Source: Beijerinckiaceae bacterium (GTDB lineage: Bacteria; Pseudomonadota; Alphaproteobacteria; Rhizobiales; Beijerinckiaceae). Taken from it: a stretch of DNA of 60,083 nt. Below the pieces are notes generated by a model, which saw only the letters and a list, made by a program, of their open reading frames with translations, ran no database searches and was not told where the DNA came from. Shown one piece after another: positions 1 to 60,083 of the stretch. A program made the translations under genes and the position numbers. Location of the stretch: contig CANJVX010000015.1 in NCBI GenBank assembly GCA_947478405.1, forward strand, positions 1 through 60,083, in the 5' to 3' direction. Every line of letters starts with the position of its first letter. Positions within the stretch are counted from its first letter, which is position 1.

Positions 1-819
1 CACCGCGCCATTGCCCGGCAGGATGCCCAGAATGGCACCTGTGAGCGTCCCGCGCAGGATCGGGAAATAGGAGGCGCGGAAGTCCGCTTTTGTCGGCCAG
101 AGCCGGCCAATCGCGGCACGCACGACATCGCGCGTCTCCGGATTTTCCAGATTACGGACGATTTCGGCGAAGCCGAAAATGCCCATCGCCAGCACGGCGA
201 AATCGACGCCGTCCGACAAATCCTGGATGCCGAGCGTCATGCGCTCCTGACCTGTTTCAAGGTCAGTGCCGACCGTTGCCAGCAACAGGCCGAGCAAGAT
301 CATGCAAATCGCTTTGAGAATCGATCCACGCGCCAGCACGACGGCGAACACGAGGCCCATGATCATCAGCGAGAAATATTCCGCGGGGCCAAACAGCTGC
401 GCGAGCTTGGTCAGCGGCTTGCCGAGGGCGGCAATGAAGAGCGTTGCAACAGTGCCCGCGAAAAACGAGCCCATAGCTGCCATGCCGAGCGCCACGCCGG
501 CGCGGCCCTGCTTGGCCATCTGGTGACCATCGAGCACAGTCACGACCGACGTCGCCTCGCCGGGGATATTGACGAGAATGGCCGTCGTCGATCCACCGTA
601 TTGCGCGCCGTAATAAATGCCGGCCAGCATGATGAGCGCGCCCGTCGGATCAAAACCGAATGTAATAGGCAGCAGCATCGCAATAGTCGCGATGGGGCCC
701 ACACCCGGCAACACGCCGATCAGCGTTCCAACCATACAACCAACGAAACAGAGGAAAATATTGTTCAGCGTCAATGCGACGCCGAAGCCGAGAGCAAGAT
801 TGCCGAGAAAAGCTTCCAT
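1..819 (-). CDS. tctA: Tripartite tricarboxylate transporter large permease TctA (3' end outside window)
   Basis: Large membrane subunit of a TTT-family carboxylate transporter. It forms the cation-coupled channel in the inner membrane and receives substrate from a periplasmic TctC protein. The visible 273 residues start MEAFLGNLALGFGVALT and show the family's glycine-rich GVLPGVGPIATIAMLLP segment, then YYGAQYGGSTTAILVNIPGE, which is the TctA signature. Several hydrophobic helices follow. The gene runs off the left edge, so the C-terminal part of the roughly 500-residue protein is missing from view. It starts 18 bases after tctB ends and is almost certainly co-transcribed with it. The substrate is unknown; the two TctC proteins at 13113-15233 and the nearby catabolic genes suggest an organic or aromatic acid. 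Confidence 0.93.
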   Translation of the reverse strand, partial: MEAFLGNLALGFGVALTLNNIFLCFVGCMVGTLIGVLPGVGPIATIAMLLPITFGFDPTGALIMLAGIYYGAQYGGSTTAILVNIPGEATSVVTVLDGHQMAKQGRAGVALGMAAMGSFFAGTVATLFIAALGKPLTKLAQLFGPAEYFSLMIMGLVFAVVLARGSILKAICMILLGLLLATVGTDLETGQERMTLGIQDLSDGVDFAVLAMGIFGFAEIVRNLENPETRDVVRAAIGRLWPTKADFRASYFPILRGTLTGAILGILPGNGAV

Positions 820-837
820 GATGAAAAATTCTCCGGC

Positions 838-1344
838 TCAGAAAGGAAAGAACGGCTCAAGCAGCGTACCAATCACGGGGATCGGCAGGCGCAGAAGCGT
901 CTTGAAAAGAAGGATGCATATGGTGGTCATCGCAATGGAAAAGATCGTCGCTTCTTTCAGCTCGAACTCTTCGCTCGCCATCATGCCTATGATCATCGAA
1001 ACGGGACCAGCAATCACCAAGCCGCAGGTGCGGATGAGCAAAGCGAACAGGATGATTCCGCCGAATATGAAGAAGGGGCCACGCAGCGACCAGCGCTCCA
1101 GACGCGGGCCTTTTTCGAACAATGAGAAGATGACCATCATCAGGCCGCCGATGCCAAGCATCGTAACCAGCGCCAAGGGCAACATGCCAGGACCAAGCGC
1201 GCGCAGCGAACCGCGCGGCAGATCAAGACCCTGCCAATAGAAAAACAAGGCAACCGCCATCAGGAACAGGCCGGCGCCCAGCTCCTGCGCGGACTTGATC
1301 AGCCCTCGCGATTGGTCTTCGGACGGCGTAACCTGATCCGACAT
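838..1344 (-). CDS. tctB: Tripartite tricarboxylate transporter small permease TctB
   Basis: Small membrane subunit of the TTT transporter, about 168 residues with four hydrophobic segments, as usual for TctB (DUF1468). Examples are the segments around LFLMAVALFFYW and LPLALVTMLGIGGLMMVIF. The start at 1344 (MSDQVT) is preferred over an upstream in-frame one because GAGGAGGAT lies just upstream of it. It precedes tctA in the same operon. The charged N-terminus before the first helix is ordinary for the family. The family is clear; the substrate is not. Confidence 0.9.
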   Translation of the reverse strand: MSDQVTPSEDQSRGLIKSAQELGAGLFLMAVALFFYWQGLDLPRGSLRALGPGMLPLALVTMLGIGGLMMVIFSLFEKGPRLERWSLRGPFFIFGGIILFALLIRTCGLVIAGPVSMIIGMMASEEFELKEATIFSIAMTTICILLFKTLLRLPIPVIGTLLEPFFPF

Positions 1345-1501
1345 GCGTTCATCCTCCTCAAGCAACAAGGAGGACACGCAAGCGGCCCGCTTCGGGGCCA
1401 GCCATACATTATCCCCCTACAATTTTTTCGGCTCAATCTTAACCGCGTCTGCGACAATGCGCCATGCCCAAAGATGCTGGTCGACCAAAGTCGAATGCGC
1501 C

Positions 1502-2452
1502 TTAGAAACCCTGCACGCGGGCAGCTTTCATTTCCGCGAGATAAGCCCCGAAGCCAGCCACAATGTCGTGAGCGGGCCGCCAGTCCAGATGTTTTTCAGC
1601 TGCGCTGATTGAAAGAGGGACCGCCTTGTTCTTGGGCGGTTCACCCGCCTCGATCTCATAGTCAAGGGTCGAGCAATGGGAGCGTAAAGCTGCCACAACA
1701 TCCGCAAAAGGCGTAACAAAACCATTGCCAATGTTGAAGATCGCACCCTTGGGCAGAGATTTTGTCACAGCCAGATCAACAGCGCGGCCCATATCATCGG
1801 CATAAATGTATTCATTCGTCATGGTCTCAGCCGATGGAATACGCGCTTTGACGCCTGAGAGCCCCGCCTCCAGCAAAGCCTGCATTTTGGCCCCACCCGA
1901 TGAGCCTGCCCAGAAATGGCCAAAGCCATAGACATTGGCTGGCCGCAGCATGACGAGTTCAAAACCGTGTAGATCGGCATAGGCTTCGAGCAAAACTTCC
2001 TTGGCAACTTTCAGATTGCCATAGCCGCGCCCGGCACCGCGCGGGAAGCTTTCATCAATAACATCGGGGGTGGCGCGGCGCGTATCATAGACACCGAACG
2101 TCGAAATATGTACAAGCCGACGCAGCCCTGCGAGCCGAATCACTTCGGCCACATTGCGCGTGCCGCCCAGATTGATATCGAAAGCCAAGGACAAGGATTG
2201 CTGCACGCGACCGCCAATCAATCCGGCAGTGTGCACAATGGTCTCGACCTTATGCGTCTTCACCGCATCAAGCAGCGCTGGCAGATCACGCACATCACCG
2301 CGCACCAGCTCGGCCCGGCCCGCCCCGCATTTGAAATCGATAAAAGAGCGCCGTGGTTCGGGATCGAAAAAGACGATCTTCTCCCCCCGTTTGATGGCCT
2401 CGCGCGCGAATGACGTGCCGACCAGACCGGCTCCCGTGACCAGAACACTCAT
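1502..2452 (-). CDS. NAD-dependent epimerase/dehydratase family protein (extended SDR)
   Basis: Extended short-chain dehydrogenase, about 316 residues. The N-terminal nucleotide motif VTGAGLVGTSFAREA (GxxGxxG type) begins at residue 4. An acidic residue follows the second strand (FFDPEPRR), which favours NAD. The catalytic serine lies in VHISTFGVYD and the YxxxK motif in YGNLKVAKE. The C-terminal half resembles sugar-nucleotide-binding domains (MLRPANVYGFG). The start at 2452 (MSVLVTG) has GGAGGATCAAAG directly upstream; in-frame sequence further upstream does not look like protein. It is divergent from the isochorismatase-like gene. No sugar-nucleotide pathway is nearby, so it more likely acts on a catabolic intermediate, but this is inference. 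Confidence 0.85.
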   Translation of the reverse strand: MSVLVTGAGLVGTSFAREAIKRGEKIVFFDPEPRRSFIDFKCGAGRAELVRGDVRDLPALLDAVKTHKVETIVHTAGLIGGRVQQSLSLAFDINLGGTRNVAEVIRLAGLRRLVHISTFGVYDTRRATPDVIDESFPRGAGRGYGNLKVAKEVLLEAYADLHGFELVMLRPANVYGFGHFWAGSSGGAKMQALLEAGLSGVKARIPSAETMTNEYIYADDMGRAVDLAVTKSLPKGAIFNIGNGFVTPFADVVAALRSHCSTLDYEIEAGEPPKNKAVPLSISAAEKHLDWRPAHDIVAGFGAYLAEMKAARVQGF

Positions 2453-2565
2453 CTTTGATCCTCCCTGCCGCCTCTGGCGGCCTTTGAGCCCATTTTCGGC
2501 CCATTGTGCGAGCCGGGGCAAGCCCTTATCCTGAAACATCCAAAAACAAGAAAAGGAGACGCGGA

Positions 2566-3210
2566 ATGGCCAAAATATCCCGCATGGAAAAAGAGCTCTC
2601 GGCAAACAACACCGGGCTCGTCATGTTCGACAGCCTCAACGGCTATCTGCACCCGCGCGACCCCGCCAAGCAGAAATTCCTCGCCGACCGCAACATCCTG
2701 CCCAATATGCAGCGCCTCCTGATGGGTGCCCGCAAGGTCGGCATGACGGCCTTCTACCCTTCCGGCCATCATGCGCCTGATGGCTCCGACACAGTTTTGC
2801 GCCTCACCGACACAGATATGGATCTGGGCTCCACCAGCGCACCTGACGCCGTCATCAAGCCGCGCTTTTATGGCGATTCCACAGATGCGGAAGTGGCTCC
2901 CGAACTCGCACCCGCCAAGGGTGACGTGATGGTGCCCAAGCACCGCTGGAATTCTTTCTTCCAGACCGATCTCGAATTGCAGATGCGCGTGCGTGGCATC
3001 GTCAACATCATCATCTGCGGCGGCTCGACCGATGTGGGCATTGCCTCGACCGTCTTTGCTGCGCGTGATCTCGACTTCGGCATTGTGGTGGCGCGTGACG
3101 CCTGTTTCTCGGCGCGCGGCAATAACAATGAGTTTTTCATGGACCGCGTTTTCCCGCGCATGAGCCGCGTGATGAATGTGGATGATATTGTCGCGCTAAT
3201 GCGCGCCTGA
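2566..3210 (+). CDS. Isochorismatase-like hydrolase family protein lacking the cysteine nucleophile
   Basis: About 214 residues with the isochorismatase-like fold. The usual acid is D22 in LVMFDSLNGYLHP and the usual lysine is K125 in VPKHRWNSFF. Where cysteine hydrolases carry Cys, this protein has G158 (GGSTDVGIAST). True isochorismatases of the EntB/PhzD type also have Gly there, so it may hydrolyse a vinyl ether or be a non-hydrolytic relative rather than an amidase. The ATG at 2566 has AGGAGA eight bases upstream. It lies 11 bases before a dienelactone-hydrolase-like gene, probably in one operon. The substrate is unknown. Confidence 0.82.
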   Translation: MAKISRMEKELSANNTGLVMFDSLNGYLHPRDPAKQKFLADRNILPNMQRLLMGARKVGMTAFYPSGHHAPDGSDTVLRLTDTDMDLGSTSAPDAVIKPRFYGDSTDAEVAPELAPAKGDVMVPKHRWNSFFQTDLELQMRVRGIVNIIICGGSTDVGIASTVFAARDLDFGIVVARDACFSARGNNNEFFMDRVFPRMSRVMNVDDIVALMRA

Positions 3211-3221
3211 GGAGACAAGAG

Positions 3222-4025
3222 ATGACATCAATTGAAACGAAGGACATCACCTGTTCGAATGGCATGCCGGCTTTTCTGGCACGGCCCGCCGGCTCCGAGC
3301 GCCGCCCTGTGGTGGTGCTGATGCATGAGCGCTACGGCCTCGTGCAGCACACGCGCGATCTGGCCAAGCGCTGCGCCAGCGATGGCTTTGCCGTTCTCGC
3401 CCCCAATTTCTTCTTCCGCCACCCCGATCAGCCCAAACTCAATTGCGGCGATGGCCGCTATGACATGAGCGACATGGAAGCGCTGGAAAATATCGATGCG
3501 GCGATCAAAGCCATGTCGAATGAAGCTGGCGCCGATATGGAGAAAGTGGCTGTGGCTGGCTATTGCCAGACGGGTCGTCACCCGCTGGTCTATGCAGCCG
3601 AGCGCAAAATCACAGCAGCCATTGTTTGGTATGGCGCGGCTTCCAAGCGCGAATGGGCGATCAATGAGCGTCAGCCCAAAACGCTCGATGATATTTTGGC
3701 CTCACTCGATTGCCCGGTCTTTGGTGCTTTTGGCGCGTCCGATCACATCATCGCCGTGGAAGATGTGCAGCGCATGCGCAATTGCCTTGAGGCCAACAAA
3801 AAGAGCTATGACATTCACGTCTACGCCGATGCACCGCATGGCTGGCTGAATGACACTATGCCCGGCCGCTATCGCAAGCCGCAGGCTGAACAAGGCTGGG
3901 CTGATCAGCAGAAGTTTTTGGCGCGTGTTCTGTCGCCGAACTGGAAGGCTGATCCGGTCATGCAGGCTTACGATTGCTCGTTCGCCAAGTCCTACGACTT
4001 CTCGAAAAACGTGCGGCTGGAATAA
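3222..4025 (+). CDS. Dienelactone hydrolase family protein
   Basis: Alpha/beta hydrolase of the dienelactone hydrolase family, 267 residues. The presumed triad is Cys115 in AVAGYCQTGR, Asp174 in GASDHI and His206 in ADAPHGW. The canonical motif is GYCxGG; here it is GYCQTG, so the residue after the nucleophile loop differs. A GAGGAGACAAGAG ribosome site precedes the ATG. Classical members open the lactone ring in chlorocatechol breakdown, but the family is broad. Co-transcription with an isochorismatase-like gene and proximity to a ring-oxygenase locus suggest a role in degrading an aromatic or cyclic acid. The gene ends 14 bases before a dispersed palindromic repeat. Confidence 0.88.
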   Translation: MTSIETKDITCSNGMPAFLARPAGSERRPVVVLMHERYGLVQHTRDLAKRCASDGFAVLAPNFFFRHPDQPKLNCGDGRYDMSDMEALENIDAAIKAMSNEAGADMEKVAVAGYCQTGRHPLVYAAERKITAAIVWYGAASKREWAINERQPKTLDDILASLDCPVFGAFGASDHIIAVEDVQRMRNCLEANKKSYDIHVYADAPHGWLNDTMPGRYRKPQAEQGWADQQKFLARVLSPNWKADPVMQAYDCSFAKSYDFSKNVRLE

Positions 4026-4039
4026 AGCGCGCCCCTCCT

Positions 4040-4124
4040 CGTCATTGCGAGGAGCGTCAGCGACGAAGCAAACCAGTGGCCACACGTGAGGCTCTGGCTT
4101 GCTTCGCTTACGCTCGCAATGACG
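4040..4124. repeat. Dispersed palindromic repeat, copy A
   Basis: Imperfect inverted repeat. The left arm is CGTCATTGCGAGGAG and the right arm is CGCTCGCAATGACG, with inner arms around GAAGCAAACCAG / CTCTGGCTTGCTTCG. It lies between the convergent ends of the dienelactone-hydrolase-like gene and nadC, and it could act as a transcript end stabiliser or terminator for both. Confidence 0.8.
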
Positions 4125-4132
4125 ACGAAAAC

Positions 4133-4987
4133 TCAACCTATCTCGATATCCAAACCCAAATCCAGAATCGGCGCCGAATGTGTCAGCGCGCCCGATGAAA
4201 TCAAATCGACGCCCGTCTCAGCAATTTCTTTCACGCTGCCACGATTGATGCCGCCAGATGCTTCCAGCTTCACATGGCCCTTGGCCATAGCAACCGCCTC
4301 GCGCATCTGCTCCACCGACATATTGTCGAGCAAAACAAAATCCGCCCCCTCAGCAATCACTTCGCGCAGCTGATCAAGCGTATCGACTTCGATCTCGACT
4401 TTCACCAAATGCCCAGCCGCCGCTTTCGCCGCACGCAGAGCCGCGCGAATGCCGCCCGCAACCGCAATGTGATTATCCTTGATGAGCACCGCATCATCGA
4501 GACCGAAGCGATGGTTCATCGCGCCGCCACAGCGCACGGCATATTTTTCAAAAGCGCGCAGATTGGGCGTGGTCTTGCGCGTGCAGCAAATCTTCGCATT
4601 GGTATGAGCGACCAGCGCCACAAATTCCGCCGTCATCGTCGCAATGCCCGACAAGCGGCAGGCATAATTCAAAGCCACACGCTCAGCCGTCAAAATCGCC
4701 CGCGCATTGCCCTTGATGCGGGCGACCGGCGTTTTCGCCGGCACATGCGCGCCCTCTTGCACCAGCGGCTCAAACGACAATTTCGGATCAATCAGACGAA
4801 ACGCAGCCTCCGCCAAAGGCAGGCCGCAGACCACACCGCCCTTGCGCGCAGCCATGACGGCAGAGGCCTGCATGTCAGCCGGGATCGTCGCCATGGTCGT
4901 GATATCGCCAGCGTCACCCAAATCTTCATCCAGTGCGGCACGCACGGCATTTTCGAGCAGGATCGGATTAAAGAAGGCCATGGTCAT
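4133..4987 (-). CDS. nadC: Nicotinate-nucleotide diphosphorylase (carboxylating), quinolinate phosphoribosyltransferase
   Basis: Converts quinolinate and PRPP to nicotinate mononucleotide, CO2 and pyrophosphate in NAD synthesis. The length of 284 residues is normal. Family signatures seen are DEDLGDAGDITT near the N-terminus, ALNYACRLSGIAT, the substrate-binding TRKTTPNLRAFEKYAV followed by GGAMNHRFGLDD, and the barrel residues around VLIKDNHI and VEIEVDT. The ModD paralogue is less likely because the gene is not next to molybdate genes. It is the last gene behind reductase, dehydrogenase and MarR genes, 29 bases after the regulator. nadA and nadB are absent here. In phthalate operons an extra copy of this enzyme offsets inhibition of NAD synthesis by phthalate, which fits this placement. 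The alternative start at 4981 is two codons in. Confidence 0.95.
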   Translation of the reverse strand: MTMAFFNPILLENAVRAALDEDLGDAGDITTMATIPADMQASAVMAARKGGVVCGLPLAEAAFRLIDPKLSFEPLVQEGAHVPAKTPVARIKGNARAILTAERVALNYACRLSGIATMTAEFVALVAHTNAKICCTRKTTPNLRAFEKYAVRCGGAMNHRFGLDDAVLIKDNHIAVAGGIRAALRAAKAAAGHLVKVEIEVDTLDQLREVIAEGADFVLLDNMSVEQMREAVAMAKGHVKLEASGGINRGSVKEIAETGVDLISSGALTHSAPILDLGLDIEIG

Positions 4988-5016
4988 GGATGTGGTCCCA
5001 AAGAAAATCAGATTGT

Positions 5017-5580
5017 TTATTTACGCGATGGTTGCGCGCTAGACAAACGCCCCGCGACTTCACGCGTGGAGGGGATCCGGCGATTGTCGCCCGCAGCCTG
5101 CGCCTCGTCACGCGCCAGATTGTCGATCATGGCGAGCAGCGCCTTGCGCATCGCGATAATCTCGCGCTCCTCCAAGCCTTCGACAGCAATGGCATTGACC
5201 TCTTCGGCCAGCGGCACCAGCTTGTCTTTCAGCGAATGACCGAGCGGGGTCAGATGAATGAACACCTGCTTGCGATCACCGGGCTTCTGGCGGCGCTCGA
5301 CATAGCCAAGCTTTTCCATCGCCTTCACAGCCGAAAAAGTGGTGGGCTCCATCACACCCGCCATATCCGACAAAGCGCGCTGCGCCATGCCATCGCCATT
5401 CCACAAGATGCGCAAAAAGGTCCAATGACCGAAGGACACGCCATGTTCAGCCAAGCGCATTTGCAAAGCGCGGCCCAAGCCACGCGATGCATCTTTGATG
5501 AGATGGGCGAGGCGATCATCAGGCACGGATTCGCGCCAATGATGCTGGATGACTTGTGCGAGATTGCTGCGCTTGGTCAT
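5017..5580 (-). CDS. MarR family transcriptional regulator
   Basis: 187-residue winged-helix regulator of the MarR/SlyA type. The core runs from about residue 25 to 150. The recognition region is MAQRALSDMAGVMEPTTFSAVKAMEKLGYVER, and the wing carries the family's DRK element in KPGDRKQVFIHLTPLG. Its ATG overlaps the stop of the dehydrogenase gene (ATGA), so the two are translationally coupled. It probably represses the divergent oxygenase operons: two CTTAG-N4-CTAAG palindromes, close to the SlyA box, lie at both ends of the intergenic region at 7757 and 7943. The ligand is likely the aromatic acid or a pathway intermediate. Confidence 0.92.
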   Translation of the reverse strand: MTKRSNLAQVIQHHWRESVPDDRLAHLIKDASRGLGRALQMRLAEHGVSFGHWTFLRILWNGDGMAQRALSDMAGVMEPTTFSAVKAMEKLGYVERRQKPGDRKQVFIHLTPLGHSLKDKLVPLAEEVNAIAVEGLEEREIIAMRKALLAMIDNLARDEAQAAGDNRRIPSTREVAGRLSSAQPSRK

Positions 5581-6761
5581 GGCAAACCCACCTGATGCTG
5601 CAGAGTGATCTCGCGGCCCTCACGTGCTGATTGCAACAGCGCGAGGCAGACTTCCATCGTCGCCAGTGACCATTCACCAGAATGCAGCGGCGCCACATTG
5701 TCAAACACAGCGGCGACCAGCTCATCCGTCACTTCACTGCGCGGAACTTTGGGGGGATCAAGCGCCAGAAATTCTTGCGCTGCATCGCCATAGATGCGCA
5801 CACCATCACCAAAGGCACGCAGATCACCGCGCTCGCAACTTGCCAACATAAAACCGAATGTCTGGTGCTGGCGTGCATTCAGATCAGATAGGTCGGCATA
5901 AGCAGAACCGCCATAATTACGCGCATTTTTCAGCGCCGATTCTTCCGCCAGATTGCCCGAAGCCAAAATGGCTTTGCGCGCAGCACCATAATTTTTCGGA
6001 TCTTTTTTCAGACCCAATTCATTCGTCCAGTCGAGCCATTCATCACTGTCAAAATGCGCATAACCGGAATAGGTCATGGTCGCGCTGACACCATTTTCAA
6101 ATGTCAGAAACGCATTATAAGCGCCTTCCGTCGGCCGATTGGCATCCCATACGCCTGTCATGGCGCGCACAGATTTCACACGCCCGCCTGCAATGAGGCG
6201 GATCATCTCCACCTGATGGGGCGCCTGATTGTAAATAACGCCACCGCCTTGCGCGGTGTCGAGTTCTTCCGGCCGGCGTGGACGAAACATGAAATCGGTA
6301 AAATTCATCGCCGTGATCATGCGCAAAGCGCCAAAAGCGCCGCTAGAAACCAGCTCGCCCATTTTACGGATCGGTGCATCGAAAGAATGACTATGCCCAA
6401 CGATCAGATGCACGCCCGCCTTGCGCGTAGCCTCGATCATCGCCTGACAATCAGCCAGCGACAAAGCCATGGGCTTTTCAACCAGCACATGCTTGCCATG
6501 CGCAGCAGCGATCGCCACTTGCGGTGCGTGAAATTGATGGGGCGACGCAATGTAAATCGCATCCACCTCGCTCGCACACAGCTCTTCCAGGGAAGCAAAA
6601 GCACGCGCGCCAAAATCCTGCGTAAAACGTGCACGCGCTTCCTCGCGCGGATCAAAACCCGCCGCAACATGAATGCGCGGATCATCCCGAAAGGTCGGGA
6701 TCATGAAAGAAAAGGCGCGGCCAATGCCTGCAATGCCGAGTTTCAAAGGCCGCGCGCTCAT
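5577..6761 (-). CDS. Gfo/Idh/MocA family oxidoreductase, candidate aromatic cis-dihydrodiol dehydrogenase
   Basis: About 394 residues. The N-terminal Rossmann domain begins LKLGIAGIGRAFSFMIPTF. It has the family motif VLVEKPMALS near residue 95 and a C-terminal alpha/beta domain. Phthalate 4,5-dihydrodiol dehydrogenases (Pht4/OphB) belong to this family. The position directly after a phthalate-dioxygenase-type reductase gene supports that kind of role: oxidation of the cis-dihydrodiol with reduction of NAD(P). Two starts are possible. A GTG at 6773 overlaps the reductase stop. An ATG at 6761 has GAGGA upstream and is preferred. The stop overlaps the MarR start. The substrate is inferred from context only. 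Confidence 0.87.
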   Translation of the reverse strand: MSARPLKLGIAGIGRAFSFMIPTFRDDPRIHVAAGFDPREEARARFTQDFGARAFASLEELCASEVDAIYIASPHQFHAPQVAIAAAHGKHVLVEKPMALSLADCQAMIEATRKAGVHLIVGHSHSFDAPIRKMGELVSSGAFGALRMITAMNFTDFMFRPRRPEELDTAQGGGVIYNQAPHQVEMIRLIAGGRVKSVRAMTGVWDANRPTEGAYNAFLTFENGVSATMTYSGYAHFDSDEWLDWTNELGLKKDPKNYGAARKAILASGNLAEESALKNARNYGGSAYADLSDLNARQHQTFGFMLASCERGDLRAFGDGVRIYGDAAQEFLALDPPKVPRSEVTDELVAAVFDNVAPLHSGEWSLATMEVCLALLQSAREGREITLQHQVGLP

Positions 6762-6769
6762 GTCATTCC

Positions 6770-7729
6770 TCACAGGTCGATCACGATATCGCCGCCCATC
6801 GCACGCGACACGCAGACCATAATATTGCCGGCTTTCTCATGATCGGAAAGCACAAGATCACGATGGTCAACGGCGCCCGAGACGAGCTTCGTCTTGCAGG
6901 ACCCGCAGGACCCACTCTCGCAAGAGAAAGAAATATCATGGCCATGTGCACGCAGCACTTCGAGAATGGTTTGGCCCACCGGCACATCATAGACCGCGCC
7001 CGTCTTGGCAAGCCGCACGGTGAAAGGCACATCTTCCGCTTTGGTGATCGCACCGGGCGGCGTGAAATCTTCAAAATGCACTTTGGCGGTTGACCAATGC
7101 CCGGTCATATCGCGCACAGCCTCCATCAGCCCGCGCGGGCCGCAGCAATAAAGATGCGCCGCACCGGGCTTTTCCACCACTGGCCAGAGATCAAAAGCTT
7201 TATCCGGATCGCCCTCATCATGGTGGATCGTCACCATGCCGCGCAGCTCAGGTGCTTTCAACTCATCCAGAAAAGCCGTCATCTCGGGTGAGCGTGTGAG
7301 ATAATAGAGTTTGAATTTCGTCGTGCCCGCAGCACGAACCCATTTGATCATCGACAGGATCGGCGTAATGCCGATGCCGCCCGCAATGAAAACATATTGC
7401 GGCGCGCTCACCAGTTCAAAATCATTGCGCGGCGCGGAAACCAAGATATCGTCGCCGATCTTGGCATGGTCGATCAGGCTGATCGAGCCACCACGCCCGC
7501 CCTCTTCACGCTTAACGGCGATGCAATAGCGGGTGCGCTCTTCGGCATCATTGCAGAGCGAATATTTGCGCACGTCGCCATTGGGCACGCGCAAAGAGAC
7601 ATGGGCGCCGGGCATGAAAGACATAAGCTCACCGCCATCGGGCTTTTTCAGCTCGAAATATTCAATGCCATCGGCCGCCGGCCTTTTGTCCGTAATCCGC
7701 AAAGCCTGCTTCAGCTCATCCACCGCCAT
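6770..7729 (-). CDS. PDR/VanB-type oxygenase reductase (FMN, NAD, [2Fe-2S])
   Basis: Electron-transfer partner of a Rieske oxygenase, 319 residues. It passes electrons from NADH through flavin to a plant-type ferredoxin centre. Domains in order: a flavin-binding barrel with RKYSLCND, an NAD domain with YVFIAGGIGITPILSMI and the YCCGPRGLM motif, and a C-terminal ferredoxin domain with CESGSCGSC and a later Cys in MVCVSRA. The order flavin, NAD, ferredoxin is that of phthalate dioxygenase reductase. The ATG at 7729 follows GGAGAGG. It is the first gene of the leftward operon and lies opposite the oxygenase gene, with a promoter and a MarR-type palindrome between them. Confidence 0.93.
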   Translation of the reverse strand: MAVDELKQALRITDKRPAADGIEYFELKKPDGGELMSFMPGAHVSLRVPNGDVRKYSLCNDAEERTRYCIAVKREEGGRGGSISLIDHAKIGDDILVSAPRNDFELVSAPQYVFIAGGIGITPILSMIKWVRAAGTTKFKLYYLTRSPEMTAFLDELKAPELRGMVTIHHDEGDPDKAFDLWPVVEKPGAAHLYCCGPRGLMEAVRDMTGHWSTAKVHFEDFTPPGAITKAEDVPFTVRLAKTGAVYDVPVGQTILEVLRAHGHDISFSCESGSCGSCKTKLVSGAVDHRDLVLSDHEKAGNIMVCVSRAMGGDIVIDL

Positions 7730-7754
7730 CAACCCTCTCCGTACCCACCCGACT

Positions 7755-7783
7755 TACTTAGAAGGCTAAGGATATTTGTTCAA
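7755..7783 (-). promoter_or_regulatory. Promoter of the reductase-dehydrogenase-marR-nadC operon
   Basis: On the minus strand TTGAAC (7783-7778) is followed after 17 bases by TAAGTA (7760-7755). The palindrome CTTAGAAGGCTAAG lies between the two boxes and overlaps the -10, which suits repression. The -10 match is moderate. Confidence 0.5.
7757..7770. promoter_or_regulatory. MarR/SlyA-type operator 1
   Basis: Perfect inverted repeat CTTAG-AAGG-CTAAG. The core TTAG-N4-CTAA matches the layout of the SlyA box (TTAGCAAGCTAA). It sits 28-41 bases upstream of the reductase start and inside the candidate promoter. Its probable ligand is the MarR protein encoded at 5017-5580. Confidence 0.72.
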
Positions 7784-7795
7784 GGGACCTGCCCC

Positions 7796-7882
7796 CTCAT
7801 TGCGAGCGGGGCGAAGCCCGACGCGGCAATCCAGAGGCCGCGCGTGAGGCTTCTGGATTGCTTTGCTGGCCTCGCAATGACG
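7796..7882. repeat. Dispersed palindromic repeat, copy B
   Basis: The left arm is TCATTGCGAGCGGGGCGAAG and the right arm ends CTCGCAATGACG, with inner arms GCAATCCAGA / TCTGGATTGC. It lies inside the divergent promoter region between the reductase and oxygenase genes, so here it cannot be serving only as a transcript terminator. GGGACCTGCCCC and GGGGCACCTGCCCC flank it on the two sides. Confidence 0.8.
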
Positions 7883-7905
7883 GTGCAAAGGGGCACCTGC
7901 CCCCG

Positions 7906-7934
7906 TGGACAAGCCCGCGCCGCCCCGCTATGTT
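7906..7934 (+). promoter_or_regulatory. Promoter of the Rieske oxygenase operon
   Basis: TGGACA (7906-7911), a 17-base spacer, then TATGTT (7929-7934). Transcription would begin near 7941, directly at the second MarR-type palindrome (7943-7956). Bound repressor would cover the start site. Confidence 0.55.
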
Positions 7935-7942
7935 GGCGGAAA

Positions 7943-7956
7943 CTTAGAGAGCTAAG
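7943..7956. promoter_or_regulatory. MarR/SlyA-type operator 2
   Basis: Perfect inverted repeat CTTAG-AGAG-CTAAG, the same arms and spacing as operator 1. It is 17-30 bases upstream of the oxygenase start. The pair, one at each promoter of a divergent region, is strong evidence for control by one dimeric regulator. Confidence 0.72.
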
Positions 7957-7972
7957 CAAGTCGAGGAACGCC

Positions 7973-9277
7973 ATGCTCACGAAAGAGGAAAACGATCTCC
8001 TGTGCCGGGTCGAAGGCGATGCGCCCGCTGGCCAGATCATGCGCCGCCATTGGCTGCCCGCTTGCCTCATTGAAGAAGTGCCCGAGCCCGATTGCGACCC
8101 TCTAAAACTGCGCCTGCTCGGCGAAGATCTCGTCGTCTTCCGCGACACCGAAGGCCGTGTCGGCATTTTGGACGAACTCTGCCCGCATCGGCGCGCCTCG
8201 CTGGTCTTTGGCCGCAATGAAGAATGCGGCCTGCGCTGCCTCTATCACGGCTGGAAAATCGACGTCGACGGCAATGTCGTTGAAATGGCCTCCGAGCCTG
8301 CGGGCTCAACCATGACGGAAAAGGTTAAGCACAAGGCCTATCCGGTGCGTGAAGGTGCGGGCTTTGTCTGGGTCTATATGGGCCCCGCCGAATCCATGCC
8401 GGAATTTGAGCCGCCCGTGTTCCAGCCCACGCCTGAAACACGCGTCTCCATTGCCAAGTTTCACATCGATTGCAATTGGGCGCAGATTCTGGAGGGTGCG
8501 ATTGATAGCGCCCATTCCTCGTCACTCCACTCTTCCGACATGGTGCCAGCGCGTGTGCCCGGTGCTGCCGCCACCGACACAAACTGGCTGCGCCCCTCCA
8601 CCGACAAAGCGCCGCGCATGCAAGTGCAGCGCACGTCTTTTGGCTTTCGCTATGCGGCGATCCGCAAGCCCATCGCCAATCCGCAGACGCATGATTACAT
8701 CCGCACAACCTTGTTCATCGCGCCCTATACTGTGCTCATCCCGCCCAACAATCTCTACAATGTCGCCATTCTCCATGTGCCGACAGATGACACGCACACC
8801 GCCTTCCACTTCATTGCTTGGGGTGATGCGTCGACAACGCCGGCAACCGAAGAATGGCGCAAATTCCTGCATGCGCAGGTGGGCATTGATGTCGACAAAT
8901 ATTTCATCAAGGTCCGCACGCGCGCCAACAATTATCTGCAAGATCGCAAGGCGATGAAGCTCGGCAATTTCACCGGCATTCCGGGTATTCCCAACCAAGA
9001 CATTGTCATGTGGGAAACCATGGGGCCAATTGCTGATCGCACGCACGACCGATTAGGCGCCAGCGATCTCGCCATTGTCGAATTCCGCAAGCAGATGGTG
9101 GAGGCTGCCAAGACTTTTGCGGCCGGTGGCCCCGCCATTGGTACGCTGGAGCCGCGCATCCCGCACGCAAAGCTCATGTCCTTTGAGGGCGTGGTACCCA
9201 AGACCACCGATTGGCGCGTCATGGGCGTCACGCCCGAAGAAATGGCGCATGAGGCCAAATCTCAGGCGGCTGAATAA
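7973..9277 (+). CDS. Rieske [2Fe-2S] aromatic ring-hydroxylating oxygenase, phthalate 4,5-dioxygenase type
   Basis: Terminal oxygenase, 434 residues. The Rieske centre ligands are C70 and H72 (CPHRR) and C89 and H92 (CLYHGW). The mononuclear iron site is D178-SA-H181-SSSL-H186, the usual DxxHxxxxH. Length and opening resemble phthalate 4,5-dioxygenase rather than the two-subunit dioxygenases: no small beta subunit gene is present, as for phthalate-type alpha-only oxygenases. Electrons would come from the divergent PDR-type reductase. The ATG at 7973 follows CGAGGAA; the longer open frame upstream runs through the repeat and promoter and is not coding. The exact substrate is uncertain; an aromatic carboxylate is the best guess. 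Confidence 0.93.
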   Translation: MLTKEENDLLCRVEGDAPAGQIMRRHWLPACLIEEVPEPDCDPLKLRLLGEDLVVFRDTEGRVGILDELCPHRRASLVFGRNEECGLRCLYHGWKIDVDGNVVEMASEPAGSTMTEKVKHKAYPVREGAGFVWVYMGPAESMPEFEPPVFQPTPETRVSIAKFHIDCNWAQILEGAIDSAHSSSLHSSDMVPARVPGAAATDTNWLRPSTDKAPRMQVQRTSFGFRYAAIRKPIANPQTHDYIRTTLFIAPYTVLIPPNNLYNVAILHVPTDDTHTAFHFIAWGDASTTPATEEWRKFLHAQVGIDVDKYFIKVRTRANNYLQDRKAMKLGNFTGIPGIPNQDIVMWETMGPIADRTHDRLGASDLAIVEFRKQMVEAAKTFAAGGPAIGTLEPRIPHAKLMSFEGVVPKTTDWRVMGVTPEEMAHEAKSQAAE

Positions 9278-9297
9278 AATCATTGACGGTGAGCAGG

Positions 9298-9322
9298 ACG
9301 CCCGCCCAAAAGGAGCGGGCGT
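9298..9322 (+). terminator. Hairpin after the oxygenase gene
   Basis: ACGCCCGC, a 9-base loop, then GCGGGCGT, followed by only a weak T stretch (TTGCTT). It lies between the oxygenase and the EutA-like gene. It may be an attenuator or a processing hairpin rather than a full terminator. Confidence 0.4.
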
Positions 9323-9359
9323 TTGCTTGGAAACAAGGCCCGAATAGAAGGTCATAAAA

Positions 9360-10889
9360 ATGCACGATATGGATGAGGAACACGACCACAACGCAATGTC
9401 GGATGAAGACAAGGCCGCCATGGCTGCCTGGATCTGGGCACAAGAATCAGTCGAGCTTAAAACAGTCGGCATCGACATCGGCTCATCCACCTCGCATTTG
9501 CTCTTTGCCAAAGTCACGCTGCAACGTGTCTCGCAAGGCCTCTCCGCCCGCTTTGTCGTGACGGGCCGCGAAGTGGTCTGGCGTTCACCCATCATGCTCA
9601 CGCCCTTCCTGCCCAATGGCATGATCGATGCCGCCTATCTGCAAGAATTCATCCGCGCCTGTTACCGCGATGCGCGCGTCAAGCGCGAAGATATCGACAC
9701 CGGTGCTGTCATTCTGACAGGCGAGGCCATCAAACGCGCCAATGCACGCGCGATTGACGAACTCTTCGCCGAAGAATCCGGCAAATTCGTCTGCGCCACC
9801 GCAGGCCATAAGCTTGAATGCACACTCGCCGCCCATGGCTCGGGCGCGGTTGCTTTGTCCAAAGCCAAAGGCGCTGTCGTTCTGCACGTCGACATCGGCG
9901 GGGGCACCACAAAGCTCGCGCTGATCGATAAGGGCATGATCCGCTCTGTCGCGGCTTTTGCCGTTGGTGGCCGTCTCGTCGCACATGATGGCAAGTCAGG
10001 TTGGACGCGCGTAGATGAATCAGCCGAGCTTGTGGCTGAGGATCTCGGGCTGCCAACAACTCCCGGTGCGCTGTCCAACGCCATGACGCGCAAGAAAATT
10101 GCTGTACGTCTTGCTGAACTGGCCATTGACCAGATCGTCAATGCGCCGCTCGACGAACTTGGCCACAAGATCGAACTCACTGAACCGCTCGACCGCACCC
10201 TCGCCCCCGAAATTGTTACCTTCTCAGGTGGCGTGTCGGAATATATATTCGGAACAGAGACGCAGGAATTTGGCGACATTGCCATTCCGCTTGCTAACGC
10301 TATTCGAGATGGCCTGACGAAGCGCTGCACACTTCCGATCGAAGATCCCGGCAACCGCATCCGCGCAACTGTCATCGGCGCTTCCCAATTCACCGTGCAG
10401 GTATCTGGCAAGACGATCTATCTACCCAAGGATCAGACAGGCATTCTGCCCGTGCACAATATTCCAGTTGTGCAGATCGGCATGGATCTGTCGGATGACA
10501 TTCCCGCCGCAGATATCATCAAGCGCATTCATGAAAAAATGGCCGTGCTGGATCTCGAGCCCTCAGCGCGTTTGGCGATTGCTTTCCCTTGGCACGGCGA
10601 TCCGGAATATTCGCGTCTCTCTAATGCAGCTGCCGCCATCAAGGCTGCTGTTGCGCCCAATGGCAAACGTGAAAACACGCTCTGCCTGATGATCGATGGC
10701 GATGTTGGCCGCACCATGGGACGCCTGTTGCAAGATGAAGAAGGTGTCGAAGGCGCGGTTGTATCCATCGACGGCGTACAATTGCAGGAACTGGATTTCG
10801 TCGACATCGGTGAATTGATTTCACCGCCCGGCGTTGTGCCGGTGGTGATCAAATCGCTGCTCTTCGATAATCCTGCCAATCATCAATAA
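9360..10889 (+). CDS. EutA-like ATPase (ethanolamine ammonia-lyase reactivating factor family), orphan
   Basis: 509 residues with the actin/Hsp70-like ATPase signatures of the EutA family. Phosphate loop 1 is VGIDIGSSTSHLLF (about residues 36-49), phosphate loop 2 is LHVDIGGGTTKLALI (near 177) and the adenosine motif is TFSGGVSEYIFG (near 288). EutA normally reactivates cobalamin-bound ethanolamine ammonia-lyase. Neither eutB nor eutC, nor any B12 gene, is visible here. It is followed 20 bases later by a bicupin gene and then a racemase-fold gene. It may therefore act on a different partner enzyme in this catabolic locus. The acidic, His-rich N-terminus (MHDMDEEHDHN) is an extra tail. The family is fairly certain; the function is open. 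Confidence 0.82.
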   Translation: MHDMDEEHDHNAMSDEDKAAMAAWIWAQESVELKTVGIDIGSSTSHLLFAKVTLQRVSQGLSARFVVTGREVVWRSPIMLTPFLPNGMIDAAYLQEFIRACYRDARVKREDIDTGAVILTGEAIKRANARAIDELFAEESGKFVCATAGHKLECTLAAHGSGAVALSKAKGAVVLHVDIGGGTTKLALIDKGMIRSVAAFAVGGRLVAHDGKSGWTRVDESAELVAEDLGLPTTPGALSNAMTRKKIAVRLAELAIDQIVNAPLDELGHKIELTEPLDRTLAPEIVTFSGGVSEYIFGTETQEFGDIAIPLANAIRDGLTKRCTLPIEDPGNRIRATVIGASQFTVQVSGKTIYLPKDQTGILPVHNIPVVQIGMDLSDDIPAADIIKRIHEKMAVLDLEPSARLAIAFPWHGDPEYSRLSNAAAAIKAAVAPNGKRENTLCLMIDGDVGRTMGRLLQDEEGVEGAVVSIDGVQLQELDFVDIGELISPPGVVPVVIKSLLFDNPANHQ

Positions 10890-10909
10890 AAATAAAACGG
10901 GAGTGAACC

Positions 10910-12016
10910 ATGTCTGACGATAAGCCGCGCTATGGCGTCGACCCCTATCTGAACTGGGTCGAAAAAGAAGGCCTGCCGGTCCACGAGGATTACGGGGTTG
11001 ATCTCTTCTCCGTTGAAACAAAGCCCTGGGCCCGTTATGGCGTGAAGGGTGCAGCTGTGCATCTGAAGGGACGCGGCGACTTCTCGAATATGTTCCTGTT
11101 TGATATTGGCCCTGGCCAATCAACGGCTCCGCAAAAACATCTCTATGAAGATGTGATTTATGTGCTGGAAGGCACGGGCTCGACGCAGATTGAGTTTGTC
11201 GATGGCACCAAGCGCTCGTTCGAATGGGGACCAAAAAGCCTCTTCGCCATTCCGCTCAATGCCACGCATCGTCATTTCAACGGGTCCGGCCGCGAACGTG
11301 CTTTGCTCGTCTCTACGACCAATCTGCCGATGATCATGAATGTCTTCCATGACGAAGATTTCGTGTTCAACACGGGACGCGACTTTATGGCGCGCGCTGG
11401 CAAGCAGGGCTATTTCTCGGGCGAAGGTGATCTCATCACGGTGCGTCCGGGTAATCACATGTGGGAAACCAATTTCGTGCCTGATCTGGCGGGCATTGAA
11501 TTGAAGAGCTGGGGTGATCGCGGAGCCGGTGGCACCAACATCATGTTCGTACTGGCTGATGGTATTATGCATGCGCATATTTCCGAAATGCCGGTTGGCA
11601 CCTATAAGAAGGGCCATAAGCATGGGCCGTCATTCCACGTCATGTGCGTCACCGGCCACGGCTATTCGCTGCTCTGGTATGCGCAGGAGAAGGATTTCAT
11701 CCGCATTGACTGGAAACATGGCACCGTCTTCCCGCCTGCTGACCAGCAATTCCATCAGCACTTCAACACCTCGACGGAGCCTGCGCGTTACCTCGCGACC
11801 GCTGTGGGTGGCCTGCGCTATCCCACTATGCTCTCGCAGCGCCGCTCGCTGATTGGCGTGAATGGTGAGAAGGGTGCGGTCTCGCTCTCCATCAAGGAAG
11901 GTGGCGACCAGATCGAATATGAAGATCAGGATCCGCGCATCCACCGCGAATGGCTGGACGAGATGAAAAAGAACGGTGTCACGCCGAAAATGGACAAGTT
12001 CGCCGTCGCTGTGTGA
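10910..12016 (+). CDS. Bicupin protein (two cupin domains)
   Basis: 368 residues with two cupin barrels. The first shows KHLYEDVIYVLEGTG and a later THRHFN; its first metal His is replaced by Lys, so it may bind metal poorly or not at all. The second, near residue 235, has HKHGPSFHVMCVTG and QFHQHFN, a complete set of histidines for a metal site. Gentisate-dioxygenase-like and related bicupins share this plan, but the overall sequence is not recognisably one of them. A GGGAG ribosome site precedes the ATG. It sits between the EutA-like and racemase-fold genes and is followed by a strong terminator. It could be a ring-cleaving dioxygenase or an isomerase for the oxygenase product. Confidence 0.8.
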   Translation: MSDDKPRYGVDPYLNWVEKEGLPVHEDYGVDLFSVETKPWARYGVKGAAVHLKGRGDFSNMFLFDIGPGQSTAPQKHLYEDVIYVLEGTGSTQIEFVDGTKRSFEWGPKSLFAIPLNATHRHFNGSGRERALLVSTTNLPMIMNVFHDEDFVFNTGRDFMARAGKQGYFSGEGDLITVRPGNHMWETNFVPDLAGIELKSWGDRGAGGTNIMFVLADGIMHAHISEMPVGTYKKGHKHGPSFHVMCVTGHGYSLLWYAQEKDFIRIDWKHGTVFPPADQQFHQHFNTSTEPARYLATAVGGLRYPTMLSQRRSLIGVNGEKGAVSLSIKEGGDQIEYEDQDPRIHREWLDEMKKNGVTPKMDKFAVAV

Positions 12017-12047
12017 GATTAATTGTGACGTAAATTGTGACCTTTCT

Positions 12048-12073
12048 AAAAGGGGCCTTCGGGCCCTTTTTTT
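12048..12073 (+). terminator. Rho-independent terminator after the bicupin gene
   Basis: AAAAGGGGCC, the tight loop TTC, then GGGCCCTTTTTTT. A GC-rich stem followed by seven T residues makes this a convincing terminator for the oxygenase-EutA-bicupin transcript. Confidence 0.85.
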
Positions 12074-12077
12074 GCGC

Positions 12078-12175
12078 CGTCATTGCGAGGAGGGCCAAAG
12101 GCCGGACGCGGCAATCCATGGCGCCCATCAAGAGAGATGGGTGCTATGGATTGCTTCGCTCCGCTCGCAATGACG
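12078..12175. repeat. Dispersed palindromic repeat, copy C
   Basis: The outer arms are CGTCATTGCGAGGAG and CCGCTCGCAATGACG. The inner arms are GGCAATCCATGG / CTATGGATTGCTTCG. It directly follows the terminator and precedes the racemase-fold gene. Confidence 0.8.
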
Positions 12176-12267
12176 GGTCTAGCCAGAGCGCATTGATTTC
12201 CCTAAACTCCACATCCGCTCCGGCGACAAGACCGCGGTGACGTGAAAAAAATAATTGGGAGGAAAAT

Positions 12268-13005
12268 ATGGGCTTTTCGAGTTGGCGTGGCACGCTTGGC
12301 ATGGTGCACCCTACATTGCGTCCGGGCTCGACCGAGGAATTCATCCGTCTCGCACCCGAAGGCATCGGCGTCATCCCGATGTTCCTCAACATCAGCCGTG
12401 GCACGCGCGATGAATTCGAAAAAGTCTTTTCTGCTTACGAAGACCAGATCAAGATTTGCGCCGATGCAGGCTGTGATCTCATTCACCCCTCCGGCGCGCC
12501 GCCCTTCATGGTGCAGGGTCTGAAGCGTGAAGCAGAAATCGTGAAGGGCTGGGAAGAAAAATTCGGCGTGCCGATTTTCACCTCGGGCCAGAACCATATC
12601 GCTGCGATGCGTGCGCTCGGCGCCAAGACCATTGTCGGCGCAACTTATTTTCCTGGTGACATCAACAATACATTCTCACGCTACTTTCAGGACGCGGGTT
12701 TTGATGTGAAGTGTATGGCAGGCATTGAAGTGCCCTTCGACCGTGCACAAGAACTCTCCGGCGAGCAGGTCTATGGCCACATCAAGAAAGCCTTCCTGAA
12801 ATCTGGCGGCGGCGATGTGATCTACATGCTGGGTTCGGGCTGGCGCGTGCTCAACATCATCCATATGCTCGAGCAAGATCTCGGCGTGCCTGTGATTCAC
12901 CCCGTGCCTGCGCGCGTATGGGAAGTACAACGCCGCCTGCATATCAACGAACCGAAGGCTGGCTACGGCAAGATTCTCGAAACCATGCCGCCTTTGCCGA
13001 AATAA
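12268..13005 (+). CDS. Asp/Glu racemase-fold protein (arylmalonate decarboxylase/maleate isomerase-like) without catalytic cysteines
   Basis: 245 residues. The sequence GVPIFTSGQNHIAAMRALGAKTIVGATYF, followed by a second half-domain with GWRVLNIIHMLEQDLGVPVI, matches the two-lobed Asp/Glu racemase, maleate isomerase and arylmalonate decarboxylase superfamily. By eye, the first catalytic-cysteine position falls in IHPSGAPPF (residues 72-80) and the second in YMLGSGWR (186-193). Neither holds a Cys. The enzyme may therefore use other residues or be a binding protein. The ATG follows GGGAGGA. It lies downstream of the bicupin gene, after a terminator, and upstream of two TctC genes. The substrate is unknown; a dicarboxylic acid is likely. 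Confidence 0.7.
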   Translation: MGFSSWRGTLGMVHPTLRPGSTEEFIRLAPEGIGVIPMFLNISRGTRDEFEKVFSAYEDQIKICADAGCDLIHPSGAPPFMVQGLKREAEIVKGWEEKFGVPIFTSGQNHIAAMRALGAKTIVGATYFPGDINNTFSRYFQDAGFDVKCMAGIEVPFDRAQELSGEQVYGHIKKAFLKSGGGDVIYMLGSGWRVLNIIHMLEQDLGVPVIHPVPARVWEVQRRLHINEPKAGYGKILETMPPLPK

Positions 13006-13042
13006 GAACAAAGCGTCGTTGTGATATAAGAACGACTTGAAG

Positions 13043-13069
13043 CAATCCGGGATATCATGTCCCGGATTG
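13043..13069 (+). terminator. Hairpin terminator after the racemase-fold gene
   Basis: CAATCCGGGA, a 7-base loop, then TCCCGGATTG. The stem extends outward by G-T, A-T, A-T and G-C pairs to about 14 pairs. Only GTTTC follows, so T-richness is low, but the hairpin is very stable. Confidence 0.6.
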
Positions 13070-13112
13070 TTTCACTGACCATGACAAAACAAAATAATCA
13101 GAAAGATAAAAT

Positions 13113-14156
13113 ATGAACGCCCGCGCGTCTCTTATATGCATGACAATCACTGCAACACTTATGGCTGGCGTAGTTCAGGCCCAGACAAATACTGCAGAAT
13201 CTTTTTTTCACGGAAAGACGATCAATGTTATTGTTCCGTTCACAGCCGGCGGACTCAATGATCTGGCCGCACGCCTTGTTGCGCGGCACATGCCTGGCTA
13301 TGTCACAGGCAAACCGGGCATGGTCGTCCAAAATCAGCCCGCGGCCGGCGGCCTCGCGCTCGCTAATCGTTTTGCCAATTCGGTGGAAAAAGATGGGCTG
13401 ACACTCTCGATCATGGGCCGCGCCTTGCCGCAGTTCCAGATCATGGGTGACGCCAATGCCAATTTTGATCCATTGAAATTCACTTGGCTTGGCTCTCTGT
13501 CCTCTTACGAAAACGATGCCTATCTTCTGCTACTCAACACCAACGCGCCGACCAAAAATGTTGCTGATCTGAAAAAGCCCGGACCTGCCGTGCCGCTAGG
13601 CGCCAATCGCACGGGTTCGGCCAATGTCACTTTTGCGCTGATTGCACGCGATGTTCTGAAACTCAATGTGCAGGTTGTGCGTGGATTTCCTGGCGCCAAT
13701 GATATTAATCTCGCCATGCAGCGCGGCGAAGTTGAAGGGCAGGCCATTGATCTGTCTGCCATTATCTCTAGCCAGCGTGAAATGTGGACATCGAAACAAG
13801 TGCGCCCAGTCGTTCAATTTGGCCGCATGACCCGCATGAAAGAATTGGCTGATGTCCCGACAGGGCGCGAGCTTGTCACCGATAAGGATGATCTGGCCCT
13901 ACTGGCCTTTGCAGAATTACCCTTCTTCATGGCGCTGCCCTTTGCCGGTCCACCTGATATCCCAGCCGATCGTGCGAGGGCCTTACGTGATGGCTTTATG
14001 AATATGACAAAAGATCCTTCATTTCTCGCAGATGCAGAAAGAATCGGTATCGACATCAGCGCTATTGATGGCGAAAAAGTACGCAAGTTGATCGAGGATG
14101 CCACCAAAACACCTCCTGATGTCCTTGCCAGGTTCAAGAAACTCGTTGCAGAATAA
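13113..14156 (+). CDS. Bug/TctC-family tricarboxylate-type substrate-binding protein (copy 1)
   Basis: Periplasmic binding protein, 347 residues, with an N-terminal signal peptide ending near VVQAQ. Family signatures are SFFHGKTINVIVPFTAGGLNDLAARLVARHMP, KPGMVVQNQPAAGG and RGFPGANDINLAMQRGEVEG. It captures a carboxylated small molecule and delivers it to TctA/TctB-type permeases. The nearest permeases in the window are at 1-1344. It is the first of a tandem pair with the next gene, separated by 24 bases. Many Bug proteins are orphans without a permease, so pairing with tctAB is only likely. No strong ribosome site is visible ahead of the ATG. Confidence 0.93.
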   Translation: MNARASLICMTITATLMAGVVQAQTNTAESFFHGKTINVIVPFTAGGLNDLAARLVARHMPGYVTGKPGMVVQNQPAAGGLALANRFANSVEKDGLTLSIMGRALPQFQIMGDANANFDPLKFTWLGSLSSYENDAYLLLLNTNAPTKNVADLKKPGPAVPLGANRTGSANVTFALIARDVLKLNVQVVRGFPGANDINLAMQRGEVEGQAIDLSAIISSQREMWTSKQVRPVVQFGRMTRMKELADVPTGRELVTDKDDLALLAFAELPFFMALPFAGPPDIPADRARALRDGFMNMTKDPSFLADAERIGIDISAIDGEKVRKLIEDATKTPPDVLARFKKLVAE

Positions 14157-14180
14157 AAACAAACTCCAAGGGAGAACAGC

Positions 14181-15233
14181 ATGATCCGGCAAAAACTTCT
14201 GACAGCATTGGGAATTGCTGTTCTGGCAACAGGCTTTTGTTTTAGTGCGCAGGCGCAGGAAAGTGTTGAGAGCTTTTACAAAGGGCGCACCATTACGCTC
14301 ATTGTGCCAACCTCACCGGGCGGCATCAATGATATTTCCGGCCGACTTCTCTCACGCCATTTCGGCCGCTTTTTGTCCGGCAACCCAAGCGTCGTTGTGC
14401 AAAATGTTCCCGGTGGCGGCGGGCTCGTGGCTGCCAATAAACTCTATAATACATCGGAGCGTGATGGCTCGGTAATTTCGCTGATCCAGCGCGGCACGAT
14501 GCAATTGCAAATCCAGGGCAACAGCAACGCCAAATTTGATCCACAAAAATTCACGTGGCTCGGCTCTTTATCCTCCTACGCGGACGATGGCTATCTGTTG
14601 CTCGTCAATCATGACCACCCTGCCCAAACGGTGGCTGATTTACGCAAGAGCGGCATCGTTGCCAAACTCGGCGGCGATCAACCCGGCTCCACCAATCTGA
14701 CCTTCGCCGTCATTGCGAAAAATGTTCTAGGCCTGAATATCGATGTGGTGCGGGGTTATCCCGGCGCTGCACCCATGTTCCTTGCAATGGAGCGTCGCGA
14801 GCTCGATGGTCAGGTGATTGGCTATAATTCGGTGCGCGCAGGACAGCCCTCGCTTTGGAATGGCAAGAAAATGCGCCCGATCATTCAGTTCGGCCGCATC
14901 ACGCGACTGCCCGCCTTGCCCGATGTGCCCACCGGACGCGAGCTTGCTACAGATCCGCGCATGCTTGCTTTGGTGGAATTTGCCGAACTGCCCTTCTTCA
15001 TGGCTCTGCCATTCCTGGCTCCTCCGGGCCTTCCGGCAGATCGCGCCAGCGCCTTGCAGAAAGCCTTTGTCGGCATGGTCGCAGACAAGGATTTTCAGTC
15101 GGACGCTGAAAAAGTGAACCTTGAATTGTCACCCATCGACGGCAAGGCTGTGCTTGATCTCGTGGCACGCGCAGCCGCCACGCCGAAAGATGTCATCGCT
15201 CTCTATAATGAAATGGTGCCGGTCGGGCATTAA
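14181..15233 (+). CDS. Bug/TctC-family tricarboxylate-type substrate-binding protein (copy 2)
   Basis: 350 residues, with a signal peptide ending at SAQAQ. It has the same architecture as the preceding gene and shares long matching stretches with it (FTWLGSLSSY, DVPTGREL, AELPFFMALPF), so the two arose by duplication. The ligand-pocket region differs: VPTSPGGINDISGRL against VPFTAGGLNDLAARL. That could mean two related ligands. AAGGGAGAA precedes the ATG. It converges on the DUF971 gene with 9 bases between stops. Confidence 0.93.
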   Translation: MIRQKLLTALGIAVLATGFCFSAQAQESVESFYKGRTITLIVPTSPGGINDISGRLLSRHFGRFLSGNPSVVVQNVPGGGGLVAANKLYNTSERDGSVISLIQRGTMQLQIQGNSNAKFDPQKFTWLGSLSSYADDGYLLLVNHDHPAQTVADLRKSGIVAKLGGDQPGSTNLTFAVIAKNVLGLNIDVVRGYPGAAPMFLAMERRELDGQVIGYNSVRAGQPSLWNGKKMRPIIQFGRITRLPALPDVPTGRELATDPRMLALVEFAELPFFMALPFLAPPGLPADRASALQKAFVGMVADKDFQSDAEKVNLELSPIDGKAVLDLVARAAATPKDVIALYNEMVPVGH

Positions 15234-15242
15234 GCCCAACCG

Positions 15243-15608
15243 TCACTTCACGCCAGGCCTGTCTCGATCAAGCCCTTTAGTGGCCAGATCATCGAGATAG
15301 GCCTGAAAGCGCTGTTTCGCATGCGCGCCAAGCTCGCTCAGAAAATCCCACGAATAAATGCCGGTCGAATGCATATCGTCAAAGCCCAGACGCACGGCAT
15401 AATTACCAACAGCGTCGACAGACAGAATTGACACATTGCGCTTACCGCCAACCGTTTTGCGCTCGGCTTCTGAATGGCCCTGCACCTCGGCAGATGGACT
15501 CGTTACGCGCAGCAATTCTGCGGACAGGTCATAATGCGCACCATCATCGAAAGTGATGGAGAGGGTCCGGCGATCTTTTGAAAGACGCAACTCCGTGGGC
15601 CAAGCCAT
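15243..15608 (-). CDS. DUF971 domain protein (gamma-butyrobetaine hydroxylase N-terminal-like)
   Basis: 121 residues: WPTELRLSKDRRTLSITFDDGAHYDLSAELLRV, ending in the region GIYSWDFLSELG. This is the small stand-alone DUF971 domain found in iron-sulfur and molybdenum gene clusters and at the N-terminus of gamma-butyrobetaine hydroxylase. Its start overlaps the stop of the TusA-like gene by one base, so the two are coupled. No catalytic residues are evident. In this context it may help sulfur or metal delivery for formate dehydrogenase, but that is inference. Confidence 0.85.
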   Translation of the reverse strand: MAWPTELRLSKDRRTLSITFDDGAHYDLSAELLRVTSPSAEVQGHSEAERKTVGGKRNVSILSVDAVGNYAVRLGFDDMHSTGIYSWDFLSELGAHAKQRFQAYLDDLATKGLDRDRPGVK

Positions 15609-15832
15609 CAGCCTGCCTTTTCGATCAGGAAGACGACATGCTTGTCATCTCGCTCGCGGATTTCAATGCGGTCACCCGTCTCACGAATGAGATTGGGAAT
15701 ATCGATCACGGCCAGCGGGTCCGTGCAATGCACTTCTAGCTTGCTACCCGGTGCAACGGACTTGAGCGCCTTGCGGGTCTTCAGCGCAGGCAAAGGGCAT
15801 TTCAGCCCGGAGAGATCGAGGATCGTTGTCAT
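15608..15832 (-). CDS. TusA/SirA-like sulfur carrier protein
   Basis: 74 residues with the sulfur-relay motif LDLSGLKCPLPALKTRKAL. The Cys of CPLP carries a persulfide in TusA-family proteins. The start at 15832 (MTTILDL) gives the normal family length; an in-frame start at 15868 would add an atypical tail and run into a dispersed repeat. No strong ribosome site is seen. FdhD needs persulfide sulfur to activate formate dehydrogenase. A TusA-like carrier paired with DUF971 near the FDH genes could serve that supply, though tRNA thiolation or other sulfur transfer is also possible. Confidence 0.85.
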   Translation of the reverse strand: MTTILDLSGLKCPLPALKTRKALKSVAPGSKLEVHCTDPLAVIDIPNLIRETGDRIEIRERDDKHVVFLIEKAG

Positions 15833-15872
15833 GGAGCAAGATGTGACGAAGGCAAGGCTCTGCGTCAACTCC

Positions 15873-15960
15873 CGTCATTGCGAGCGAAGCAAAGCAACCC
15901 AAAGACCGCGGGTGTGGCTTCCTGAGTGCCGCGTTGGCCCTCGGCCTCCTCGCAATGATG
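15873..15960. repeat. Dispersed palindromic repeat, copy D
   Basis: The outer arms are CGTCATTGCGAGCGAAG and CTCCTCGCAATGATG. The inner parts are degenerate (GCAACCCAAAG / GTGTGGCTTCC). It sits in the divergent upstream region of the TusA-like gene and the WD40-cytochrome gene. Confidence 0.75.
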
Positions 15961-16011
15961 GCTCACAATGTCGCGACTGGACCCCTCCATCGGAGGCCCT
16001 ACATTAGACTC

Positions 16012-17280
16012 ATGCGCACTTTCGTCCTCGCCCTCCTTCTCGCCGCCCCTGCTCTCGCCCAAACTGAATTGCGTGGCCATGGCGGGCCTGTGCGGGCGCT
16101 TGCGATCACATCAGACGGGCGTGAGGCCGTTACAGGCTCGTTCGATTCCTCGAGCATTGTCTGGGTGCTGGAGCGCGGCATCGCGCGCGCTGTGCTGCGT
16201 GCGCATGATGGGGCTGTGAATGCAGTTGGCGTCACGGCGAATGGTTTTGTCACCGCGGGTGAGGATGGGCGCCTCGCGGTCTGGAACCGTGCTGATCTCA
16301 CCCGGCCGCAAAGTTTCGATAGAATCCACGCAGGCCCCATCGCCGCTCTCAGCCTCTCGCCTGATGGAAAAAGTGTTGCGTCCGCCTCATGGGATTCAAG
16401 CCTTGCAGTCACTCAACTCGCAGGCGGCACGCCGCGCCGCTATGAAGGCCATCAGGGCAATGTGAACGGCGTCGGCTTTTTGCCGGATGGCGTAACGTTG
16501 GTGAGCGCCGGTTATGATGCAACCTTGCGCATATGGCCGGGGAGCGGAGCAGCCCGCATCATCAAGCTCGAGGTTCCGCTCAATGCGCTCAGCATTGCCG
16601 CAGATGGACGGATGGCGGCAGGCGGCGCCGATGGCTCGCTGTTTCTACTTGATGCGCAAGGCAACAATCTGCGCAAGATCGAAGCAGCAGAATCGCCGCT
16701 CATTGCGCTGGCTTTCTCACCAGACAGTAGATTTCTGGCCGCTGCCAGCCCGCGCGGTTCAGTCACATTATTTGAGGCGGCAAGCGGGAAAGCACTCTTC
16801 ACACTGAATGGCCCTGGCCTGCCGGTCTGGTCGTTAGCTTTTTCGCCTGATGGAAAAGTGCTCTTCACCGGTGGCACTGATCGCCTCGTGCGGCGCTGGA
16901 ACGCGGTCAATGGCGATCATCTGGGGCCCATCATCATTGAAAAACCAGCAGAGATCTTTGTGAGTGATGGCTCACGCGGTGCAGATGTGTTCAAAGCCTG
17001 CGCGGTCTGCCATACGCTGACACCTGATGCTGAGAACCGCGCGGGGCCGAGCCTTTATGGAATCATCGGGCGCCGCATTGGCACGGCCCCCGGCTATATC
17101 TATTCAACAGGCTTTGTCGCCCATGACATTGTCTGGAACAAAGACACAATCGCCAAACTCTTCGAACTCGGGCCAAGCATCTATACGCCTGGTACCAAAA
17201 TGCCTGAACAAAGAGTAGGATCCGAAGAAGATCGCACAGCGCTCGTAGAATTTATCGAGAAAGCGGCCAGACTGCGTTGA
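16012..17280 (+). CDS. Exported WD40 beta-propeller fused to a monohaem cytochrome c
   Basis: 422 residues. A signal peptide (MRTFVLALLLAAPALAQ) is followed by about seven WD40-type repeats (for example LSPDGKSVASASWDSSLAV, FSPDGKVLFTGGTDRLVRRWN) up to about residue 310. A class I cytochrome c domain then carries haem motif CAVCH near residue 331, GPSLYGIIGRR, and an axial Met in GTKMPEQ near residue 397. The protein should be periplasmic. It is followed by a 50-residue membrane peptide and lies near the FDH operon, so it may carry electrons from, or dock to, the formate dehydrogenase or another periplasmic enzyme. The partner is unproven. The start is set by the signal peptide; only a weak GAGG precedes it. 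Confidence 0.88.
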   Translation: MRTFVLALLLAAPALAQTELRGHGGPVRALAITSDGREAVTGSFDSSSIVWVLERGIARAVLRAHDGAVNAVGVTANGFVTAGEDGRLAVWNRADLTRPQSFDRIHAGPIAALSLSPDGKSVASASWDSSLAVTQLAGGTPRRYEGHQGNVNGVGFLPDGVTLVSAGYDATLRIWPGSGAARIIKLEVPLNALSIAADGRMAAGGADGSLFLLDAQGNNLRKIEAAESPLIALAFSPDSRFLAAASPRGSVTLFEAASGKALFTLNGPGLPVWSLAFSPDGKVLFTGGTDRLVRRWNAVNGDHLGPIIIEKPAEIFVSDGSRGADVFKACAVCHTLTPDAENRAGPSLYGIIGRRIGTAPGYIYSTGFVAHDIVWNKDTIAKLFELGPSIYTPGTKMPEQRVGSEEDRTALVEFIEKAARLR

Positions 17281-17369
17281 AAACCTTGATTTGCAGCGCG
17301 TGCGACCCCATAGACTTGGGTATGAAAAGCGGTGCCCGCCGCGTGAGACAAGATAGACAGGAGTATCTG

Positions 17370-17522
17370 ATGAAAGCTTTCATCTCTGCCGTGATCGTGG
17401 CCGTGGCCCTCGCTGCTGGTGCATCTTTCGTGCTCAACACCCAGCAGAAGACCGCTGATCAGGCTTTTGCGACCTCAGGTGCGCGCGTGGGCGACCCCGG
17501 CCATAATCTGATCCGCATGTAA
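17370..17522 (+). CDS. Small membrane-anchored protein, 50 residues, unknown function
   Basis: MKAFISAVIVAVALAAGASFVLN is a single membrane helix or signal anchor. A short polar tail follows that ends GDPGHNLIRM. ACAGGAG lies seven bases before the ATG, a good ribosome site. The peptide resembles a small conserved protein I associate with Hyphomicrobiales genomes, but I cannot name its family. It is 89 bases downstream of the WD40-cytochrome gene on the same strand and converges on moeA. It could be a small subunit or anchor of a membrane complex. Confidence 0.7.
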   Translation: MKAFISAVIVAVALAAGASFVLNTQQKTADQAFATSGARVGDPGHNLIRM

Positions 17523-17525
17523 TTT

Positions 17526-18776
17526 TTAAAACAGGTTCGGATAAGCGATAAAGGCGACATTGTCGCCAGGGCTCACGCCCTCGCAATCTTCGGCCAATTC
17601 AACGAGGCCATCGGTCTCGCAAAGCGATGATAAAAGCCCCGCGCCTTCACGCGGAAATTTTTGTGCCTCCAGGGTGCCATCGCTCAAAACATTCAGGCTG
17701 GTGCGGACATATTCGCGCCGGCCTTTCTTTTTCTTGTAAGCAAAATTGGCGCGCACCGGCAGTGCGACAAGCCTTTCCATTCGTACACCTGCAAGCGCCA
17801 GCACCACGGGCCGCACGACATAAGCGAAGGTCACAAATGACGCGACAGGATTGCCAGGCAGACCGATGAAAGGTGTCCCCTCAATCACGCCCATCGCCAC
17901 AGGCCGCCCGGGCTTGATCGCCATCCGCCACAAGACGAGCGAGCCGACAGCCTCAACGGCGTCGCGCATGTGATCTTCTTCACCCGTCGAGACTCCACCC
18001 GATGTGAGAATAAGATCGTGCTCTCGCGCAGCTTGTTTCAGGCCGACAGCAAGTAATTCTCGCTCATCACGCAAAATGCCGAGGTCCGACACATCACATC
18101 CCAGTCGGCGCAACATCGCCGCTAACATAAAGCGATTGGAATCATAAAGCTGCGCGGATGTGCGCGCAGCACCGGGCGTGACCACTTCATTGCCAGTCGA
18201 AAACACGGCAACCTTGATGCGACGGCGCACAGTAAGTTCTGTTAGGCCAAGGGCCGCAGCAAGGGCTACATGTTGCGGGCGTAGACGCGTGTCAGCAGAA
18301 ATCGCGATCGCACCTTGCGCAATATCCTCGCCCGCCGGGCGCATATTGGCGCGGGCTTTCAAACCAGGTGGCAGGATGATTTTGTCGCCATCGACCTCGA
18401 CATCTTCCTGCATGAAAACGGTATCAGTGCCTGCAGGCATCGGGGCGCCTGTAAAGATGCGCGCAACCGTGCCTGTGACAAGCGGCTGCGCCAGAGCGCC
18501 GGCTGTCACCCGCTGCGAGGCCATGTAAGCGCGCGGATGATCTTGGGGCAGATCAGCGCCGGCAATCGCATAACCATCGACTGCGGAATTGGCGAAAAGT
18601 GGCAATGGCACGGGTGCTGCGAGATCGGCCACTAGCACGCGATTGTCGGCGTCGTGCAAAGGCACGCGCTCAAAACCATCGACAGCCACAAGCCGAGCTG
18701 CGATCAGAACCAGAGCCTCGTCAACCGGCATTAGCGCGCCGCCAAAGGCAAAGCAATCGTCAGAAAGCTGCGCCAT
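17526..18776 (-). CDS. moeA: Molybdopterin molybdotransferase MoeA
   Basis: Inserts molybdate or tungstate into adenylylated molybdopterin, making the metal cofactor. 416 residues, normal length. Motifs seen are NSAVDGYAIAG (the conserved Asp region), the metal-insertion domain with VAVFSTGNEVVTPG, LILTSGGVSTGEEDHM, and FIGLPGNPVASFVTF. The preferred start is 18776, seven bases after the mobB stop, with GAGGAA within the mobB end. This is the canonical of three MoeA homologues in the window; the others are at 34604-36598 and 36595-37584. Confidence 0.95.
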   Translation of the reverse strand: MAQLSDDCFAFGGALMPVDEALVLIAARLVAVDGFERVPLHDADNRVLVADLAAPVPLPLFANSAVDGYAIAGADLPQDHPRAYMASQRVTAGALAQPLVTGTVARIFTGAPMPAGTDTVFMQEDVEVDGDKIILPPGLKARANMRPAGEDIAQGAIAISADTRLRPQHVALAAALGLTELTVRRRIKVAVFSTGNEVVTPGAARTSAQLYDSNRFMLAAMLRRLGCDVSDLGILRDERELLAVGLKQAAREHDLILTSGGVSTGEEDHMRDAVEAVGSLVLWRMAIKPGRPVAMGVIEGTPFIGLPGNPVASFVTFAYVVRPVVLALAGVRMERLVALPVRANFAYKKKKGRREYVRTSLNVLSDGTLEAQKFPREGAGLLSSLCETDGLVELAEDCEGVSPGDNVAFIAYPNLF

Positions 18777-18783
18777 GAGCGAA

Positions 18784-19308
18784 TTATTCCTCGTCAGCTC
18801 CCGCCAGCACATCTGCCAGCGGAACAGCACAAGCCAGCATCATATCGGCAATTTTTTCAATGTCATCGAGATGCAGCACAGGCAGATGAGTCTCTACCGC
18901 CACATCGCTCGCCACCGCGACAATGGCTTTATCCTGTCCATGCAGGAGGTCTTTGCCCGTCTCAGCGCGATAGACCTCGATCTTGGGATGGGAGTCGGCC
19001 TTGAAGCCTTCGACAATGACGAGATCAACTGGAGACAGCAACGAGAGCAATTCTGGAAGGCTGGGCTCCGAAGCTCCGCGCAATTCATGCATCAGTGCGA
19101 AACGATTGGCGGAGGACACGAGCACTTCAGTCGCGCCCGCATTGCGGTGTTTCCAGGAATCTTTCCCCGGCACATCGACATCAAACGAATGATGCGCATG
19201 TTTAATTGTCGAGACAGACAGGCCTCGCGCGATCAAATGCGGAATGACACGCTCCAGCAGCGTTGTCTTTCCCGCACCGCTCCAACCCGCAAGACCAATC
19301 AGTTTCAT
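18784..19308 (-). CDS. mobB: Molybdopterin-guanine dinucleotide biosynthesis adaptor MobB
   Basis: P-loop GTPase, about 174 residues, that assists MobA in adding GMP to molybdopterin to give the bis-MGD cofactor of formate dehydrogenase. The Walker A motif is GWSGAGKTTLLE at residues 8-19, followed by the family's STIKHAHHSFDVDVPGKDSW and a later VIVEGFKADSHPKIEVYR. The ATG at 19308 follows GGAGTGAG; a GTG two codons upstream is less likely. It lies just beyond the fdh operon terminator and one dispersed repeat, so it probably has its own transcript with moeA. Confidence 0.95.
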   Translation of the reverse strand: MKLIGLAGWSGAGKTTLLERVIPHLIARGLSVSTIKHAHHSFDVDVPGKDSWKHRNAGATEVLVSSANRFALMHELRGASEPSLPELLSLLSPVDLVIVEGFKADSHPKIEVYRAETGKDLLHGQDKAIVAVASDVAVETHLPVLHLDDIEKIADMMLACAVPLADVLAGADEE

Positions 19309-19324
19309 ACTCACTCCAGTGCCC

Positions 19325-19412
19325 CGTCATTGCGCGGCGCAAGCGTAGCAATCCAGACAGCCACACGCGCGTACTCTGGATTGCTTCGTCGCATTCTCTC
19401 CTCGCAATGACA
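19325..19412. repeat. Dispersed palindromic repeat, copy E
   Basis: The outer arms are CGTCATTGCGCGG and CTCCTCGCAATGAC. The inner arms are GTAGCAATCCAGA / CTCTGGATTGCTTCG. It lies between the fdh operon terminator and mobB. Confidence 0.8.
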
Positions 19413-19430
19413 GCAAGGCTCAAAACAAAA

Positions 19431-19453
19431 CTGCCCGGCGAACGGCCGGGCAG
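19431..19453 (-). terminator. Rho-independent terminator of the fdh operon
   Basis: On the minus strand CTGCCCGGC and GCCGGGCAG form a perfect 9-bp stem around a 5-base loop, followed by TTTTGTTTTG. It is placed 28 bases after the FDH gamma stop. Confidence 0.9.
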
Positions 19454-19481
19454 TCGATTAGCATTTCATAGCCCTGGCCGT

Positions 19482-20483
19482 CTATTCCGCCGGAACGCTA
19501 TTGCTCGGCACAGAACGCGCCTTGGCCTGCTCTTCAGCAACCCAGACCGCGTGGTGTTCCTTGGCCCAGTTGATGTCGACTTCGCCCGTGCCCATGGCAT
19601 CAAACGCGCCTTCCATACCGACTGAGCCGATATAGGCGTGAGCCAACATGGCAGCAATGAAGCCCACTGACAGCACAGCGTGAACGGTGGTGAAGAGCTG
19701 TAAGCCCGCAACACCATCCGGCGCCATATAGGGGAACAGCAGGAACCAGCCCGAGACCGACATGACCGCGCCGCCCGCGATCACGATCCAGAACACACCC
19801 TTCTGACCGGCGTTGAAACGACCGGCCGGTGGATGCTTGCCCTTGGCAAAGATTCCGCCACCTTGCTTCAGCCATTCAAGGTCCATCTTGTTGGGGATGT
19901 TATCCTTGACCCACAGAAGGAACATCAGCGCTACGCCGGCCATAAAGGGGAAGGCGAGATAATTATGCGCCAATTTTCCATAGCCGGTGAGCATCGCGAA
20001 TGTTTCGGGCCCGAACAGCGGCAGCACCACCATGCGCCCGAAAGACACATTCAACCCCGACAGCGCGAGGATGATGAAGCAACCCGCCGTCATCCAATGT
20101 GCAAAGCGGTCAAGCGAGGCAAAGCGTGTGATCGTTTGTCCCGAAAAGCCGTGGTCGATCTTGATGCGGCCACGCACGAGAAAGAACAGAACCAGCGCAC
20201 CCAGCATGCCGAGCAGAACAACGCCGCCGATGGTCGGCAATTTGTTCTGATGGAAATCACGCCAGCTCTGGCCCTGCGGCTGGATGAGGCTGGCTGCTTG
20301 GTGATCAGGAATGGAGATGCGCCCCGAGAGACGGTCCCCGTCCTTCAACTGCCGCAGGAGCTTGTCTTCCTGCACGGCCTCTTTGGTCGGCTGAAAATTA
20401 TTATATTGCGCGACTGCCGGCAGCATGGCGCTGGCGAAGAGAAGAGCCAGAGCTGCCACGAGTGTTTTGAACTGTGCTTTCAT
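19482..20483 (-). CDS. fdhC: Formate dehydrogenase gamma subunit (cytochrome b membrane anchor)
   Basis: Di-haem cytochrome b subunit that takes electrons from the beta subunit and reduces quinone. About 333 residues: a cleavable signal (MKAQFKTLVAALALLFASAML), a periplasmic segment, one helix (TIGGVVLLGMLGALVLFFLV), then the four-helix domain with haem histidines in FASLDRFAHWMTAG, KLAHNYLAFPF, FTTVHAVLSVG and AMLAHAYIG. The start at 20483 is preferred because the signal peptide begins exactly there; an upstream ATG at 20516 overlaps the beta-subunit stop and would bury the signal. It is the last gene of the fdh operon. Confidence 0.94.
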   Translation of the reverse strand: MKAQFKTLVAALALLFASAMLPAVAQYNNFQPTKEAVQEDKLLRQLKDGDRLSGRISIPDHQAASLIQPQGQSWRDFHQNKLPTIGGVVLLGMLGALVLFFLVRGRIKIDHGFSGQTITRFASLDRFAHWMTAGCFIILALSGLNVSFGRMVVLPLFGPETFAMLTGYGKLAHNYLAFPFMAGVALMFLLWVKDNIPNKMDLEWLKQGGGIFAKGKHPPAGRFNAGQKGVFWIVIAGGAVMSVSGWFLLFPYMAPDGVAGLQLFTTVHAVLSVGFIAAMLAHAYIGSVGMEGAFDAMGTGEVDINWAKEHHAVWVAEEQAKARSVPSNSVPAE

Positions 20484-20515
20484 CGCACGACCTTTCGAAA
20501 TGTGTGCGTGAGACA

Positions 20516-21112
20516 TCAGATAGCGACGGTTTCTTTATAGGCTGTTTTCCAGCCCCAAGCGCCCGAGCCATAACCGCGCTTCATCACACGCTCTTTGTAG
20601 ATGGTGGCGATGATATCGCCATCTCCTGCAAGCAGCGATTTGGTGGAGCACATTTCTGCACAGAGCGGCAGCTTGCCTTCGGCCAGTCGGTTGCGACCAT
20701 ATTTTTCGAATTCTACGGTCGAGAAATCATCTTCAGGACCACCCGCGCAATAGGTGCATTTGTCCATCTTGCCGCGCGAGCCAAAATTACCGACCTTGGG
20801 ATATTGCGGCGCGCCAAACGGGCACGCGTAGAAGCAATAGCCGCAGCCAATGCACAGATCCTTCGAGTGCAACACCACAGCATCTGCCGTTGTGTAGAAG
20901 CACGAGACCGGGCACACGGCGGCGCAAGGCGCATCCGTACAATGCATGCAGGCCATGGAAACCGAGCGTTCGCCCGGTTTACCGTCATTGATTGTCACCA
21001 CGCGGCGGCGGTTGATGCCCCACGGAACTTCATGCTCATTTTTGCATGCTGTGACGCAGGCATTGCATTCGATGCAGCGATCCGCATCACAGAGAAATTT
21101 CACACGTGCCAT
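20516..21112 (-). CDS. fdhB: Formate dehydrogenase beta subunit (four [4Fe-4S] ferredoxin)
   Basis: Electron-transfer subunit, 198 residues, carrying electrons from the alpha to the gamma subunit. Cys clusters are C13/16/19/23 (CIECNACVTAC), C55/58/63/67 (CMHCTDAPCAAVC), C87/90/93/97 (CIGCGYCFYAC) and a last set with KCTYC plus CAEMC. It lacks the C-terminal membrane helix of the longer E. coli FdnH, as in the short FDH3-like type, so attachment must rely on the gamma subunit. It is 13 bases after fdhA. Confidence 0.95.
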   Translation of the reverse strand: MARVKFLCDADRCIECNACVTACKNEHEVPWGINRRRVVTINDGKPGERSVSMACMHCTDAPCAAVCPVSCFYTTADAVVLHSKDLCIGCGYCFYACPFGAPQYPKVGNFGSRGKMDKCTYCAGGPEDDFSTVEFEKYGRNRLAEGKLPLCAEMCSTKSLLAGDGDIIATIYKERVMKRGYGSGAWGWKTAYKETVAI

Positions 21113-21125
21113 TTCTCAAATCTCC

Positions 21126-24092
21126 TCACGCTGCCTGGATTTGGCAGAGAGTCACCTTGCCTTCGTGCATGCCCGTGACCGGATCATAGCCGTAGGTTGT
21201 GACCGTGTTGACGCTTTCACCAAGCACGATGGGGTCCGTGCCCTTCGGATAATTGCCGCGCTGATCGACACCCTGATACCAGCCGCCAAAGTGGAAGGGC
21301 ATGAAAGCCACGCCCTTGCCAACGCGATCTGTCACCAGAGCCTTGACCTTTGCCTTCGACTTGTTCTCGGGGCCGTAAACCCAGACCCAACCGCCATCTG
21401 CAATGCCACGTTGCGCTGCATCGGCTGTGTTGATCTCGACAAACATGTCCTGCTGCAATTCAGCCAGCCACTTGTTCGAGCGGGTTTCTTCACCACCACC
21501 TTCATATTCCACCAGACGCCCGGAGGTGAGAATGATCGGAAAGTCTTTTGCAACGCCCCTCTCCACTGCGGCCTTCTGCACCGAGAAACCAGCATTCATC
21601 ATGCGGAACTGACGGCCATCCGGACGCGTCGGATATTTCGCGACGAGATCGGTACGCGGCGTGTAGATCGGCTCGCGATGCACAGGCACCGGATCCGGAA
21701 GGTTCCACGCTGTCGCACGCGCCTTGGCATTGCCATAGGGCAGGACGCCATGGTCGAGACAGACGCGGATGATGCCACCCGACAGATCAATCGCCCAGCT
21801 CACAGCATCCGGATTAGCGCCACCGATCTTGGTGATCGTTGCCACTTCTTCTTCAGTGAGATCCTTGTCCCAGCCGAGTTTCTTCAAAACGCCGAAGGTG
21901 AACTCCGGATAACCGTCTGTCAGCTCGGAGCCCTTGGAATAAGAGCCTTCAGCCAGAAGGTTATAAGTCGTCGATGTGCCATCGGCCTTCTTGTCTTCAT
22001 AGACAGTACCGAAGCGCGCACGGAACGTGCCGCCGCCATCCTTCACATGAAGATTGGTGTTGTAGAGCGTGTGCGTGCCGGGATGACGAATTTCCGGCTT
22101 GCCCCAACATGGCCACGGCAGTCCGTAATAATCGCCACCCACTTCCGGCACATCGGCCGGTGCGCGCAGCGTGACAAGATCGAACTTGTCGCGATGGCGC
22201 ACATGCGCCTTCAGGCGCTCTGGGCTCTGGCCCGAATAGCCAGTCGACCATCCACCGCGATTGATCTCGCGCAGAATGTCTTCCGCGACAGGGCGATTGT
22301 TCTCGACCTTGATGTTCTTGAACATCTTGTCAGCAAAGCCGAGTTTGGTGGCGAGACGAAAGATGACTTCGTAATCATCCTTCGATTCAAAGATCGGATT
22401 GACGACTTTCTCGCCCCATTGGACAGAGCGGTTAGACGCTGTGCGCGAGCCATCCGTTTCAAACTGCGTGCAGATCGGCAACAGATATGTCCCGTTCTTG
22501 CGACCCGAAATGGCGGCAAAAGTTGTCGGATGAGGATCAGCCACGACAAGCAGCTCGAGCTGTTCAAGAGCTTTGATCATGTCGGGCATGCGCGGCACTG
22601 TATTGCCGCCGTGGCCAAAGATCATCATCGCTTTCAGGCTATCGCGCTGGTCGACATCATCTGCCTTGAAGCTCGTCGCATCGAACCAACGGGTCGAAGG
22701 AATGCCCGGCAGTTCCATATTTTCCTTGCGGGTACGCGCAGGACGACCGGACTTTGCAGGAACATCGTCGAAACGCGCCTGCAGGAAATCATAATCGACT
22801 TCCCAGACACGCGCCCAATGTTTCCAGGCACCCTCGACAAGCCCGTAATAGAGCGGCAGTGAAGTGATATCGAGACCCATATCTGTCGCGCCCTGCACAT
22901 TGCAGTGACCGCGGAAAATATTGGCGCCGCCACCGAAGACGCCGACATTGCCGGTCGCCAGCAGCAGGTTGCAATAAGCGCGCACATTGGCCGTGCCCAC
23001 TGTGTGCTGCGTGCCGCCCATGCACCAGATGAAGGTCGAGGGGCGCTCTTTAGCAAAGGTCTCAGCGACGCGCTTCAACTGCTCGCCAGGAATGCCGGTC
23101 ACGCGTTCGGTCTCTTCCGGATTCCACTTTTCAACTTCAGCGCGGACCAGATCCATGCCGGCCACACGCTGCGCAATGAATTCCTTGTCTTCCCAGCCGT
23201 TCTTGAAAATGTGCCACATCATGCCCCAGATCACCGCAATGTCGGTGCCTGAACGGATGCGCACGAATTCTGTGGCATGCGCGGCTGTGCGGGTGAAGCG
23301 CGGATCGAGCACAAACATATTGGCGCGGTTCATCTCCTTGCCTGACAGCACATGCTGCAGCGAGACAGGATGGGCTTCCGCCGCATTCGACCCCATGAAG
23401 ATGATGGTCTTCGCGTTGCGAATGTCATTGTAGGAATTGGTCTGCGCGCCATAGCCCCAGGTGTTCGCGACACCCGCGACCGTGGTTGAGTGGCAGATGC
23501 GCGCCTGATGGTCGACCGAATTGGTGCCCCAGAAAGCACCAAGCTTGCGGAAAAGATAAGCGCCCTCGTTGGAGAATTTCGCCGAACCCAGCCAATAGAC
23601 GGAATCCGCGCCACTCTTGGCGCGGATTTCATTCATCTTGTCACCGATTTCGCTGATGGCCTGGTCCCAGCCGACGCGGGTCCATTCACCATTCACGAGC
23701 TTCATTGGATATTTCAGACGACGATCACCATGCACAAGCTCGCGCACGGAAGCGCCCTTGGCGCAATGCGAGCCACGATTGATGGGGCTATCGAAAGCCG
23801 GCTCCTGTCCGACCCAAACACCGTTCTGCACTTCGGCCACAACAGAGCAGCCGACGGAGCAATGAGTGCAGACATTCTTTTTGATTTCGCTCTTCACACC
23901 GGCAGCGACCGGACCGGCTTCAGCCTTACGCACGGCACCCAGCGAGAGTGAGCCGATAGCTGCTACGCCACCAGCAACCAGACCGGAACGGCGCAGAAAT
24001 GAACGGCGATCCAGCACGCCCGAGGCAAGACCCGCGGCAATGCCGGAGAGGCGCGCACGACCTGCAATGGCTTCTTTGCGTTTCGTCAGCAT
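21126..24092 (-). CDS. fdhA: Formate dehydrogenase alpha subunit, Cys type, Tat-exported
   Basis: Catalytic subunit, 988 residues, oxidising formate to CO2 at a molybdenum or tungsten bis-MGD centre. The Tat signal has DRRSFLRR at residues 28-35. The N-terminal [4Fe-4S] cluster uses C75, C78, C82 and C110. The metal ligand position is C200 in ARICHSTTVAG, where selenocysteine enzymes have Sec, followed by the conserved His201. The C-terminal MGD-binding domain includes YNTNLHVKDGG and ILTSGRLVEYEGGGEETRSNKW. GAGGGGA precedes the ATG. It is preceded by torD and a Tat-target gene and followed by fdhB and fdhC. It should be periplasmic, quinone-linked and respiratory rather than NAD-linked. Confidence 0.96.
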   Translation of the reverse strand: MLTKRKEAIAGRARLSGIAAGLASGVLDRRSFLRRSGLVAGGVAAIGSLSLGAVRKAEAGPVAAGVKSEIKKNVCTHCSVGCSVVAEVQNGVWVGQEPAFDSPINRGSHCAKGASVRELVHGDRRLKYPMKLVNGEWTRVGWDQAISEIGDKMNEIRAKSGADSVYWLGSAKFSNEGAYLFRKLGAFWGTNSVDHQARICHSTTVAGVANTWGYGAQTNSYNDIRNAKTIIFMGSNAAEAHPVSLQHVLSGKEMNRANMFVLDPRFTRTAAHATEFVRIRSGTDIAVIWGMMWHIFKNGWEDKEFIAQRVAGMDLVRAEVEKWNPEETERVTGIPGEQLKRVAETFAKERPSTFIWCMGGTQHTVGTANVRAYCNLLLATGNVGVFGGGANIFRGHCNVQGATDMGLDITSLPLYYGLVEGAWKHWARVWEVDYDFLQARFDDVPAKSGRPARTRKENMELPGIPSTRWFDATSFKADDVDQRDSLKAMMIFGHGGNTVPRMPDMIKALEQLELLVVADPHPTTFAAISGRKNGTYLLPICTQFETDGSRTASNRSVQWGEKVVNPIFESKDDYEVIFRLATKLGFADKMFKNIKVENNRPVAEDILREINRGGWSTGYSGQSPERLKAHVRHRDKFDLVTLRAPADVPEVGGDYYGLPWPCWGKPEIRHPGTHTLYNTNLHVKDGGGTFRARFGTVYEDKKADGTSTTYNLLAEGSYSKGSELTDGYPEFTFGVLKKLGWDKDLTEEEVATITKIGGANPDAVSWAIDLSGGIIRVCLDHGVLPYGNAKARATAWNLPDPVPVHREPIYTPRTDLVAKYPTRPDGRQFRMMNAGFSVQKAAVERGVAKDFPIILTSGRLVEYEGGGEETRSNKWLAELQQDMFVEINTADAAQRGIADGGWVWVYGPENKSKAKVKALVTDRVGKGVAFMPFHFGGWYQGVDQRGNYPKGTDPIVLGESVNTVTTYGYDPVTGMHEGKVTLCQIQAA

Positions 24093-24103
24093 GATCTGTC
24101 CCC

Positions 24104-24310
24104 TCAGTACCGATTGACGCGGTAAAATGTTTTCACGTGCTCGGTTTCCTTATAGCGCGCCTTCTTGCGCTCGGTCTCCGATTCCGCTGCAATTGCTGGT
24201 TCTGCACCCGTTGCAATGGCGGCAGCGGCCACAACAGCAGCACCGCTGCTGGCGCGGAAGAAAGAGCGGCGATCTAGCGCGCGATCTTTTTTATCTTCAA
24301 TCTTGTCCAT
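24104..24310 (-). CDS. Small formate dehydrogenase-region Tat-target protein
   Basis: 68 residues: a twin-arginine signal (LDRRSFFRASSGAAVVAAAAIATGAEPAIA) followed by a short charged tail ending HVKTFYRVNRY. This matches the small Tat-target protein found immediately upstream of fdhA in many bacteria. Its role is not settled; it is thought to aid maturation or export of the FDH alpha subunit. It lies 11 bases before fdhA and 52 bases after torD. Confidence 0.88.
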   Translation of the reverse strand: MDKIEDKKDRALDRRSFFRASSGAAVVAAAAIATGAEPAIAAESETERKKARYKETEHVKTFYRVNRY

Positions 24311-24362
24311 AACCGTTTCCTCCGGTTGTTGACATTGTCGCTTTGGCTCCGCGCCACCTCAA

Positions 24363-24965
24363 TCAATGAGGCAGTTTGAAAGCCTCCGCTTCAACTTCGA
24401 TAAAAGTGCGGCCGACGCGGCCCACGGATTTGTAGAAGTTTGCTGCACCCGTCGTTTCCAGATCGGCGAAGAAGCGCGCGGCCCAAGGCTGGATGTGACG
24501 GGTGAAAAACTGCTCTTGTTGCCGGCTATCGGCGTCAAAATCGCCGCGCGCCATGCCCGCCATGATCTCGCAGAGAATGGCGATGTGATCTTCCGGCTCA
24601 CGCATGGCGCCTGCGCGCTCGATACCGAGCAAGGCGAGGTCCTCACGGACACGCGCGAGCGGGCGCTCATGCAAGAAACCTGTCTGGTAATAGGAGCCGT
24701 AGGGCAACAATTCACCGCGCCCGACACCAATGAAGAGGTTGAAATATTCGCGTCCCGCCGCGGTTTCATCCGTCGCGCGCGCGGCCTGTGCCAATTCGAC
24801 ATGGGCCATACCAAGAGGCGTCGCATCGCCACGCAAGTCGCGGACACGGGAAAGCAACTCCTCGCCCGGCGCCTGACCGAGCAGGACCGAGAGAAGCGCA
24901 TATTCGGCACCACGCAGGATATCGATGTCATCGATTTCCTCCTTAACCGCTTCAGCACCTGCCAC
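24363..24965 (-). CDS. TorD-family chaperone for formate dehydrogenase
   Basis: About 200 residues, all-helical. It shows the TorD-family region AGREYFNLFIGVGRGELLPYGSYYQTGFL and EPEDHIAILCEIMAGM. Such chaperones bind the Tat signal and keep the apo alpha subunit ready for cofactor loading. The start is GTG at 24965: a stop codon lies two codons upstream in frame, so no longer form is possible. It is directly upstream of the Tat-target gene and fdhA. Confidence 0.9.
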   Translation of the reverse strand: MAGAEAVKEEIDDIDILRGAEYALLSVLLGQAPGEELLSRVRDLRGDATPLGMAHVELAQAARATDETAAGREYFNLFIGVGRGELLPYGSYYQTGFLHERPLARVREDLALLGIERAGAMREPEDHIAILCEIMAGMARGDFDADSRQQEQFFTRHIQPWAARFFADLETTGAANFYKSVGRVGRTFIEVEAEAFKLPH

Positions 24966-25055
24966 CAGCTACCCCATAAATCGGAGAACCCGCACAAATC
25001 TGCGCAGGCCTGCAACACCTACATACTGCCATAAGTGATGCAAAGATTCACACCA

Positions 25056-25685
25056 TTATAATTTCGTCGGATTTATCGGCAAAGCCCTGCCATGACGATG
25101 CTTTTTCGGCACCGGAACATCGACCGAAATCGGACTAATACTTTCGTTATCAATCTGATCTTGTTCATATTTGACAGGCTTCACTGGCTCCGCACCAAAC
25201 TCGGAGGGCACATTGGCGGGCTGGATATTACCAGATGTTTGACTTTGCTGCGCCGCAGCATGTTCAATCAATTTTTTGTCGACAGGTTCATCCCCGAAAA
25301 TCCGGGCGACCATTTCGCTAGAATCATAATCGGCGGGCAAGTCTCCCCCGCCAGGAACTCCACCGGGTGCGTTCCAGTCCCAGGCATAGTCAAGGGCCTC
25401 GCTGCGATAGTCACGGATCGCTGGGTCGAGCGTCCACATTTTACGCAAAGCCGCATTGCGCAGCATCTCGGGTACACCCTTTTTAAAAAACAGCGTGAGA
25501 TCGGTCGCGGGCGTCAGCTCTTCGAGGCTCGGCAGGAGCGAAAGGTCGAAATCCTCTTCCTCCTGTTCAACGGGCAAGGGGGCCGGCTCCGCCGGCTGCA
25601 CAGCCTGCTTTTCAGCCTCCTTGATCGCCTCGCGCTTGCGCTGCGACCAGCGGGAGAGAAAACGGCCCTCGTCGTCAGAAGTCAT
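25056..25685 (-). CDS. DUF3306 domain protein
   Basis: About 209 residues, acidic, low complexity in parts. FLSRWSQRKREAIKEAEK near the N-terminus and the core FFKKGVPEMLRNAALRKMWTLDPAIRDYRSEALDYAWDWNAPGGVPG are typical of DUF3306 proteins from formate dehydrogenase loci. The C-terminal third is Pro- and charge-rich and probably unstructured. The start at 25685 (MTSDDEGRF) overlaps the DUF3305 stop by 11 bases. No signal peptide or membrane helix is present, so it is cytoplasmic. The function is unknown, presumably FDH maturation. Confidence 0.88.
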   Translation of the reverse strand: MTSDDEGRFLSRWSQRKREAIKEAEKQAVQPAEPAPLPVEQEEEDFDLSLLPSLEELTPATDLTLFFKKGVPEMLRNAALRKMWTLDPAIRDYRSEALDYAWDWNAPGGVPGGGDLPADYDSSEMVARIFGDEPVDKKLIEHAAAQQSQTSGNIQPANVPSEFGAEPVKPVKYEQDQIDNESISPISVDVPVPKKHRHGRALPINPTKL

Positions 25686-26190
25686 CGCGCCGGTCCCCGG
25701 GCTTGGCTCCAAAACCGCGTTCGTTGCGCTCGCTGCGATCACGCTGGCGCTTCAGGAAGACACGCTCAACATGAAACGCATCCGTAAAGGCAGCAATCCA
25801 GGCCGCGATCTCCTGAGGCATCGGCACAGTGCCGACAATCTCGTATCCGGCTTCGAAGAAAGCCTCGCCTTCCGTCGGATCTGCCGTCACGCAAGCGGAG
25901 ACCGGCGCACCATCCTCCACCCGTGCGGCCATCCACAGACGCGGCTGGTCATCCAGAAAATTATCGCGGTAATTCGACGTATCGGAGGCAAACAAATCGA
26001 TGCTGGCTTTGCCCGCATAAATGAGCGCACACGCGCCATCATCAGCAATCATGGTACCGGCCGCCGTCTCAGGTGCTGGCACCAGCACGCTGTCAGGTGA
26101 CCAGACATGATCGGCCCAGACATGAACAACTTGGCGTCGCGCAAAGACGAGGCCCACTTCGCGTGAAATCTCCTGCTCGAAAATGCTCAT
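25675..26190 (-). CDS. DUF3305 domain protein
   Basis: 171 residues. The pattern REVGLVFARRQVVHVWADHVWSPDSVLV, later DNFLDDQPRLWMAARV and AWIAAFTDAFHVERVFLKRQRDR, fits DUF3305, a regular neighbour of DUF3306 and FDH genes. It is cytoplasmic with no metal motif. Its ATG overlaps the stop of the DUF6352-like gene by four bases, implying coupled translation and perhaps a complex between them. The function is unknown. Confidence 0.88.
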   Translation of the reverse strand: MSIFEQEISREVGLVFARRQVVHVWADHVWSPDSVLVPAPETAAGTMIADDGACALIYAGKASIDLFASDTSNYRDNFLDDQPRLWMAARVEDGAPVSACVTADPTEGEAFFEAGYEIVGTVPMPQEIAAWIAAFTDAFHVERVFLKRQRDRSERNERGFGAKPGDRRDDF

Positions 26191-27206
26191 GAGGCTTGGC
26201 TTTCCAGAAGCGGCAGGCCTGCAATGAGATTTTGTGGCTTCAGCCGCCAGATCTTGTCCTTGTCCATTGCTCCGATCAGATAAATCGGCGCGCCGCGCAA
26301 ATCCGCACGCATACGCGATTCATCCTGGATCGTCAGGCGCATCAAAGTGACAATGCGTTCGGAGAAATCCGGCCCCAAAGCCGCGCCCTTCCAAAGCAGA
26401 TTGCCGATCTGCGTGCCTTGCGGATCAAGACCAATAAACCAGCGCCAATCCTTGTCTTCGATCGATGCCAGCGGTTCGACATGCACGTCCAGTCCCAGCA
26501 AATGCCCGATCCAGCGCTCGATGACACGCGCCAAAGCCTCACGCACTTTCTTATTCGCACCGATATTCATGATCATCGTATGCGCATCTGAGCGCGACCA
26601 ATAAGTCCAAGCGTTCTCGTCATCCATAATGTCGAGATTGCCGAATTCGGGCACGGGATCAAGCAAAGCGGTGAGCGGCGTCAAATGCTCGCTATCCTTG
26701 ATCTGCTGCTGCACTTCAACCACTTCGGCATCGGCGAGCAAGAGTGTGCCATCATGCACGGTGGCCTTTTGCGCACGAAAGAACAATTCGGCCGCGCGCA
26801 ACACAAAAGGGTCGTTACATTCATCAAGTGTATTGCGCAAAACAAGATGCGCGAGCTGCGAGAGGAAAATCGGCGGAACGCCTTCAGCGCCATTCCTGGC
26901 AAAATCAAGATAGGCGGCCTCCAGTGACGTCGCCTTGGTAATGCGATCACGAAAGCCCAACATAAAGCGCCAGTTTTCGCGGGCATCTTCGTCCGCCAGT
27001 GCAGCAATATCTTGCGCCTCTACAGCACGGAAAGGATCGGCCAAGAGGCTTGCATGCAAAGCCCGCTCAGCATCGCAAGCCTCATCGGGCGGCACCAGCT
27101 CAGGCCGCGCGAGATAAGCCATCATCCATTCAGGTGTCGCCACAAGCCCGCCATGATCAGCACGGCGCACCAGATGATGCCCAGAAGAAACCCAGAATTC
27201 TCTCAT
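26187..27206 (-). CDS. DUF6352-like protein of the formate dehydrogenase locus
   Basis: 339 residues beginning REFWVSSGHHLVRRADHGGLVATPEWMMAYLARPEL, with LSQLAHLVLRNTLDECNDPFVLRAAELFFRAQK in the middle. I recall this protein type (DUF6352) from FDH operons of Hyphomicrobiales; the DUF number is from memory. It has no signal peptide, P-loop or Cys motif. The N-terminal HH might bind metal. It overlaps both neighbours by four bases (ATGA), so it is part of a tightly coupled set. Confidence 0.75.
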   Translation of the reverse strand: MREFWVSSGHHLVRRADHGGLVATPEWMMAYLARPELVPPDEACDAERALHASLLADPFRAVEAQDIAALADEDARENWRFMLGFRDRITKATSLEAAYLDFARNGAEGVPPIFLSQLAHLVLRNTLDECNDPFVLRAAELFFRAQKATVHDGTLLLADAEVVEVQQQIKDSEHLTPLTALLDPVPEFGNLDIMDDENAWTYWSRSDAHTMIMNIGANKKVREALARVIERWIGHLLGLDVHVEPLASIEDKDWRWFIGLDPQGTQIGNLLWKGAALGPDFSERIVTLMRLTIQDESRMRADLRGAPIYLIGAMDKDKIWRLKPQNLIAGLPLLESQAS

Positions 27207-27760
27207 TGCGGCTTGTCTCTCATCAGTCCGATCAGATCGACACGTTCTTCCATCTCGTCGCTTTCACTTTCTACAAAAGTGAAAGCGCGAGCCTGCGCAT
27301 GCAAACCATCAGCCCCCGGCGCGCGCGACTTTTGGTGGAGCGTACGAAACCGCTCGCGCAATTCGCCATCCTCCACCGCGCGCTGCACGGCCAGAACCGT
27401 GCCCTCGGGATGATCGCAGATGGAGGCGGCAAAAGCGATCTCTTCTTCGGCTGCCGAACGTGCCACATCCAGAGATGGCGCGCCGAGCTTTTCATGGATG
27501 AAGGTCGCAAGCAGCTTAGTGGCTGCAGCGCGCTCCTCTAATGTCACATGTGTCACAACAACCAAAGTCGACCATCCAAAACTGCTGAGCCCTAAAAAGC
27601 CCGCCCGCATGGCCGCGCGATCTTTGGGTGAGAGGCCAGCATCATCAGCTTCCAGGAACAGAAACGAGCCCGACACAGCCCATTCCCCAGTCTCGGCTAC
27701 CGGCGCAAAGATGAATGTGTCGGAGGCATCAAGCCGCAAGGTGCGAGGCAGTTTCGTCAC
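27203..27760 (-). CDS. DUF6505-like protein of the formate dehydrogenase locus
   Basis: 185 residues: LPRTLRLDASDTFIFAPVAETGEWAVSGSFLFLEAD, then a helical part with ATKLLATFIHEKLGAPSLDVARSAAEEEIAFAASICDH. It resembles DUF6505 proteins that accompany FDH genes; the DUF number is from memory. It is cytoplasmic. It shares four-base overlaps with the lipoate-ligase-like gene upstream and the DUF6352-like gene downstream. No activity can be read from the sequence. Confidence 0.72.
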   Translation of the reverse strand: MTKLPRTLRLDASDTFIFAPVAETGEWAVSGSFLFLEADDAGLSPKDRAAMRAGFLGLSSFGWSTLVVVTHVTLEERAAATKLLATFIHEKLGAPSLDVARSAAEEEIAFAASICDHPEGTVLAVQRAVEDGELRERFRTLHQKSRAPGADGLHAQARAFTFVESESDEMEERVDLIGLMRDKPQ

Positions 27761-28509
27761 AGCGCGGCCTGCAATTTGGGAATGCCATTCTCGGCATCAA
27801 ACCAAGCGGCCGCCAGCATGGCTGGCACCAGCGCAGTTCGCTCGGGCGCGCCTGTATCGTGCGGCGCATGGATCAGCAGATCACCATTGCCATCAATGGC
27901 CCGACGCTCGCCCGCCTTCTTCGATGGCATGCGGGCGAAAAAATCCTGCGCCACGACTTTGAAGCCGCCCTCCCGCCAGCGATCAAAATGCGTCATGAGA
28001 TGGCGCGCGTAAGAGCCAATCAGCAGCTCCGTGTCGATCATCTCAAAACCTTCCGAGAGCAGCGAGACGGAACCGGGCATAAGCCCTGTCTCGACATGCG
28101 ACAGATCGGCCGTACGCAAAATGACATTGGTCACTAGCCAATCGGGCACCCGATCTTCAGCGCAATCGGCTGGCCAGGCGAGCCGTGCCCCGCCAATCAA
28201 GCCGCCATCAAAGAGCAGGGAATCAGGCCAGCGGAATTCCACGCTGCGCTCGGGCGGGCAATGGGCGGCAATCGCATCTGCCATCGCAACCATCGAGGCA
28301 AAATGCGCGCGCCTAGCCGAGGCGAGCGGTTCGTCAGGCTCCAGCACGACAGCAAATTCGATAAGGTCATATCGGCGCACATGAACCAGCGTGCCAGCAC
28401 CTGCCTCAGCGGCAATGGCCTGCGCATGGGCAAAAGCATCGCCATGCTCGCGCAGAGCAACGGCAGCGAAGCCGGGTGGCAGATCAAGGGCGGGCGTCTC
28501 TATGGGCAT
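27757..28509 (-). CDS. Biotin/lipoate protein ligase-like protein, probably catalytically altered
   Basis: 250 residues. The N-terminal part resembles the biotin/lipoate A/B ligase fold: RSVEFRWPDSLLFDGGLIGGARLAWP corresponds to the ligase segment with W-P-x-D and the lysine loop. The lysine that holds the acyl-adenylate in BirA and LplA aligns with L104 in DGGLIGGARL, so normal ligase chemistry is doubtful. The C-terminal part (LLIGSYARHLMTHFDRWREGGFKVVAQDFFAR) resembles the extra domain of bacterial family members. It is the first gene of the leftward FDH accessory series. It could bind a cofactor or scaffold maturation rather than ligate. Confidence 0.72.
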   Translation of the reverse strand: MPIETPALDLPPGFAAVALREHGDAFAHAQAIAAEAGAGTLVHVRRYDLIEFAVVLEPDEPLASARRAHFASMVAMADAIAAHCPPERSVEFRWPDSLLFDGGLIGGARLAWPADCAEDRVPDWLVTNVILRTADLSHVETGLMPGSVSLLSEGFEMIDTELLIGSYARHLMTHFDRWREGGFKVVAQDFFARMPSKKAGERRAIDGNGDLLIHAPHDTGAPERTALVPAMLAAAWFDAENGIPKLQAAL

Positions 28510-28533
28510 GGGGCCTCTCTGATGGACACCCAG

Positions 28534-28561
28534 CAGATAGTCGCCTGCGGCCCCCAGTCAA
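28534..28561 (-). promoter_or_regulatory. Candidate promoter of the FDH accessory operon
   Basis: On the minus strand TTGACT (28561-28556), a 16-base spacer and TATCTG (28539-28534), with transcription starting near 28527, just before the ligase-like gene at 28509. The -10 is imperfect. Confidence 0.38.
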
Positions 28562-28598
28562 GTTACAGGGCTGTGACGGGAAAAGCTCGCCCTTCCGC

Positions 28599-28700
28599 CG
28601 TCCTTGCGAGGAGCCGAAGGCGACGCGGCAATCCAGAAGCAAAATCCAAAAATGAACATGTCACTGCACTTTGGATTGCTTCGCTGCGCTCGCAATGACG
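28599..28700. repeat. Dispersed palindromic repeat, copy F
   Basis: The left arm is CGTCCTTGCGAGGAG and the right arm is GCTCGCAATGACG, with inner arms GGCAATCCAGA / TTTGGATTGCTTCG. It ends six bases from the stop of the DUF2019-like gene and may end that transcript. Confidence 0.8.
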
Positions 28701-28705
28701 GCGCG

Positions 28706-29074
28706 TTATTTTGGTGTATATCCCATATCCCAAAGACCCAATGACGATGCAGCGCGTCCCTTGTAGGGATCAAAGCGATAATCGGCGACTGTCTGCATGT
28801 ATCTGCGTGAACGCTCCGGGTTCAATGAATACGTGTCAGATGCGACGCAAATGCGCATCCAAGGCTCACGCCGTTCCAATAAGGGAGCAAGCACTTCGCG
28901 TTGATCTCGAGGGCGCGACCGTAATTCCTCAACAATTGCCTCACGAATTTTGAACTCCTTATTAAATTTCGATAATTTATCAAAAAGAAATGACTGATCT
29001 TGTGCCATGACAATCTGCTCATAGGTCGCCACCAATTCATCGAGCGTCATATCTTTGAAGCTGATATTTTTCAT
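28706..29074 (-). CDS. DUF2019-like protein, probable immunity protein
   Basis: 122 residues: MTLDELVATYEQIVMAQDQSFL, then KIREAIVEELRSRPRDQREVLAPLLERREPWMRICVASDTYSLNPERSRRYMQTVAD. This pattern of short helical repeats matches DUF2019 proteins as I know them, which often sit beside toxin-like genes. Its ATG overlaps the stop of the HNH-nuclease-like gene by four bases. The pair reads as toxin followed by immunity protein. It is cytoplasmic with no signal. The base composition is AT-richer than the surrounding FDH genes, consistent with transfer. Confidence 0.72.
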   Translation of the reverse strand: MKNISFKDMTLDELVATYEQIVMAQDQSFLFDKLSKFNKEFKIREAIVEELRSRPRDQREVLAPLLERREPWMRICVASDTYSLNPERSRRYMQTVADYRFDPYKGRAASSLGLWDMGYTPK

Positions 29075-29817
29075 GGCTTCAAAACTCCAAATCTAATTAA
29101 TTGTTCAATACCAATGCGCATTCGCTCATCCCAGCTCTTATTGCGAAGATAATCTCGCGGAGATAATCCACCAAAATCAGCATTGGGCTGCATATACCAA
29201 CTCGTAATTTCCCGATGTTTCAATGTCGGAACTTTAACAAGGTTTTGCGGGCTATCAATCAAGTCATGTGGAAATCCGTCCCGTGCAGCGCTTGTTTGCT
29301 CGACGATGTGATGATCCTCATATCCGGGCTTTGAGACACCGACATCCTTCTGCAATTCACTGAGCGACTTAGGCAAATCATTGTTAGAAAGAATCTGTGG
29401 TCCATATTCCATGATCCACGGCGCGCGTGTCGCCAATGTCGCAAGACCCAAGAGCGCTGCAAGGTTGGAGACCATGCGCAAGATGGGTGATAGCTCGCCG
29501 CGCCCAAACGGACGATCCGTCGGGACATCATCAAGATTGGGGCGCTCATCGCCGATGGGTTCCGGCGGGCCGTTGTGATCGTTCGGAAAATTTTGCGCGA
29601 GCTGGTACGGCTTGTCCGCATATTCCACCGAGCCATAGGGCTTCGGCTTGTTGCTGGGCGCATCATCGGCGTCGCCATCCGGCCCGCCAGCATCGTCATC
29701 CTTGCGCGACACCCGCATCAGCAGCAGCGCAAGGCGAATGAGTTTCACCTCAAAGGCCAAAAAGAGGATGTCCGCGCGCAATCGCGCGCGCTCGGAAATG
29801 AACGGATCAAAAGGCAT
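29071..29817 (-). CDS. HNH-type nuclease-like protein, probable small toxin/effector
   Basis: 248 residues. The N-terminus has a hydrophobic stretch (DILFLAFEVKLIRLALLLM) at about 16-34, then an acidic Pro/Asn-rich linker. A second hydrophobic segment (ILRMVSNLAALLGLATLA) lies at 112-129. The C-terminal domain has an HNH-like constellation H169-H170 (YEDHHIVEQ), N192 (SPQNLVKV) and H201 (LKHREITSWY), the arrangement seen in nuclease tips of polymorphic toxins. No RHS repeats or delivery domain are present, so it may be an orphan toxin tip or a stand-alone effector. The next gene is a DUF2019-like immunity candidate. A strong sigma-70-like promoter lies just upstream. Confidence 0.7.
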   Translation of the reverse strand: MPFDPFISERARLRADILFLAFEVKLIRLALLLMRVSRKDDDAGGPDGDADDAPSNKPKPYGSVEYADKPYQLAQNFPNDHNGPPEPIGDERPNLDDVPTDRPFGRGELSPILRMVSNLAALLGLATLATRAPWIMEYGPQILSNNDLPKSLSELQKDVGVSKPGYEDHHIVEQTSAARDGFPHDLIDSPQNLVKVPTLKHREITSWYMQPNADFGGLSPRDYLRNKSWDERMRIGIEQLIRFGVLKP

Positions 29818-29849
29818 GGGGAGGCAAAGGGCTAAAGGAATATAAACTA

Positions 29850-29878
29850 GATATATAGGATTTTATTCATATTGTCAA
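29850..29878 (-). promoter_or_regulatory. Promoter of the HNH/DUF2019 module
   Basis: On the minus strand TTGACA (29878-29873), exactly 17 bases, then TATATC (29855-29850) within an AT-rich tract. This is the best sigma-70 match I noticed in the window and gives the module its own transcript. Confidence 0.68.
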
Positions 29879-30009
29879 GCGTGCCATTACCTCATTCCCC
29901 GTCCCGCTCACGGAAAAATTCACGTATCCTGCGCACCTGCCCCATAAGCGGAGGCTGTCCAAGGGCTCGGACAGGGTCTATCTAGCGGGGAAAGGGAGTG
30001 ACGCCTGCC

Positions 30010-32040
30010 ATGACCGCGCAAAACCGACTTCTCGTCTGTTCCTGCGAAAAAAACATGCCGCTAGACGGTGCCGCGCTGGAAAAAGGCTGTGGTGCCTTCA
30101 CCCGCGCAGACCAGCTCTGCGGGTCGCAGCTTGATCTCGTGAAAGCTGCGCTCGCAGACGGCACGCCGCTCACCATTGCCTGCACGCAAGAAAGCCCGCT
30201 CTTTACCGAAGTCGCCGCTGACATGGGCGCGACGAAGCAACTCACCTTCGTCAATATTCGTGAGACCGCCGGGTGGGCGAAAGACGCAACCCTTGCTGGC
30301 CCTAAAATGGCCGCCCTCATTGCCGCCGCGCGCGAGGAGATGCCACCCGTCTCGCTTGTCACTTTGCAATCGGAAGGTGTGATCCTGATTTACGGACGCG
30401 ATGAAGTCGCCATTGAAGCGGGACGCCAACTTGCGGACACGCTGGATGTCACCGTCATGCTGTCGCGGCCGATCGACATCACACCACCCCGCCTGCGCGA
30501 TTTCCCCGTGGTGAAGGGGCATGTGCGCAATGCCCGCGGGCATCTCGGCGCCTTTGAACTCACAATCGACGAAACCGCGCTCGCCTCACCCTCATCACGC
30601 GAACGTCTTGTCTTTGGCGCGGCCACAACCGGCGCAGCATCGCGTTGCGATATCATTCTTGATCTCTCCGGCTATACGCCGCTGTTTCCCGCTTCCGATC
30701 TGCGCCCAGGCTATTTGCGCGCCGACCCGCGTGACGGCGCGGCTGTTGCGCGCGCGATTGCGCAAGCCGCCACAATGGTGGGCACATTCGATAAGCCCCG
30801 CTATGTGACATTTACCGAAAATCTGTGCGCCCATTCGCGCTCGAAAATCACCGGCTGCACGCGCTGTCTTGATCTCTGCCCAACTGGCGCCATCACACCC
30901 AATGGCGATCACGTCACCATTGATGAAAATATTTGCGCGGGCTGCGGCGCCTGCGCCTCCGTCTGCCCGACAGGGGCTGCCGCTTATGCCTTGCCGCCAG
31001 CAGATGCTGTGGATCGGCGCTTGCGCGCACTGCTGCGCACCTATCTCGCAGCAGGCGGCAAGGATGCGCTCATCCTTCTGCATGACACCGAACATGGTGA
31101 CCCCATGATCGATGCCTTGGCCCGCTTTGGCGAAGGCCTGCCCGCCCATGTGCTGCCCTTGCGCATAAATGAAATCACGCAGCTCTCCTATGATGTCTTC
31201 GCCGCCGCCTTCTCTTATGGCGCGACAGGCGTAGCGTTACTCGCGCATCACAAGCCCAAGCATGATCTGTCAGGCCTGCAAAGCGTGATCGCCACATCTG
31301 CAAAGATCATTGCGGGCCTTGGCTTTGGCGATAATTTGATCCAACTCATCGAAACTGATGATCCCGATGCTTTGCTAGAGGCCCTTCGCGGGATGCCGAA
31401 GGGCGCAATTTCGCCCAAACCCGCAACCTATGAGCCGCGCGGCACCAAACGTTCCGTTCTCGAAACCGCCTTCCGCGAATTGCATCTGGCCGCCCCCGCG
31501 CCCGTGCCCATGATCGCACTTGAACGCGGCGCGCCTTTCGGCGGGCTTGATATCAATATTGATGGCTGCACGCTCTGCCATGCCTGCGTCACCGCCTGCC
31601 CCACGGGTGCGCTCGGCGACAATCCCGACAAGCCCATGCTCAAATTCACGGAGAGCGTCTGCGTCCAATGCGGATTATGTGAAGCCACATGTCCCGAAAA
31701 AGTCATCACACTCGCCGCCCGCCTCGATTTTGATGCTTGGGCCGCACCCGCGCGCGTCATGAAGGAAGAAGAACCCTTCCATTGCATCTCTTGCAGCACA
31801 GCCTTTGGTACGAAGAGCACGGTCGAGCGCATTGTCGCCAAACTCGGCACGCATTGGATGTATAGTGGTCTGCATGCCAAGCGCATTGATGTTGTGCGCA
31901 TGTGCGACAATTGCCGCGTCGAAACTGTTATGAACGAGAGTTTCGATCCGCATGGCGCACCACAGCGCCCGCCGATCATGACGACGGAAGATTATATTCG
32001 CGCCCGCGACAAGAATGGCAGCGATCCCGTAGGATCGTGA
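30010..32040 (+). CDS. Large 4Fe-4S polyferredoxin-like protein of the formate dehydrogenase locus
   Basis: 676 residues from the ATG at 30010. The N-terminal 270 residues resemble no enzyme I know, but have early Cys (LLVCSCEKNM). A first 2x[4Fe-4S] ferredoxin domain lies near 281-325 (GCTRCLDLCPTGA, CAGCGACASVCPTGA) and a second near 518-565 (CTLCHACVTACPTGA, CVQCGLCEATCPEK). C-terminal CxxC pairs follow near 591 (HCISCSTAF) and 631 (MCDNCRVE). No signal peptide is present, so it is cytoplasmic. It heads an operon with mrp, fdhD and mobA and is probably an electron carrier or iron-sulfur donor for FDH assembly. A GTG four codons upstream is the alternative start; GGGAG is nearby. Confidence 0.87.
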   Translation: MTAQNRLLVCSCEKNMPLDGAALEKGCGAFTRADQLCGSQLDLVKAALADGTPLTIACTQESPLFTEVAADMGATKQLTFVNIRETAGWAKDATLAGPKMAALIAAAREEMPPVSLVTLQSEGVILIYGRDEVAIEAGRQLADTLDVTVMLSRPIDITPPRLRDFPVVKGHVRNARGHLGAFELTIDETALASPSSRERLVFGAATTGAASRCDIILDLSGYTPLFPASDLRPGYLRADPRDGAAVARAIAQAATMVGTFDKPRYVTFTENLCAHSRSKITGCTRCLDLCPTGAITPNGDHVTIDENICAGCGACASVCPTGAAAYALPPADAVDRRLRALLRTYLAAGGKDALILLHDTEHGDPMIDALARFGEGLPAHVLPLRINEITQLSYDVFAAAFSYGATGVALLAHHKPKHDLSGLQSVIATSAKIIAGLGFGDNLIQLIETDDPDALLEALRGMPKGAISPKPATYEPRGTKRSVLETAFRELHLAAPAPVPMIALERGAPFGGLDINIDGCTLCHACVTACPTGALGDNPDKPMLKFTESVCVQCGLCEATCPEKVITLAARLDFDAWAAPARVMKEEEPFHCISCSTAFGTKSTVERIVAKLGTHWMYSGLHAKRIDVVRMCDNCRVETVMNESFDPHGAPQRPPIMTTEDYIRARDKNGSDPVGS

Positions 32041-32052
32041 GGAGACATAATT

Positions 32053-33141
32053 TTGGCCTTGCAAGAATCCGACATTCTGAAAGCGCTTGAAAGCGTCACC
32101 ACGCCCGATGGCAAAAGCCTGACGGGCACAGGGCGTCTTGGCAGCATTGGCATCAATGCCGGCAAAATCATCTGCACCATCGCCATTGATGCGCAGGAAG
32201 CCGCAGTGATGGAGCCCGTACGCGCTGCTGCAGAAGCAAAAATACGTGCATTACCGGGCGTCTCGTCCGCAATCGTTGGCCTCACCGCTGATAAAGCGCC
32301 GAGCAAGCCTGCTGCACCCACTCCACGTGCGACATCCAAACCCGCCGCCCTTCCCGGCGTGAAGCATATTATCGCGGTTGCCTCCGGCAAAGGCGGTGTG
32401 GGAAAATCAACCACGGCCTGCAATCTGGCACTCGGGCTCGCCAGCATGGGACTGAAAGTCGGCATTCTTGATGCCGACATTTACGGCCCGTCACAACCGC
32501 GTCTCTTTGGTCTACGCGGAAAGCCCCGCATGATCGGCCCTCGCATGCTGGAGCCGATGGAGCGTTATGGCGTGAAAGTCATGTCTATCGGGTTTCTGAT
32601 TGATGATGATGCCGCCATGATCTGGCGTGGACCCATGGTGATTTCCGCCATCAGCCAAATGCTACGTGAAGTCGCCTGGGGCGAGTTGGATGCGCTTGTG
32701 GTCGATCTGCCGCCCGGCACTGGTGATGCACAACTCACCATCGCACAGCAAACGCCCACATCAGGCGCAGTGATTGTCTCAACACCGCAAGACCTCGCCT
32801 TGATTGATGCGCGCCGCGGCATTGCCATGTTCCAGAAGGTGGATGTGCCCCTCTTGGGTGTGATTGAAAACATGTCGAGCTTCTGTTGCCCCAATTGCGG
32901 TCATGTGTCACCGATCTTCGGCCATGGCGGCGCGCGCGCTGAGGCTGAACGACTCGGCGTGCCTTTCTTGGGCGAAGTGCCGCTCGATATGAACATCCGC
33001 GAAACCTCGGATGAAGGCCGCCCGGTGGTTGCCACTGATCCGGATTCGCATCACGCAAAAATCTACAAGGATATTGCGCGCCAGGTCTGGGCCTCACTCG
33101 ACAAGGCCGCCAAGCCTGCGCCGCGCATCGTCATCGAGTGA
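32053..33141 (+). CDS. Mrp/ApbC-type iron-sulfur cluster carrier ATPase
   Basis: About 362 residues. The N-terminal DUF59-type domain (ESDILKALESVTTPDGKSL) is followed by a linker and the P-loop ATPase with SGKGGVGKST near residue 114, VDLPPGTGDAQLT and ENMSSFCCPNCGH, whose CPNC holds a bridging iron-sulfur cluster. It loads [4Fe-4S] clusters onto apo-proteins. The start is TTG at 32053, eight bases after GGAGA at the end of the preceding gene. Its place between a polyferredoxin and fdhD points to cluster supply for FDH subunits. Confidence 0.93.
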   Translation: MALQESDILKALESVTTPDGKSLTGTGRLGSIGINAGKIICTIAIDAQEAAVMEPVRAAAEAKIRALPGVSSAIVGLTADKAPSKPAAPTPRATSKPAALPGVKHIIAVASGKGGVGKSTTACNLALGLASMGLKVGILDADIYGPSQPRLFGLRGKPRMIGPRMLEPMERYGVKVMSIGFLIDDDAAMIWRGPMVISAISQMLREVAWGELDALVVDLPPGTGDAQLTIAQQTPTSGAVIVSTPQDLALIDARRGIAMFQKVDVPLLGVIENMSSFCCPNCGHVSPIFGHGGARAEAERLGVPFLGEVPLDMNIRETSDEGRPVVATDPDSHHAKIYKDIARQVWASLDKAAKPAPRIVIE

Positions 33142-34016
33142 GCGAGATGAAAAAAGCGCTGCTCCTGCCCAATCCTGACAATCCGCGTCTGACAGAAGCG
33201 GTCACGGGCATCGACCACACAGGCGCACCTGTTGATATTCGTGTGCCGGTCGAGCGCGCGCTGACGCTCTATCTCAATGCGCAAGAAATCGTCACGATGA
33301 TGACGATCAATGATTACCCCGAATATCTGGCACTCGGCTATCTCCTCAACCAGAATATGCTGAAGCCCGATGATGTCGTGACAGAAGTCGAATATGATGA
33401 CGAACTCGAAGTCGTCGTTGTGCGCACGCAGCGCGGCACCAATTATGAGCAAAAGCTCAAGAAGAAAACCCTCACCTCCGGCTGCGCCCAAGGCACAGCC
33501 TTTGGGGATCTGATGGAATCGATTGAAGGTGCAAATCTGCCGCAAGCGGAATTACGCACCAGCTGGCTTTATGAACTCACGCACAAGATCAACACCACGC
33601 CCTCGCTCTATCTGACAGCGGGCGCGATACATGGCTGCGTGCTCTGCGAAAAGGGCGAGCCTATTTGCTATATGGAAGATGTCGGCCGCCACAATGCGGT
33701 CGACAAAATTGCCGGCTGGATGTTTCGTGAAAAAATCGATCCGGCCAACAAGATTTTCTATACAACCGGTCGCCTCACCTCGGAAATGGTCATCAAGACC
33801 GTGCGCATGGGGATTCCCATTCTAGTCTCGCGCTCGGGTTTCACAGCTTGGGGTGTGGAGCTGGCGCGCCAAGTTGGCCTCACTTTGATTGGCCGCGCGA
33901 AGGGCAAGCGTTTCATCGCACTGGCTGGGCAAGAGCGCATCACCTTTGATCAGGATCTCGCCTTTGTTGCAGAGGAGAGCATGCGCACACGCCGCAAGGG
34001 AGGCGATGATGACTGA
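33138..34016 (+). CDS. fdhD: Formate dehydrogenase accessory sulfurtransferase FdhD
   Basis: 292 residues. It transfers sulfur from a cysteine desulfurase to the molybdenum cofactor, needed for FDH activity. Signatures are [18 protein letters not shown], the loop cysteine in [11 protein letters not shown] near residue 115 (one Cys rather than the CxxC of E. coli), [31 protein letters not shown] and [16 protein letters not shown]. The GTG start at 33138 overlaps the mrp stop; an ATG at 33147 is a close alternative. It overlaps mobA by eight bases. Confidence 0.96.
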
Positions 34017-34617
34017 TACGCTCGGCGTCATTCTCGCAGGCGGATTGTCACGGCGCATGGGTGGCGGCGACAAGCCGATGCGCGAAATTGCAGGCCGCAC
34101 CATTCTCCAGCGCGTCATTGATCGCTTAAGCCCGCAGTGCTCAAACCTTATTCTCAATGCCAATGGCGATCCTGCGCGCTTTACATCTTTCGGCCTCATA
34201 GTTGTGGCCGATGATGTGCCCGATTTTGCCGGACCTCTGGCTGGCATTCTCGCCGCACTCGATTGGGCCGCGCTGCACCGTCCCGAAACGCAATGGGTTG
34301 TGAGTGCGGCCGCTGACTGCCCCTTTCTGCCGCGCGATCTCGCCGCAAAGTTTCATGCGGCTCGCGCCGAGGAAGAGGCCAAGCTCTGCGTCGCGCGCTC
34401 TGATGGACAGACGCATCCCGTGATTGGATTGTGGAGCGTGAGCCTGCGCCATGATCTGCGCAAAGCCTTGGTCGAAGAAGATTGCCGCAAGATCGACCGC
34501 TGGACGGCGCGTCATGCCTTGGCAACAGTTGATTGGCCAACCATGCCGCTTGATCCCTTCTTCAACGCCAATACACCGCATGATTTGGCAGAAGCAGAAC
34601 GCCTCACAGCATTGTAA
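34009..34617 (+). CDS. mobA: Molybdenum cofactor guanylyltransferase MobA
   Basis: 202 residues. It links GMP to molybdopterin to form the MGD cofactor of formate dehydrogenase. The GTP-binding loop is [15 protein letters not shown] near the N-terminus, followed by [17 protein letters not shown] and [11 protein letters not shown]. The ATG at 34009 has GGGAGG five bases upstream inside fdhD; an adjacent ATG at 34006 is too close. The 3' end overlaps the convergent MoeA-PBP gene by 14 bases. Confidence 0.95.
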
Positions 34618-36598
34618 GATTAAGCTCGTCATTGCGAGGAGGCCGTAGGCCGATTCGCAATGACGGAGCTGGAGTGAATCCTGCTGCAACAAGTGCATCT
34701 TGTGTCTCGGCTGAAGCGAGAGACGCCAAAAGCGCCTGCACCGCAGGCTTATTCTTGTGAGCACTCACCAACGCCAAGTCATAATGCTCTTGTGCAAAGG
34801 GCAAAAAAGCCAAGCCATAGGCCTCGGCCACAGGTGCAATCGTCATGCCCCAATCGGCGCGCCCCTGCGTCACGGCCGCCGCTACAGCATTATGCGCCTT
34901 GGGCTGATTCCAATAGCCTTCCGGCCTCACGCCAGCCAGCAATCGGTCCAGCAAAATGCGCGTGCCGGCCCCCGGATTGCGATTGACCATCAGACACTGG
35001 GGATCAGCAATTGCCTTGGCCACAGCCGAGCGCGCATCAAGCCCAAGAAAGCGCGCATCATCCTTTCGATAGACGATGCCCTGCATGCGGCGCCAGCCTT
35101 CAACCAGCTCCAGCCCCTCGCTCAGGAAGGGCCTGTTATAGGTCTCGCTCTTGTCATCAAACAGATGAATGGGCGCGACATCACATTCGCCGCGCTTGGC
35201 CGCTGCCAATCCACCAAGCGACCCCACTGCAATAATGCGCGTGGCAAAGCCGCCCTGCGCCACCGGCGCAATGGCAATATCAAGCCCTGTGCAATGCGAA
35301 CCAATGATGGTGAGATCAGGCACGCGCAAATGCGGCGTGAACAAAGTCACCTCTGCTTGCGTGCCAGAAGGCATATGGTCAGCCAAAGCATCAATGCGCA
35401 AGAAACCATCGGCCTGCGCAAAGCTCGTAATCGCGCCTGAACCTTTGCCTGTCGGATAGGCCAGCAGGCCATCCGCACCTTCAACCAGCGCAACCATGAC
35501 GAATTCAGCGCGGCCCAGTTCAGAGGCAATGCGCACCGGCACACGCGCCTCAACTTTCGCATCCTTGCGCGCGGGCAATCCTGCCATGCGGCGCAAGACG
35601 GGCACGATCATGTCATGAAACGTAAACATGGCTGACGTGGGAAAGCCGGGAAGAATCACCACGGGCTTGCCATCGCACACAGCCAGACACAAAGGCTTGC
35701 CGGGCTTTAGTGCGACACCGTGGGCAATAATGCCGGGCTTTCCTAGCCGTGCAATGATGCGATGGGTGAAATCGCCTGCACCCTTGGATGTCCCACCCGA
35801 CAAGATCAGCAGATCATGTTGGGAAAGTGCATCACGCATTGCGGCTTCAAGTGCAGCTTCATCATCGGCGACATGACCAAGAAAATGCGCCTTGCCACCA
35901 TTCTCATTCACTGCCGCAGTGACGATCGGCCCATTGGTATCGAATATCTGGGCAGGTGCGAGCGCACCACCTGGCTGCACCAATTCATCACCCGTCGAGA
36001 GAATGGCAACACGCGGTGTACGCGTAACGTTGATCTGCGCAATGCCACACGCCGCCAGCATGCCAATCTCACGTGCGCCCACCACCACGCCTGCGCGCAG
36101 CACGGTTTCCCCGCGCGCCATGTCGGTGCCAGCTGACGAGATGAATTGTCCGGGGCTGACAGCGCGGCGCACATCAATGCCACCAGCGACGGGTTGCGTC
36201 TGCTCGATCATGACAATCGCATCTGCCCCACGCGGCACGGGACCACCTGTGGCAATGGGCGTGGCCGTCATGGGTGATACACGCAATTTTGGCGCTATGC
36301 CGCAGGCAATCACTTCGTCATTCAGCTTCAGCCTCGAAGGGCTTGCTTCGCTGGCTTGCATCACATCAGCCGCGCGCAATGCAAAGCCATCGACATTAGA
36401 GCGATCAAAGGGCGGCACATCAATGGGGGCGCCTACATCTTGCGCCAGAGCGCGGCCCAAGGCTTGCTGCAAGCCGACGCGCTCGGTGAGTGTGGCGCGC
36501 GGAAACAGAACCGCATCAAATCGCGCCATAGCCTCTTCGCGCGAAAGAATGGTCAGGAACTGGTCCTGCGCGAGACTGGCATCGGGCTTTGTTGTCAT
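34604..36598 (-). CDS. MoeA fused to a C-terminal periplasmic-binding-like (PBP) domain
   Basis: 664 residues. Residues 1 to about 415 are a full Moe[60 protein letters not shown]. Residues from about 430 form a PBP-like domain ([74 protein letters not shown]) related to molybdate/tungstate-type binding proteins, but cytoplasmic. It may sense or hold the oxyanion for insertion. It overlaps the truncated MoeA-like gene by four bases and is last in the tup operon. The final codons are read through dispersed repeat copy G, giving an odd C-terminal tail ([14 protein letters not shown]). Confidence 0.9.
34627..34665. repeat. Dispersed palindromic repeat, copy G (short form, inside coding sequence)
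   Basis: Only the outer arms remain: CGTCATTGCGAGGAGG and ATTCGCAATGACG around a short GGCC-containing centre. The inner arms found in other copies are deleted. It lies within the 3' end of the MoeA-PBP gene and just after mobA. Confidence 0.78.
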
Positions 36599-37584
36599 GC
36601 GGGGACCGGAAAAGCTTCGAGTTCATCGCCCGCGCCCACGCCTTCGCTGGCAGCCGCGATCACAGCGACATGTGTGGCGCGCAGGAGAGATTGCAAGGGC
36701 AGATCACCCAAAGCCAGAGGCACAAAGCGCCCCTCCTCCGCGCGCAAGGCAACCATTTCAGCCACACCTACACGGCTCGCAATCTTTTGCGCCAGCGGCA
36801 AGCGCGTGCGCGCCCGCTGATGCCCGAAAAGCTGATCCAGCGCCGGCAGAATGAAAGCAACCCATGCAGCCACAACCAGATCAGCGCGCGGCGGAAGGTT
36901 GATCATCAGCGTGCCGTCGTAGATCGACAAAGTAATGTCGCGTCCCGGCTCAAGAGCCAGTTGATCGGCAAAAATCTCACCCTGTGCTGCGCCAATCTTC
37001 AAAACGAAATCAGGCGCGCCCTCCAGAACAACGCCCTCGCGCACAAGCCAGGCTGCGATCATAGCTTTGATCGGCCCCTCATCACCCTGCAACGATATGA
37101 CGGGCACACGCACATGCACATGTGTCTGCTCTGCAGCATGCAAGGCGGGCATGGTCATCGCGGAAAGCCTGTCGCCAGCCCGCAAGATCAGCGTGCCTGA
37201 CGCAAGATCCTCACCCGCGCGACGCAGATTTTCACCCGGAAAACTTTCCACCAGGGCCTGCGGCAGCGGCCCCTCGAGATCAAGCCCGCTCGCCACGACA
37301 AGACAATCGCAATCGTCTGGCACAGCATCGCCTGCGGCGATGAAGGGGGGCACTGAGGCCAGCAACACCGGCGCATAAGAGGAGGCTCCCACAATTTCAT
37401 CCGCGCGCAAGGCATAGCCATCGCGCAAGGCGATGGCGCGCGCGGGGATCGCCTGCGTTATCACCACATCCTGCGCAACTATGCAGCCCAGCGCAGAAGT
37501 AGGCGTGAGCACACGCGCAGGCACCGGCGTTAGCCGGGCAAGCAAGCGGTCAAGTGCATCCTGATAAGAGGTGAGAGCAATCAT
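36595..37584 (-). CDS. Truncated or divergent MoeA-like molybdopterin-binding protein
   Basis: 329 residues. The N-terminal MoeA features are recognisable: SYQDALDRLLARL, GCIVAQDVVITQAIPARAIALRDGYALRADEIV, and the beta-domain GENLRRAGEDLASGTLILRAGDRL. The C-terminal molybdopterin-binding half lacks the expected STGDE, SGGTSxG and LPGxPxS motifs, so it is unlikely to insert metal by itself. The start at 37584 (MIALTS) is chosen because the longer form adds a Pro-rich non-family tail. It lies between tupA (53 bases upstream) and MoeA-PBP (four-base overlap). It may be a non-catalytic partner of the fusion protein. Confidence 0.82.
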   Translation of the reverse strand: MIALTSYQDALDRLLARLTPVPARVLTPTSALGCIVAQDVVITQAIPARAIALRDGYALRADEIVGASSYAPVLLASVPPFIAAGDAVPDDCDCLVVASGLDLEGPLPQALVESFPGENLRRAGEDLASGTLILRAGDRLSAMTMPALHAAEQTHVHVRVPVISLQGDEGPIKAMIAAWLVREGVVLEGAPDFVLKIGAAQGEIFADQLALEPGRDITLSIYDGTLMINLPPRADLVVAAWVAFILPALDQLFGHQRARTRLPLAQKIASRVGVAEMVALRAEEGRFVPLALGDLPLQSLLRATHVAVIAAASEGVGAGDELEAFPVPA

Positions 37585-37637
37585 TGCACAAGGTGTAGCG
37601 CGGGCGGGCAGGCTTGGAAACCCGCCGGCCGGCAAGC

Positions 37638-38459
37638 TTATTTGTTGGCGTTGGGGAAGAAGAGCTGCTGTCCCTCGATCTTGTAATCGGCAATCACCTT
37701 TTGACCCTCTGCTGAAAGCACATAATCAACAAAGGCCTGACCGAGGGCGACTTTCACATGGGGGTGCTTGGCGGGGTTCACCAGCATCACGCCATATTGA
37801 TTGAACAATCTGGTGTCGCCTTCAACCGCAATGGCAAGACCATCCTTGCCCTTGAAGGAAATCCAAGTGGCGCGATCTGACAGGAGATAGGCACCCATAG
37901 CCTTGGCCGTATTGAGCGCCGCGCCCATGCCTTGGCCAATCTCCTTGTACCAATCCGCCTTTCCACCGGCCGGGTCGAGACCCGCCGCTTTCCACAAATC
38001 CAGCTCAGCCAGATGCGTGCCAGACTTGTCGCCGCGCGAGACAAACGGCGCCGCCTTGGCCTTAATAGCTTTTAAGCTTGCGACAATATCTTTTGAACCT
38101 TTAACGCCTGCAGGATCGCTAGCGGGACCAATCAGCACGAAGTCATTATACATCACGTCTAACCGCTTCACGCCGAAACCTTCAGCGAGAAACTTTTCTT
38201 CTGCCGATTTTGCGTGGACGAAAACCACATCCGCATCGCCGCGCCGCGCCGTATCAAGTGCTTGGCCTGTACCTTGCGCAATGACCTTCACATCAATGCC
38301 GGTCTTGGCCTTAAAGGCAGGAAGCAGATGATTGAACAGACCAGAATCCTGCGTCGACGTGGTCGAGGCGATGGTGATGGTTTTATCCTGTGCGCACACT
38401 GACGAGAAAGTGGCGAGCGATAGAGCTGTGGCTGTGAAGACTATTTTCAGAAAATTCAT
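37638..38459 (-). CDS. tupA: Tungstate/molybdate ABC transporter substrate-binding protein TupA
   Basis: Periplasmic oxyanion-binding protein, 273 residues, with a signal peptide ending SSVCAQ. The TupA signature TTST occurs in ITIASTTSTQDSGLFNHLLPAF, followed by GTGQALDTARRGDADVVFVHAK and FVSRGDKSGTHLAELDLW. TupA proteins favour tungstate over molybdate. It follows tupC by one base. A nearby formate dehydrogenase would be a direct consumer of the metal. Confidence 0.93.
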   Translation of the reverse strand: MNFLKIVFTATALSLATFSSVCAQDKTITIASTTSTQDSGLFNHLLPAFKAKTGIDVKVIAQGTGQALDTARRGDADVVFVHAKSAEEKFLAEGFGVKRLDVMYNDFVLIGPASDPAGVKGSKDIVASLKAIKAKAAPFVSRGDKSGTHLAELDLWKAAGLDPAGGKADWYKEIGQGMGAALNTAKAMGAYLLSDRATWISFKGKDGLAIAVEGDTRLFNQYGVMLVNPAKHPHVKVALGQAFVDYVLSAEGQKVIADYKIEGQQLFFPNANK

Positions 38460-38460
38460 T

Positions 38461-39177
38461 TTATCTCTCTATGATCAAATCGCCGCGCAGGAATTTTTCA
38501 GCCTGCTCGGTCTGGGCCCGCTGAAAGAAAGACACAGCAGACGTCGTTTCAAGAATCTGCCCGCGATGAAGAAAAACAATGTCGCCTGCAAGCCGGCGTG
38601 CTTGGCCCAGATCATGGGACGCAATGACAATTTTGATGCCCTCATCTGCAGCCCTGGCGATCAATTGCTCGATTGCCAATGTTGCGGAAGGATCTAGGCT
38701 GGCGGTCGGCTCATCCAGAATGAGCAGCTCTGGCGAGCGCGCCAAAGCGCGCGCAAAGGCAAGTTTTTGTCTCTCGCCGCCCGACAGGCGTCGCGCAGGA
38801 CGATCCGCCAGATCAACCAAGCCGACAAGTTCGAGCAATTGCGTGCAATTCTTGTCTTGCTGCGACTTTTCGATACCAGCCTGCTCCAGTGCATAAAGCA
38901 GATTGGCCGCTACGGAGCGGCGCAACAACACGGGATGCTGGAATACCATGGCACGGCGGCGGGGTGCTGGATCATGCGATCCGTTCCACTCAATTGTGCC
39001 TGATGTTGGCGTCATGAGCCCCATCAGAAACCGCAAAAGTGTTGTCTTGCCGGACCCATTCGGCCCCATAAGGAACGTCGGCGCACCCGCACGCAAAACA
39101 AGATCAATGCCCCGCAAGATCGGGGTGGCGGCAGCTGAAAAAGAAACATGCGAAAGTTTGATTGGCAGATCACTCAT
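38461..39177 (-). CDS. tupC: Tungstate ABC transporter ATP-binding protein TupC
   Basis: 238-residue ABC ATPase. The Walker A motif is FLMGPNGSGKTTLLRFLMGL, the signature LSGGERQKLAFARALA, and Walker B is LLILDEPTASLDPSA with the switch His in VIASHDLG. Its ATG overlaps the tupB stop by four bases. It energises oxyanion import together with TupB and TupA. Confidence 0.93.
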   Translation of the reverse strand: MSDLPIKLSHVSFSAAATPILRGIDLVLRAGAPTFLMGPNGSGKTTLLRFLMGLMTPTSGTIEWNGSHDPAPRRRAMVFQHPVLLRRSVAANLLYALEQAGIEKSQQDKNCTQLLELVGLVDLADRPARRLSGGERQKLAFARALARSPELLILDEPTASLDPSATLAIEQLIARAADEGIKIVIASHDLGQARRLAGDIVFLHRGQILETTSAVSFFQRAQTEQAEKFLRGDLIIER

Positions 39178-39866
39178 CCGATCCGCCTTTCTGCATAAAG
39201 GCGCAAACCCCAGGCGCTGGCATTAATGGCAAAGACAATCGTGATGAGAATGAGCCCCAGCCCCATCGCCAAAGGCAGATCGCCTTTGGATGTTTCCAGC
39301 GCAATCGACGTCGTCATCACGCGGGTGAAGCCGTTGATATTCCCACCCACAATCATTACGGCACCAACTTCGGCGGCCGCACGTCCAAAGCCCGCAAGAA
39401 GAACCGTCACCAGCGCAACGCGTGCGTCATAGAGAAGCGTTATCAGCCGCGCGAATGGCTTGACACCCATGGCATTGAGCTCGTCACGATATTCAACCCA
39501 AAGATCTTCAACGCTTTGGCGCGTGAGCGCGGCGATGATCGGCGTAATCAGCACGGCTTGCGCGATCACCATGGCGGTGGGGGTGAAGAGAAGACCAAAC
39601 GACCCCAACGGCCCCGAACGCGACAAAAGCAGAAAGACAGCCAGCCCCACAACCACCGGCGGCAGGCCCATAAAAGCATTGAGTATGACAATAAGCAGCG
39701 CGCGGCCCGGGAACCGCGTCAGCGCCACAAGCCCGCCCAAAGGCATGCCAATGAGAGCCGCCAAAGCGACCGCGCTCAGGCTGACCACCAGCGACAGGCG
39801 GACGATGTTGTAAAGCGCCGGATCACCCGAGAGGACGAGCTGCAAGGCGCCAGAACCTTCATTCAT
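39174..39866 (-). CDS. tupB: Tungstate ABC transporter permease TupB
   Basis: About 230-residue inner-membrane permease with several helices (SLVVSLSAVALAALIGMPLGG, LLIVILNAFMGLPPVVVGLAVF). The cytoplasmic coupling loop is RDELNAMGVKPFARLITLLYDARVALVTVLLAGFGRAAAEVGAV. The start at 39866 (MNEGSG) is chosen because GGAG lies six bases upstream; ATG 39872 and TTG 39878 are alternatives. It is the first gene of tupBCA-moeA-like-moeA-PBP. Confidence 0.92.
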   Translation of the reverse strand: MNEGSGALQLVLSGDPALYNIVRLSLVVSLSAVALAALIGMPLGGLVALTRFPGRALLIVILNAFMGLPPVVVGLAVFLLLSRSGPLGSFGLLFTPTAMVIAQAVLITPIIAALTRQSVEDLWVEYRDELNAMGVKPFARLITLLYDARVALVTVLLAGFGRAAAEVGAVMIVGGNINGFTRVMTTSIALETSKGDLPLAMGLGLILITIVFAINASAWGLRLYAERRIG

Positions 39867-39884
39867 GGCCATCTCCAACCGCCA

Positions 39885-39913
39885 GATAAGGTTCTTGTTA
39901 CTAAAAAAGTCAA
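39885..39913 (-). promoter_or_regulatory. Promoter of the tup operon
   Basis: On the minus strand TTGACT (39913-39908), 17 bases, then CTTATC (39890-39885). Its -35 lies only four bases from the -35 of the divergent regulator promoter, so one bound protein could affect both. Confidence 0.5.
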
Positions 39914-39917
39914 TTAC

Positions 39918-39946
39918 TTGAAAATATGCACTTTAGAACATAACAA
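39918..39946 (+). promoter_or_regulatory. Promoter of the HTH-PBP regulator gene
   Basis: TTGAAA (39918-39923), a 17-base spacer, then TAACAA (39941-39946). Transcription would begin near 39952, so the mRNA would be leaderless or nearly so before the ATG at 39954. No ribosome site is visible, in agreement. Confidence 0.5.
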
Positions 39947-39953
39947 TGCAGGC

Positions 39954-40832
39954 ATGAATTTGCTCACGACTGCCGAAGCGGCTGATTACCTGCGCCTCAA
40001 AGAACGCAAGCTCTATGAGCTTGTCTCGGAGGGCGCGATTCCCTGCTCCAAGGTGACGGGCAAATGGCTCTTTCCCCGCCATGAACTCGACCGCTGGATC
40101 TTATCGGGCCTTGCCATACCGGCGGGAATGACAGCCCGCCCTGCCCCGCCAATTGTCGGCGGCAGCCAGGATTCGCTCCTCGAATGGGCTTTGCGGGAAT
40201 CGGGCTCGGGCCTCGCCAGCCTGCCAGAGGGCAGCGAGGCAGGCGTCGAGCGCCTCTTGCGCGCTGAAGTCGTCGCGGCCGCCATTCATTATCATTCGAC
40301 CGATGTGATGGATGCAAATCCCAGCATCGTCGCGCGGCTCGCGGGCCTGCATGATGGCGTGCTCGTTTCCGTCGCGCGCCGCGAACAGGGATTGCTGGTG
40401 CCCCCCGGAAATCCAAAACAGGTTCATACACTCGGTGATGTACTCACCAAAGGCGCCAGCATGGCCGTTCGCCAAAAGGGGGCGGGCGCACAGATGCTGC
40501 TCGATGTCTTGCTGACGCGACTTGGCACCAATGTCGGCGCGCTGAACCAGATGTTGCCGCCCTGCCTGACCGGGCCCGATCTCGCCAATGCTGTGGCGAG
40601 CGGAAAGGCAGATTGCGGCATTGCCACGCGCGCAGCTGCCAAAGCCGCGCGTCTCGATTTCGTGCCGCTACAATTTGAATATTTTGATCTCGTCTTGCGG
40701 CAGGCAGATTATTTCCGCCCGCCCCTTCAAACGCTGATCAAACTTCTAAGCGGGTCTATCTTTACCCAACGCGCCGGCGAGCTCACAGGCTATGACGTGA
40801 GCCAAGCCGGCACTATTCGCTACGCACCCTGA
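39954..40832 (+). CDS. Helix-turn-helix regulator with PBP-like ligand domain, probable Mo/W-responsive
   Basis: 292 residues. An excisionase/MerR-type winged helix occupies 1-50 (LTTAEAADYLRLKERKLYELVSEGAIPCSKVTGKWLFPRHELDRWI). A PBP-like domain from about 65 to 285 includes AAIHYHSTDVMDANPSIVARL, VRQKGAGAQMLLDVLL and VASGKADCGIATRAAAKAARL. The same PBP domain type forms the C-terminus of the MoeA fusion downstream of tup. The gene is divergent from tupBCA, so it probably represses or activates that operon in response to tungstate, molybdate or a cofactor form. Its 3' end overlaps the pirin gene by 13 bases. Confidence 0.88.
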   Translation: MNLLTTAEAADYLRLKERKLYELVSEGAIPCSKVTGKWLFPRHELDRWILSGLAIPAGMTARPAPPIVGGSQDSLLEWALRESGSGLASLPEGSEAGVERLLRAEVVAAAIHYHSTDVMDANPSIVARLAGLHDGVLVSVARREQGLLVPPGNPKQVHTLGDVLTKGASMAVRQKGAGAQMLLDVLLTRLGTNVGALNQMLPPCLTGPDLANAVASGKADCGIATRAAAKAARLDFVPLQFEYFDLVLRQADYFRPPLQTLIKLLSGSIFTQRAGELTGYDVSQAGTIRYAP

Positions 40833-41701
40833 GACTCGAAATCTTCGAGACGACCCATTTTGCCGGCACGGAAATCCGCAATGGCCTGATGAATCTCCGA
40901 CTGCGTATTCATAACAAACGGGCCTTGAGCCGCAATCGGCTCGCCAATCGGCTTGCCGGAAAGCACCAGCATTTTTGCCTTGCTATCAACACGGAAGACA
41001 AGGCTCTCACCCTCTGTCGCAAACATCAAAAGACCGGGCTGGGCGATTTTGTGCTCCGCAACGTCTATCGCGCCAGAGAAAAGCGCAATCATCGCCGTGT
41101 CACCAGACGTGACATCGAGCTGCATGGCGGAGCCTTCCTTCAGCTCTACATCCCAGACATGAAGATCGGAGAAGAGCCGTGCCGGACCCTTTGCGCCAGC
41201 ATAGGCCCCTGCAATCACGCGCAAAGATCCACCCACTAAATCGACGAGCGGGATCTGCTCTTTCAAAATCGTCTGATAAGCGGGCGGGGTCGATTTATTC
41301 TTGGCGGGAAGGTTGACCCAAAGCTGCGCCATTGACACAAGGCCACCGCGCTTGCTCTGTTCGCGCGAATGAAATTCCTCATGCAAGAGACCGGCGCCGG
41401 CCGTCATCCATTGCACGTCACCGGGCCCGATCGTTCCCGCATTGCCTGCACTGTCGCGATGTTCGATCTCGCCGTCATAAACAACGGTCACCGTCTCAAA
41501 ACCACGATGGGGATGCGCACCAACACCCGGCGGCGTCTCGCGCGGCGGAAAAACATGGGGCGCTGCATAATCGAGCATGAGAAAAGGGCTCACCTCTTCG
41601 CGGAAAGCCAGATCGGCAAAGAGCGGAAAAACACGGAAGCCATCGCCCACCCAATGAGGCGCGGGGGCTGGCAAAAAAGAAACGGGCTGACGTGCGGCCA
41701 T
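40820..41701 (-). CDS. Pirin family protein
   Basis: About 293-residue bicupin-like pirin. The N-terminal metal site is seen in GVGAHPHRGFETVTVVYDGEIEHRDSAGN and LHEEFHS (His, His, His, Glu type), with PGDVQWMTAGAGLLHEE as the family signature. Some pirins are quercetin dioxygenases or regulators, so the role is not certain. The start at 41701 (MAARQPV) is an ATG; the longer GTG form at 41731 is less likely. It is divergent from the chromate transporter gene. Confidence 0.93.
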   Translation of the reverse strand: MAARQPVSFLPAPAPHWVGDGFRVFPLFADLAFREEVSPFLMLDYAAPHVFPPRETPPGVGAHPHRGFETVTVVYDGEIEHRDSAGNAGTIGPGDVQWMTAGAGLLHEEFHSREQSKRGGLVSMAQLWVNLPAKNKSTPPAYQTILKEQIPLVDLVGGSLRVIAGAYAGAKGPARLFSDLHVWDVELKEGSAMQLDVTSGDTAMIALFSGAIDVAEHKIAQPGLLMFATEGESLVFRVDSKAKMLVLSGKPIGEPIAAQGPFVMNTQSEIHQAIADFRAGKMGRLEDFESQGA

Positions 41702-41838
41702 GACAAATGATCCCAAATGCAGGAGCGCCACTTCTAGCTTATGCGCAGGCCATCGTCATCCTTGAAGACAGCCATGCATAGCCGGACTTTCCACAGCCGG
41801 GCTCCACCTCTATGTTGGCGACAACACAAAGGACAATA

Positions 41839-43164
41839 ATGTCAGAACATCAAATTTCATTTTCTGACGCCGTGCGCGTCTGGGCGCGCGTGGCTGCATT
41901 GTCTTTTGGCGGGCCCGCGGGTCAGATTGCGGTGATGCATCGCATTCTCGTGGAAGAAAAGCGCTGGATTCCGGAAGCACGCTTTCTCCATGCTTTGAAT
42001 TATTGCATGTTGCTACCAGGCCCCGAGGCACAACAGCTTGCCACTTATATCGGCTGGCTGATGGATGGTGTGCGCGGCGGGCTTGTTGCAGGCCTACTCT
42101 TTATCCTGCCTGGCATGATCGCCATTATGGCGCTGAGCTATGTCTATGCGCTCTTTGGCTCGGTCGGTTTTGTGAGCGCCTTTTTCTTCGGCCTGAAAGC
42201 CGCTGTGCTGGCTATTGTGATCGAAGCCGTTGTGCGCGTGGGCAAACGCGCACTGAAAAATCGTGTGATGCAGGCGATTGCAGCCGGCGCTTTCTTGGCA
42301 CTCTTTGTCTTCAACCTGCCCTTCCCGCTCGTGATCCTCGCAGCAGGTGTCATCGGTTATCTGGGCGCCGCACGCGGCAACAATGCTTTCCTTGTGAGCA
42401 ATACTCACGGCTCCGCAGAGGCCACAGCGCTCGACAATAAAACCATTTCTCCCACCATGCTCTCAGGCGCAAGGCGCGCTGCACTCATCGCAGCAATTCT
42501 GTGGCTCTTGCCGGTGGCAAGTTTGCTCGCATGGCTTGGGCCCGATCATGTCTTTTCGCAAATCGCTGTTTTCTTTTCGAAAATGGCTATTGTGACATTT
42601 GGCGGGGCTTATGCAGTTCTGGCCTATGTGGCACAGCAAGCGGTAGACAATTTCCACTGGCTGCAACCCGGCGAAATGCTTGATGGGTTGGGCATGGCTG
42701 AGACCACGCCCGGACCGCTCGTCATGGTGCTGCAATTTGTGGGCTTCATGGGCGCGTTTCGTGAGGCCGGTAGCCTGTCACCGATCCTCGCCGGCACGCT
42801 CGGCGGATTGCTGGCCACATGGGTGACTTTTGCGCCTTGCTTCCTATGGATTTTTCTGGGCGCGCCGCATATCGAACGCCTGCGCGAAAACAAGAAAATT
42901 GCAGGCGCTTTGTCGGCCATCACTGCCGCCGTCGTTGGCGTCATTCTTAATCTGGCCATCTGGTTTGCGGTTCACACCATCTTTGCGCAGACGATGAATT
43001 GGCACGGCATCAATGTTCCTGTGCTGCTCTCGCTCAATCCTGCCGCACTCGCTCTGAGCCTGGGCGCTGCTTACGCCATCTTCCGTTTGAAAGGGGGCAT
43101 GTTGCAAGTGCTAGCCGCCACAGCAGCGGCGGGCGTCTTGGCGCATCTGGCTGGCGTCATCTGA
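41839..43164 (+). CDS. chrA: Chromate transporter ChrA, two-domain
   Basis: 441-residue membrane protein with two homologous CHR halves. The first has FGGPAGQIAVMHRILVEEKRWIPEARFLHALNYCMLLPGPEAQQLATYIGW (signature FGGPxxQ and PGPEAQQ). The second has VTFGGAYAVLAYVAQQAV and AETTPGPLVMVLQFVGFMG. It extrudes chromate, giving resistance. AAAGGACA lies just before the ATG at 41839. A bidirectional terminator follows. No chrB regulator is adjacent. Confidence 0.94.
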   Translation: MSEHQISFSDAVRVWARVAALSFGGPAGQIAVMHRILVEEKRWIPEARFLHALNYCMLLPGPEAQQLATYIGWLMDGVRGGLVAGLLFILPGMIAIMALSYVYALFGSVGFVSAFFFGLKAAVLAIVIEAVVRVGKRALKNRVMQAIAAGAFLALFVFNLPFPLVILAAGVIGYLGAARGNNAFLVSNTHGSAEATALDNKTISPTMLSGARRAALIAAILWLLPVASLLAWLGPDHVFSQIAVFFSKMAIVTFGGAYAVLAYVAQQAVDNFHWLQPGEMLDGLGMAETTPGPLVMVLQFVGFMGAFREAGSLSPILAGTLGGLLATWVTFAPCFLWIFLGAPHIERLRENKKIAGALSAITAAVVGVILNLAIWFAVHTIFAQTMNWHGINVPVLLSLNPAALALSLGAAYAIFRLKGGMLQVLAATAAAGVLAHLAGVI

Positions 43165-43166
43165 AC

Positions 43167-43198
43167 AATAAAGGCCCCGCCGAAGCGGGGCCTTTATT
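43167..43198. terminator. Bidirectional terminator between chrA and the flavin monooxygenase gene
   Basis: AATAAAGGCCCCGC, loop CGAA, GCGGGGCCTTTATT: a perfect 14-bp stem with T or A tracts on both sides. It serves the two convergent genes; the minus-strand gene ends at its edge. Confidence 0.92.
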
Positions 43199-44374
43199 TC
43201 ATTGCGGCTGGTGGGCCTTCAATTGATACTTGCCATATTCCATCGAAGCAGAATCCCATGACAGCGAGTGATGGGCAGATGCGCCAAAGCAATCTCGGAA
43301 CTGGCGCTGCATAGCGCTATCAAGAAAGAGCGCACGCCCACCGGCAGAATTGAAAATCTTCTGCGCGGCCTGCATGGCAAGCTGCGCGGCATAGCAGCAA
43401 TTGCGTTTGCCCTGCACCTGCATCTCTTTCGAGACCTTCTCCCCTTGCTCCAGCACTTCCATAGTCTCGCGCAAAGCGCCCATATACATGCGGTCAGCCG
43501 CTTCGATCTCGGCAGACGCCACACCGATCAGCATTTGCGTTCCCGGCTCATCAGCCACCGCCTTGCCACGCGATTTACGCGGCGCTGTATACTCATAATA
43601 GCTCTTCAGCAAAGCTTGTGCGGAGCCCACAGCCACGGCCGTGTAGCTGGCTGCCGACACGCCACCGCGCGGCATGCGGAAGACAGCCGAATGATGCATC
43701 TCTGCGCCCGGCGATGTGCCTGCATCATAATCTTTCTTCATGATGATGCGGTGCGCAAGCACGAAAGCGCCGTCGACCTTGAAGCTCTTCGAGCCGGTGC
43801 CAGCCAGACCAATGACTTTCCAATCATCGATTACTGTGACGTCGCTCTTGGGGATCAAAACCATGCAGCCGGTCTTGGATCCATCCGCCTCTTCGATGGA
43901 GCCGCCGCAGATCAGCCAATGCACATGATCAATGCCGCTGGAAAAACCGTGATTACCGGTCCAGGTAATGCCACCCTCAGCGCGCTTCCCCTTGCCAACA
44001 GCCGCCACAGCCACGCCCACGCGCTGCGTATCATCCTTGGCCCAGACGTCGTCTTGCGCTTGCTTGGAGAAGGTCGCGAGCTTCAGCGGATTGTCGGCGA
44101 GCACCATATAGGTCCAGGCCTGCGAAGCGCAGCCACGCGCCAAGGTCTGGATGATCGTGCACAGCACGTCATAGCCCATTTCATATCCACCATAGAGCAT
44201 CGGCTGGCAGACGCGCAGCAGACCGGTGGAGACGTAATCAGCCACGGTGGCATCCGGGCAACGGCGCAGGCTTTCGGCCTCCGCAGCTCGGGCTGCCAGT
44301 ACCGGCACTAAAGCTTCGGCGCGGGCGATCATTTCAGCTGGGGTGGCGCTCAGCGCCTTGGTCTTGTCGAGCAT
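43199..44374 (-). CDS. Group D flavin-dependent monooxygenase (acyl-CoA dehydrogenase fold)
   Basis: About 391 residues with the acyl-CoA dehydrogenase fold as used by two-component flavin hydroxylases (HsaA, C2-type 4-hydroxyphenylacetate hydroxylase). Seen are LYGGYEMGYDVLCTIIQTLARGCASQAWTYMVLAD near residue 60, GITWTGNHGFSSGIDHVHWLICGG, KVIGLAGTGSKSFKVDGAFV, and C-terminal GGRALFLDSAMQRQFRDCFGASAHHSLSWD. The usual acyl-CoA-dehydrogenase catalytic Glu context is absent. No flavin reductase gene is adjacent. The start at 44374 has AAGGGGA six bases upstream. It lies 20 bases after a TctC gene, in one operon. Confidence 0.87.
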   Translation of the reverse strand: MLDKTKALSATPAEMIARAEALVPVLAARAAEAESLRRCPDATVADYVSTGLLRVCQPMLYGGYEMGYDVLCTIIQTLARGCASQAWTYMVLADNPLKLATFSKQAQDDVWAKDDTQRVGVAVAAVGKGKRAEGGITWTGNHGFSSGIDHVHWLICGGSIEEADGSKTGCMVLIPKSDVTVIDDWKVIGLAGTGSKSFKVDGAFVLAHRIIMKKDYDAGTSPGAEMHHSAVFRMPRGGVSAASYTAVAVGSAQALLKSYYEYTAPRKSRGKAVADEPGTQMLIGVASAEIEAADRMYMGALRETMEVLEQGEKVSKEMQVQGKRNCCYAAQLAMQAAQKIFNSAGGRALFLDSAMQRQFRDCFGASAHHSLSWDSASMEYGKYQLKAHQPQ

Positions 44375-44394
44375 GTTTGTCCCCTTGGTCATTC

Positions 44395-45438
44395 TTACTG
44401 GCTCTGCTGCAGTTTCTTGAGGCGCTCCACCACGGCGGGCGGCGAGCGGTATGACTGCACAATAATATCCTGAATCTGCTCGCCTGTGCGAGGCGTATCT
44501 GCGCCGAGACTGGCCTTCGCCTGCTCGACCAGGAACTCCTTGTCATTGATTGCATCCCAGAAGGCCTTGCGCATGGCGGCGACCCTGTCGGCGGGAACAC
44601 CCGGCGGCAGCAAATAGGGGCGGCCTGTGGCGATCGGGCCCACGGCGGCGCGCCAAAGCTGACGGTCTTCCTCATTCTTGACGAGGTCGAGAATGAAGGG
44701 GACGTCAGGCAATTGCGGCAACTTTTCCGCGCCATATTGCACAAGCAACTTCACCTTCTTTTCCGGCAGCCAGCTCGGGCGCGTGGAAACGAGTGAATTG
44801 TAAAAGACGCTCGGATAGCCATCAAGCTCGCCGCGCTCCATCGCCAGCAGCGCGTCATTCTGGCCCGGATAGCCGACGATCAGTTTCAGCTTGGTGCCCA
44901 GCGTCTCATTGAGCAGACGGCCATAAAAGCTCGGTGTGGAATTAGCACCCGAGGAGCCCATTTTCAACTCGGTCTTCATCGCATCCTGAATCGTGTTGAC
45001 GGGCGATGTGTGCCAGATCGTCAGAATGCTCGTTTCAATCGAGGGCGAGCCGAGCCAGTTGAATTTGGTCGGATCATATTGTGCTTCCTTGGTGCCAAAG
45101 AGCGGCTCGAACGGCGTGTTATTCTGCACAGCGCCAATCACCGTGCCGTCTTTGGGCGCCAGTGTGTAGAGATGGTTGGTCGCCACAATGCCACCAGCAC
45201 CTGGCATATTGCGCACAACAATATTGGGCTGGCCCGGCAGATGGCGCGGCAGGAAGCGGGTCAGCAGACGCGCCAGTGTGTCATAGCCGCCACCTGTCGA
45301 GGATGACACGATGAGGCTGACCGTCTTGCCCTTGTAAAAATCCTCGATCGGATCGGCGTGGGCCGGGGAGAGCGCGCACAGGGCGGCGACAGTGAAAACG
45401 GATGAGCAGGTCAAAGCCTGACGGAACGAGCGCACCAT
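44395..45438 (-). CDS. Bug/TctC-family substrate-binding protein (copy 3)
   Basis: 347 residues, with a signal peptide ending at SPAHA. Family motifs are DFYKGKTVSLIVSSSTGGGYDTLARLLTRFLP, NIVVRNMPGAGGIVATNHLY and VGYPGQNDALLAMERGELDGYPS. Its operon partner is a flavin monooxygenase, suggesting a periplasmic trap for an aromatic or heterocyclic acid that the monooxygenase then attacks. GGGAG lies ten bases before the ATG. No membrane permease is adjacent. Confidence 0.93.
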   Translation of the reverse strand: MVRSFRQALTCSSVFTVAALCALSPAHADPIEDFYKGKTVSLIVSSSTGGGYDTLARLLTRFLPRHLPGQPNIVVRNMPGAGGIVATNHLYTLAPKDGTVIGAVQNNTPFEPLFGTKEAQYDPTKFNWLGSPSIETSILTIWHTSPVNTIQDAMKTELKMGSSGANSTPSFYGRLLNETLGTKLKLIVGYPGQNDALLAMERGELDGYPSVFYNSLVSTRPSWLPEKKVKLLVQYGAEKLPQLPDVPFILDLVKNEEDRQLWRAAVGPIATGRPYLLPPGVPADRVAAMRKAFWDAINDKEFLVEQAKASLGADTPRTGEQIQDIIVQSYRSPPAVVERLKKLQQSQ

Positions 45439-45501
45439 TATTATTATCTCCCTCGAGACCGCTAGCGGGCCCTTTGGAGGCAAACTACCAAGGGGACGCC
45501 C

Positions 45502-45524
45502 ACTTGCCAAGCTGCTTGCCAAGC
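45502..45524. promoter_or_regulatory. Tandem short palindromes upstream of the tctC-monooxygenase operon
   Basis: Two near-identical 11-bp units, ACTTG-C-CAAGC and GCTTG-C-CAAGC, with a 12-base period, in the divergent gap before tctC (start 45438). They may be an operator for an unidentified regulator. The core CTTGCCAAG also occurs elsewhere, so this is tentative. Confidence 0.3.
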
Positions 45525-45575
45525 CACGCACCCCGCCTTAACTTCCAACAAAACAACAAGCTGGGGTGAAAAGCC

Positions 45576-45968
45576 ATGAAAGCCGAAGCCGTCCTCCACT
45601 TTGCCATCCCCGTGAAAGACCTCGACCGGTCGGAAGCCTTCTACACGGGCATTCTTGGGCTAACGAAGGTTCGCCGCAACAGTCACATGGTCTTCATGCG
45701 CTGCGAGGACGTCTATTTCGTGCTGACCTATTCGGAAAATCCGATTGAGGTAAACCCCGGCGACAAGCACGACATCCACACTGCCTTCATCTATCGCGGG
45801 GAGCGCTATGATCAGATGAAGAAATTTCTGGCTGACAAGAATATTCGCATCTTCAAAGAAGAAGATCGCGAGCACGGTACTTTCCAAGGCCGCAGCGCTT
45901 ACTTTCACGATCCCGATCGCAATGTGATCGAAATCATGGATCTCAAAGGCGCCCCCGTTCCGGAATAA
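45576..45968 (+). CDS. VOC (glyoxalase/bleomycin-resistance) family protein
   Basis: 130 residues, one VOC unit pair: VLHFAIPVKDLDRSEAFYTGILGLTKV with the first metal His, and FQGRSAYFHDPDRNVIEIMDL with the closing Glu. Such proteins are glyoxalases, dioxygenases or resistance proteins; no further assignment is possible. It is divergent from the tctC-monooxygenase operon and may belong to the same pathway. It meets the next gene end to end on the opposite strand. Confidence 0.88.
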   Translation: MKAEAVLHFAIPVKDLDRSEAFYTGILGLTKVRRNSHMVFMRCEDVYFVLTYSENPIEVNPGDKHDIHTAFIYRGERYDQMKKFLADKNIRIFKEEDREHGTFQGRSAYFHDPDRNVIEIMDLKGAPVPE

Positions 45969-46349
45969 TCATTCCGGCTCAAGCAGGCATTTCAATTCAA
46001 TCGGCGATTCATCACGCGGGCCAGGTGCGCGGATGAGATCCACTGCCTTGTAGCCTTTCATCGAACAGATGAATTGAATGGAATTGGGATCAACCGTGCG
46101 CCCAAATGCACCGAAGCGGAATCGTCCCTCCGGATCGGTGCGCGTGAGAATGGTCTGGCCCTTGCCAAATTCCGCCCGCACCAAAGCATCAACCAGAACT
46201 TTGCGACTCTTCAGATCAACCACTTCGCCAAAGAAGGGCGGACCATCAGCAGGGTCGCCCAAGCCTGGCTCCACATCATCACCACCGGCCTGAGCGGGAG
46301 CCGCCAGAAAGCTAAGAAAAAGGCTGAAAACAGCGTATTTTCTAAACAT
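45969..46349 (-). CDS. Exported protein with carboxypeptidase-regulatory-like domain
   Basis: 126 residues. The signal peptide is MFRKYAVFSLFLSFLAAPAQAGG. A beta-rich domain follows (FFGEVVDLKSRKVLVDALVRAEF, LTRTDPEGRFRFGAFGRTVDPNSIQFICSMKGYKAVDLIRA), the pattern of small transthyretin-like carboxypeptidase regulatory domains. It is periplasmic. It is the last of three genes encoding envelope proteins. The function is unknown. Confidence 0.78.
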   Translation of the reverse strand: MFRKYAVFSLFLSFLAAPAQAGGDDVEPGLGDPADGPPFFGEVVDLKSRKVLVDALVRAEFGKGQTILTRTDPEGRFRFGAFGRTVDPNSIQFICSMKGYKAVDLIRAPGPRDESPIELKCLLEPE

Positions 46350-46363
46350 GGGACTTTGCCTTT

Positions 46364-46684
46364 TCAGCGAAAGAAGAAAGCGCGCAGCAGATAGACGAAC
46401 AGTACCATACAGATGAGCGGCGACACCCAGCCGATGATGGAAGGTACAGAGCGCTGGCGCAAAATGGGCACAGACAGCGCCGTCAGAGCCGTGGCCACTG
46501 CTAGCGAGGAGCCAATCCAGCCAAACCAATACATGCCTGGCCCATTGCGCGGAGCTTCGGTGAGAAAACCCCATTCATTAATGCGAGGATGATAGGTGAA
46601 AAGCGCCAGATTGTTCTGCTCGGCGATAACATAGGCAATGGCAAAGACAGCCGAAAAAATCGGGGTGATACGGGCGAGGTTCAT
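46364..46684 (-). CDS. Small inner-membrane protein, unknown function
   Basis: 106 residues with about three hydrophobic segments: ITPIFSAVFAIAYVIAE, YWFGWIGSSLAVATALTALSV and SIIGWVSPLICMVLFVYLLRAFFF. No family is recognised. Its start overlaps the preceding stop by one base (TAATG), so translation is coupled. It probably forms a membrane complex with its neighbours. Confidence 0.75.
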   Translation of the reverse strand: MNLARITPIFSAVFAIAYVIAEQNNLALFTYHPRINEWGFLTEAPRNGPGMYWFGWIGSSLAVATALTALSVPILRQRSVPSIIGWVSPLICMVLFVYLLRAFFFR

Positions 46685-47142
46685 TACATGAGCCCCTTCA
46701 CATTATTGACGACATGGCCGGTGATAAATCCGAACCAGACTGCGAAGAACAGAAGCGCGCTCGTCATCTTGCGCGCCAACGCCAGAGTGTCATCAAGAGA
46801 TTGACGCCAGACATGCCAATAGAACGGCAGCATGCCAAGACCTATGGCAAGAAATTGCTCCTTTAACTCAAAAGAGCCATTCACCGACCACATCCGCATC
46901 GTCTCAAGATAGGTGCGACCATTCAGTCGATAGGGCGGATAAATCACCGCGCCCAGAATGAAAGTGATGATGAAGAGAATGACAATGGCATTGGTGAATT
47001 TCGCACCCTGCACGGCACGAAAACTCGGCGTGAAGCCAACGGCTTTGCGCGCTGGCCACCAGGCAGCCATTGTCTGATGGGTAATCGCGCCCAGAAGCGC
47101 CACTGCGCACAGACCGTGCAAGATCAAAAGAAAGACAACCAT
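46684..47142 (-). CDS. Four-helix inner-membrane protein, unknown function
   Basis: 152 residues with helices at about 2-20 (VVFLLILHGLCAVALLGAI), 52-68 (AIVILFIITFILGAVIY), the middle and the C-terminus (SALLFFAVWFGFITGHVV). Histidines in or near helices (LHGLC, ITHQT, FYWHVW, TGHVV) might bind haem, but the spacing does not match a known cytochrome b. A very strong ribosome site (AAGGAGG) precedes the ATG at 47142. It heads the three-gene envelope operon. Confidence 0.75.
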   Translation of the reverse strand: MVVFLLILHGLCAVALLGAITHQTMAAWWPARKAVGFTPSFRAVQGAKFTNAIVILFIITFILGAVIYPPYRLNGRTYLETMRMWSVNGSFELKEQFLAIGLGMLPFYWHVWRQSLDDTLALARKMTSALLFFAVWFGFITGHVVNNVKGLM

Positions 47143-47224
47143 CCTCCCCCTCCTTGAAAGCTTATGGACGCCTTCTTGGATAGGAACTTGCGACAGATCG
47201 GGCCGTACGTCCAGAGCGTGGGCG

Positions 47225-48886
47225 TCAATGTGAAGACAGGGCGGCAAATGGCCCCTGAGCATGGACAACACGCCCGCCGACCATGGTCATCAAGGCATGC
47301 AGGCGCCCCATCTCCTCGACCGGCAGGGTAAAATAATCCTCCGACAGGACAGCCAGATCAGCCAGGGCGCCGACCTTCAACACCCCGCGGCGCGTCTCCT
47401 CATGGGAAAACCAGGCCGAGCCTTGCGTCCAGATGCGCAAAGCCTCGTCGCGCGAGGGTATTTCACCACTGGCGCGTGTTGTCTGGCCTGCAATGGTCTG
47501 CCCGTCCAGCATCCAGCGCAAAGCGACAAAGGGATTGTAGGACATGACGCGATCAGCATCCGTGCCACCGCCCACCGGCAGACCCATGCGCCGCGCACTG
47601 GCCAACGGGGGCAATATCGCAAGGCGCGCGGCCTCGTAATGGGCCAGAAAGGCGGGGGCGGCAAAATAAAGCCGGTTCTGCATGAGCCATCCCAGATTCA
47701 GAACCTTCATCCGCGCCAGCGTTTCAGGCCGCGCATCATGCACATGGGCAATCGACCAGCGCAGCGGTGCGTAATCGACACGCCTGCTAATGCGCTCGAA
47801 AAGATCGAGCAGGCGATGGACGGAGGCGTCATTGTTCCAATGAACGGTCAGACCCAGGCCTGCACGCGCAGCCCAGACTGCGACCTCTTCAAATTGCGCA
47901 ACCAGCGCTTCATCGGGCGTATCGTTATTATAAAGGCCCCATGTCACACATTCGCCGAGACCGTTGAAACGCAGAAAATCATTGCCCGACAGCATCGGCA
48001 GATCGCGCGTGAGCGCTCGAAAGTCCGCCAGCTCGCTGCCCGGGCGTGGCGCACACAGCGAATAGCGCACGCGCAAACTCAAATCACCATCGCGCGCCAA
48101 TTCCTGCACGGCCGCATATTGATGAAGGGCGAGATTATGCCCGCCGGGGTCTGACACACCTGTCACGCCATAGCGATTGAGTTCATGAAAAAAGGCCTGT
48201 GTGCCAAGCTTTGCATCTGCCAGCTTGGGCTTGGGCAGGCGCTCATACAGAGCCACGATCGCCGCCAGATCACCCAAGATCCAACCCGTCATCTGCCCCT
48301 GAGCGCTACGCTCGAAATGTGCGGCACCCGGCATATCCTCCTCACGCGCAAGGCCCAGCGCCGCAAAGCCGCGCTGCGACAAGAGCACGCCGGAATAAGA
48401 CATTTGCACATAGACAGGATGCCCGGGAGCGGCTGCTTCAATCTCGGCCTGCGTGGGTAAGCGCTTCTCGCGAAACTGCTGAGCGTTCCAGCCGCCGGGC
48501 ACAATAATCCATGCATCAGCCGGTCGGCGCGCAGCGACCCCCGCCATGCGATGCAAAGCCTCTTCGATTGAATCAGCGCCAATCCAGCTCACCTCTTGCG
48601 CAAAGGTGAGGCCTGCGCGGATGGCATGAATATGAGAATCAATCAGTCCCGGAATAACGAGGCGTCCGCCCAGATCAATCACGCGCGCATCGGCACGCGC
48701 CTGCGCGCGCAAGGTGGCGACCTCACCAACAGCCACAATTGTATCGCCCTCGATGAGCAGCGCTTGCGCCACGGTGGACGCCGCATCGAGTGTTGCGATA
48801 CGCCCGTTCCACAACAACCATTGCTCTGCCGCCGTCGCCGGCACGCAGAGGCAGGCCAGAAAGAGGGCTGCAGCAAGACGCTTCAT
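47225..48886 (-). CDS. Exported amidohydrolase, YtcJ-like
   Basis: 553 residues. The signal peptide is MKRLAAALFLACLCVPATAA. The amidohydrolase domain has the metal site DSHIHAIRAG near residue 90, WNNDASVHRLLDLFE, SIAHVHDARPE and GGGTDADRVMSYNPFVALRW. It is an amidase-type hydrolase of the YtcJ group, presumably periplasmic. The start is set by the signal peptide; in-frame sequence upstream is not family-like. It is divergent from an MFS transporter gene. The substrate is unknown. Confidence 0.9.
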   Translation of the reverse strand: MKRLAAALFLACLCVPATAAEQWLLWNGRIATLDAASTVAQALLIEGDTIVAVGEVATLRAQARADARVIDLGGRLVIPGLIDSHIHAIRAGLTFAQEVSWIGADSIEEALHRMAGVAARRPADAWIIVPGGWNAQQFREKRLPTQAEIEAAAPGHPVYVQMSYSGVLLSQRGFAALGLAREEDMPGAAHFERSAQGQMTGWILGDLAAIVALYERLPKPKLADAKLGTQAFFHELNRYGVTGVSDPGGHNLALHQYAAVQELARDGDLSLRVRYSLCAPRPGSELADFRALTRDLPMLSGNDFLRFNGLGECVTWGLYNNDTPDEALVAQFEEVAVWAARAGLGLTVHWNNDASVHRLLDLFERISRRVDYAPLRWSIAHVHDARPETLARMKVLNLGWLMQNRLYFAAPAFLAHYEAARLAILPPLASARRMGLPVGGGTDADRVMSYNPFVALRWMLDGQTIAGQTTRASGEIPSRDEALRIWTQGSAWFSHEETRRGVLKVGALADLAVLSEDYFTLPVEEMGRLHALMTMVGGRVVHAQGPFAALSSH

Positions 48887-48983
48887 GTGAAAAAGCCTAG
48901 CCGTTGCGAGGCACGCTTGCCAAGAGCCGGCGCCATGCTCTAGAGCGGGGACAAAGCAACAAGGCGGGGAGCGCGGCGCAATT

Positions 48984-50210
48984 TTGGCTGAGGAAGAGAC
49001 CAACAAGAAAAACCTTCAATCGGTGCCGCACACATCGAATTTGCCCTCAACCTATGCGGCTGGCCTGTTCAGCATGGGGCAAGCAGAACTCCTCACCTTC
49101 GTCGTGCCGCTTTGGGCCCTGCTGCAGGGTGCAGAGCCCGCTGAAATCGGCATTCTGGTTGGCGCGCGCTCGGCGCTTACCTTCTTTCTTGCCATTCATG
49201 GAGGTGCCCTCATGGACAGGCTGGGCACACGCCGCGTCATGCTCTTCTTCACCGCCATGACGGGGCTGCTCGCCGCTGCCTATCCGTTTCTGCCGTGGCT
49301 GCCGGTGATGATCGTGCTGCAAATGCTGATCGGCTTCGCCAGCAATATGACCTGGATCGGCGCACAGACGATGATCGCGCTGGTGACCGGTGGTGATGCG
49401 GGACGCATCGGCACCTTCTCCTTCTATTCGCGCATCGGCACCATTTTCGCCCCGCTTCTCATGGGCCTTTTGTGGGATCTGACCGGCCCGCGTATATCCT
49501 TTTTGGGAATTACAGCTTGGTCATGCTGCATGTTCTTCTCTGTGTCGCGCATTGAAAATCCGCAAAAGGCGGACGCGGTGGTGGGCAAGATTGCCTGGCG
49601 TGATCTTCTGCCCAAAGTGTCCGATTACACGGGCTCTTTCAAACTGGCGATCATTCCGGCTGTGGCATTTACAATGGCCATTTCCTTCACCCGCCACGCG
49701 ACCAATGCGGCGGAGAGTTCATTTCTCATCGTCTATCTGAAAGATCTTGGTTACACGGGCACGTTGATCGGTTCTCTGTTTTCCTTTGCCGAAATTTTTA
49801 ACGGCCTTGGATCGCTCGCCGTACGCTACTTGAAACAAATGTCCATCGCCTGGTTGATGATTGGCTTTACCGCAAGCTCCATCCTGCTCTTGGGCATGAC
49901 TCCCTTATTTGGCTCTGCTTTTCTTCTGCTGGCGGGCGCTCATTCCATGCGCCGCCTGTCAGAAGGCATTGTGCAGCCTTTGATGTTTGCGCTGCAGGCG
50001 CGCGCCGTACCACGTGAGGTGCAAGGCTCAATTGTGGGCTTGCGCGTCACCAGCAATCGGCTCGCCTCCATCGTCACGCCGGTCATTATGGGCTATATCG
50101 TGCAATGGTTCGGGCTGGCCAATGGCTTTTATGTTATGGGTGCGTTGTTGCTTGTCATTTGCGCATGGCTTGCTATCAGCGTGGCAAAATTCGAACTCGA
50201 CCGGATTTAA
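48984..50210 (+). CDS. MFS transporter
   Basis: 408-residue major facilitator with 12 predicted helices. The loop 2-3 signature is [15 protein letters not shown]. The start is taken as TTG at 48984; the ribosome site GGGGAG is distant (about 12 bases). The family is certain, the substrate unknown; the N-terminal half resembles drug/metabolite exporters. It overlaps glsA by four bases at the convergent 3' ends. Confidence 0.88.
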
Positions 50211-51151
50211 TGGCCGAAGACCGACCAGCCCGTGCGCCTGGTCAATTCTTCCAGCGCAATGCGCCCCAAATGCGAATTGCCCGTCTCGTCCAATCCCGGC
50301 GACCAGACGGCAATGGCGGCGCGCCCCGGCGCAATCGTCAGAATTCCTCCCCCGACACCGCTCTTGCCCGGCAAGCCAACACGATAAGCAAATTCACCCG
50401 AGCCATCGTAATGGCCGCAAGTCATCATCAGCGCATTGATGCGCCGCGCACGCTCAGACGACACAACGGAATGGCCGTTCACCGGATTGCGGCCATTATT
50501 GGCCAGAAACAATCCTGCCCGCGACAATTGGCGACAGGACATGGCAATGGCGCAATGATGGAAGTAAACGCCCAGCGTATTGTCGACCGGATTGTCGATA
50601 ACGCCAAAACTCTTCATGTAATTTGCCAGAGCCGCATTGCGAAAGCCCGTGCGCTTTTCAGAAGCCGCCACATCCTGATCGATACAGATTGCCTCATCGT
50701 CAGCCAGAAATTGCATGAAACGTAAAATCTCGCCCAAGGACTCGCGTGGTTGGCGGCCGGAGAGAATGACATCGGTCACTGCAATCGCGCCAGCATTGAT
50801 AAAGGGATTACGCGGCACTCCCATTTCTTGTTCGAGCTGGATGATGGAATTGAAGCGATTGCCTGAGGGTTCGCGCCCGACCTTCTGCCACAGACGATCA
50901 CCTACGCGGCCAAGCGCAAGGGTGAGTGTGAAAACTTTTGAAATGCTCTGAATTGAAAAAGCCACGTCGGCATCGCCGCCCATATGCACATGACCATCGA
51001 GATCAATGAGCGCAATACCAAAACGCGCGGGGTCGACATGGGCGAGTTCGGGGATATAGCTTGCCACGCGCCCGCGATCTTCGCGCGCGCGCATCTCTTG
51101 GGCAATTTCGCTGACAATTGTCCCGAGATCGGGATCGGACTTGCTCATCAT
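50207..51151 (-). CDS. glsA: Glutaminase A
   Basis: About 314 residues. It hydrolyses glutamine to glutamate and ammonia. It has the serine-dependent beta-lactamase-like fold with [17 protein letters not shown] (SxxK), [29 protein letters not shown] and [14 protein letters not shown]. Two adjacent ATGs (51151 and 51148) are possible starts and no clear ribosome site is seen. The length is normal for bacterial GlsA. Confidence 0.96.
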
Positions 51152-51206
51152 GATCGCAATATGGGTTGAGCCATAGCGCAGAGCAAGGCCGATTTCCTAA
51201 CCCCTT

Positions 51207-51776
51207 TTAGGGCAGATATTCCTGTTTCAACACCATGTCGGTCACGGCCTTGCCACGCCCTGCCATGGCTTTGATGATCTCATCACGCTTGAGACCGGGC
51301 TTGAGTTCACCCGGTGCGAGATCGGTCGCTACCAGAGTGATCACATAATGGTGGACGCCCGAGCCCGGTGCGGGACAAGGGCCGAAATAAAGCTGCGTAT
51401 CATTACCCGCCGTGCCGCCGGTGATGAAATCCTGCGGCCTGGAATGCCCACCTTCATCAAGCTTGGTGACATTGGCGGGAATGCCATAGGCCAGCCAATG
51501 ATCAACGCCCGAGCCCATACGACCCGCGAGATCGACCATCATCAGCACATAAGATTTTGTGCCCTCGGGGCCCGGCGTCCATTGCAGCGGAATGGAGATA
51601 TTTTCGCCGATACAATTTTTATTGGCCGGACTGATCCCACCAAATTTTTTCGGCAGCACATCACCATCTTTGAACACCGGCGAGGTGATGCGAAATGGAT
51701 CAGCGGCCAGCGCCGCATGGCTCGTAAAACAAGCGAACAAAACGGCCGGAACCATCCGGACCAATCCCTTCAGCAT
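51207..51776 (-). CDS. Exported YbhB/YbcL-family (PEBP-like) protein
   Basis: 189 residues. The signal peptide ends SHAALAA. The phosphatidylethanolamine-binding-like fold shows SPVFKDGDVLPKKF, PLQWTPGPEGTKSYVLMMVDL and the family HWLAYGIPANV with QLYFGPCPAPGSGVHHYVITLVATD. The biochemical role of bacterial members is unclear. GGGAGAG lies before the ATG. It is divergent from the tctC-aldolase operon with its own promoter (51820-51847). Confidence 0.93.
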   Translation of the reverse strand: MLKGLVRMVPAVLFACFTSHAALAADPFRITSPVFKDGDVLPKKFGGISPANKNCIGENISIPLQWTPGPEGTKSYVLMMVDLAGRMGSGVDHWLAYGIPANVTKLDEGGHSRPQDFITGGTAGNDTQLYFGPCPAPGSGVHHYVITLVATDLAPGELKPGLKRDEIIKAMAGRGKAVTDMVLKQEYLP

Positions 51777-51819
51777 GGGCTCTCTCCCGCAAAATCCCGT
51801 TCTTGAAGACGGGCAGGCA

Positions 51820-51847
51820 AAGCTAGCAGGGGACCAAGGTCTGTCAA
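51820..51847 (-). promoter_or_regulatory. Promoter of the YbhB-like gene
   Basis: On the minus strand TTGACA (51847-51842), a 16-base spacer, then TAGCTT (51825-51820). The start site would lie near 51813, about 37 bases before the coding start. Confidence 0.45.
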
Positions 51848-51859
51848 AGCCAAAGGCGG

Positions 51860-51888
51860 TTGGTAACGGGCCTACTTTCGCCTATCCT
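51860..51888 (+). promoter_or_regulatory. Promoter of the tctC-aldolase-MHS operon
   Basis: TTGGTA (51860-51865), exactly 17 bases, then TATCCT (51883-51888). The start site would be near 51895 with about 43 bases of leader to the ATG at 51938. Confidence 0.52.
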
Positions 51889-51937
51889 GCGCGCGACCAA
51901 GGGCCGCCATTGAAGAGCGGGACAGGGAGGACCAGAC

Positions 51938-52990
51938 ATGAACGGAACAATCCGGGCGACAGGCTTTGCTCTCGCCACAGCCGCTGTGCTGGGGGCGGCA
52001 CCTGCCAACGCCCAATCGGGGAACGATTTCTACAAGGGCAAGAAAATCGACATGCTGATCGGCTATTCGGCCGGTGGCACCTATGATCTCTATGCCCGCC
52101 TCGTGGCCCGCCAGTTCGGCAATTATCTCCCCGGCAATCCGATTATCGTGCCCCGCAACATGCCCGGTGGCGGCAGCCGCACGGCCGTGACTTGGCTCTT
52201 TACCGCCGCCCCGCGTGATGGGACGGTGCTTGCAACCGCCGATCAATCGCTCTCGGTGGAACAGGCTATGGGCGACAAGCAGCTCAAGATTGATACGCGC
52301 GAGCTGATCTACATCGGCAATCCGGCCGCCGATAACAACACCACTGCCATTCTCTCGACGAGCCCGGTGAAAAATATCGAAGATGCCAAGCGCATCGAAA
52401 TTCCACTCGGCGCCACGGGCGGCTCGACCTCGTCGCAATACCCCAAAGCGATGAATGCGCTCTTGGGCACAAAATTCAAAATCATCACCGGCTATCCCGG
52501 CGGCAATGATATAAATCTTGCGATGGAGCGCGGAGAAGTGGCAGGGCGCGGCTCGAACTCTTGGGGCGCGTGGAAATCCACCCGTCCACAATGGGTCGCT
52601 GAAGGCAAGCTGACCATCCTTGTGCAAATCGGCCTGTTCAAAGCCCCTGACCTGCCCAATGTGCCGCTGTTAATGGATCTCGCCAAGAATGACGAAGACC
52701 GCGCAGTGCTGAAACTTCTGTCAGCTTCCACGACGATCGGCCGCCCGATCTTCACCACACCCGGCGTGCCCGATGATCGCGTGAAACTTTTGCGCGGCCA
52801 CTTTGATCGCATGATGAAGGACCGAGCCTTCCTTGATGTGGCGCAGAAAGAAAATCTCGATATTCAGCCCGTCTCGGGTGAAGAAATGCAGCGCATTGTC
52901 GCAGACATTGTTTCAACGCCACCCAAAATTGCAGCGCGTCTGCAAGAGATCATTGGCGGCATCGAAGAAAACAACAATACGGGTAAGTGA
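51938..52990 (+). CDS. Bug/TctC-family substrate-binding protein (copy 4)
   Basis: 350 residues, with a signal peptide ending PANAQ. Family motifs are DFYKGKKIDMLIGYSAGGTYDLYARLVARQFG, NPIIVPRNMPGGGSRTAVTWL and TGYPGGNDINLAMERGEVAGRGSNSWG. Its stop overlaps the ATG of a class II aldolase gene (TGATG), an unusual and direct coupling of a binding protein to a cytoplasmic enzyme. GGGAGGA precedes the start. The transporter for its ligand may be the MHS permease further downstream, but Bug proteins normally pair with TctAB. Confidence 0.93.
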   Translation: MNGTIRATGFALATAAVLGAAPANAQSGNDFYKGKKIDMLIGYSAGGTYDLYARLVARQFGNYLPGNPIIVPRNMPGGGSRTAVTWLFTAAPRDGTVLATADQSLSVEQAMGDKQLKIDTRELIYIGNPAADNNTTAILSTSPVKNIEDAKRIEIPLGATGGSTSSQYPKAMNALLGTKFKIITGYPGGNDINLAMERGEVAGRGSNSWGAWKSTRPQWVAEGKLTILVQIGLFKAPDLPNVPLLMDLAKNDEDRAVLKLLSASTTIGRPIFTTPGVPDDRVKLLRGHFDRMMKDRAFLDVAQKENLDIQPVSGEEMQRIVADIVSTPPKIAARLQEIIGGIEENNNTGK

Positions 52991-53730
52991 TGGCTTCCAA
53001 CCTCAACACAATTCAAAATCAGCTACGCAAAGAAGTCGCAGCCGCGACCCGTATACTCGTGGCCGAAGGGATTCTCGATTATTCGGGCCATGTCGTGACA
53101 CGCCTGCCCGGCAGGGAAACCTTTCTGATCCAGACCGGCCTTGATTCTCGTGCAGAGCTTTTGCCTGAGCGTCTGCTCGTTGTCGATTACGAGGGCAATG
53201 TGGTCGAAGGCGAAGGCAAAGTGCCGGCCGAACTGGCGCTCCATCTGGAAGTGCTGAAGGCGCGGCCCGATGTCGAAAGCGTGCTCCATTGCCATATGGA
53301 ACTCGCCATCGCCTTCACCATGATGAAGGGCGTGCAATTGGGGCTGATGCGCGCCCGCGCCGTGCGCTGGGAAAGCGGCATTCCTACTCATCCCGATCCG
53401 AGCCACATCAAAGAGCAAGAACAAGGCGCGGCACTTGCCAAGACGCTGGGACCGCACCATGCCGTGCTGATGCGCGGACACGGCCTAACCTTGGTGGCTG
53501 AAAGCGTTCCCGCTCTTCTCGTGGACGCCGTGCATTTCGAAGAAAATGCAAAGGCCTATCTTCAAGTGCTGCAATCAGGCGCCGAACCATTGCCGCTGAC
53601 AGAAGAAGAACTCGTACAAATCAACAAGCATGAAATGCGCGATTTTCACGTCGGAAAATTGTGGAACTATTACGTACGCAAGGGTGTCGCTGAAGGAATT
53701 GTGTCTGCCGATTGGGGCATGGTGACGTAA
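52990..53730 (+). CDS. Class II aldolase/adducin family protein
   Basis: 246 residues. It has the class II aldolase fold with GILDYSGHVVTRLPG and metal histidines in VLHCHMELAIAFTMM and LMRGHGLTLVAES. Members cleave sugar phosphates or 4-hydroxy-2-keto acids, or decarboxylate. It starts at the ATG 52990 that overlaps the tctC stop; a GTG at 52987 is a weaker option. Being coupled to a carboxylate-binding protein, it probably acts on a hydroxy-carboxylate, but this is inferred. Confidence 0.9.
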   Translation: MASNLNTIQNQLRKEVAAATRILVAEGILDYSGHVVTRLPGRETFLIQTGLDSRAELLPERLLVVDYEGNVVEGEGKVPAELALHLEVLKARPDVESVLHCHMELAIAFTMMKGVQLGLMRARAVRWESGIPTHPDPSHIKEQEQGAALAKTLGPHHAVLMRGHGLTLVAESVPALLVDAVHFEENAKAYLQVLQSGAEPLPLTEEELVQINKHEMRDFHVGKLWNYYVRKGVAEGIVSADWGMVT

Positions 53731-53952
53731 CGAGAAATCACAGACGCGTGAGTGGCAAACAAGGCGGCGGTGGGAACAAATCCATAGCCGCCTATTTTGC
53801 AGAGACTTTCGGCATTTCTTCGGAACACAGAAATACACATATGTTCTGTAATAAACGATTTGTCATTAGACGTTCAATCTCCTCAAAAGCTGACTGTCCC
53901 TGTCCCGCGTCACGGCCACCCAGAAAGCCCTGCGCGATTGAGAGGAGACGTT

Positions 53953-55668
53953 ATGTCAATTGCTGTTCCTGCTCCCGATGAGCGTGCAAGGCCAATGACC
54001 CGCGAAGAAAAGCGTGTCATTCTGGCTTCATCCGCCGGCACCATTTTCGAATGGTATGATTTTTATCTTTACGGCTCGCTCGCCGCGATCATCGGCGCGC
54101 AATTCTTCTCCTCCTTCCCGGAGGCGACGCGAAATGTCTTCGCGCTGCTCGCCTTTGCAGCGGGCTTTCTCGTGCGCCCGTTTGGTGCATTGTTCTTCGG
54201 TCGCCTCGGCGACATGGTTGGGCGCAAATACACATTCCTGATGACCATTCTCATCATGGGTGCCTCAACCTTCATCGTCGGCTGCCTGCCCACCTATGAG
54301 CAGATCGGCTGGCTCGCGCCTGTTACCCTCATTGCTCTGCGTATGTTGCAGGGGCTTGCGCTGGGTGGCGAATATGGTGGTGCGGTTGTTTACGTCGCCG
54401 AACATGCACCTGCGGGCCGTCGTGGTTATTTTACCAGCTGGATTCAAACGACCGCCACACTCGGCCTTCTGCTCTCGCTGATGGTGATCTTGGGCGTGCG
54501 TTCCTGGACGGGCGAAGCTGAATTCGCCAAGTGGGGCTGGCGTATCCCCTTCCTGCTTTCGATCTTCTTGCTCGCGATATCGGTCTGGATCCGCCTGCAG
54601 ATGGAAGAAAGCCCGGCCTTCACTAAAATCAAGGAAGAAGGCAAGCAGTCTAAGGCTCCACTGTCGGAGGCTTTCGGCCAGTGGAAGAACGCCAAATTCG
54701 CAGTCATCGCCTTGTTCGGCCTCGTCGCTGGTCAGGCCGTTGTCTGGTACACGGGGCAGTTCTATGCGCTCTTTTTCCTGCAGAGCATTTTACGCGTTGA
54801 TATGTTCACCGCCAACGTGCTTATCGCTTGGTCTTTGATCCTGGGCACCGCAGGCTTCGTGATCTTCGGCTCGCTGTCAGACCGCATCGGCCGCAAGCCG
54901 ATCATTCTGGCGGGCATGATCCTGGCTGCTGTGACCTATTTCCCGGTGTTCAAGTTCATCTCCGAGACAGCAAATCCCATGCTGCATAAGGCGCAACAGA
55001 ACACCAAGGTCACTGTGTTGGCTGACATGAGCGAATGCTCGTTCCAGTTCAACCCGACAGGTACGTCGAAATTCACTTCGTCTTGCGATATTGCCAAAGC
55101 AACACTCGCACGCTCGTCGGTGAATTATTCGGTTGAACAGGGTGCCAAGGGCCAGGTTGCCAAAATCCGCATCGGTGACAAGGAAGTCGCCGCCTACGAT
55201 TCGAGCAAGCTGACTGGGGATGATGCCAAAAACGCCCCGACCGCTTTCACCAAGGCGGTGAATGATGCGCTGGGCGCTGGCGGCTATCCGGTTGCCGGTG
55301 TGAAGAACGACAGCATTGTGAAAATGTCGGGCTTCTTCGATCTACGTGCCCAAACGCTCGCATTGATTGCGGTTCTGACCTATCTCGTCGTTCTCGTGAC
55401 GATGGTCTACGGCCCGATTGCAGCGGCGCTCGTCGAACTCTTCCCGACGCGCATCCGCTACACCGGCATGTCGTTGCCCTACCATATTGGTAACGGCTGG
55501 TTCGGTGGCCTTATGCCAGCCACCGCCTTCGCCATGATCGCGCAGACCGGAGATATTTATTACGGTCTCTGGTACCCGATCATCATCGCGCTGGGCTGCT
55601 TTGTCATCGGGCTAATCGTTGTGCCTGAGAACAAAGACAAGGATATTTTTGCTGAAGAAAAGGCATGA
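53953..55668 (+). CDS. MHS-family MFS transporter with a large polar insert
   Basis: 571 residues, a metabolite:proton symporter of the MHS type: SSAGTIFEWYDFYLYGSLAA at the N-terminus, FGRLGDMVGRKYTFLMTILIMG, RMLQGLALGGEYGGAVVYVAEHAP, and SLSDRIGRKPIILAGM. Between helices 8 and 9 there is a polar insert from about residue 340 to 458 that is absent from classical MHS proteins such as ProP or KgtP. AGGAGA precedes the ATG at 53953. It lies 222 bases after the aldolase gene, perhaps with its own promoter. The substrate is probably an organic acid. A strong terminator follows. Confidence 0.92.
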   Translation: MSIAVPAPDERARPMTREEKRVILASSAGTIFEWYDFYLYGSLAAIIGAQFFSSFPEATRNVFALLAFAAGFLVRPFGALFFGRLGDMVGRKYTFLMTILIMGASTFIVGCLPTYEQIGWLAPVTLIALRMLQGLALGGEYGGAVVYVAEHAPAGRRGYFTSWIQTTATLGLLLSLMVILGVRSWTGEAEFAKWGWRIPFLLSIFLLAISVWIRLQMEESPAFTKIKEEGKQSKAPLSEAFGQWKNAKFAVIALFGLVAGQAVVWYTGQFYALFFLQSILRVDMFTANVLIAWSLILGTAGFVIFGSLSDRIGRKPIILAGMILAAVTYFPVFKFISETANPMLHKAQQNTKVTVLADMSECSFQFNPTGTSKFTSSCDIAKATLARSSVNYSVEQGAKGQVAKIRIGDKEVAAYDSSKLTGDDAKNAPTAFTKAVNDALGAGGYPVAGVKNDSIVKMSGFFDLRAQTLALIAVLTYLVVLVTMVYGPIAAALVELFPTRIRYTGMSLPYHIGNGWFGGLMPATAFAMIAQTGDIYYGLWYPIIIALGCFVIGLIVVPENKDKDIFAEEKA

Positions 55669-55694
55669 TCTGAAAAAACAGGTTCCGATCTCGG

Positions 55695-55723
55695 AAAGGG
55701 CGCCGGAAACGGCGCCCTTTTTA
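55695..55723. terminator. Terminator after the MHS transporter gene
   Basis: AAAGGGCGCC, loop GGAAAC, GGCGCCCTTT followed by TTTATAA. It lies between convergent genes; the minus-strand hydrolase stop abuts it, so it may serve both. Confidence 0.88.
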
Positions 55724-56515
55724 TAATGTCTTCAACCAGTCAAGCACAGCCGGTCGGGACTTGTCGGGCGTATCAAGATGCTCCGCATCGATTTCAACAT
55801 AGCGGCTCTTGGGATGCCTGTTTCCCTTCTCAAAAATATATCCGCGTCCCAGCTTGTAGATCAGATCAGAACGACCGACCACGTAAAGCAGGGGGACACC
55901 GCGCAGACGCGCCGCATTATCGGGCATATTCGCTAAACCCTCGGGATTATAATAGGAATACCAGCCAACATACGTTCCCGAGACCATGAAGCTCTGGCCG
56001 ACATTCACGTCTGGAAAATCTGCGCGTTGCAGACCTTGACCAGCAGCAATCATTTGGCGCGCCTTGGCCTGTGCACTCTGGACGCCGGGGAACCGCATCC
56101 GCTCAGGCGCCTGTCCCGGAGCGAGCATGATGACGCCCGCAATTCCGGATGGCTTTCGCGCGACATAGGCGAGCGCTGCATTGGCCCCCAGGCTCTGCCC
56201 CGCAACGATGATTTTCGTCGCGCCGCGAGCGCGCAGTTTCGAAACTGCAACATTGATTTCCCGCAGAGCCACTTCATAGGTCTTGTCGTAATTGAAGGGC
56301 TGTCCGCGTGATCCGCTCCACGCCATGACGGGGATAATGACCTTCACACCTTCCGATTCAAGGGTTTTGGTAAGCCCGGCAATATTGCCGCCCGGCTGAC
56401 CGCCTTTTCCGTGCAACAGGACAACACCGATTGACCCGCGTGACCGCTCCTGCGCCACAGCTTCGATCTGACATGAAAAGATAAGAAGAAAAAGACAGGC
56501 GGCCTTGCGCAACAT
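55721..56515 (-). CDS. Exported alpha/beta hydrolase
   Basis: About 264 residues. The signal peptide is MLRKAACLFLLIFSCQIEAVAQ. The hydrolase triad is Ser in VAGQSLGANAAL, Asp in VGRSDLIY and His in DAEHLDTP; the oxyanion region is VVLLHGKGGQPGG. Its substrate is unknown. The start at 56515 is placed directly at the signal peptide. It is divergent from hemN. Confidence 0.85.
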   Translation of the reverse strand: MLRKAACLFLLIFSCQIEAVAQERSRGSIGVVLLHGKGGQPGGNIAGLTKTLESEGVKVIIPVMAWSGSRGQPFNYDKTYEVALREINVAVSKLRARGATKIIVAGQSLGANAALAYVARKPSGIAGVIMLAPGQAPERMRFPGVQSAQAKARQMIAAGQGLQRADFPDVNVGQSFMVSGTYVGWYSYYNPEGLANMPDNAARLRGVPLLYVVGRSDLIYKLGRGYIFEKGNRHPKSRYVEIDAEHLDTPDKSRPAVLDWLKTL

Positions 56516-56590
56516 CACTTCACCCAAATTAATCTGGCATCAGCTGCAAGATGGACTTTGCCGCGTTCCCGGTCGAGCCCATTACCCCCA

Positions 56591-56604
56591 TTGATCTATG
56601 TCAA
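56591..56604. promoter_or_regulatory. FNR/FixK-type anaerobox upstream of hemN
   Basis: TTGATCTATGTCAA, a TTGA-N6-TCAA palindrome of the FNR/FixK class. It is 172 bases before the hemN ATG, in the gap between hemN and the alpha/beta hydrolase. HemN genes in alphaproteobacteria are commonly activated by FnrN/FixK under low oxygen. Confidence 0.7.
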
Positions 56605-56775
56605 TTTAACCTGATGTATCAAGCTTCAACCTCGTCACCAACAAGCCCAAGCTCAAGACGCCGCCTGCTGCGCTGCCAGAAACCTCGCCCGCTGCTTTGT
56701 CATCCGCTGGAAAGACAAAAAACACGGAGCCAGATCAAAGCGGGCCTTTTTGCCACCTGCCAATCTGCCTCAACG

Positions 56776-58197
56776 ATGCCTTTCGCAAGTCCGCCCCAAA
56801 GGACCACAAACTTGCGCACCGATCTTGTGCACCCGCGCCACAATGCAGAATCCGCACTGTTCGCACTTTATGCGCGCCGCGCTGTGCCGCGCTATACGAG
56901 CTATCCAACAGCGCCGCATTTCGAAAAAGACTTTCCCGATGAGACCTATCGTGGCTGGCTCAAAGCCCTTGTGGCCGAGGAAGCCGTCTCGCTATATGTG
57001 CACATCCCCTTCTGCAAACAGATGTGCTGGTATTGCGGATGCAACATGAAGCTGATCACCCGCTATAAACCGGTGCGCTCTTATATCAATAATCTATGCG
57101 CGGAGATTGATCTTGTGGCCGCGCAATTGCCAGCTCGCATGAATGTCGCGCATCTGCATTTTGGTGGTGGTACGCCAACAGCCATTGAACCGGATGATTT
57201 AGAAAAAATCGTCCGCAAAATCGAAGAACACTTCATATTTTTTCCCGATGCGGAGCGCGCCATTGAAACCGATCCCCGCACCATTACAGATGAGATGATC
57301 GACCGCATCGGCGCACTGGGCTTCACCCGTGCAAGCCTTGGTGTGCAGGAATTCGATCCAACCGTGCAAGCAGCCATCAACCGAATCCAGCCTGCGGCCT
57401 TGGTTCAAAAGACCACGGAAAAGCTTCGCGCCGTGGGCGTCAAGCATATCAATTACGATCTCATCTATGGCCTGCCGCAACAGACTGAAGCCGCGCTTTG
57501 CAAGACGGTGCAGGATTGCATTGCCATGAAGCCTGACCGCATCGTGCTGTTTGGCTATGCGCATGTGCCGTGGATGGCAAAAAACCAGCGCATGATTGAC
57601 GAAGCCGCCCTGCCCGGAGCAGAAGAACGTGCCATGCAAGCGCGCTCGTCCGCACAAGCCCTCAGCGCAGGCGGCTATCTGCCTATCGGCATAGACCATT
57701 TTGCACTGCCTGATGACGCCCTCGCCAAAGCAGCAAAAGCGGGAAAATTACACCGCAATTTTCAGGGCTATACGGATGATGATGCGCGCAGCCTGATCGG
57801 CTTTGGCGTCACAGCCATCGGCCGCACACCCTTCGGCTTCGTGCAAAACCTGACGGAGACAGGCGCTTGGGCGCGTGCCATTATCGCCGGGCAGCTGCCC
57901 GTTTCAAAAGGGCATGCGATGGGCGTGGATGATTGCCTGCGTGCATATGTGATCGAGCGTATTATGTGTGACGGCACGATTGACCTTGATGTGGCGGGCC
58001 AATTTTTCGACGTCAAAGGCGATTGGTATGAGCCCGAAGTCGGACAGCTGGAGATTCTGGCGCGCGACGGGCTCATCACACGTAATGGCGCCCGGATCAC
58101 GCTCACGCCAGCAGGTTCCGCTCTGGCGCGCATCGTGGCTTCAATCTTTGACCTTTATCTGCGCCATGACCGCGCCCGCCATTCAGTCGCCGTTTAA
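56776..58197 (+). CDS. hemN: Oxygen-independent coproporphyrinogen III oxidase HemN
   Basis: Radical-SAM enzyme, about 473 residues. It converts coproporphyrinogen III to protoporphyrinogen IX without oxygen. The iron-sulfur motif is C80-KQM-C84-WY-C87-G-C (YVHIPFCKQMCWYCGCNM), followed by HLHFGGGTPTAI and NYDLIYGLPQQT. The start is the ATG at 56776; in-frame sequence further upstream spans the FNR box region and does not look like coding sequence. The length fits HemN. Low-oxygen haem synthesis would support the cytochromes in this window. Confidence 0.95.
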   Translation: MPFASPPQRTTNLRTDLVHPRHNAESALFALYARRAVPRYTSYPTAPHFEKDFPDETYRGWLKALVAEEAVSLYVHIPFCKQMCWYCGCNMKLITRYKPVRSYINNLCAEIDLVAAQLPARMNVAHLHFGGGTPTAIEPDDLEKIVRKIEEHFIFFPDAERAIETDPRTITDEMIDRIGALGFTRASLGVQEFDPTVQAAINRIQPAALVQKTTEKLRAVGVKHINYDLIYGLPQQTEAALCKTVQDCIAMKPDRIVLFGYAHVPWMAKNQRMIDEAALPGAEERAMQARSSAQALSAGGYLPIGIDHFALPDDALAKAAKAGKLHRNFQGYTDDDARSLIGFGVTAIGRTPFGFVQNLTETGAWARAIIAGQLPVSKGHAMGVDDCLRAYVIERIMCDGTIDLDVAGQFFDVKGDWYEPEVGQLEILARDGLITRNGARITLTPAGSALARIVASIFDLYLRHDRARHSVAV

Positions 58198-58203
58198 CAG
58201 GGC

Positions 58204-58938
58204 TCAAGGCCTCTGGAAGCGGATGATGAATTCATCATTTTTAATGCCCGAACGATTGACCGACACATCGCGCGGATCCGCCGGATTGCGCAAAAAGTCG
58301 GCCGTCGCCACGGGGCGGAAGCCCGCTGCCGTCACTTCGGCCACCAAAGCGCTTTCCTCGATGCGATGCGTGGTCTTGCCCACACTCGTGCCCTCACCAG
58401 GGCGCGCCGAATGGTCGGCAATCACCAGAAAACCGCCCGGCTTGAGGGCATCAAACATGGCCTTGTTCATCTTCACGCGGTCGACCTCCATAAAGGTCGT
58501 GTCATGATAGGCGAAGAAGAAGGTAATGAGATCGAGTTTGGGCGTGCCCGCAGGCAGCGGATCATCAAAGGGGCGCGTGAGCGCTGTTACATGGGCCATG
58601 GCGGGGGACTTGGCGCGGGTAGCGAAGCGCTCGCTGGGCGATCCATTCTGCGCGTACACCATACCGTTCGGGCCCACCGAGCGGGCCATCAGCTCGGTCG
58701 AATAGCCCCCGCCAGCCCCCATATCAAGCACATGCCAGCCGGTCTTGGGGCCTGAGAAGGTGAGCAGCTCCAGCGCCTGACGCTTGCCATCGTTCTGGCG
58801 GTCCGCCTCGGTGCGATCAGCGGCGGCGAGGACGGCAGCGAAATCCTGAGCGCCAGCAGGGCTGGCACTGAGGACGAAAAAAACCAGAAAAGCGCCAAAA
58901 CCGCGGGCGAAAGCGGGGGGGATACGGTGCAAAATCAT
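58204..58938 (-). CDS. Exported class I SAM-dependent methyltransferase-like protein
   Basis: 244 residues. The N-terminus MILHRIPPAFARGFGAFLVFFVLSASPAGAQ looks like a signal peptide. The remainder is a SAM-methyltransferase fold: motif I is VLDMGAGGGYSTELMAR, then LDLITFFFAYHDTTFM and LKPGGFLVIADHSARPGEG. Similar exported methyltransferase-like proteins (COG4798 type) are known, but SAM is not expected in the periplasm. The function is unknown. AAGGAGG lies just before the ATG, supporting the start and so the signal peptide. Confidence 0.85.
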   Translation of the reverse strand: MILHRIPPAFARGFGAFLVFFVLSASPAGAQDFAAVLAAADRTEADRQNDGKRQALELLTFSGPKTGWHVLDMGAGGGYSTELMARSVGPNGMVYAQNGSPSERFATRAKSPAMAHVTALTRPFDDPLPAGTPKLDLITFFFAYHDTTFMEVDRVKMNKAMFDALKPGGFLVIADHSARPGEGTSVGKTTHRIEESALVAEVTAAGFRPVATADFLRNPADPRDVSVNRSGIKNDEFIIRFQRP

Positions 58939-59140
58939 GGGAATCCTCCTTAAATTCTGGTTCTGTCCACTATCATGACATGCTGAGCGGCCCGAGCAAG
59001 CGCCTCATAGTCAGACCAAAAATGCTGGGTTGAGCGACGATTCCGACTCAATTTTTCCAAGTTCGAGCCGTCTAAATACCTGACACCAACTGCGGACCCC
59101 TGTGGGCGGTGTCTTCACTCCAGAGCCCCGAAGGACATCC

Positions 59141-59611
59141 ATGCTGTCGTTTGACGTCGATGATTCCCATTTCCCGCTTCTACAGGGGATTGTCGCGGAT
59201 TCCTCGAAAGAGGAACGAATCATGATGCTCTTCGGGTGCCTGGTGGCATCAGTGCGATCGACGGCCATGCGGGGGGCCGTCGGTGCACCGGAGGCACGTG
59301 AGTGCCTTTGCAACGCGATCGATGTGATCGGATTCTTGCGCGGGCATCTGCGCAAGGAAGGACTAACGCCGTTTGGCGTGGCGCTGCGGCGCTTCCTCAA
59401 CAGAGCCCATCGCGGCATGATTGACGCATTTCGCGACAATCGCGCACGTGATCTTCTGCTGCTCGAAGCCTCGCTGCTGAAACTCACACAGCCGCCACTG
59501 TCGGAACTCTTCTTCATCGCGGCGGCACGCGAAATCGAAATGGTGGAAGCCGAGCTTGTCAATTGCCTGCATCAGCATGCAAAAGTAGAAGAAGCCGTCA
59601 GCGCGGCTTAA
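59141..59611 (+). CDS. Helical hypothetical protein
   Basis: 156 residues, mostly amphipathic helix: LFGCLVASVRSTAMRG, CNAIDVIGFLRGHLRKEG, FGVALRRFLNRAHRGMIDAFRDNRARDLLLLEASLLKLTQ. There is a faint resemblance to the four-helix FliS-type chaperone pattern, but no flagellar gene is near, so I do not assign it. The ATG at 59141 has AAGGA just upstream; a GTG at 59102 is an alternative without a ribosome site. The 3' end overlaps the convergent TctC gene by 14 bases. Confidence 0.62.
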   Translation: MLSFDVDDSHFPLLQGIVADSSKEERIMMLFGCLVASVRSTAMRGAVGAPEARECLCNAIDVIGFLRGHLRKEGLTPFGVALRRFLNRAHRGMIDAFRDNRARDLLLLEASLLKLTQPPLSELFFIAAAREIEMVEAELVNCLHQHAKVEEAVSAA

Positions 59612-60083
59612 TCGCCTCAGCCAGCCGGTCTGCAATATGGGGAGGGGTGGCCGCAATCAGCGCCATGACCTTGCCGACATCTTCTGCCGTGGTGGCGCTG
59701 ATCTCGACGCCTGAGCGGATGGCATCTGCAACGGTCTCGGGATCCTTGACCATGGCATTGAAGGCCGTGCGCAACTCTTTCATGCGCTCGGGCGAGACAC
59801 CGGGCGGCGCCATGACAGGGCGCGCCACTTGTTTCTGCGCAAAATAAAGCTGCAACACTTTGCGCTCGTCTTCCGTCTTGGCAAATTCCATGACGAGGGG
59901 CACATCGGCTGGCGCATCTTCGAGCTTTTCAAACCCAAGCTGCATGATGAGATTGATCTTGCGATCGCGCAGGAAATCGGGCCGCCGCGTCTTGATATTG
60001 GGCCAAGCCCAATCACCCACGCCGCCAATCTCGCCATTCTCTAAGGCCAAGAGAATATTCGTATTGCCGCGATAGCCCGAGAC
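59598..60083 (-). CDS. Bug/TctC-family substrate-binding protein (copy 5, 5' end outside window)
   Basis: C-terminal half (about 161 residues) of a Bug/TctC periplasmic binding protein. The reading frame is open to the right edge and begins VSGYRGNTNILLALENGEIGGVGDWAWPNI, the usual hinge region (compare GYPGGNDINLAMERGEV in copy 4). The later part has LGFEKLEDAPADVPLVMEFAKTEDERKVL and ARPVMAPPGVSPERMKELRTAF. The N-terminus and signal peptide lie beyond the window. Confidence 0.93.
   Translation of the reverse strand, partial: VSGYRGNTNILLALENGEIGGVGDWAWPNIKTRRPDFLRDRKINLIMQLGFEKLEDAPADVPLVMEFAKTEDERKVLQLYFAQKQVARPVMAPPGVSPERMKELRTAFNAMVKDPETVADAIRSGVEISATTAEDVGKVMALIAATPPHIADRLAEAIKPR

Follow-up and report, generated by a model that had tools for sequence, protein, structure and literature searches.

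The window, by which we mean the whole stretch of 60,083 nt analysed here, comes from a Beijerinckiaceae bacterium and carries a ring-oxygenase locus with its own nadC gene. The genes in and around the locus are as follows.

1..1347, minus strand: a TctA-like gene, truncated by the contig end, and a TctB-like membrane gene (both labels putative)
4133..4981, minus strand: nadC, encoding QPRT (carboxylating nicotinate-nucleotide diphosphorylase); TIGR00078, PF01729, PF02749
5017..5580, minus strand: MarR-family regulator, assigned by family scan and retained across related loci
5577..6773, minus strand: Gfo/Idh/MocA dehydrogenase with a GTG start and an ATG at 6764; top solved match 7wzd
6770..7732, minus strand: PDR-type oxygenase reductase with FAD, NAD and Fer2 domains; top solved match 2pia
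7973..9277, plus strand: Rieske oxygenase with Rieske and LigXa_C domains, 533 bits; top solved matches 7fjl/7v25/7v28
9360..10889, plus strand: EutA-family protein, PF06277, below the NCBIfam EutA cut-offs
10910..12016, plus strand: two-cupin-domain protein of a family expanded in the genus, the second cupin domain assigned by inspection
12268..13005, plus strand: arylmalonate-decarboxylase-like protein, PF17645, present in just part of the nearest loci
13113..14156 and 14181..15233, plus strand: two putative solute-binding genes, presumably TctC-type

The nadC product scores 332 bits against TIGR00078 (cut-off 198), with PF01729 and PF02749 also matched, and the ORF has an alternative ATG at 4987. 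A sequence-only reading of this DNA had placed the reductase, dehydrogenase, MarR and nadC genes in one direction, divergent from the oxygenase and joined by overlaps or short gaps. Both points were confirmed: the reductase gene overlaps that of the dehydrogenase by 4 nt when the GTG start is used, the dehydrogenase and MarR genes also overlap by 4 nt, and the gap between MarR and nadC is 29–35 nt. The EutA-family and cupin genes 3′ of the oxygenase, absent from that description, form the same neighbourhood in relatives. No oxygenase beta subunit was found among the neighbours scanned by family profiles, Pfam gave nothing for the product of 14181..15233 at 1e-10, and a promoter and terminator scan gave signals no stronger than those in shuffled sequence.

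The search for related loci yielded 118 pattern hits, of which 98 were confirmed and 80 kept, some of them cut by contig ends. As the reductase, dehydrogenase and MarR gene clusters recur in 69, 66 and 63 of these 80 loci, respectively (window excluded), we reject a chance grouping of the genes. Locus L002, also from a Beijerinckiaceae bacterium, shares 99% identity with the window in the oxygenase and 100% in nadC. An element bounded by 12-base inverted ends, CGTCATTGCGAG, occupies intergenic sites in the window at 4040-4124, 7795-7882, 12078-12175, 15873-15960, 19325-19412, 28599-28700 and 34627-34665; its ends give 15 matches at no more than one mismatch, against 0.92 expected. Two copies flank the block from nadC to the reductase, and the element lies immediately downstream of nadC in 6 of the 14 related loci examined (L002, L003, L005, L007, L144, L147).

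Comparison with solved structures points to phthalate enzymes. The oxygenase is best matched by 7fjl/7v25/7v28 (E 1.3e-208; 72.6% identity to 7fjl over 391 ungapped residues), the reductase by the phthalate dioxygenase reductase 2pia (E 3.8e-108) and the dehydrogenase by the 4,5-dihydroxyphthalate dehydrogenase 7wzd (E 3.8e-142). The title of entry 7fjl names only a Rieske domain protein, which we take to be PDO-KF1. Asp178, His181, His186 and Asp343 of this enzyme, presumably the metal site, are the same in the window's oxygenase. The residues of 7fjl agree with a passage of PMC12445078, in which S182, R207 and R244 of PDO-KF1 are the phthalate/carboxylate contacts, S182 and R207 are substituted in the isophthalate enzyme, and I256 is required for dioxygenation. 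Ser182, Arg207, Arg244 and Ile256 are all kept in the window's oxygenase, and in 83 aligned oxygenase ORFs the four positions are conserved, the exceptions being a single Thr at 182 and gaps where ORFs are truncated. The match to 9ina, which we take to be isophthalate dioxygenase, is far weaker (E 3.6e-59) and the contact residues follow the phthalate rather than the isophthalate enzyme, so isophthalate was rejected as the main substrate. Three features of a phthalate 4,5-dioxygenase system are present, namely an alpha-only Rieske oxygenase with the contact residues, a PDR-type reductase and a Gfo/Idh/MocA dehydrogenase, and the earlier assignment to a phthalate-type ring-oxygenase locus is borne out. 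Judged by homology and conserved residues, the locus would serve ortho-phthalate catabolism.

It is scarcely credible that the substrate is instead quinolinate or another pyridine dicarboxylate, with NadC competing with catabolism for it. Quinolinate does share the ortho-dicarboxylate geometry, but the identity to the solved enzyme, the identical contact residues and reductase, dehydrogenase and decarboxylase homologues that are all of the phthalate type argue against such a substrate. The same genome encodes a second oxygenase (L158, G000:C33:6379-7638), 68% identical to that of the window and with the same phthalate-contact residues. Its setting differs, with NMT1-like, SDR, molybdopterin-enzyme and UbiD-family genes nearby.

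In the predicted pathway, oxygenase and reductase would convert phthalate to the cis-4,5-dihydrodiol, from which the dehydrogenase would form 4,5-dihydroxyphthalate; a decarboxylase encoded on another contig may then yield protocatechuate. No 4,5-dihydroxyphthalate decarboxylase gene was found within the window's locus. A decarboxylase-like gene cluster is represented in 42 of 81 loci (the 80 related loci and the window), and in sister Beijerinckiaceae loci this gene adjoins nadC. The window's genome (G000) has 15 matches to this decarboxylase (E up to 0.001), one with an inner stop, which in a 3 Mb genome suggests a broad set of related pathways. The best of them, G000:C11:38049-39023, shares 73% identity with the sister-locus enzyme (next 56%, partial; others at most 43%) and matches the solved 4,5-dihydroxyphthalate decarboxylase 9jp7 at E 9.2e-50. 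The intradiol-dioxygenase family has three matches in G000, two adjacent on contig C6 and one on C77, and the LigB family has two, on contig C27; these ring-cleavage families are candidates for the lower pathway. Because the decarboxylase homologue and the ring-cleavage families are found on other contigs, we favour a lower pathway that lies elsewhere over one that differs, the two options that the sequence-only reading had named.

The same reading regarded nadC as an additional copy that protects NAD synthesis, as in Burkholderia cepacia DBO1. In the window's genome (a 3.03 Mb, 95% complete assembly) PF01729 matches in one place, the window's nadC. The nadA gene is on contig C2 with nadB adjacent and nadC absent there, and a search of the genome for a second nadC beside nadA/nadB, as expected of a DBO1-type accessory QPRT, found none. 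It is well supported that nadC is single copy in this assembly and lies apart from nadA-nadB. The reading had named as evidence against itself a nadC that is the only copy and always holds this position in non-degrading relatives: it is the only copy found, whereas its position is not shared by other genera of the family, in which no close oxygenase was found and nadC is mostly beside nadA.

We searched 51 genomes of the genus with the window's NadC ('genus' and 'family' are the assignments of the genome search); the copy counts rest on draft genomes, many of them less than 90% complete. Matches were obtained in 47 genomes, of which 45 have an orthologue (65% identity or more), that of G027 lying in two pieces on two contigs. 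G010 and G025 have a divergent match only, and NadC gave no match at E 1e-6 in G008, G014, G016 and G029. In the protein search, 43 of the 45 orthologue-holding genomes showed no second nadC exceeding 50% identity across most of the protein. The second copies in G024 and G030 are 57–58% identical; in addition to the orthologue, G050 has a remote match (27%) and G020 a fragment. PF01729, the more sensitive query, gave a count of two for another 14 genomes of the genus apart from G024 and G030, the second match being weaker; these second matches may be remote family members, and the protein search finds something in only two of the 14, the remote match of G050 and the fragment of G020.

For copy counts in other lineages, 27 of the 80 loci were taken, mostly from named non-Beijerinckiaceae genomes, and places were compared by hand. 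A nadC linked to the locus is found in Halomonadaceae/Marinobacterium and Burkholderiales (L011, L012, L014, L017, L019, L022, L029, L030, L032, L040, L048, L049, L053, L072, L080 and a broken copy in L028), and all 16 genomes have a further nadC match elsewhere. The other 11 genomes comprise four without a nadC match and seven with at least one outside the locus. An additional nadC is the model that holds in those lineages. For the window it is very improbable, given one match in its genome and the rarity of second copies in the genus, and it is contradicted here unless the absent part of the 95%-complete assembly carries another nadC. A close oxygenase yet no nadC match was observed in G221, G222, G223 and G226 (loci L056, L057, L062, L081). 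In L028, from a Halomonas MAG, the nadC of the phthalate locus (about 16.4 kb; G211:C8:29403-29890) is in two pieces with a stop, with another copy elsewhere.

A close oxygenase (E up to 1e-120) occurs in 47 of the 50 relatives within the genus, in none of 69 family members from other genera and in 4 of 80 further members of the order. Oxygenase and nadC are on one contig, within 22.4 kb, in 27 of the 45 genomes with the orthologue (the window's included), and in the 26 relatives the distance ranges from 592 to 22,430 bases. In 15 of the other 18 genomes dehydrogenase, MarR, EutA, cupin or decarboxylase genes occur in the stretch around nadC; in G020, G021 and G023 no clear locus gene is near it except a TctC-like or remote (33%) decarboxylase-like gene. 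As the cupin is multi-copy and G006 and G042 show EutA alone near nadC, the link to the locus is weaker in some genomes. G018 (96% complete) has no close oxygenase match, and its nadC still has a decarboxylase homologue on one side and a MarR gene on the other. Among the matches listed (for nadC, to near E 2e-58), nadC and nadA are within 20 kb in none of the 42 genus relatives with both, a set that includes G025 with its divergent copy only. The two genes are no more than 10 kb apart in 85 of 95 genomes from outside the genus; for the family's other genera the count is 40 of 42, again among the matches listed.

The EutA-family gene is a frequent nadC neighbour in the genus, and EutA and/or cupin are often the nearest known neighbour, even with the oxygenase on another contig. 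This would fit a nadC that belongs with the EutA-family/cupin pair in a function unrelated to phthalate. We consider such a grouping improbable, as genes for the decarboxylase, MarR, dehydrogenase, reductase and oxygenase are intermingled with the pair in the same loci, and three cupin paralogue regions examined in G000 (L191–L193) contain neither EutA nor nadC. No common function was seen among the genes around these paralogues. Most genomes of the genus hold numerous copies of the cupin family; in G000, where 10 of 24 candidates were scored, there are at least 9, and of 149 non-genus relatives one has a match at E 1e-60. The AlphaFold model of the cupin protein has a mean pLDDT of 31, and its profile gives weak matches to RemF and gentisate dioxygenase. 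A plasmid search returned five records, four of which cover most of the cupin at 46–48% identity; three of these matches have no annotation beneath them and one is a hypothetical protein.

To trace the origin of nadC we used a quick maximum-likelihood NadC tree of 115 rows (104 different; SH-aLRT support only), in which some rows are one gene reached via two loci. Twelve locus numbers were marked for removal as duplicates, L121 was restored, and three genus rows, L138, L139 and L141, were given separate labels for second or divergent copies. All 47 locus rows of the genus fall into a single clade (SH-aLRT 95), which sits in a group with 9 of the 10 rows from other genera of the family (SH-aLRT 98); the tenth, L104, is placed outside it, together with the second copies found in G024 and G030. 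A separate group (SH-aLRT 99) holds the phthalate-locus nadC of Gammaproteobacteria and Burkholderiales. This topology is consistent with vertical inheritance and a subsequent move, and a recent horizontal gain was rejected, as the gene nests among nadC of the same family. Since members of the genus share one ancestry, their linkage counts as one event and not 42.

At least three gene orders are found in the genus while the nadC linkage persists. In the window type, reductase, dehydrogenase, MarR and nadC follow each other in the same direction. In the sister type, EutA-cupin-decarboxylase-nadC is tail to tail with the oxygenase. In the third (L121, L123, L143, L145, L151, L153), nadC converges on cupin-EutA and does not follow catabolic genes; because of these six loci, co-transcription is not general in the genus.

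These orders bear on a neutral relocation, in which nadC would have come to lie next to the phthalate locus through a single rearrangement in the ancestor of the genus and remained there with no functional coupling. The single clade, hence a single event, is what it would predict, and a nadC convergent with cupin-EutA resembles a separate transcription unit. We hold it to be on the unlikely side but still a serious rival. Against it stand the persistence of linkage across three or more gene orders and the separate joining of nadC to phthalate loci in Gammaproteobacteria and Burkholderiales.

The NadC protein itself is a full-length QPRT above the family cut-off with the motifs TRKT and NHR, which we take to be catalytic and which are kept in all 48 aligned genus rows. 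Two columns are genus-specific relative to the family, neither within TRKT or NHR, and the alignment of the 48 rows gives no sign of an altered pocket. Therefore an adaptive placement, if real, would more likely work via expression than via resistance. NAPRTase was found in 0 of 51 genus genomes (30 of them at least 90% complete), in a search that was positive in 6 of 14 controls. In a passage of PMC4726147, the Kd of human QPRT is 5.2 µM for phthalic acid and 4.8 µM for quinolinate, and QPRT is said to enhance growth of DBO1 on phthalate, though it is not required for phthalate metabolism (a passage of PMC6051330, citing Chang and Zylstra, 1999). Given the binding to the human enzyme, the growth benefit in DBO1 and the lack of NAPRTase matches, NadC is probably essential in the genus and phthalate is likely a real problem for it.

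Taken together, we consider it on balance probable that this is an ortho-phthalate locus in or beside which the sole, vertically inherited nadC settled after leaving the nadA-nadB(-nadC) cluster, likely offsetting the occupation of NadC by phthalate. Phthalate, a close mimic of quinolinate, would occupy NadC during uptake, and NadC made together with the catabolic enzymes would compensate. By analogy, the placement may sustain NAD synthesis against phthalate inhibition; the adaptive reading draws on this analogy and on recurrence, and nadC co-transcription, induction by phthalate and a benefit to the cell are what it would predict. More tentatively, and with slightly less than even confidence, we suggest that the whole genus moved its only QPRT gene from the NAD operon into the phthalate locus, tying an essential biosynthesis to a catabolic programme: protection by capture, not duplication. 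With no NAPRTase salvage gene detected, the consequences of NadC being inhibited by phthalate should be greater in this genus than in the classic case, and this greater dependence makes the protection idea from DBO1 testable.

The association of QPRT with phthalate degradation is already known, and the move of the sole gene is the variation seen in this genus. Titles and abstracts on nadC/QPRT with phthalate, or on Beijerinckiaceae with phthalate and Rieske, gave no report of such a relocation (most subscription literature being outside this scope), and a search on freshwater Beijerinckiaceae and aromatic compounds found no literature. Like the window, Burkholderia cepacia DBO1 has a QPRT gene tied to phthalate degradation; there it is reportedly an additional copy, whereas the window's is the only nadC found and lies away from nadA-nadB. 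Sphingobium yanoikuyae SHJ, with the pht genes phtB, phtC, phtD and phtR, is likewise an alphaproteobacterium with a MarR regulator, a dehydrogenase and a QPRT gene at close locus tags, but its cluster includes the decarboxylase that the window's locus lacks (passages of PMC6051330). The Halomonadaceae/Marinobacterium and Burkholderiales loci also combine an oxygenase of the same family with nadC, but their NadC is 40–46% identical to the window's, belongs to another branch and is additional to another copy. A biosynthetic gene inside a catabolic locus is not necessarily an accessory copy, and two routes appear to lead to one association: an added nadC in Gammaproteobacteria and Burkholderiales, and a moved sole nadC in this genus.
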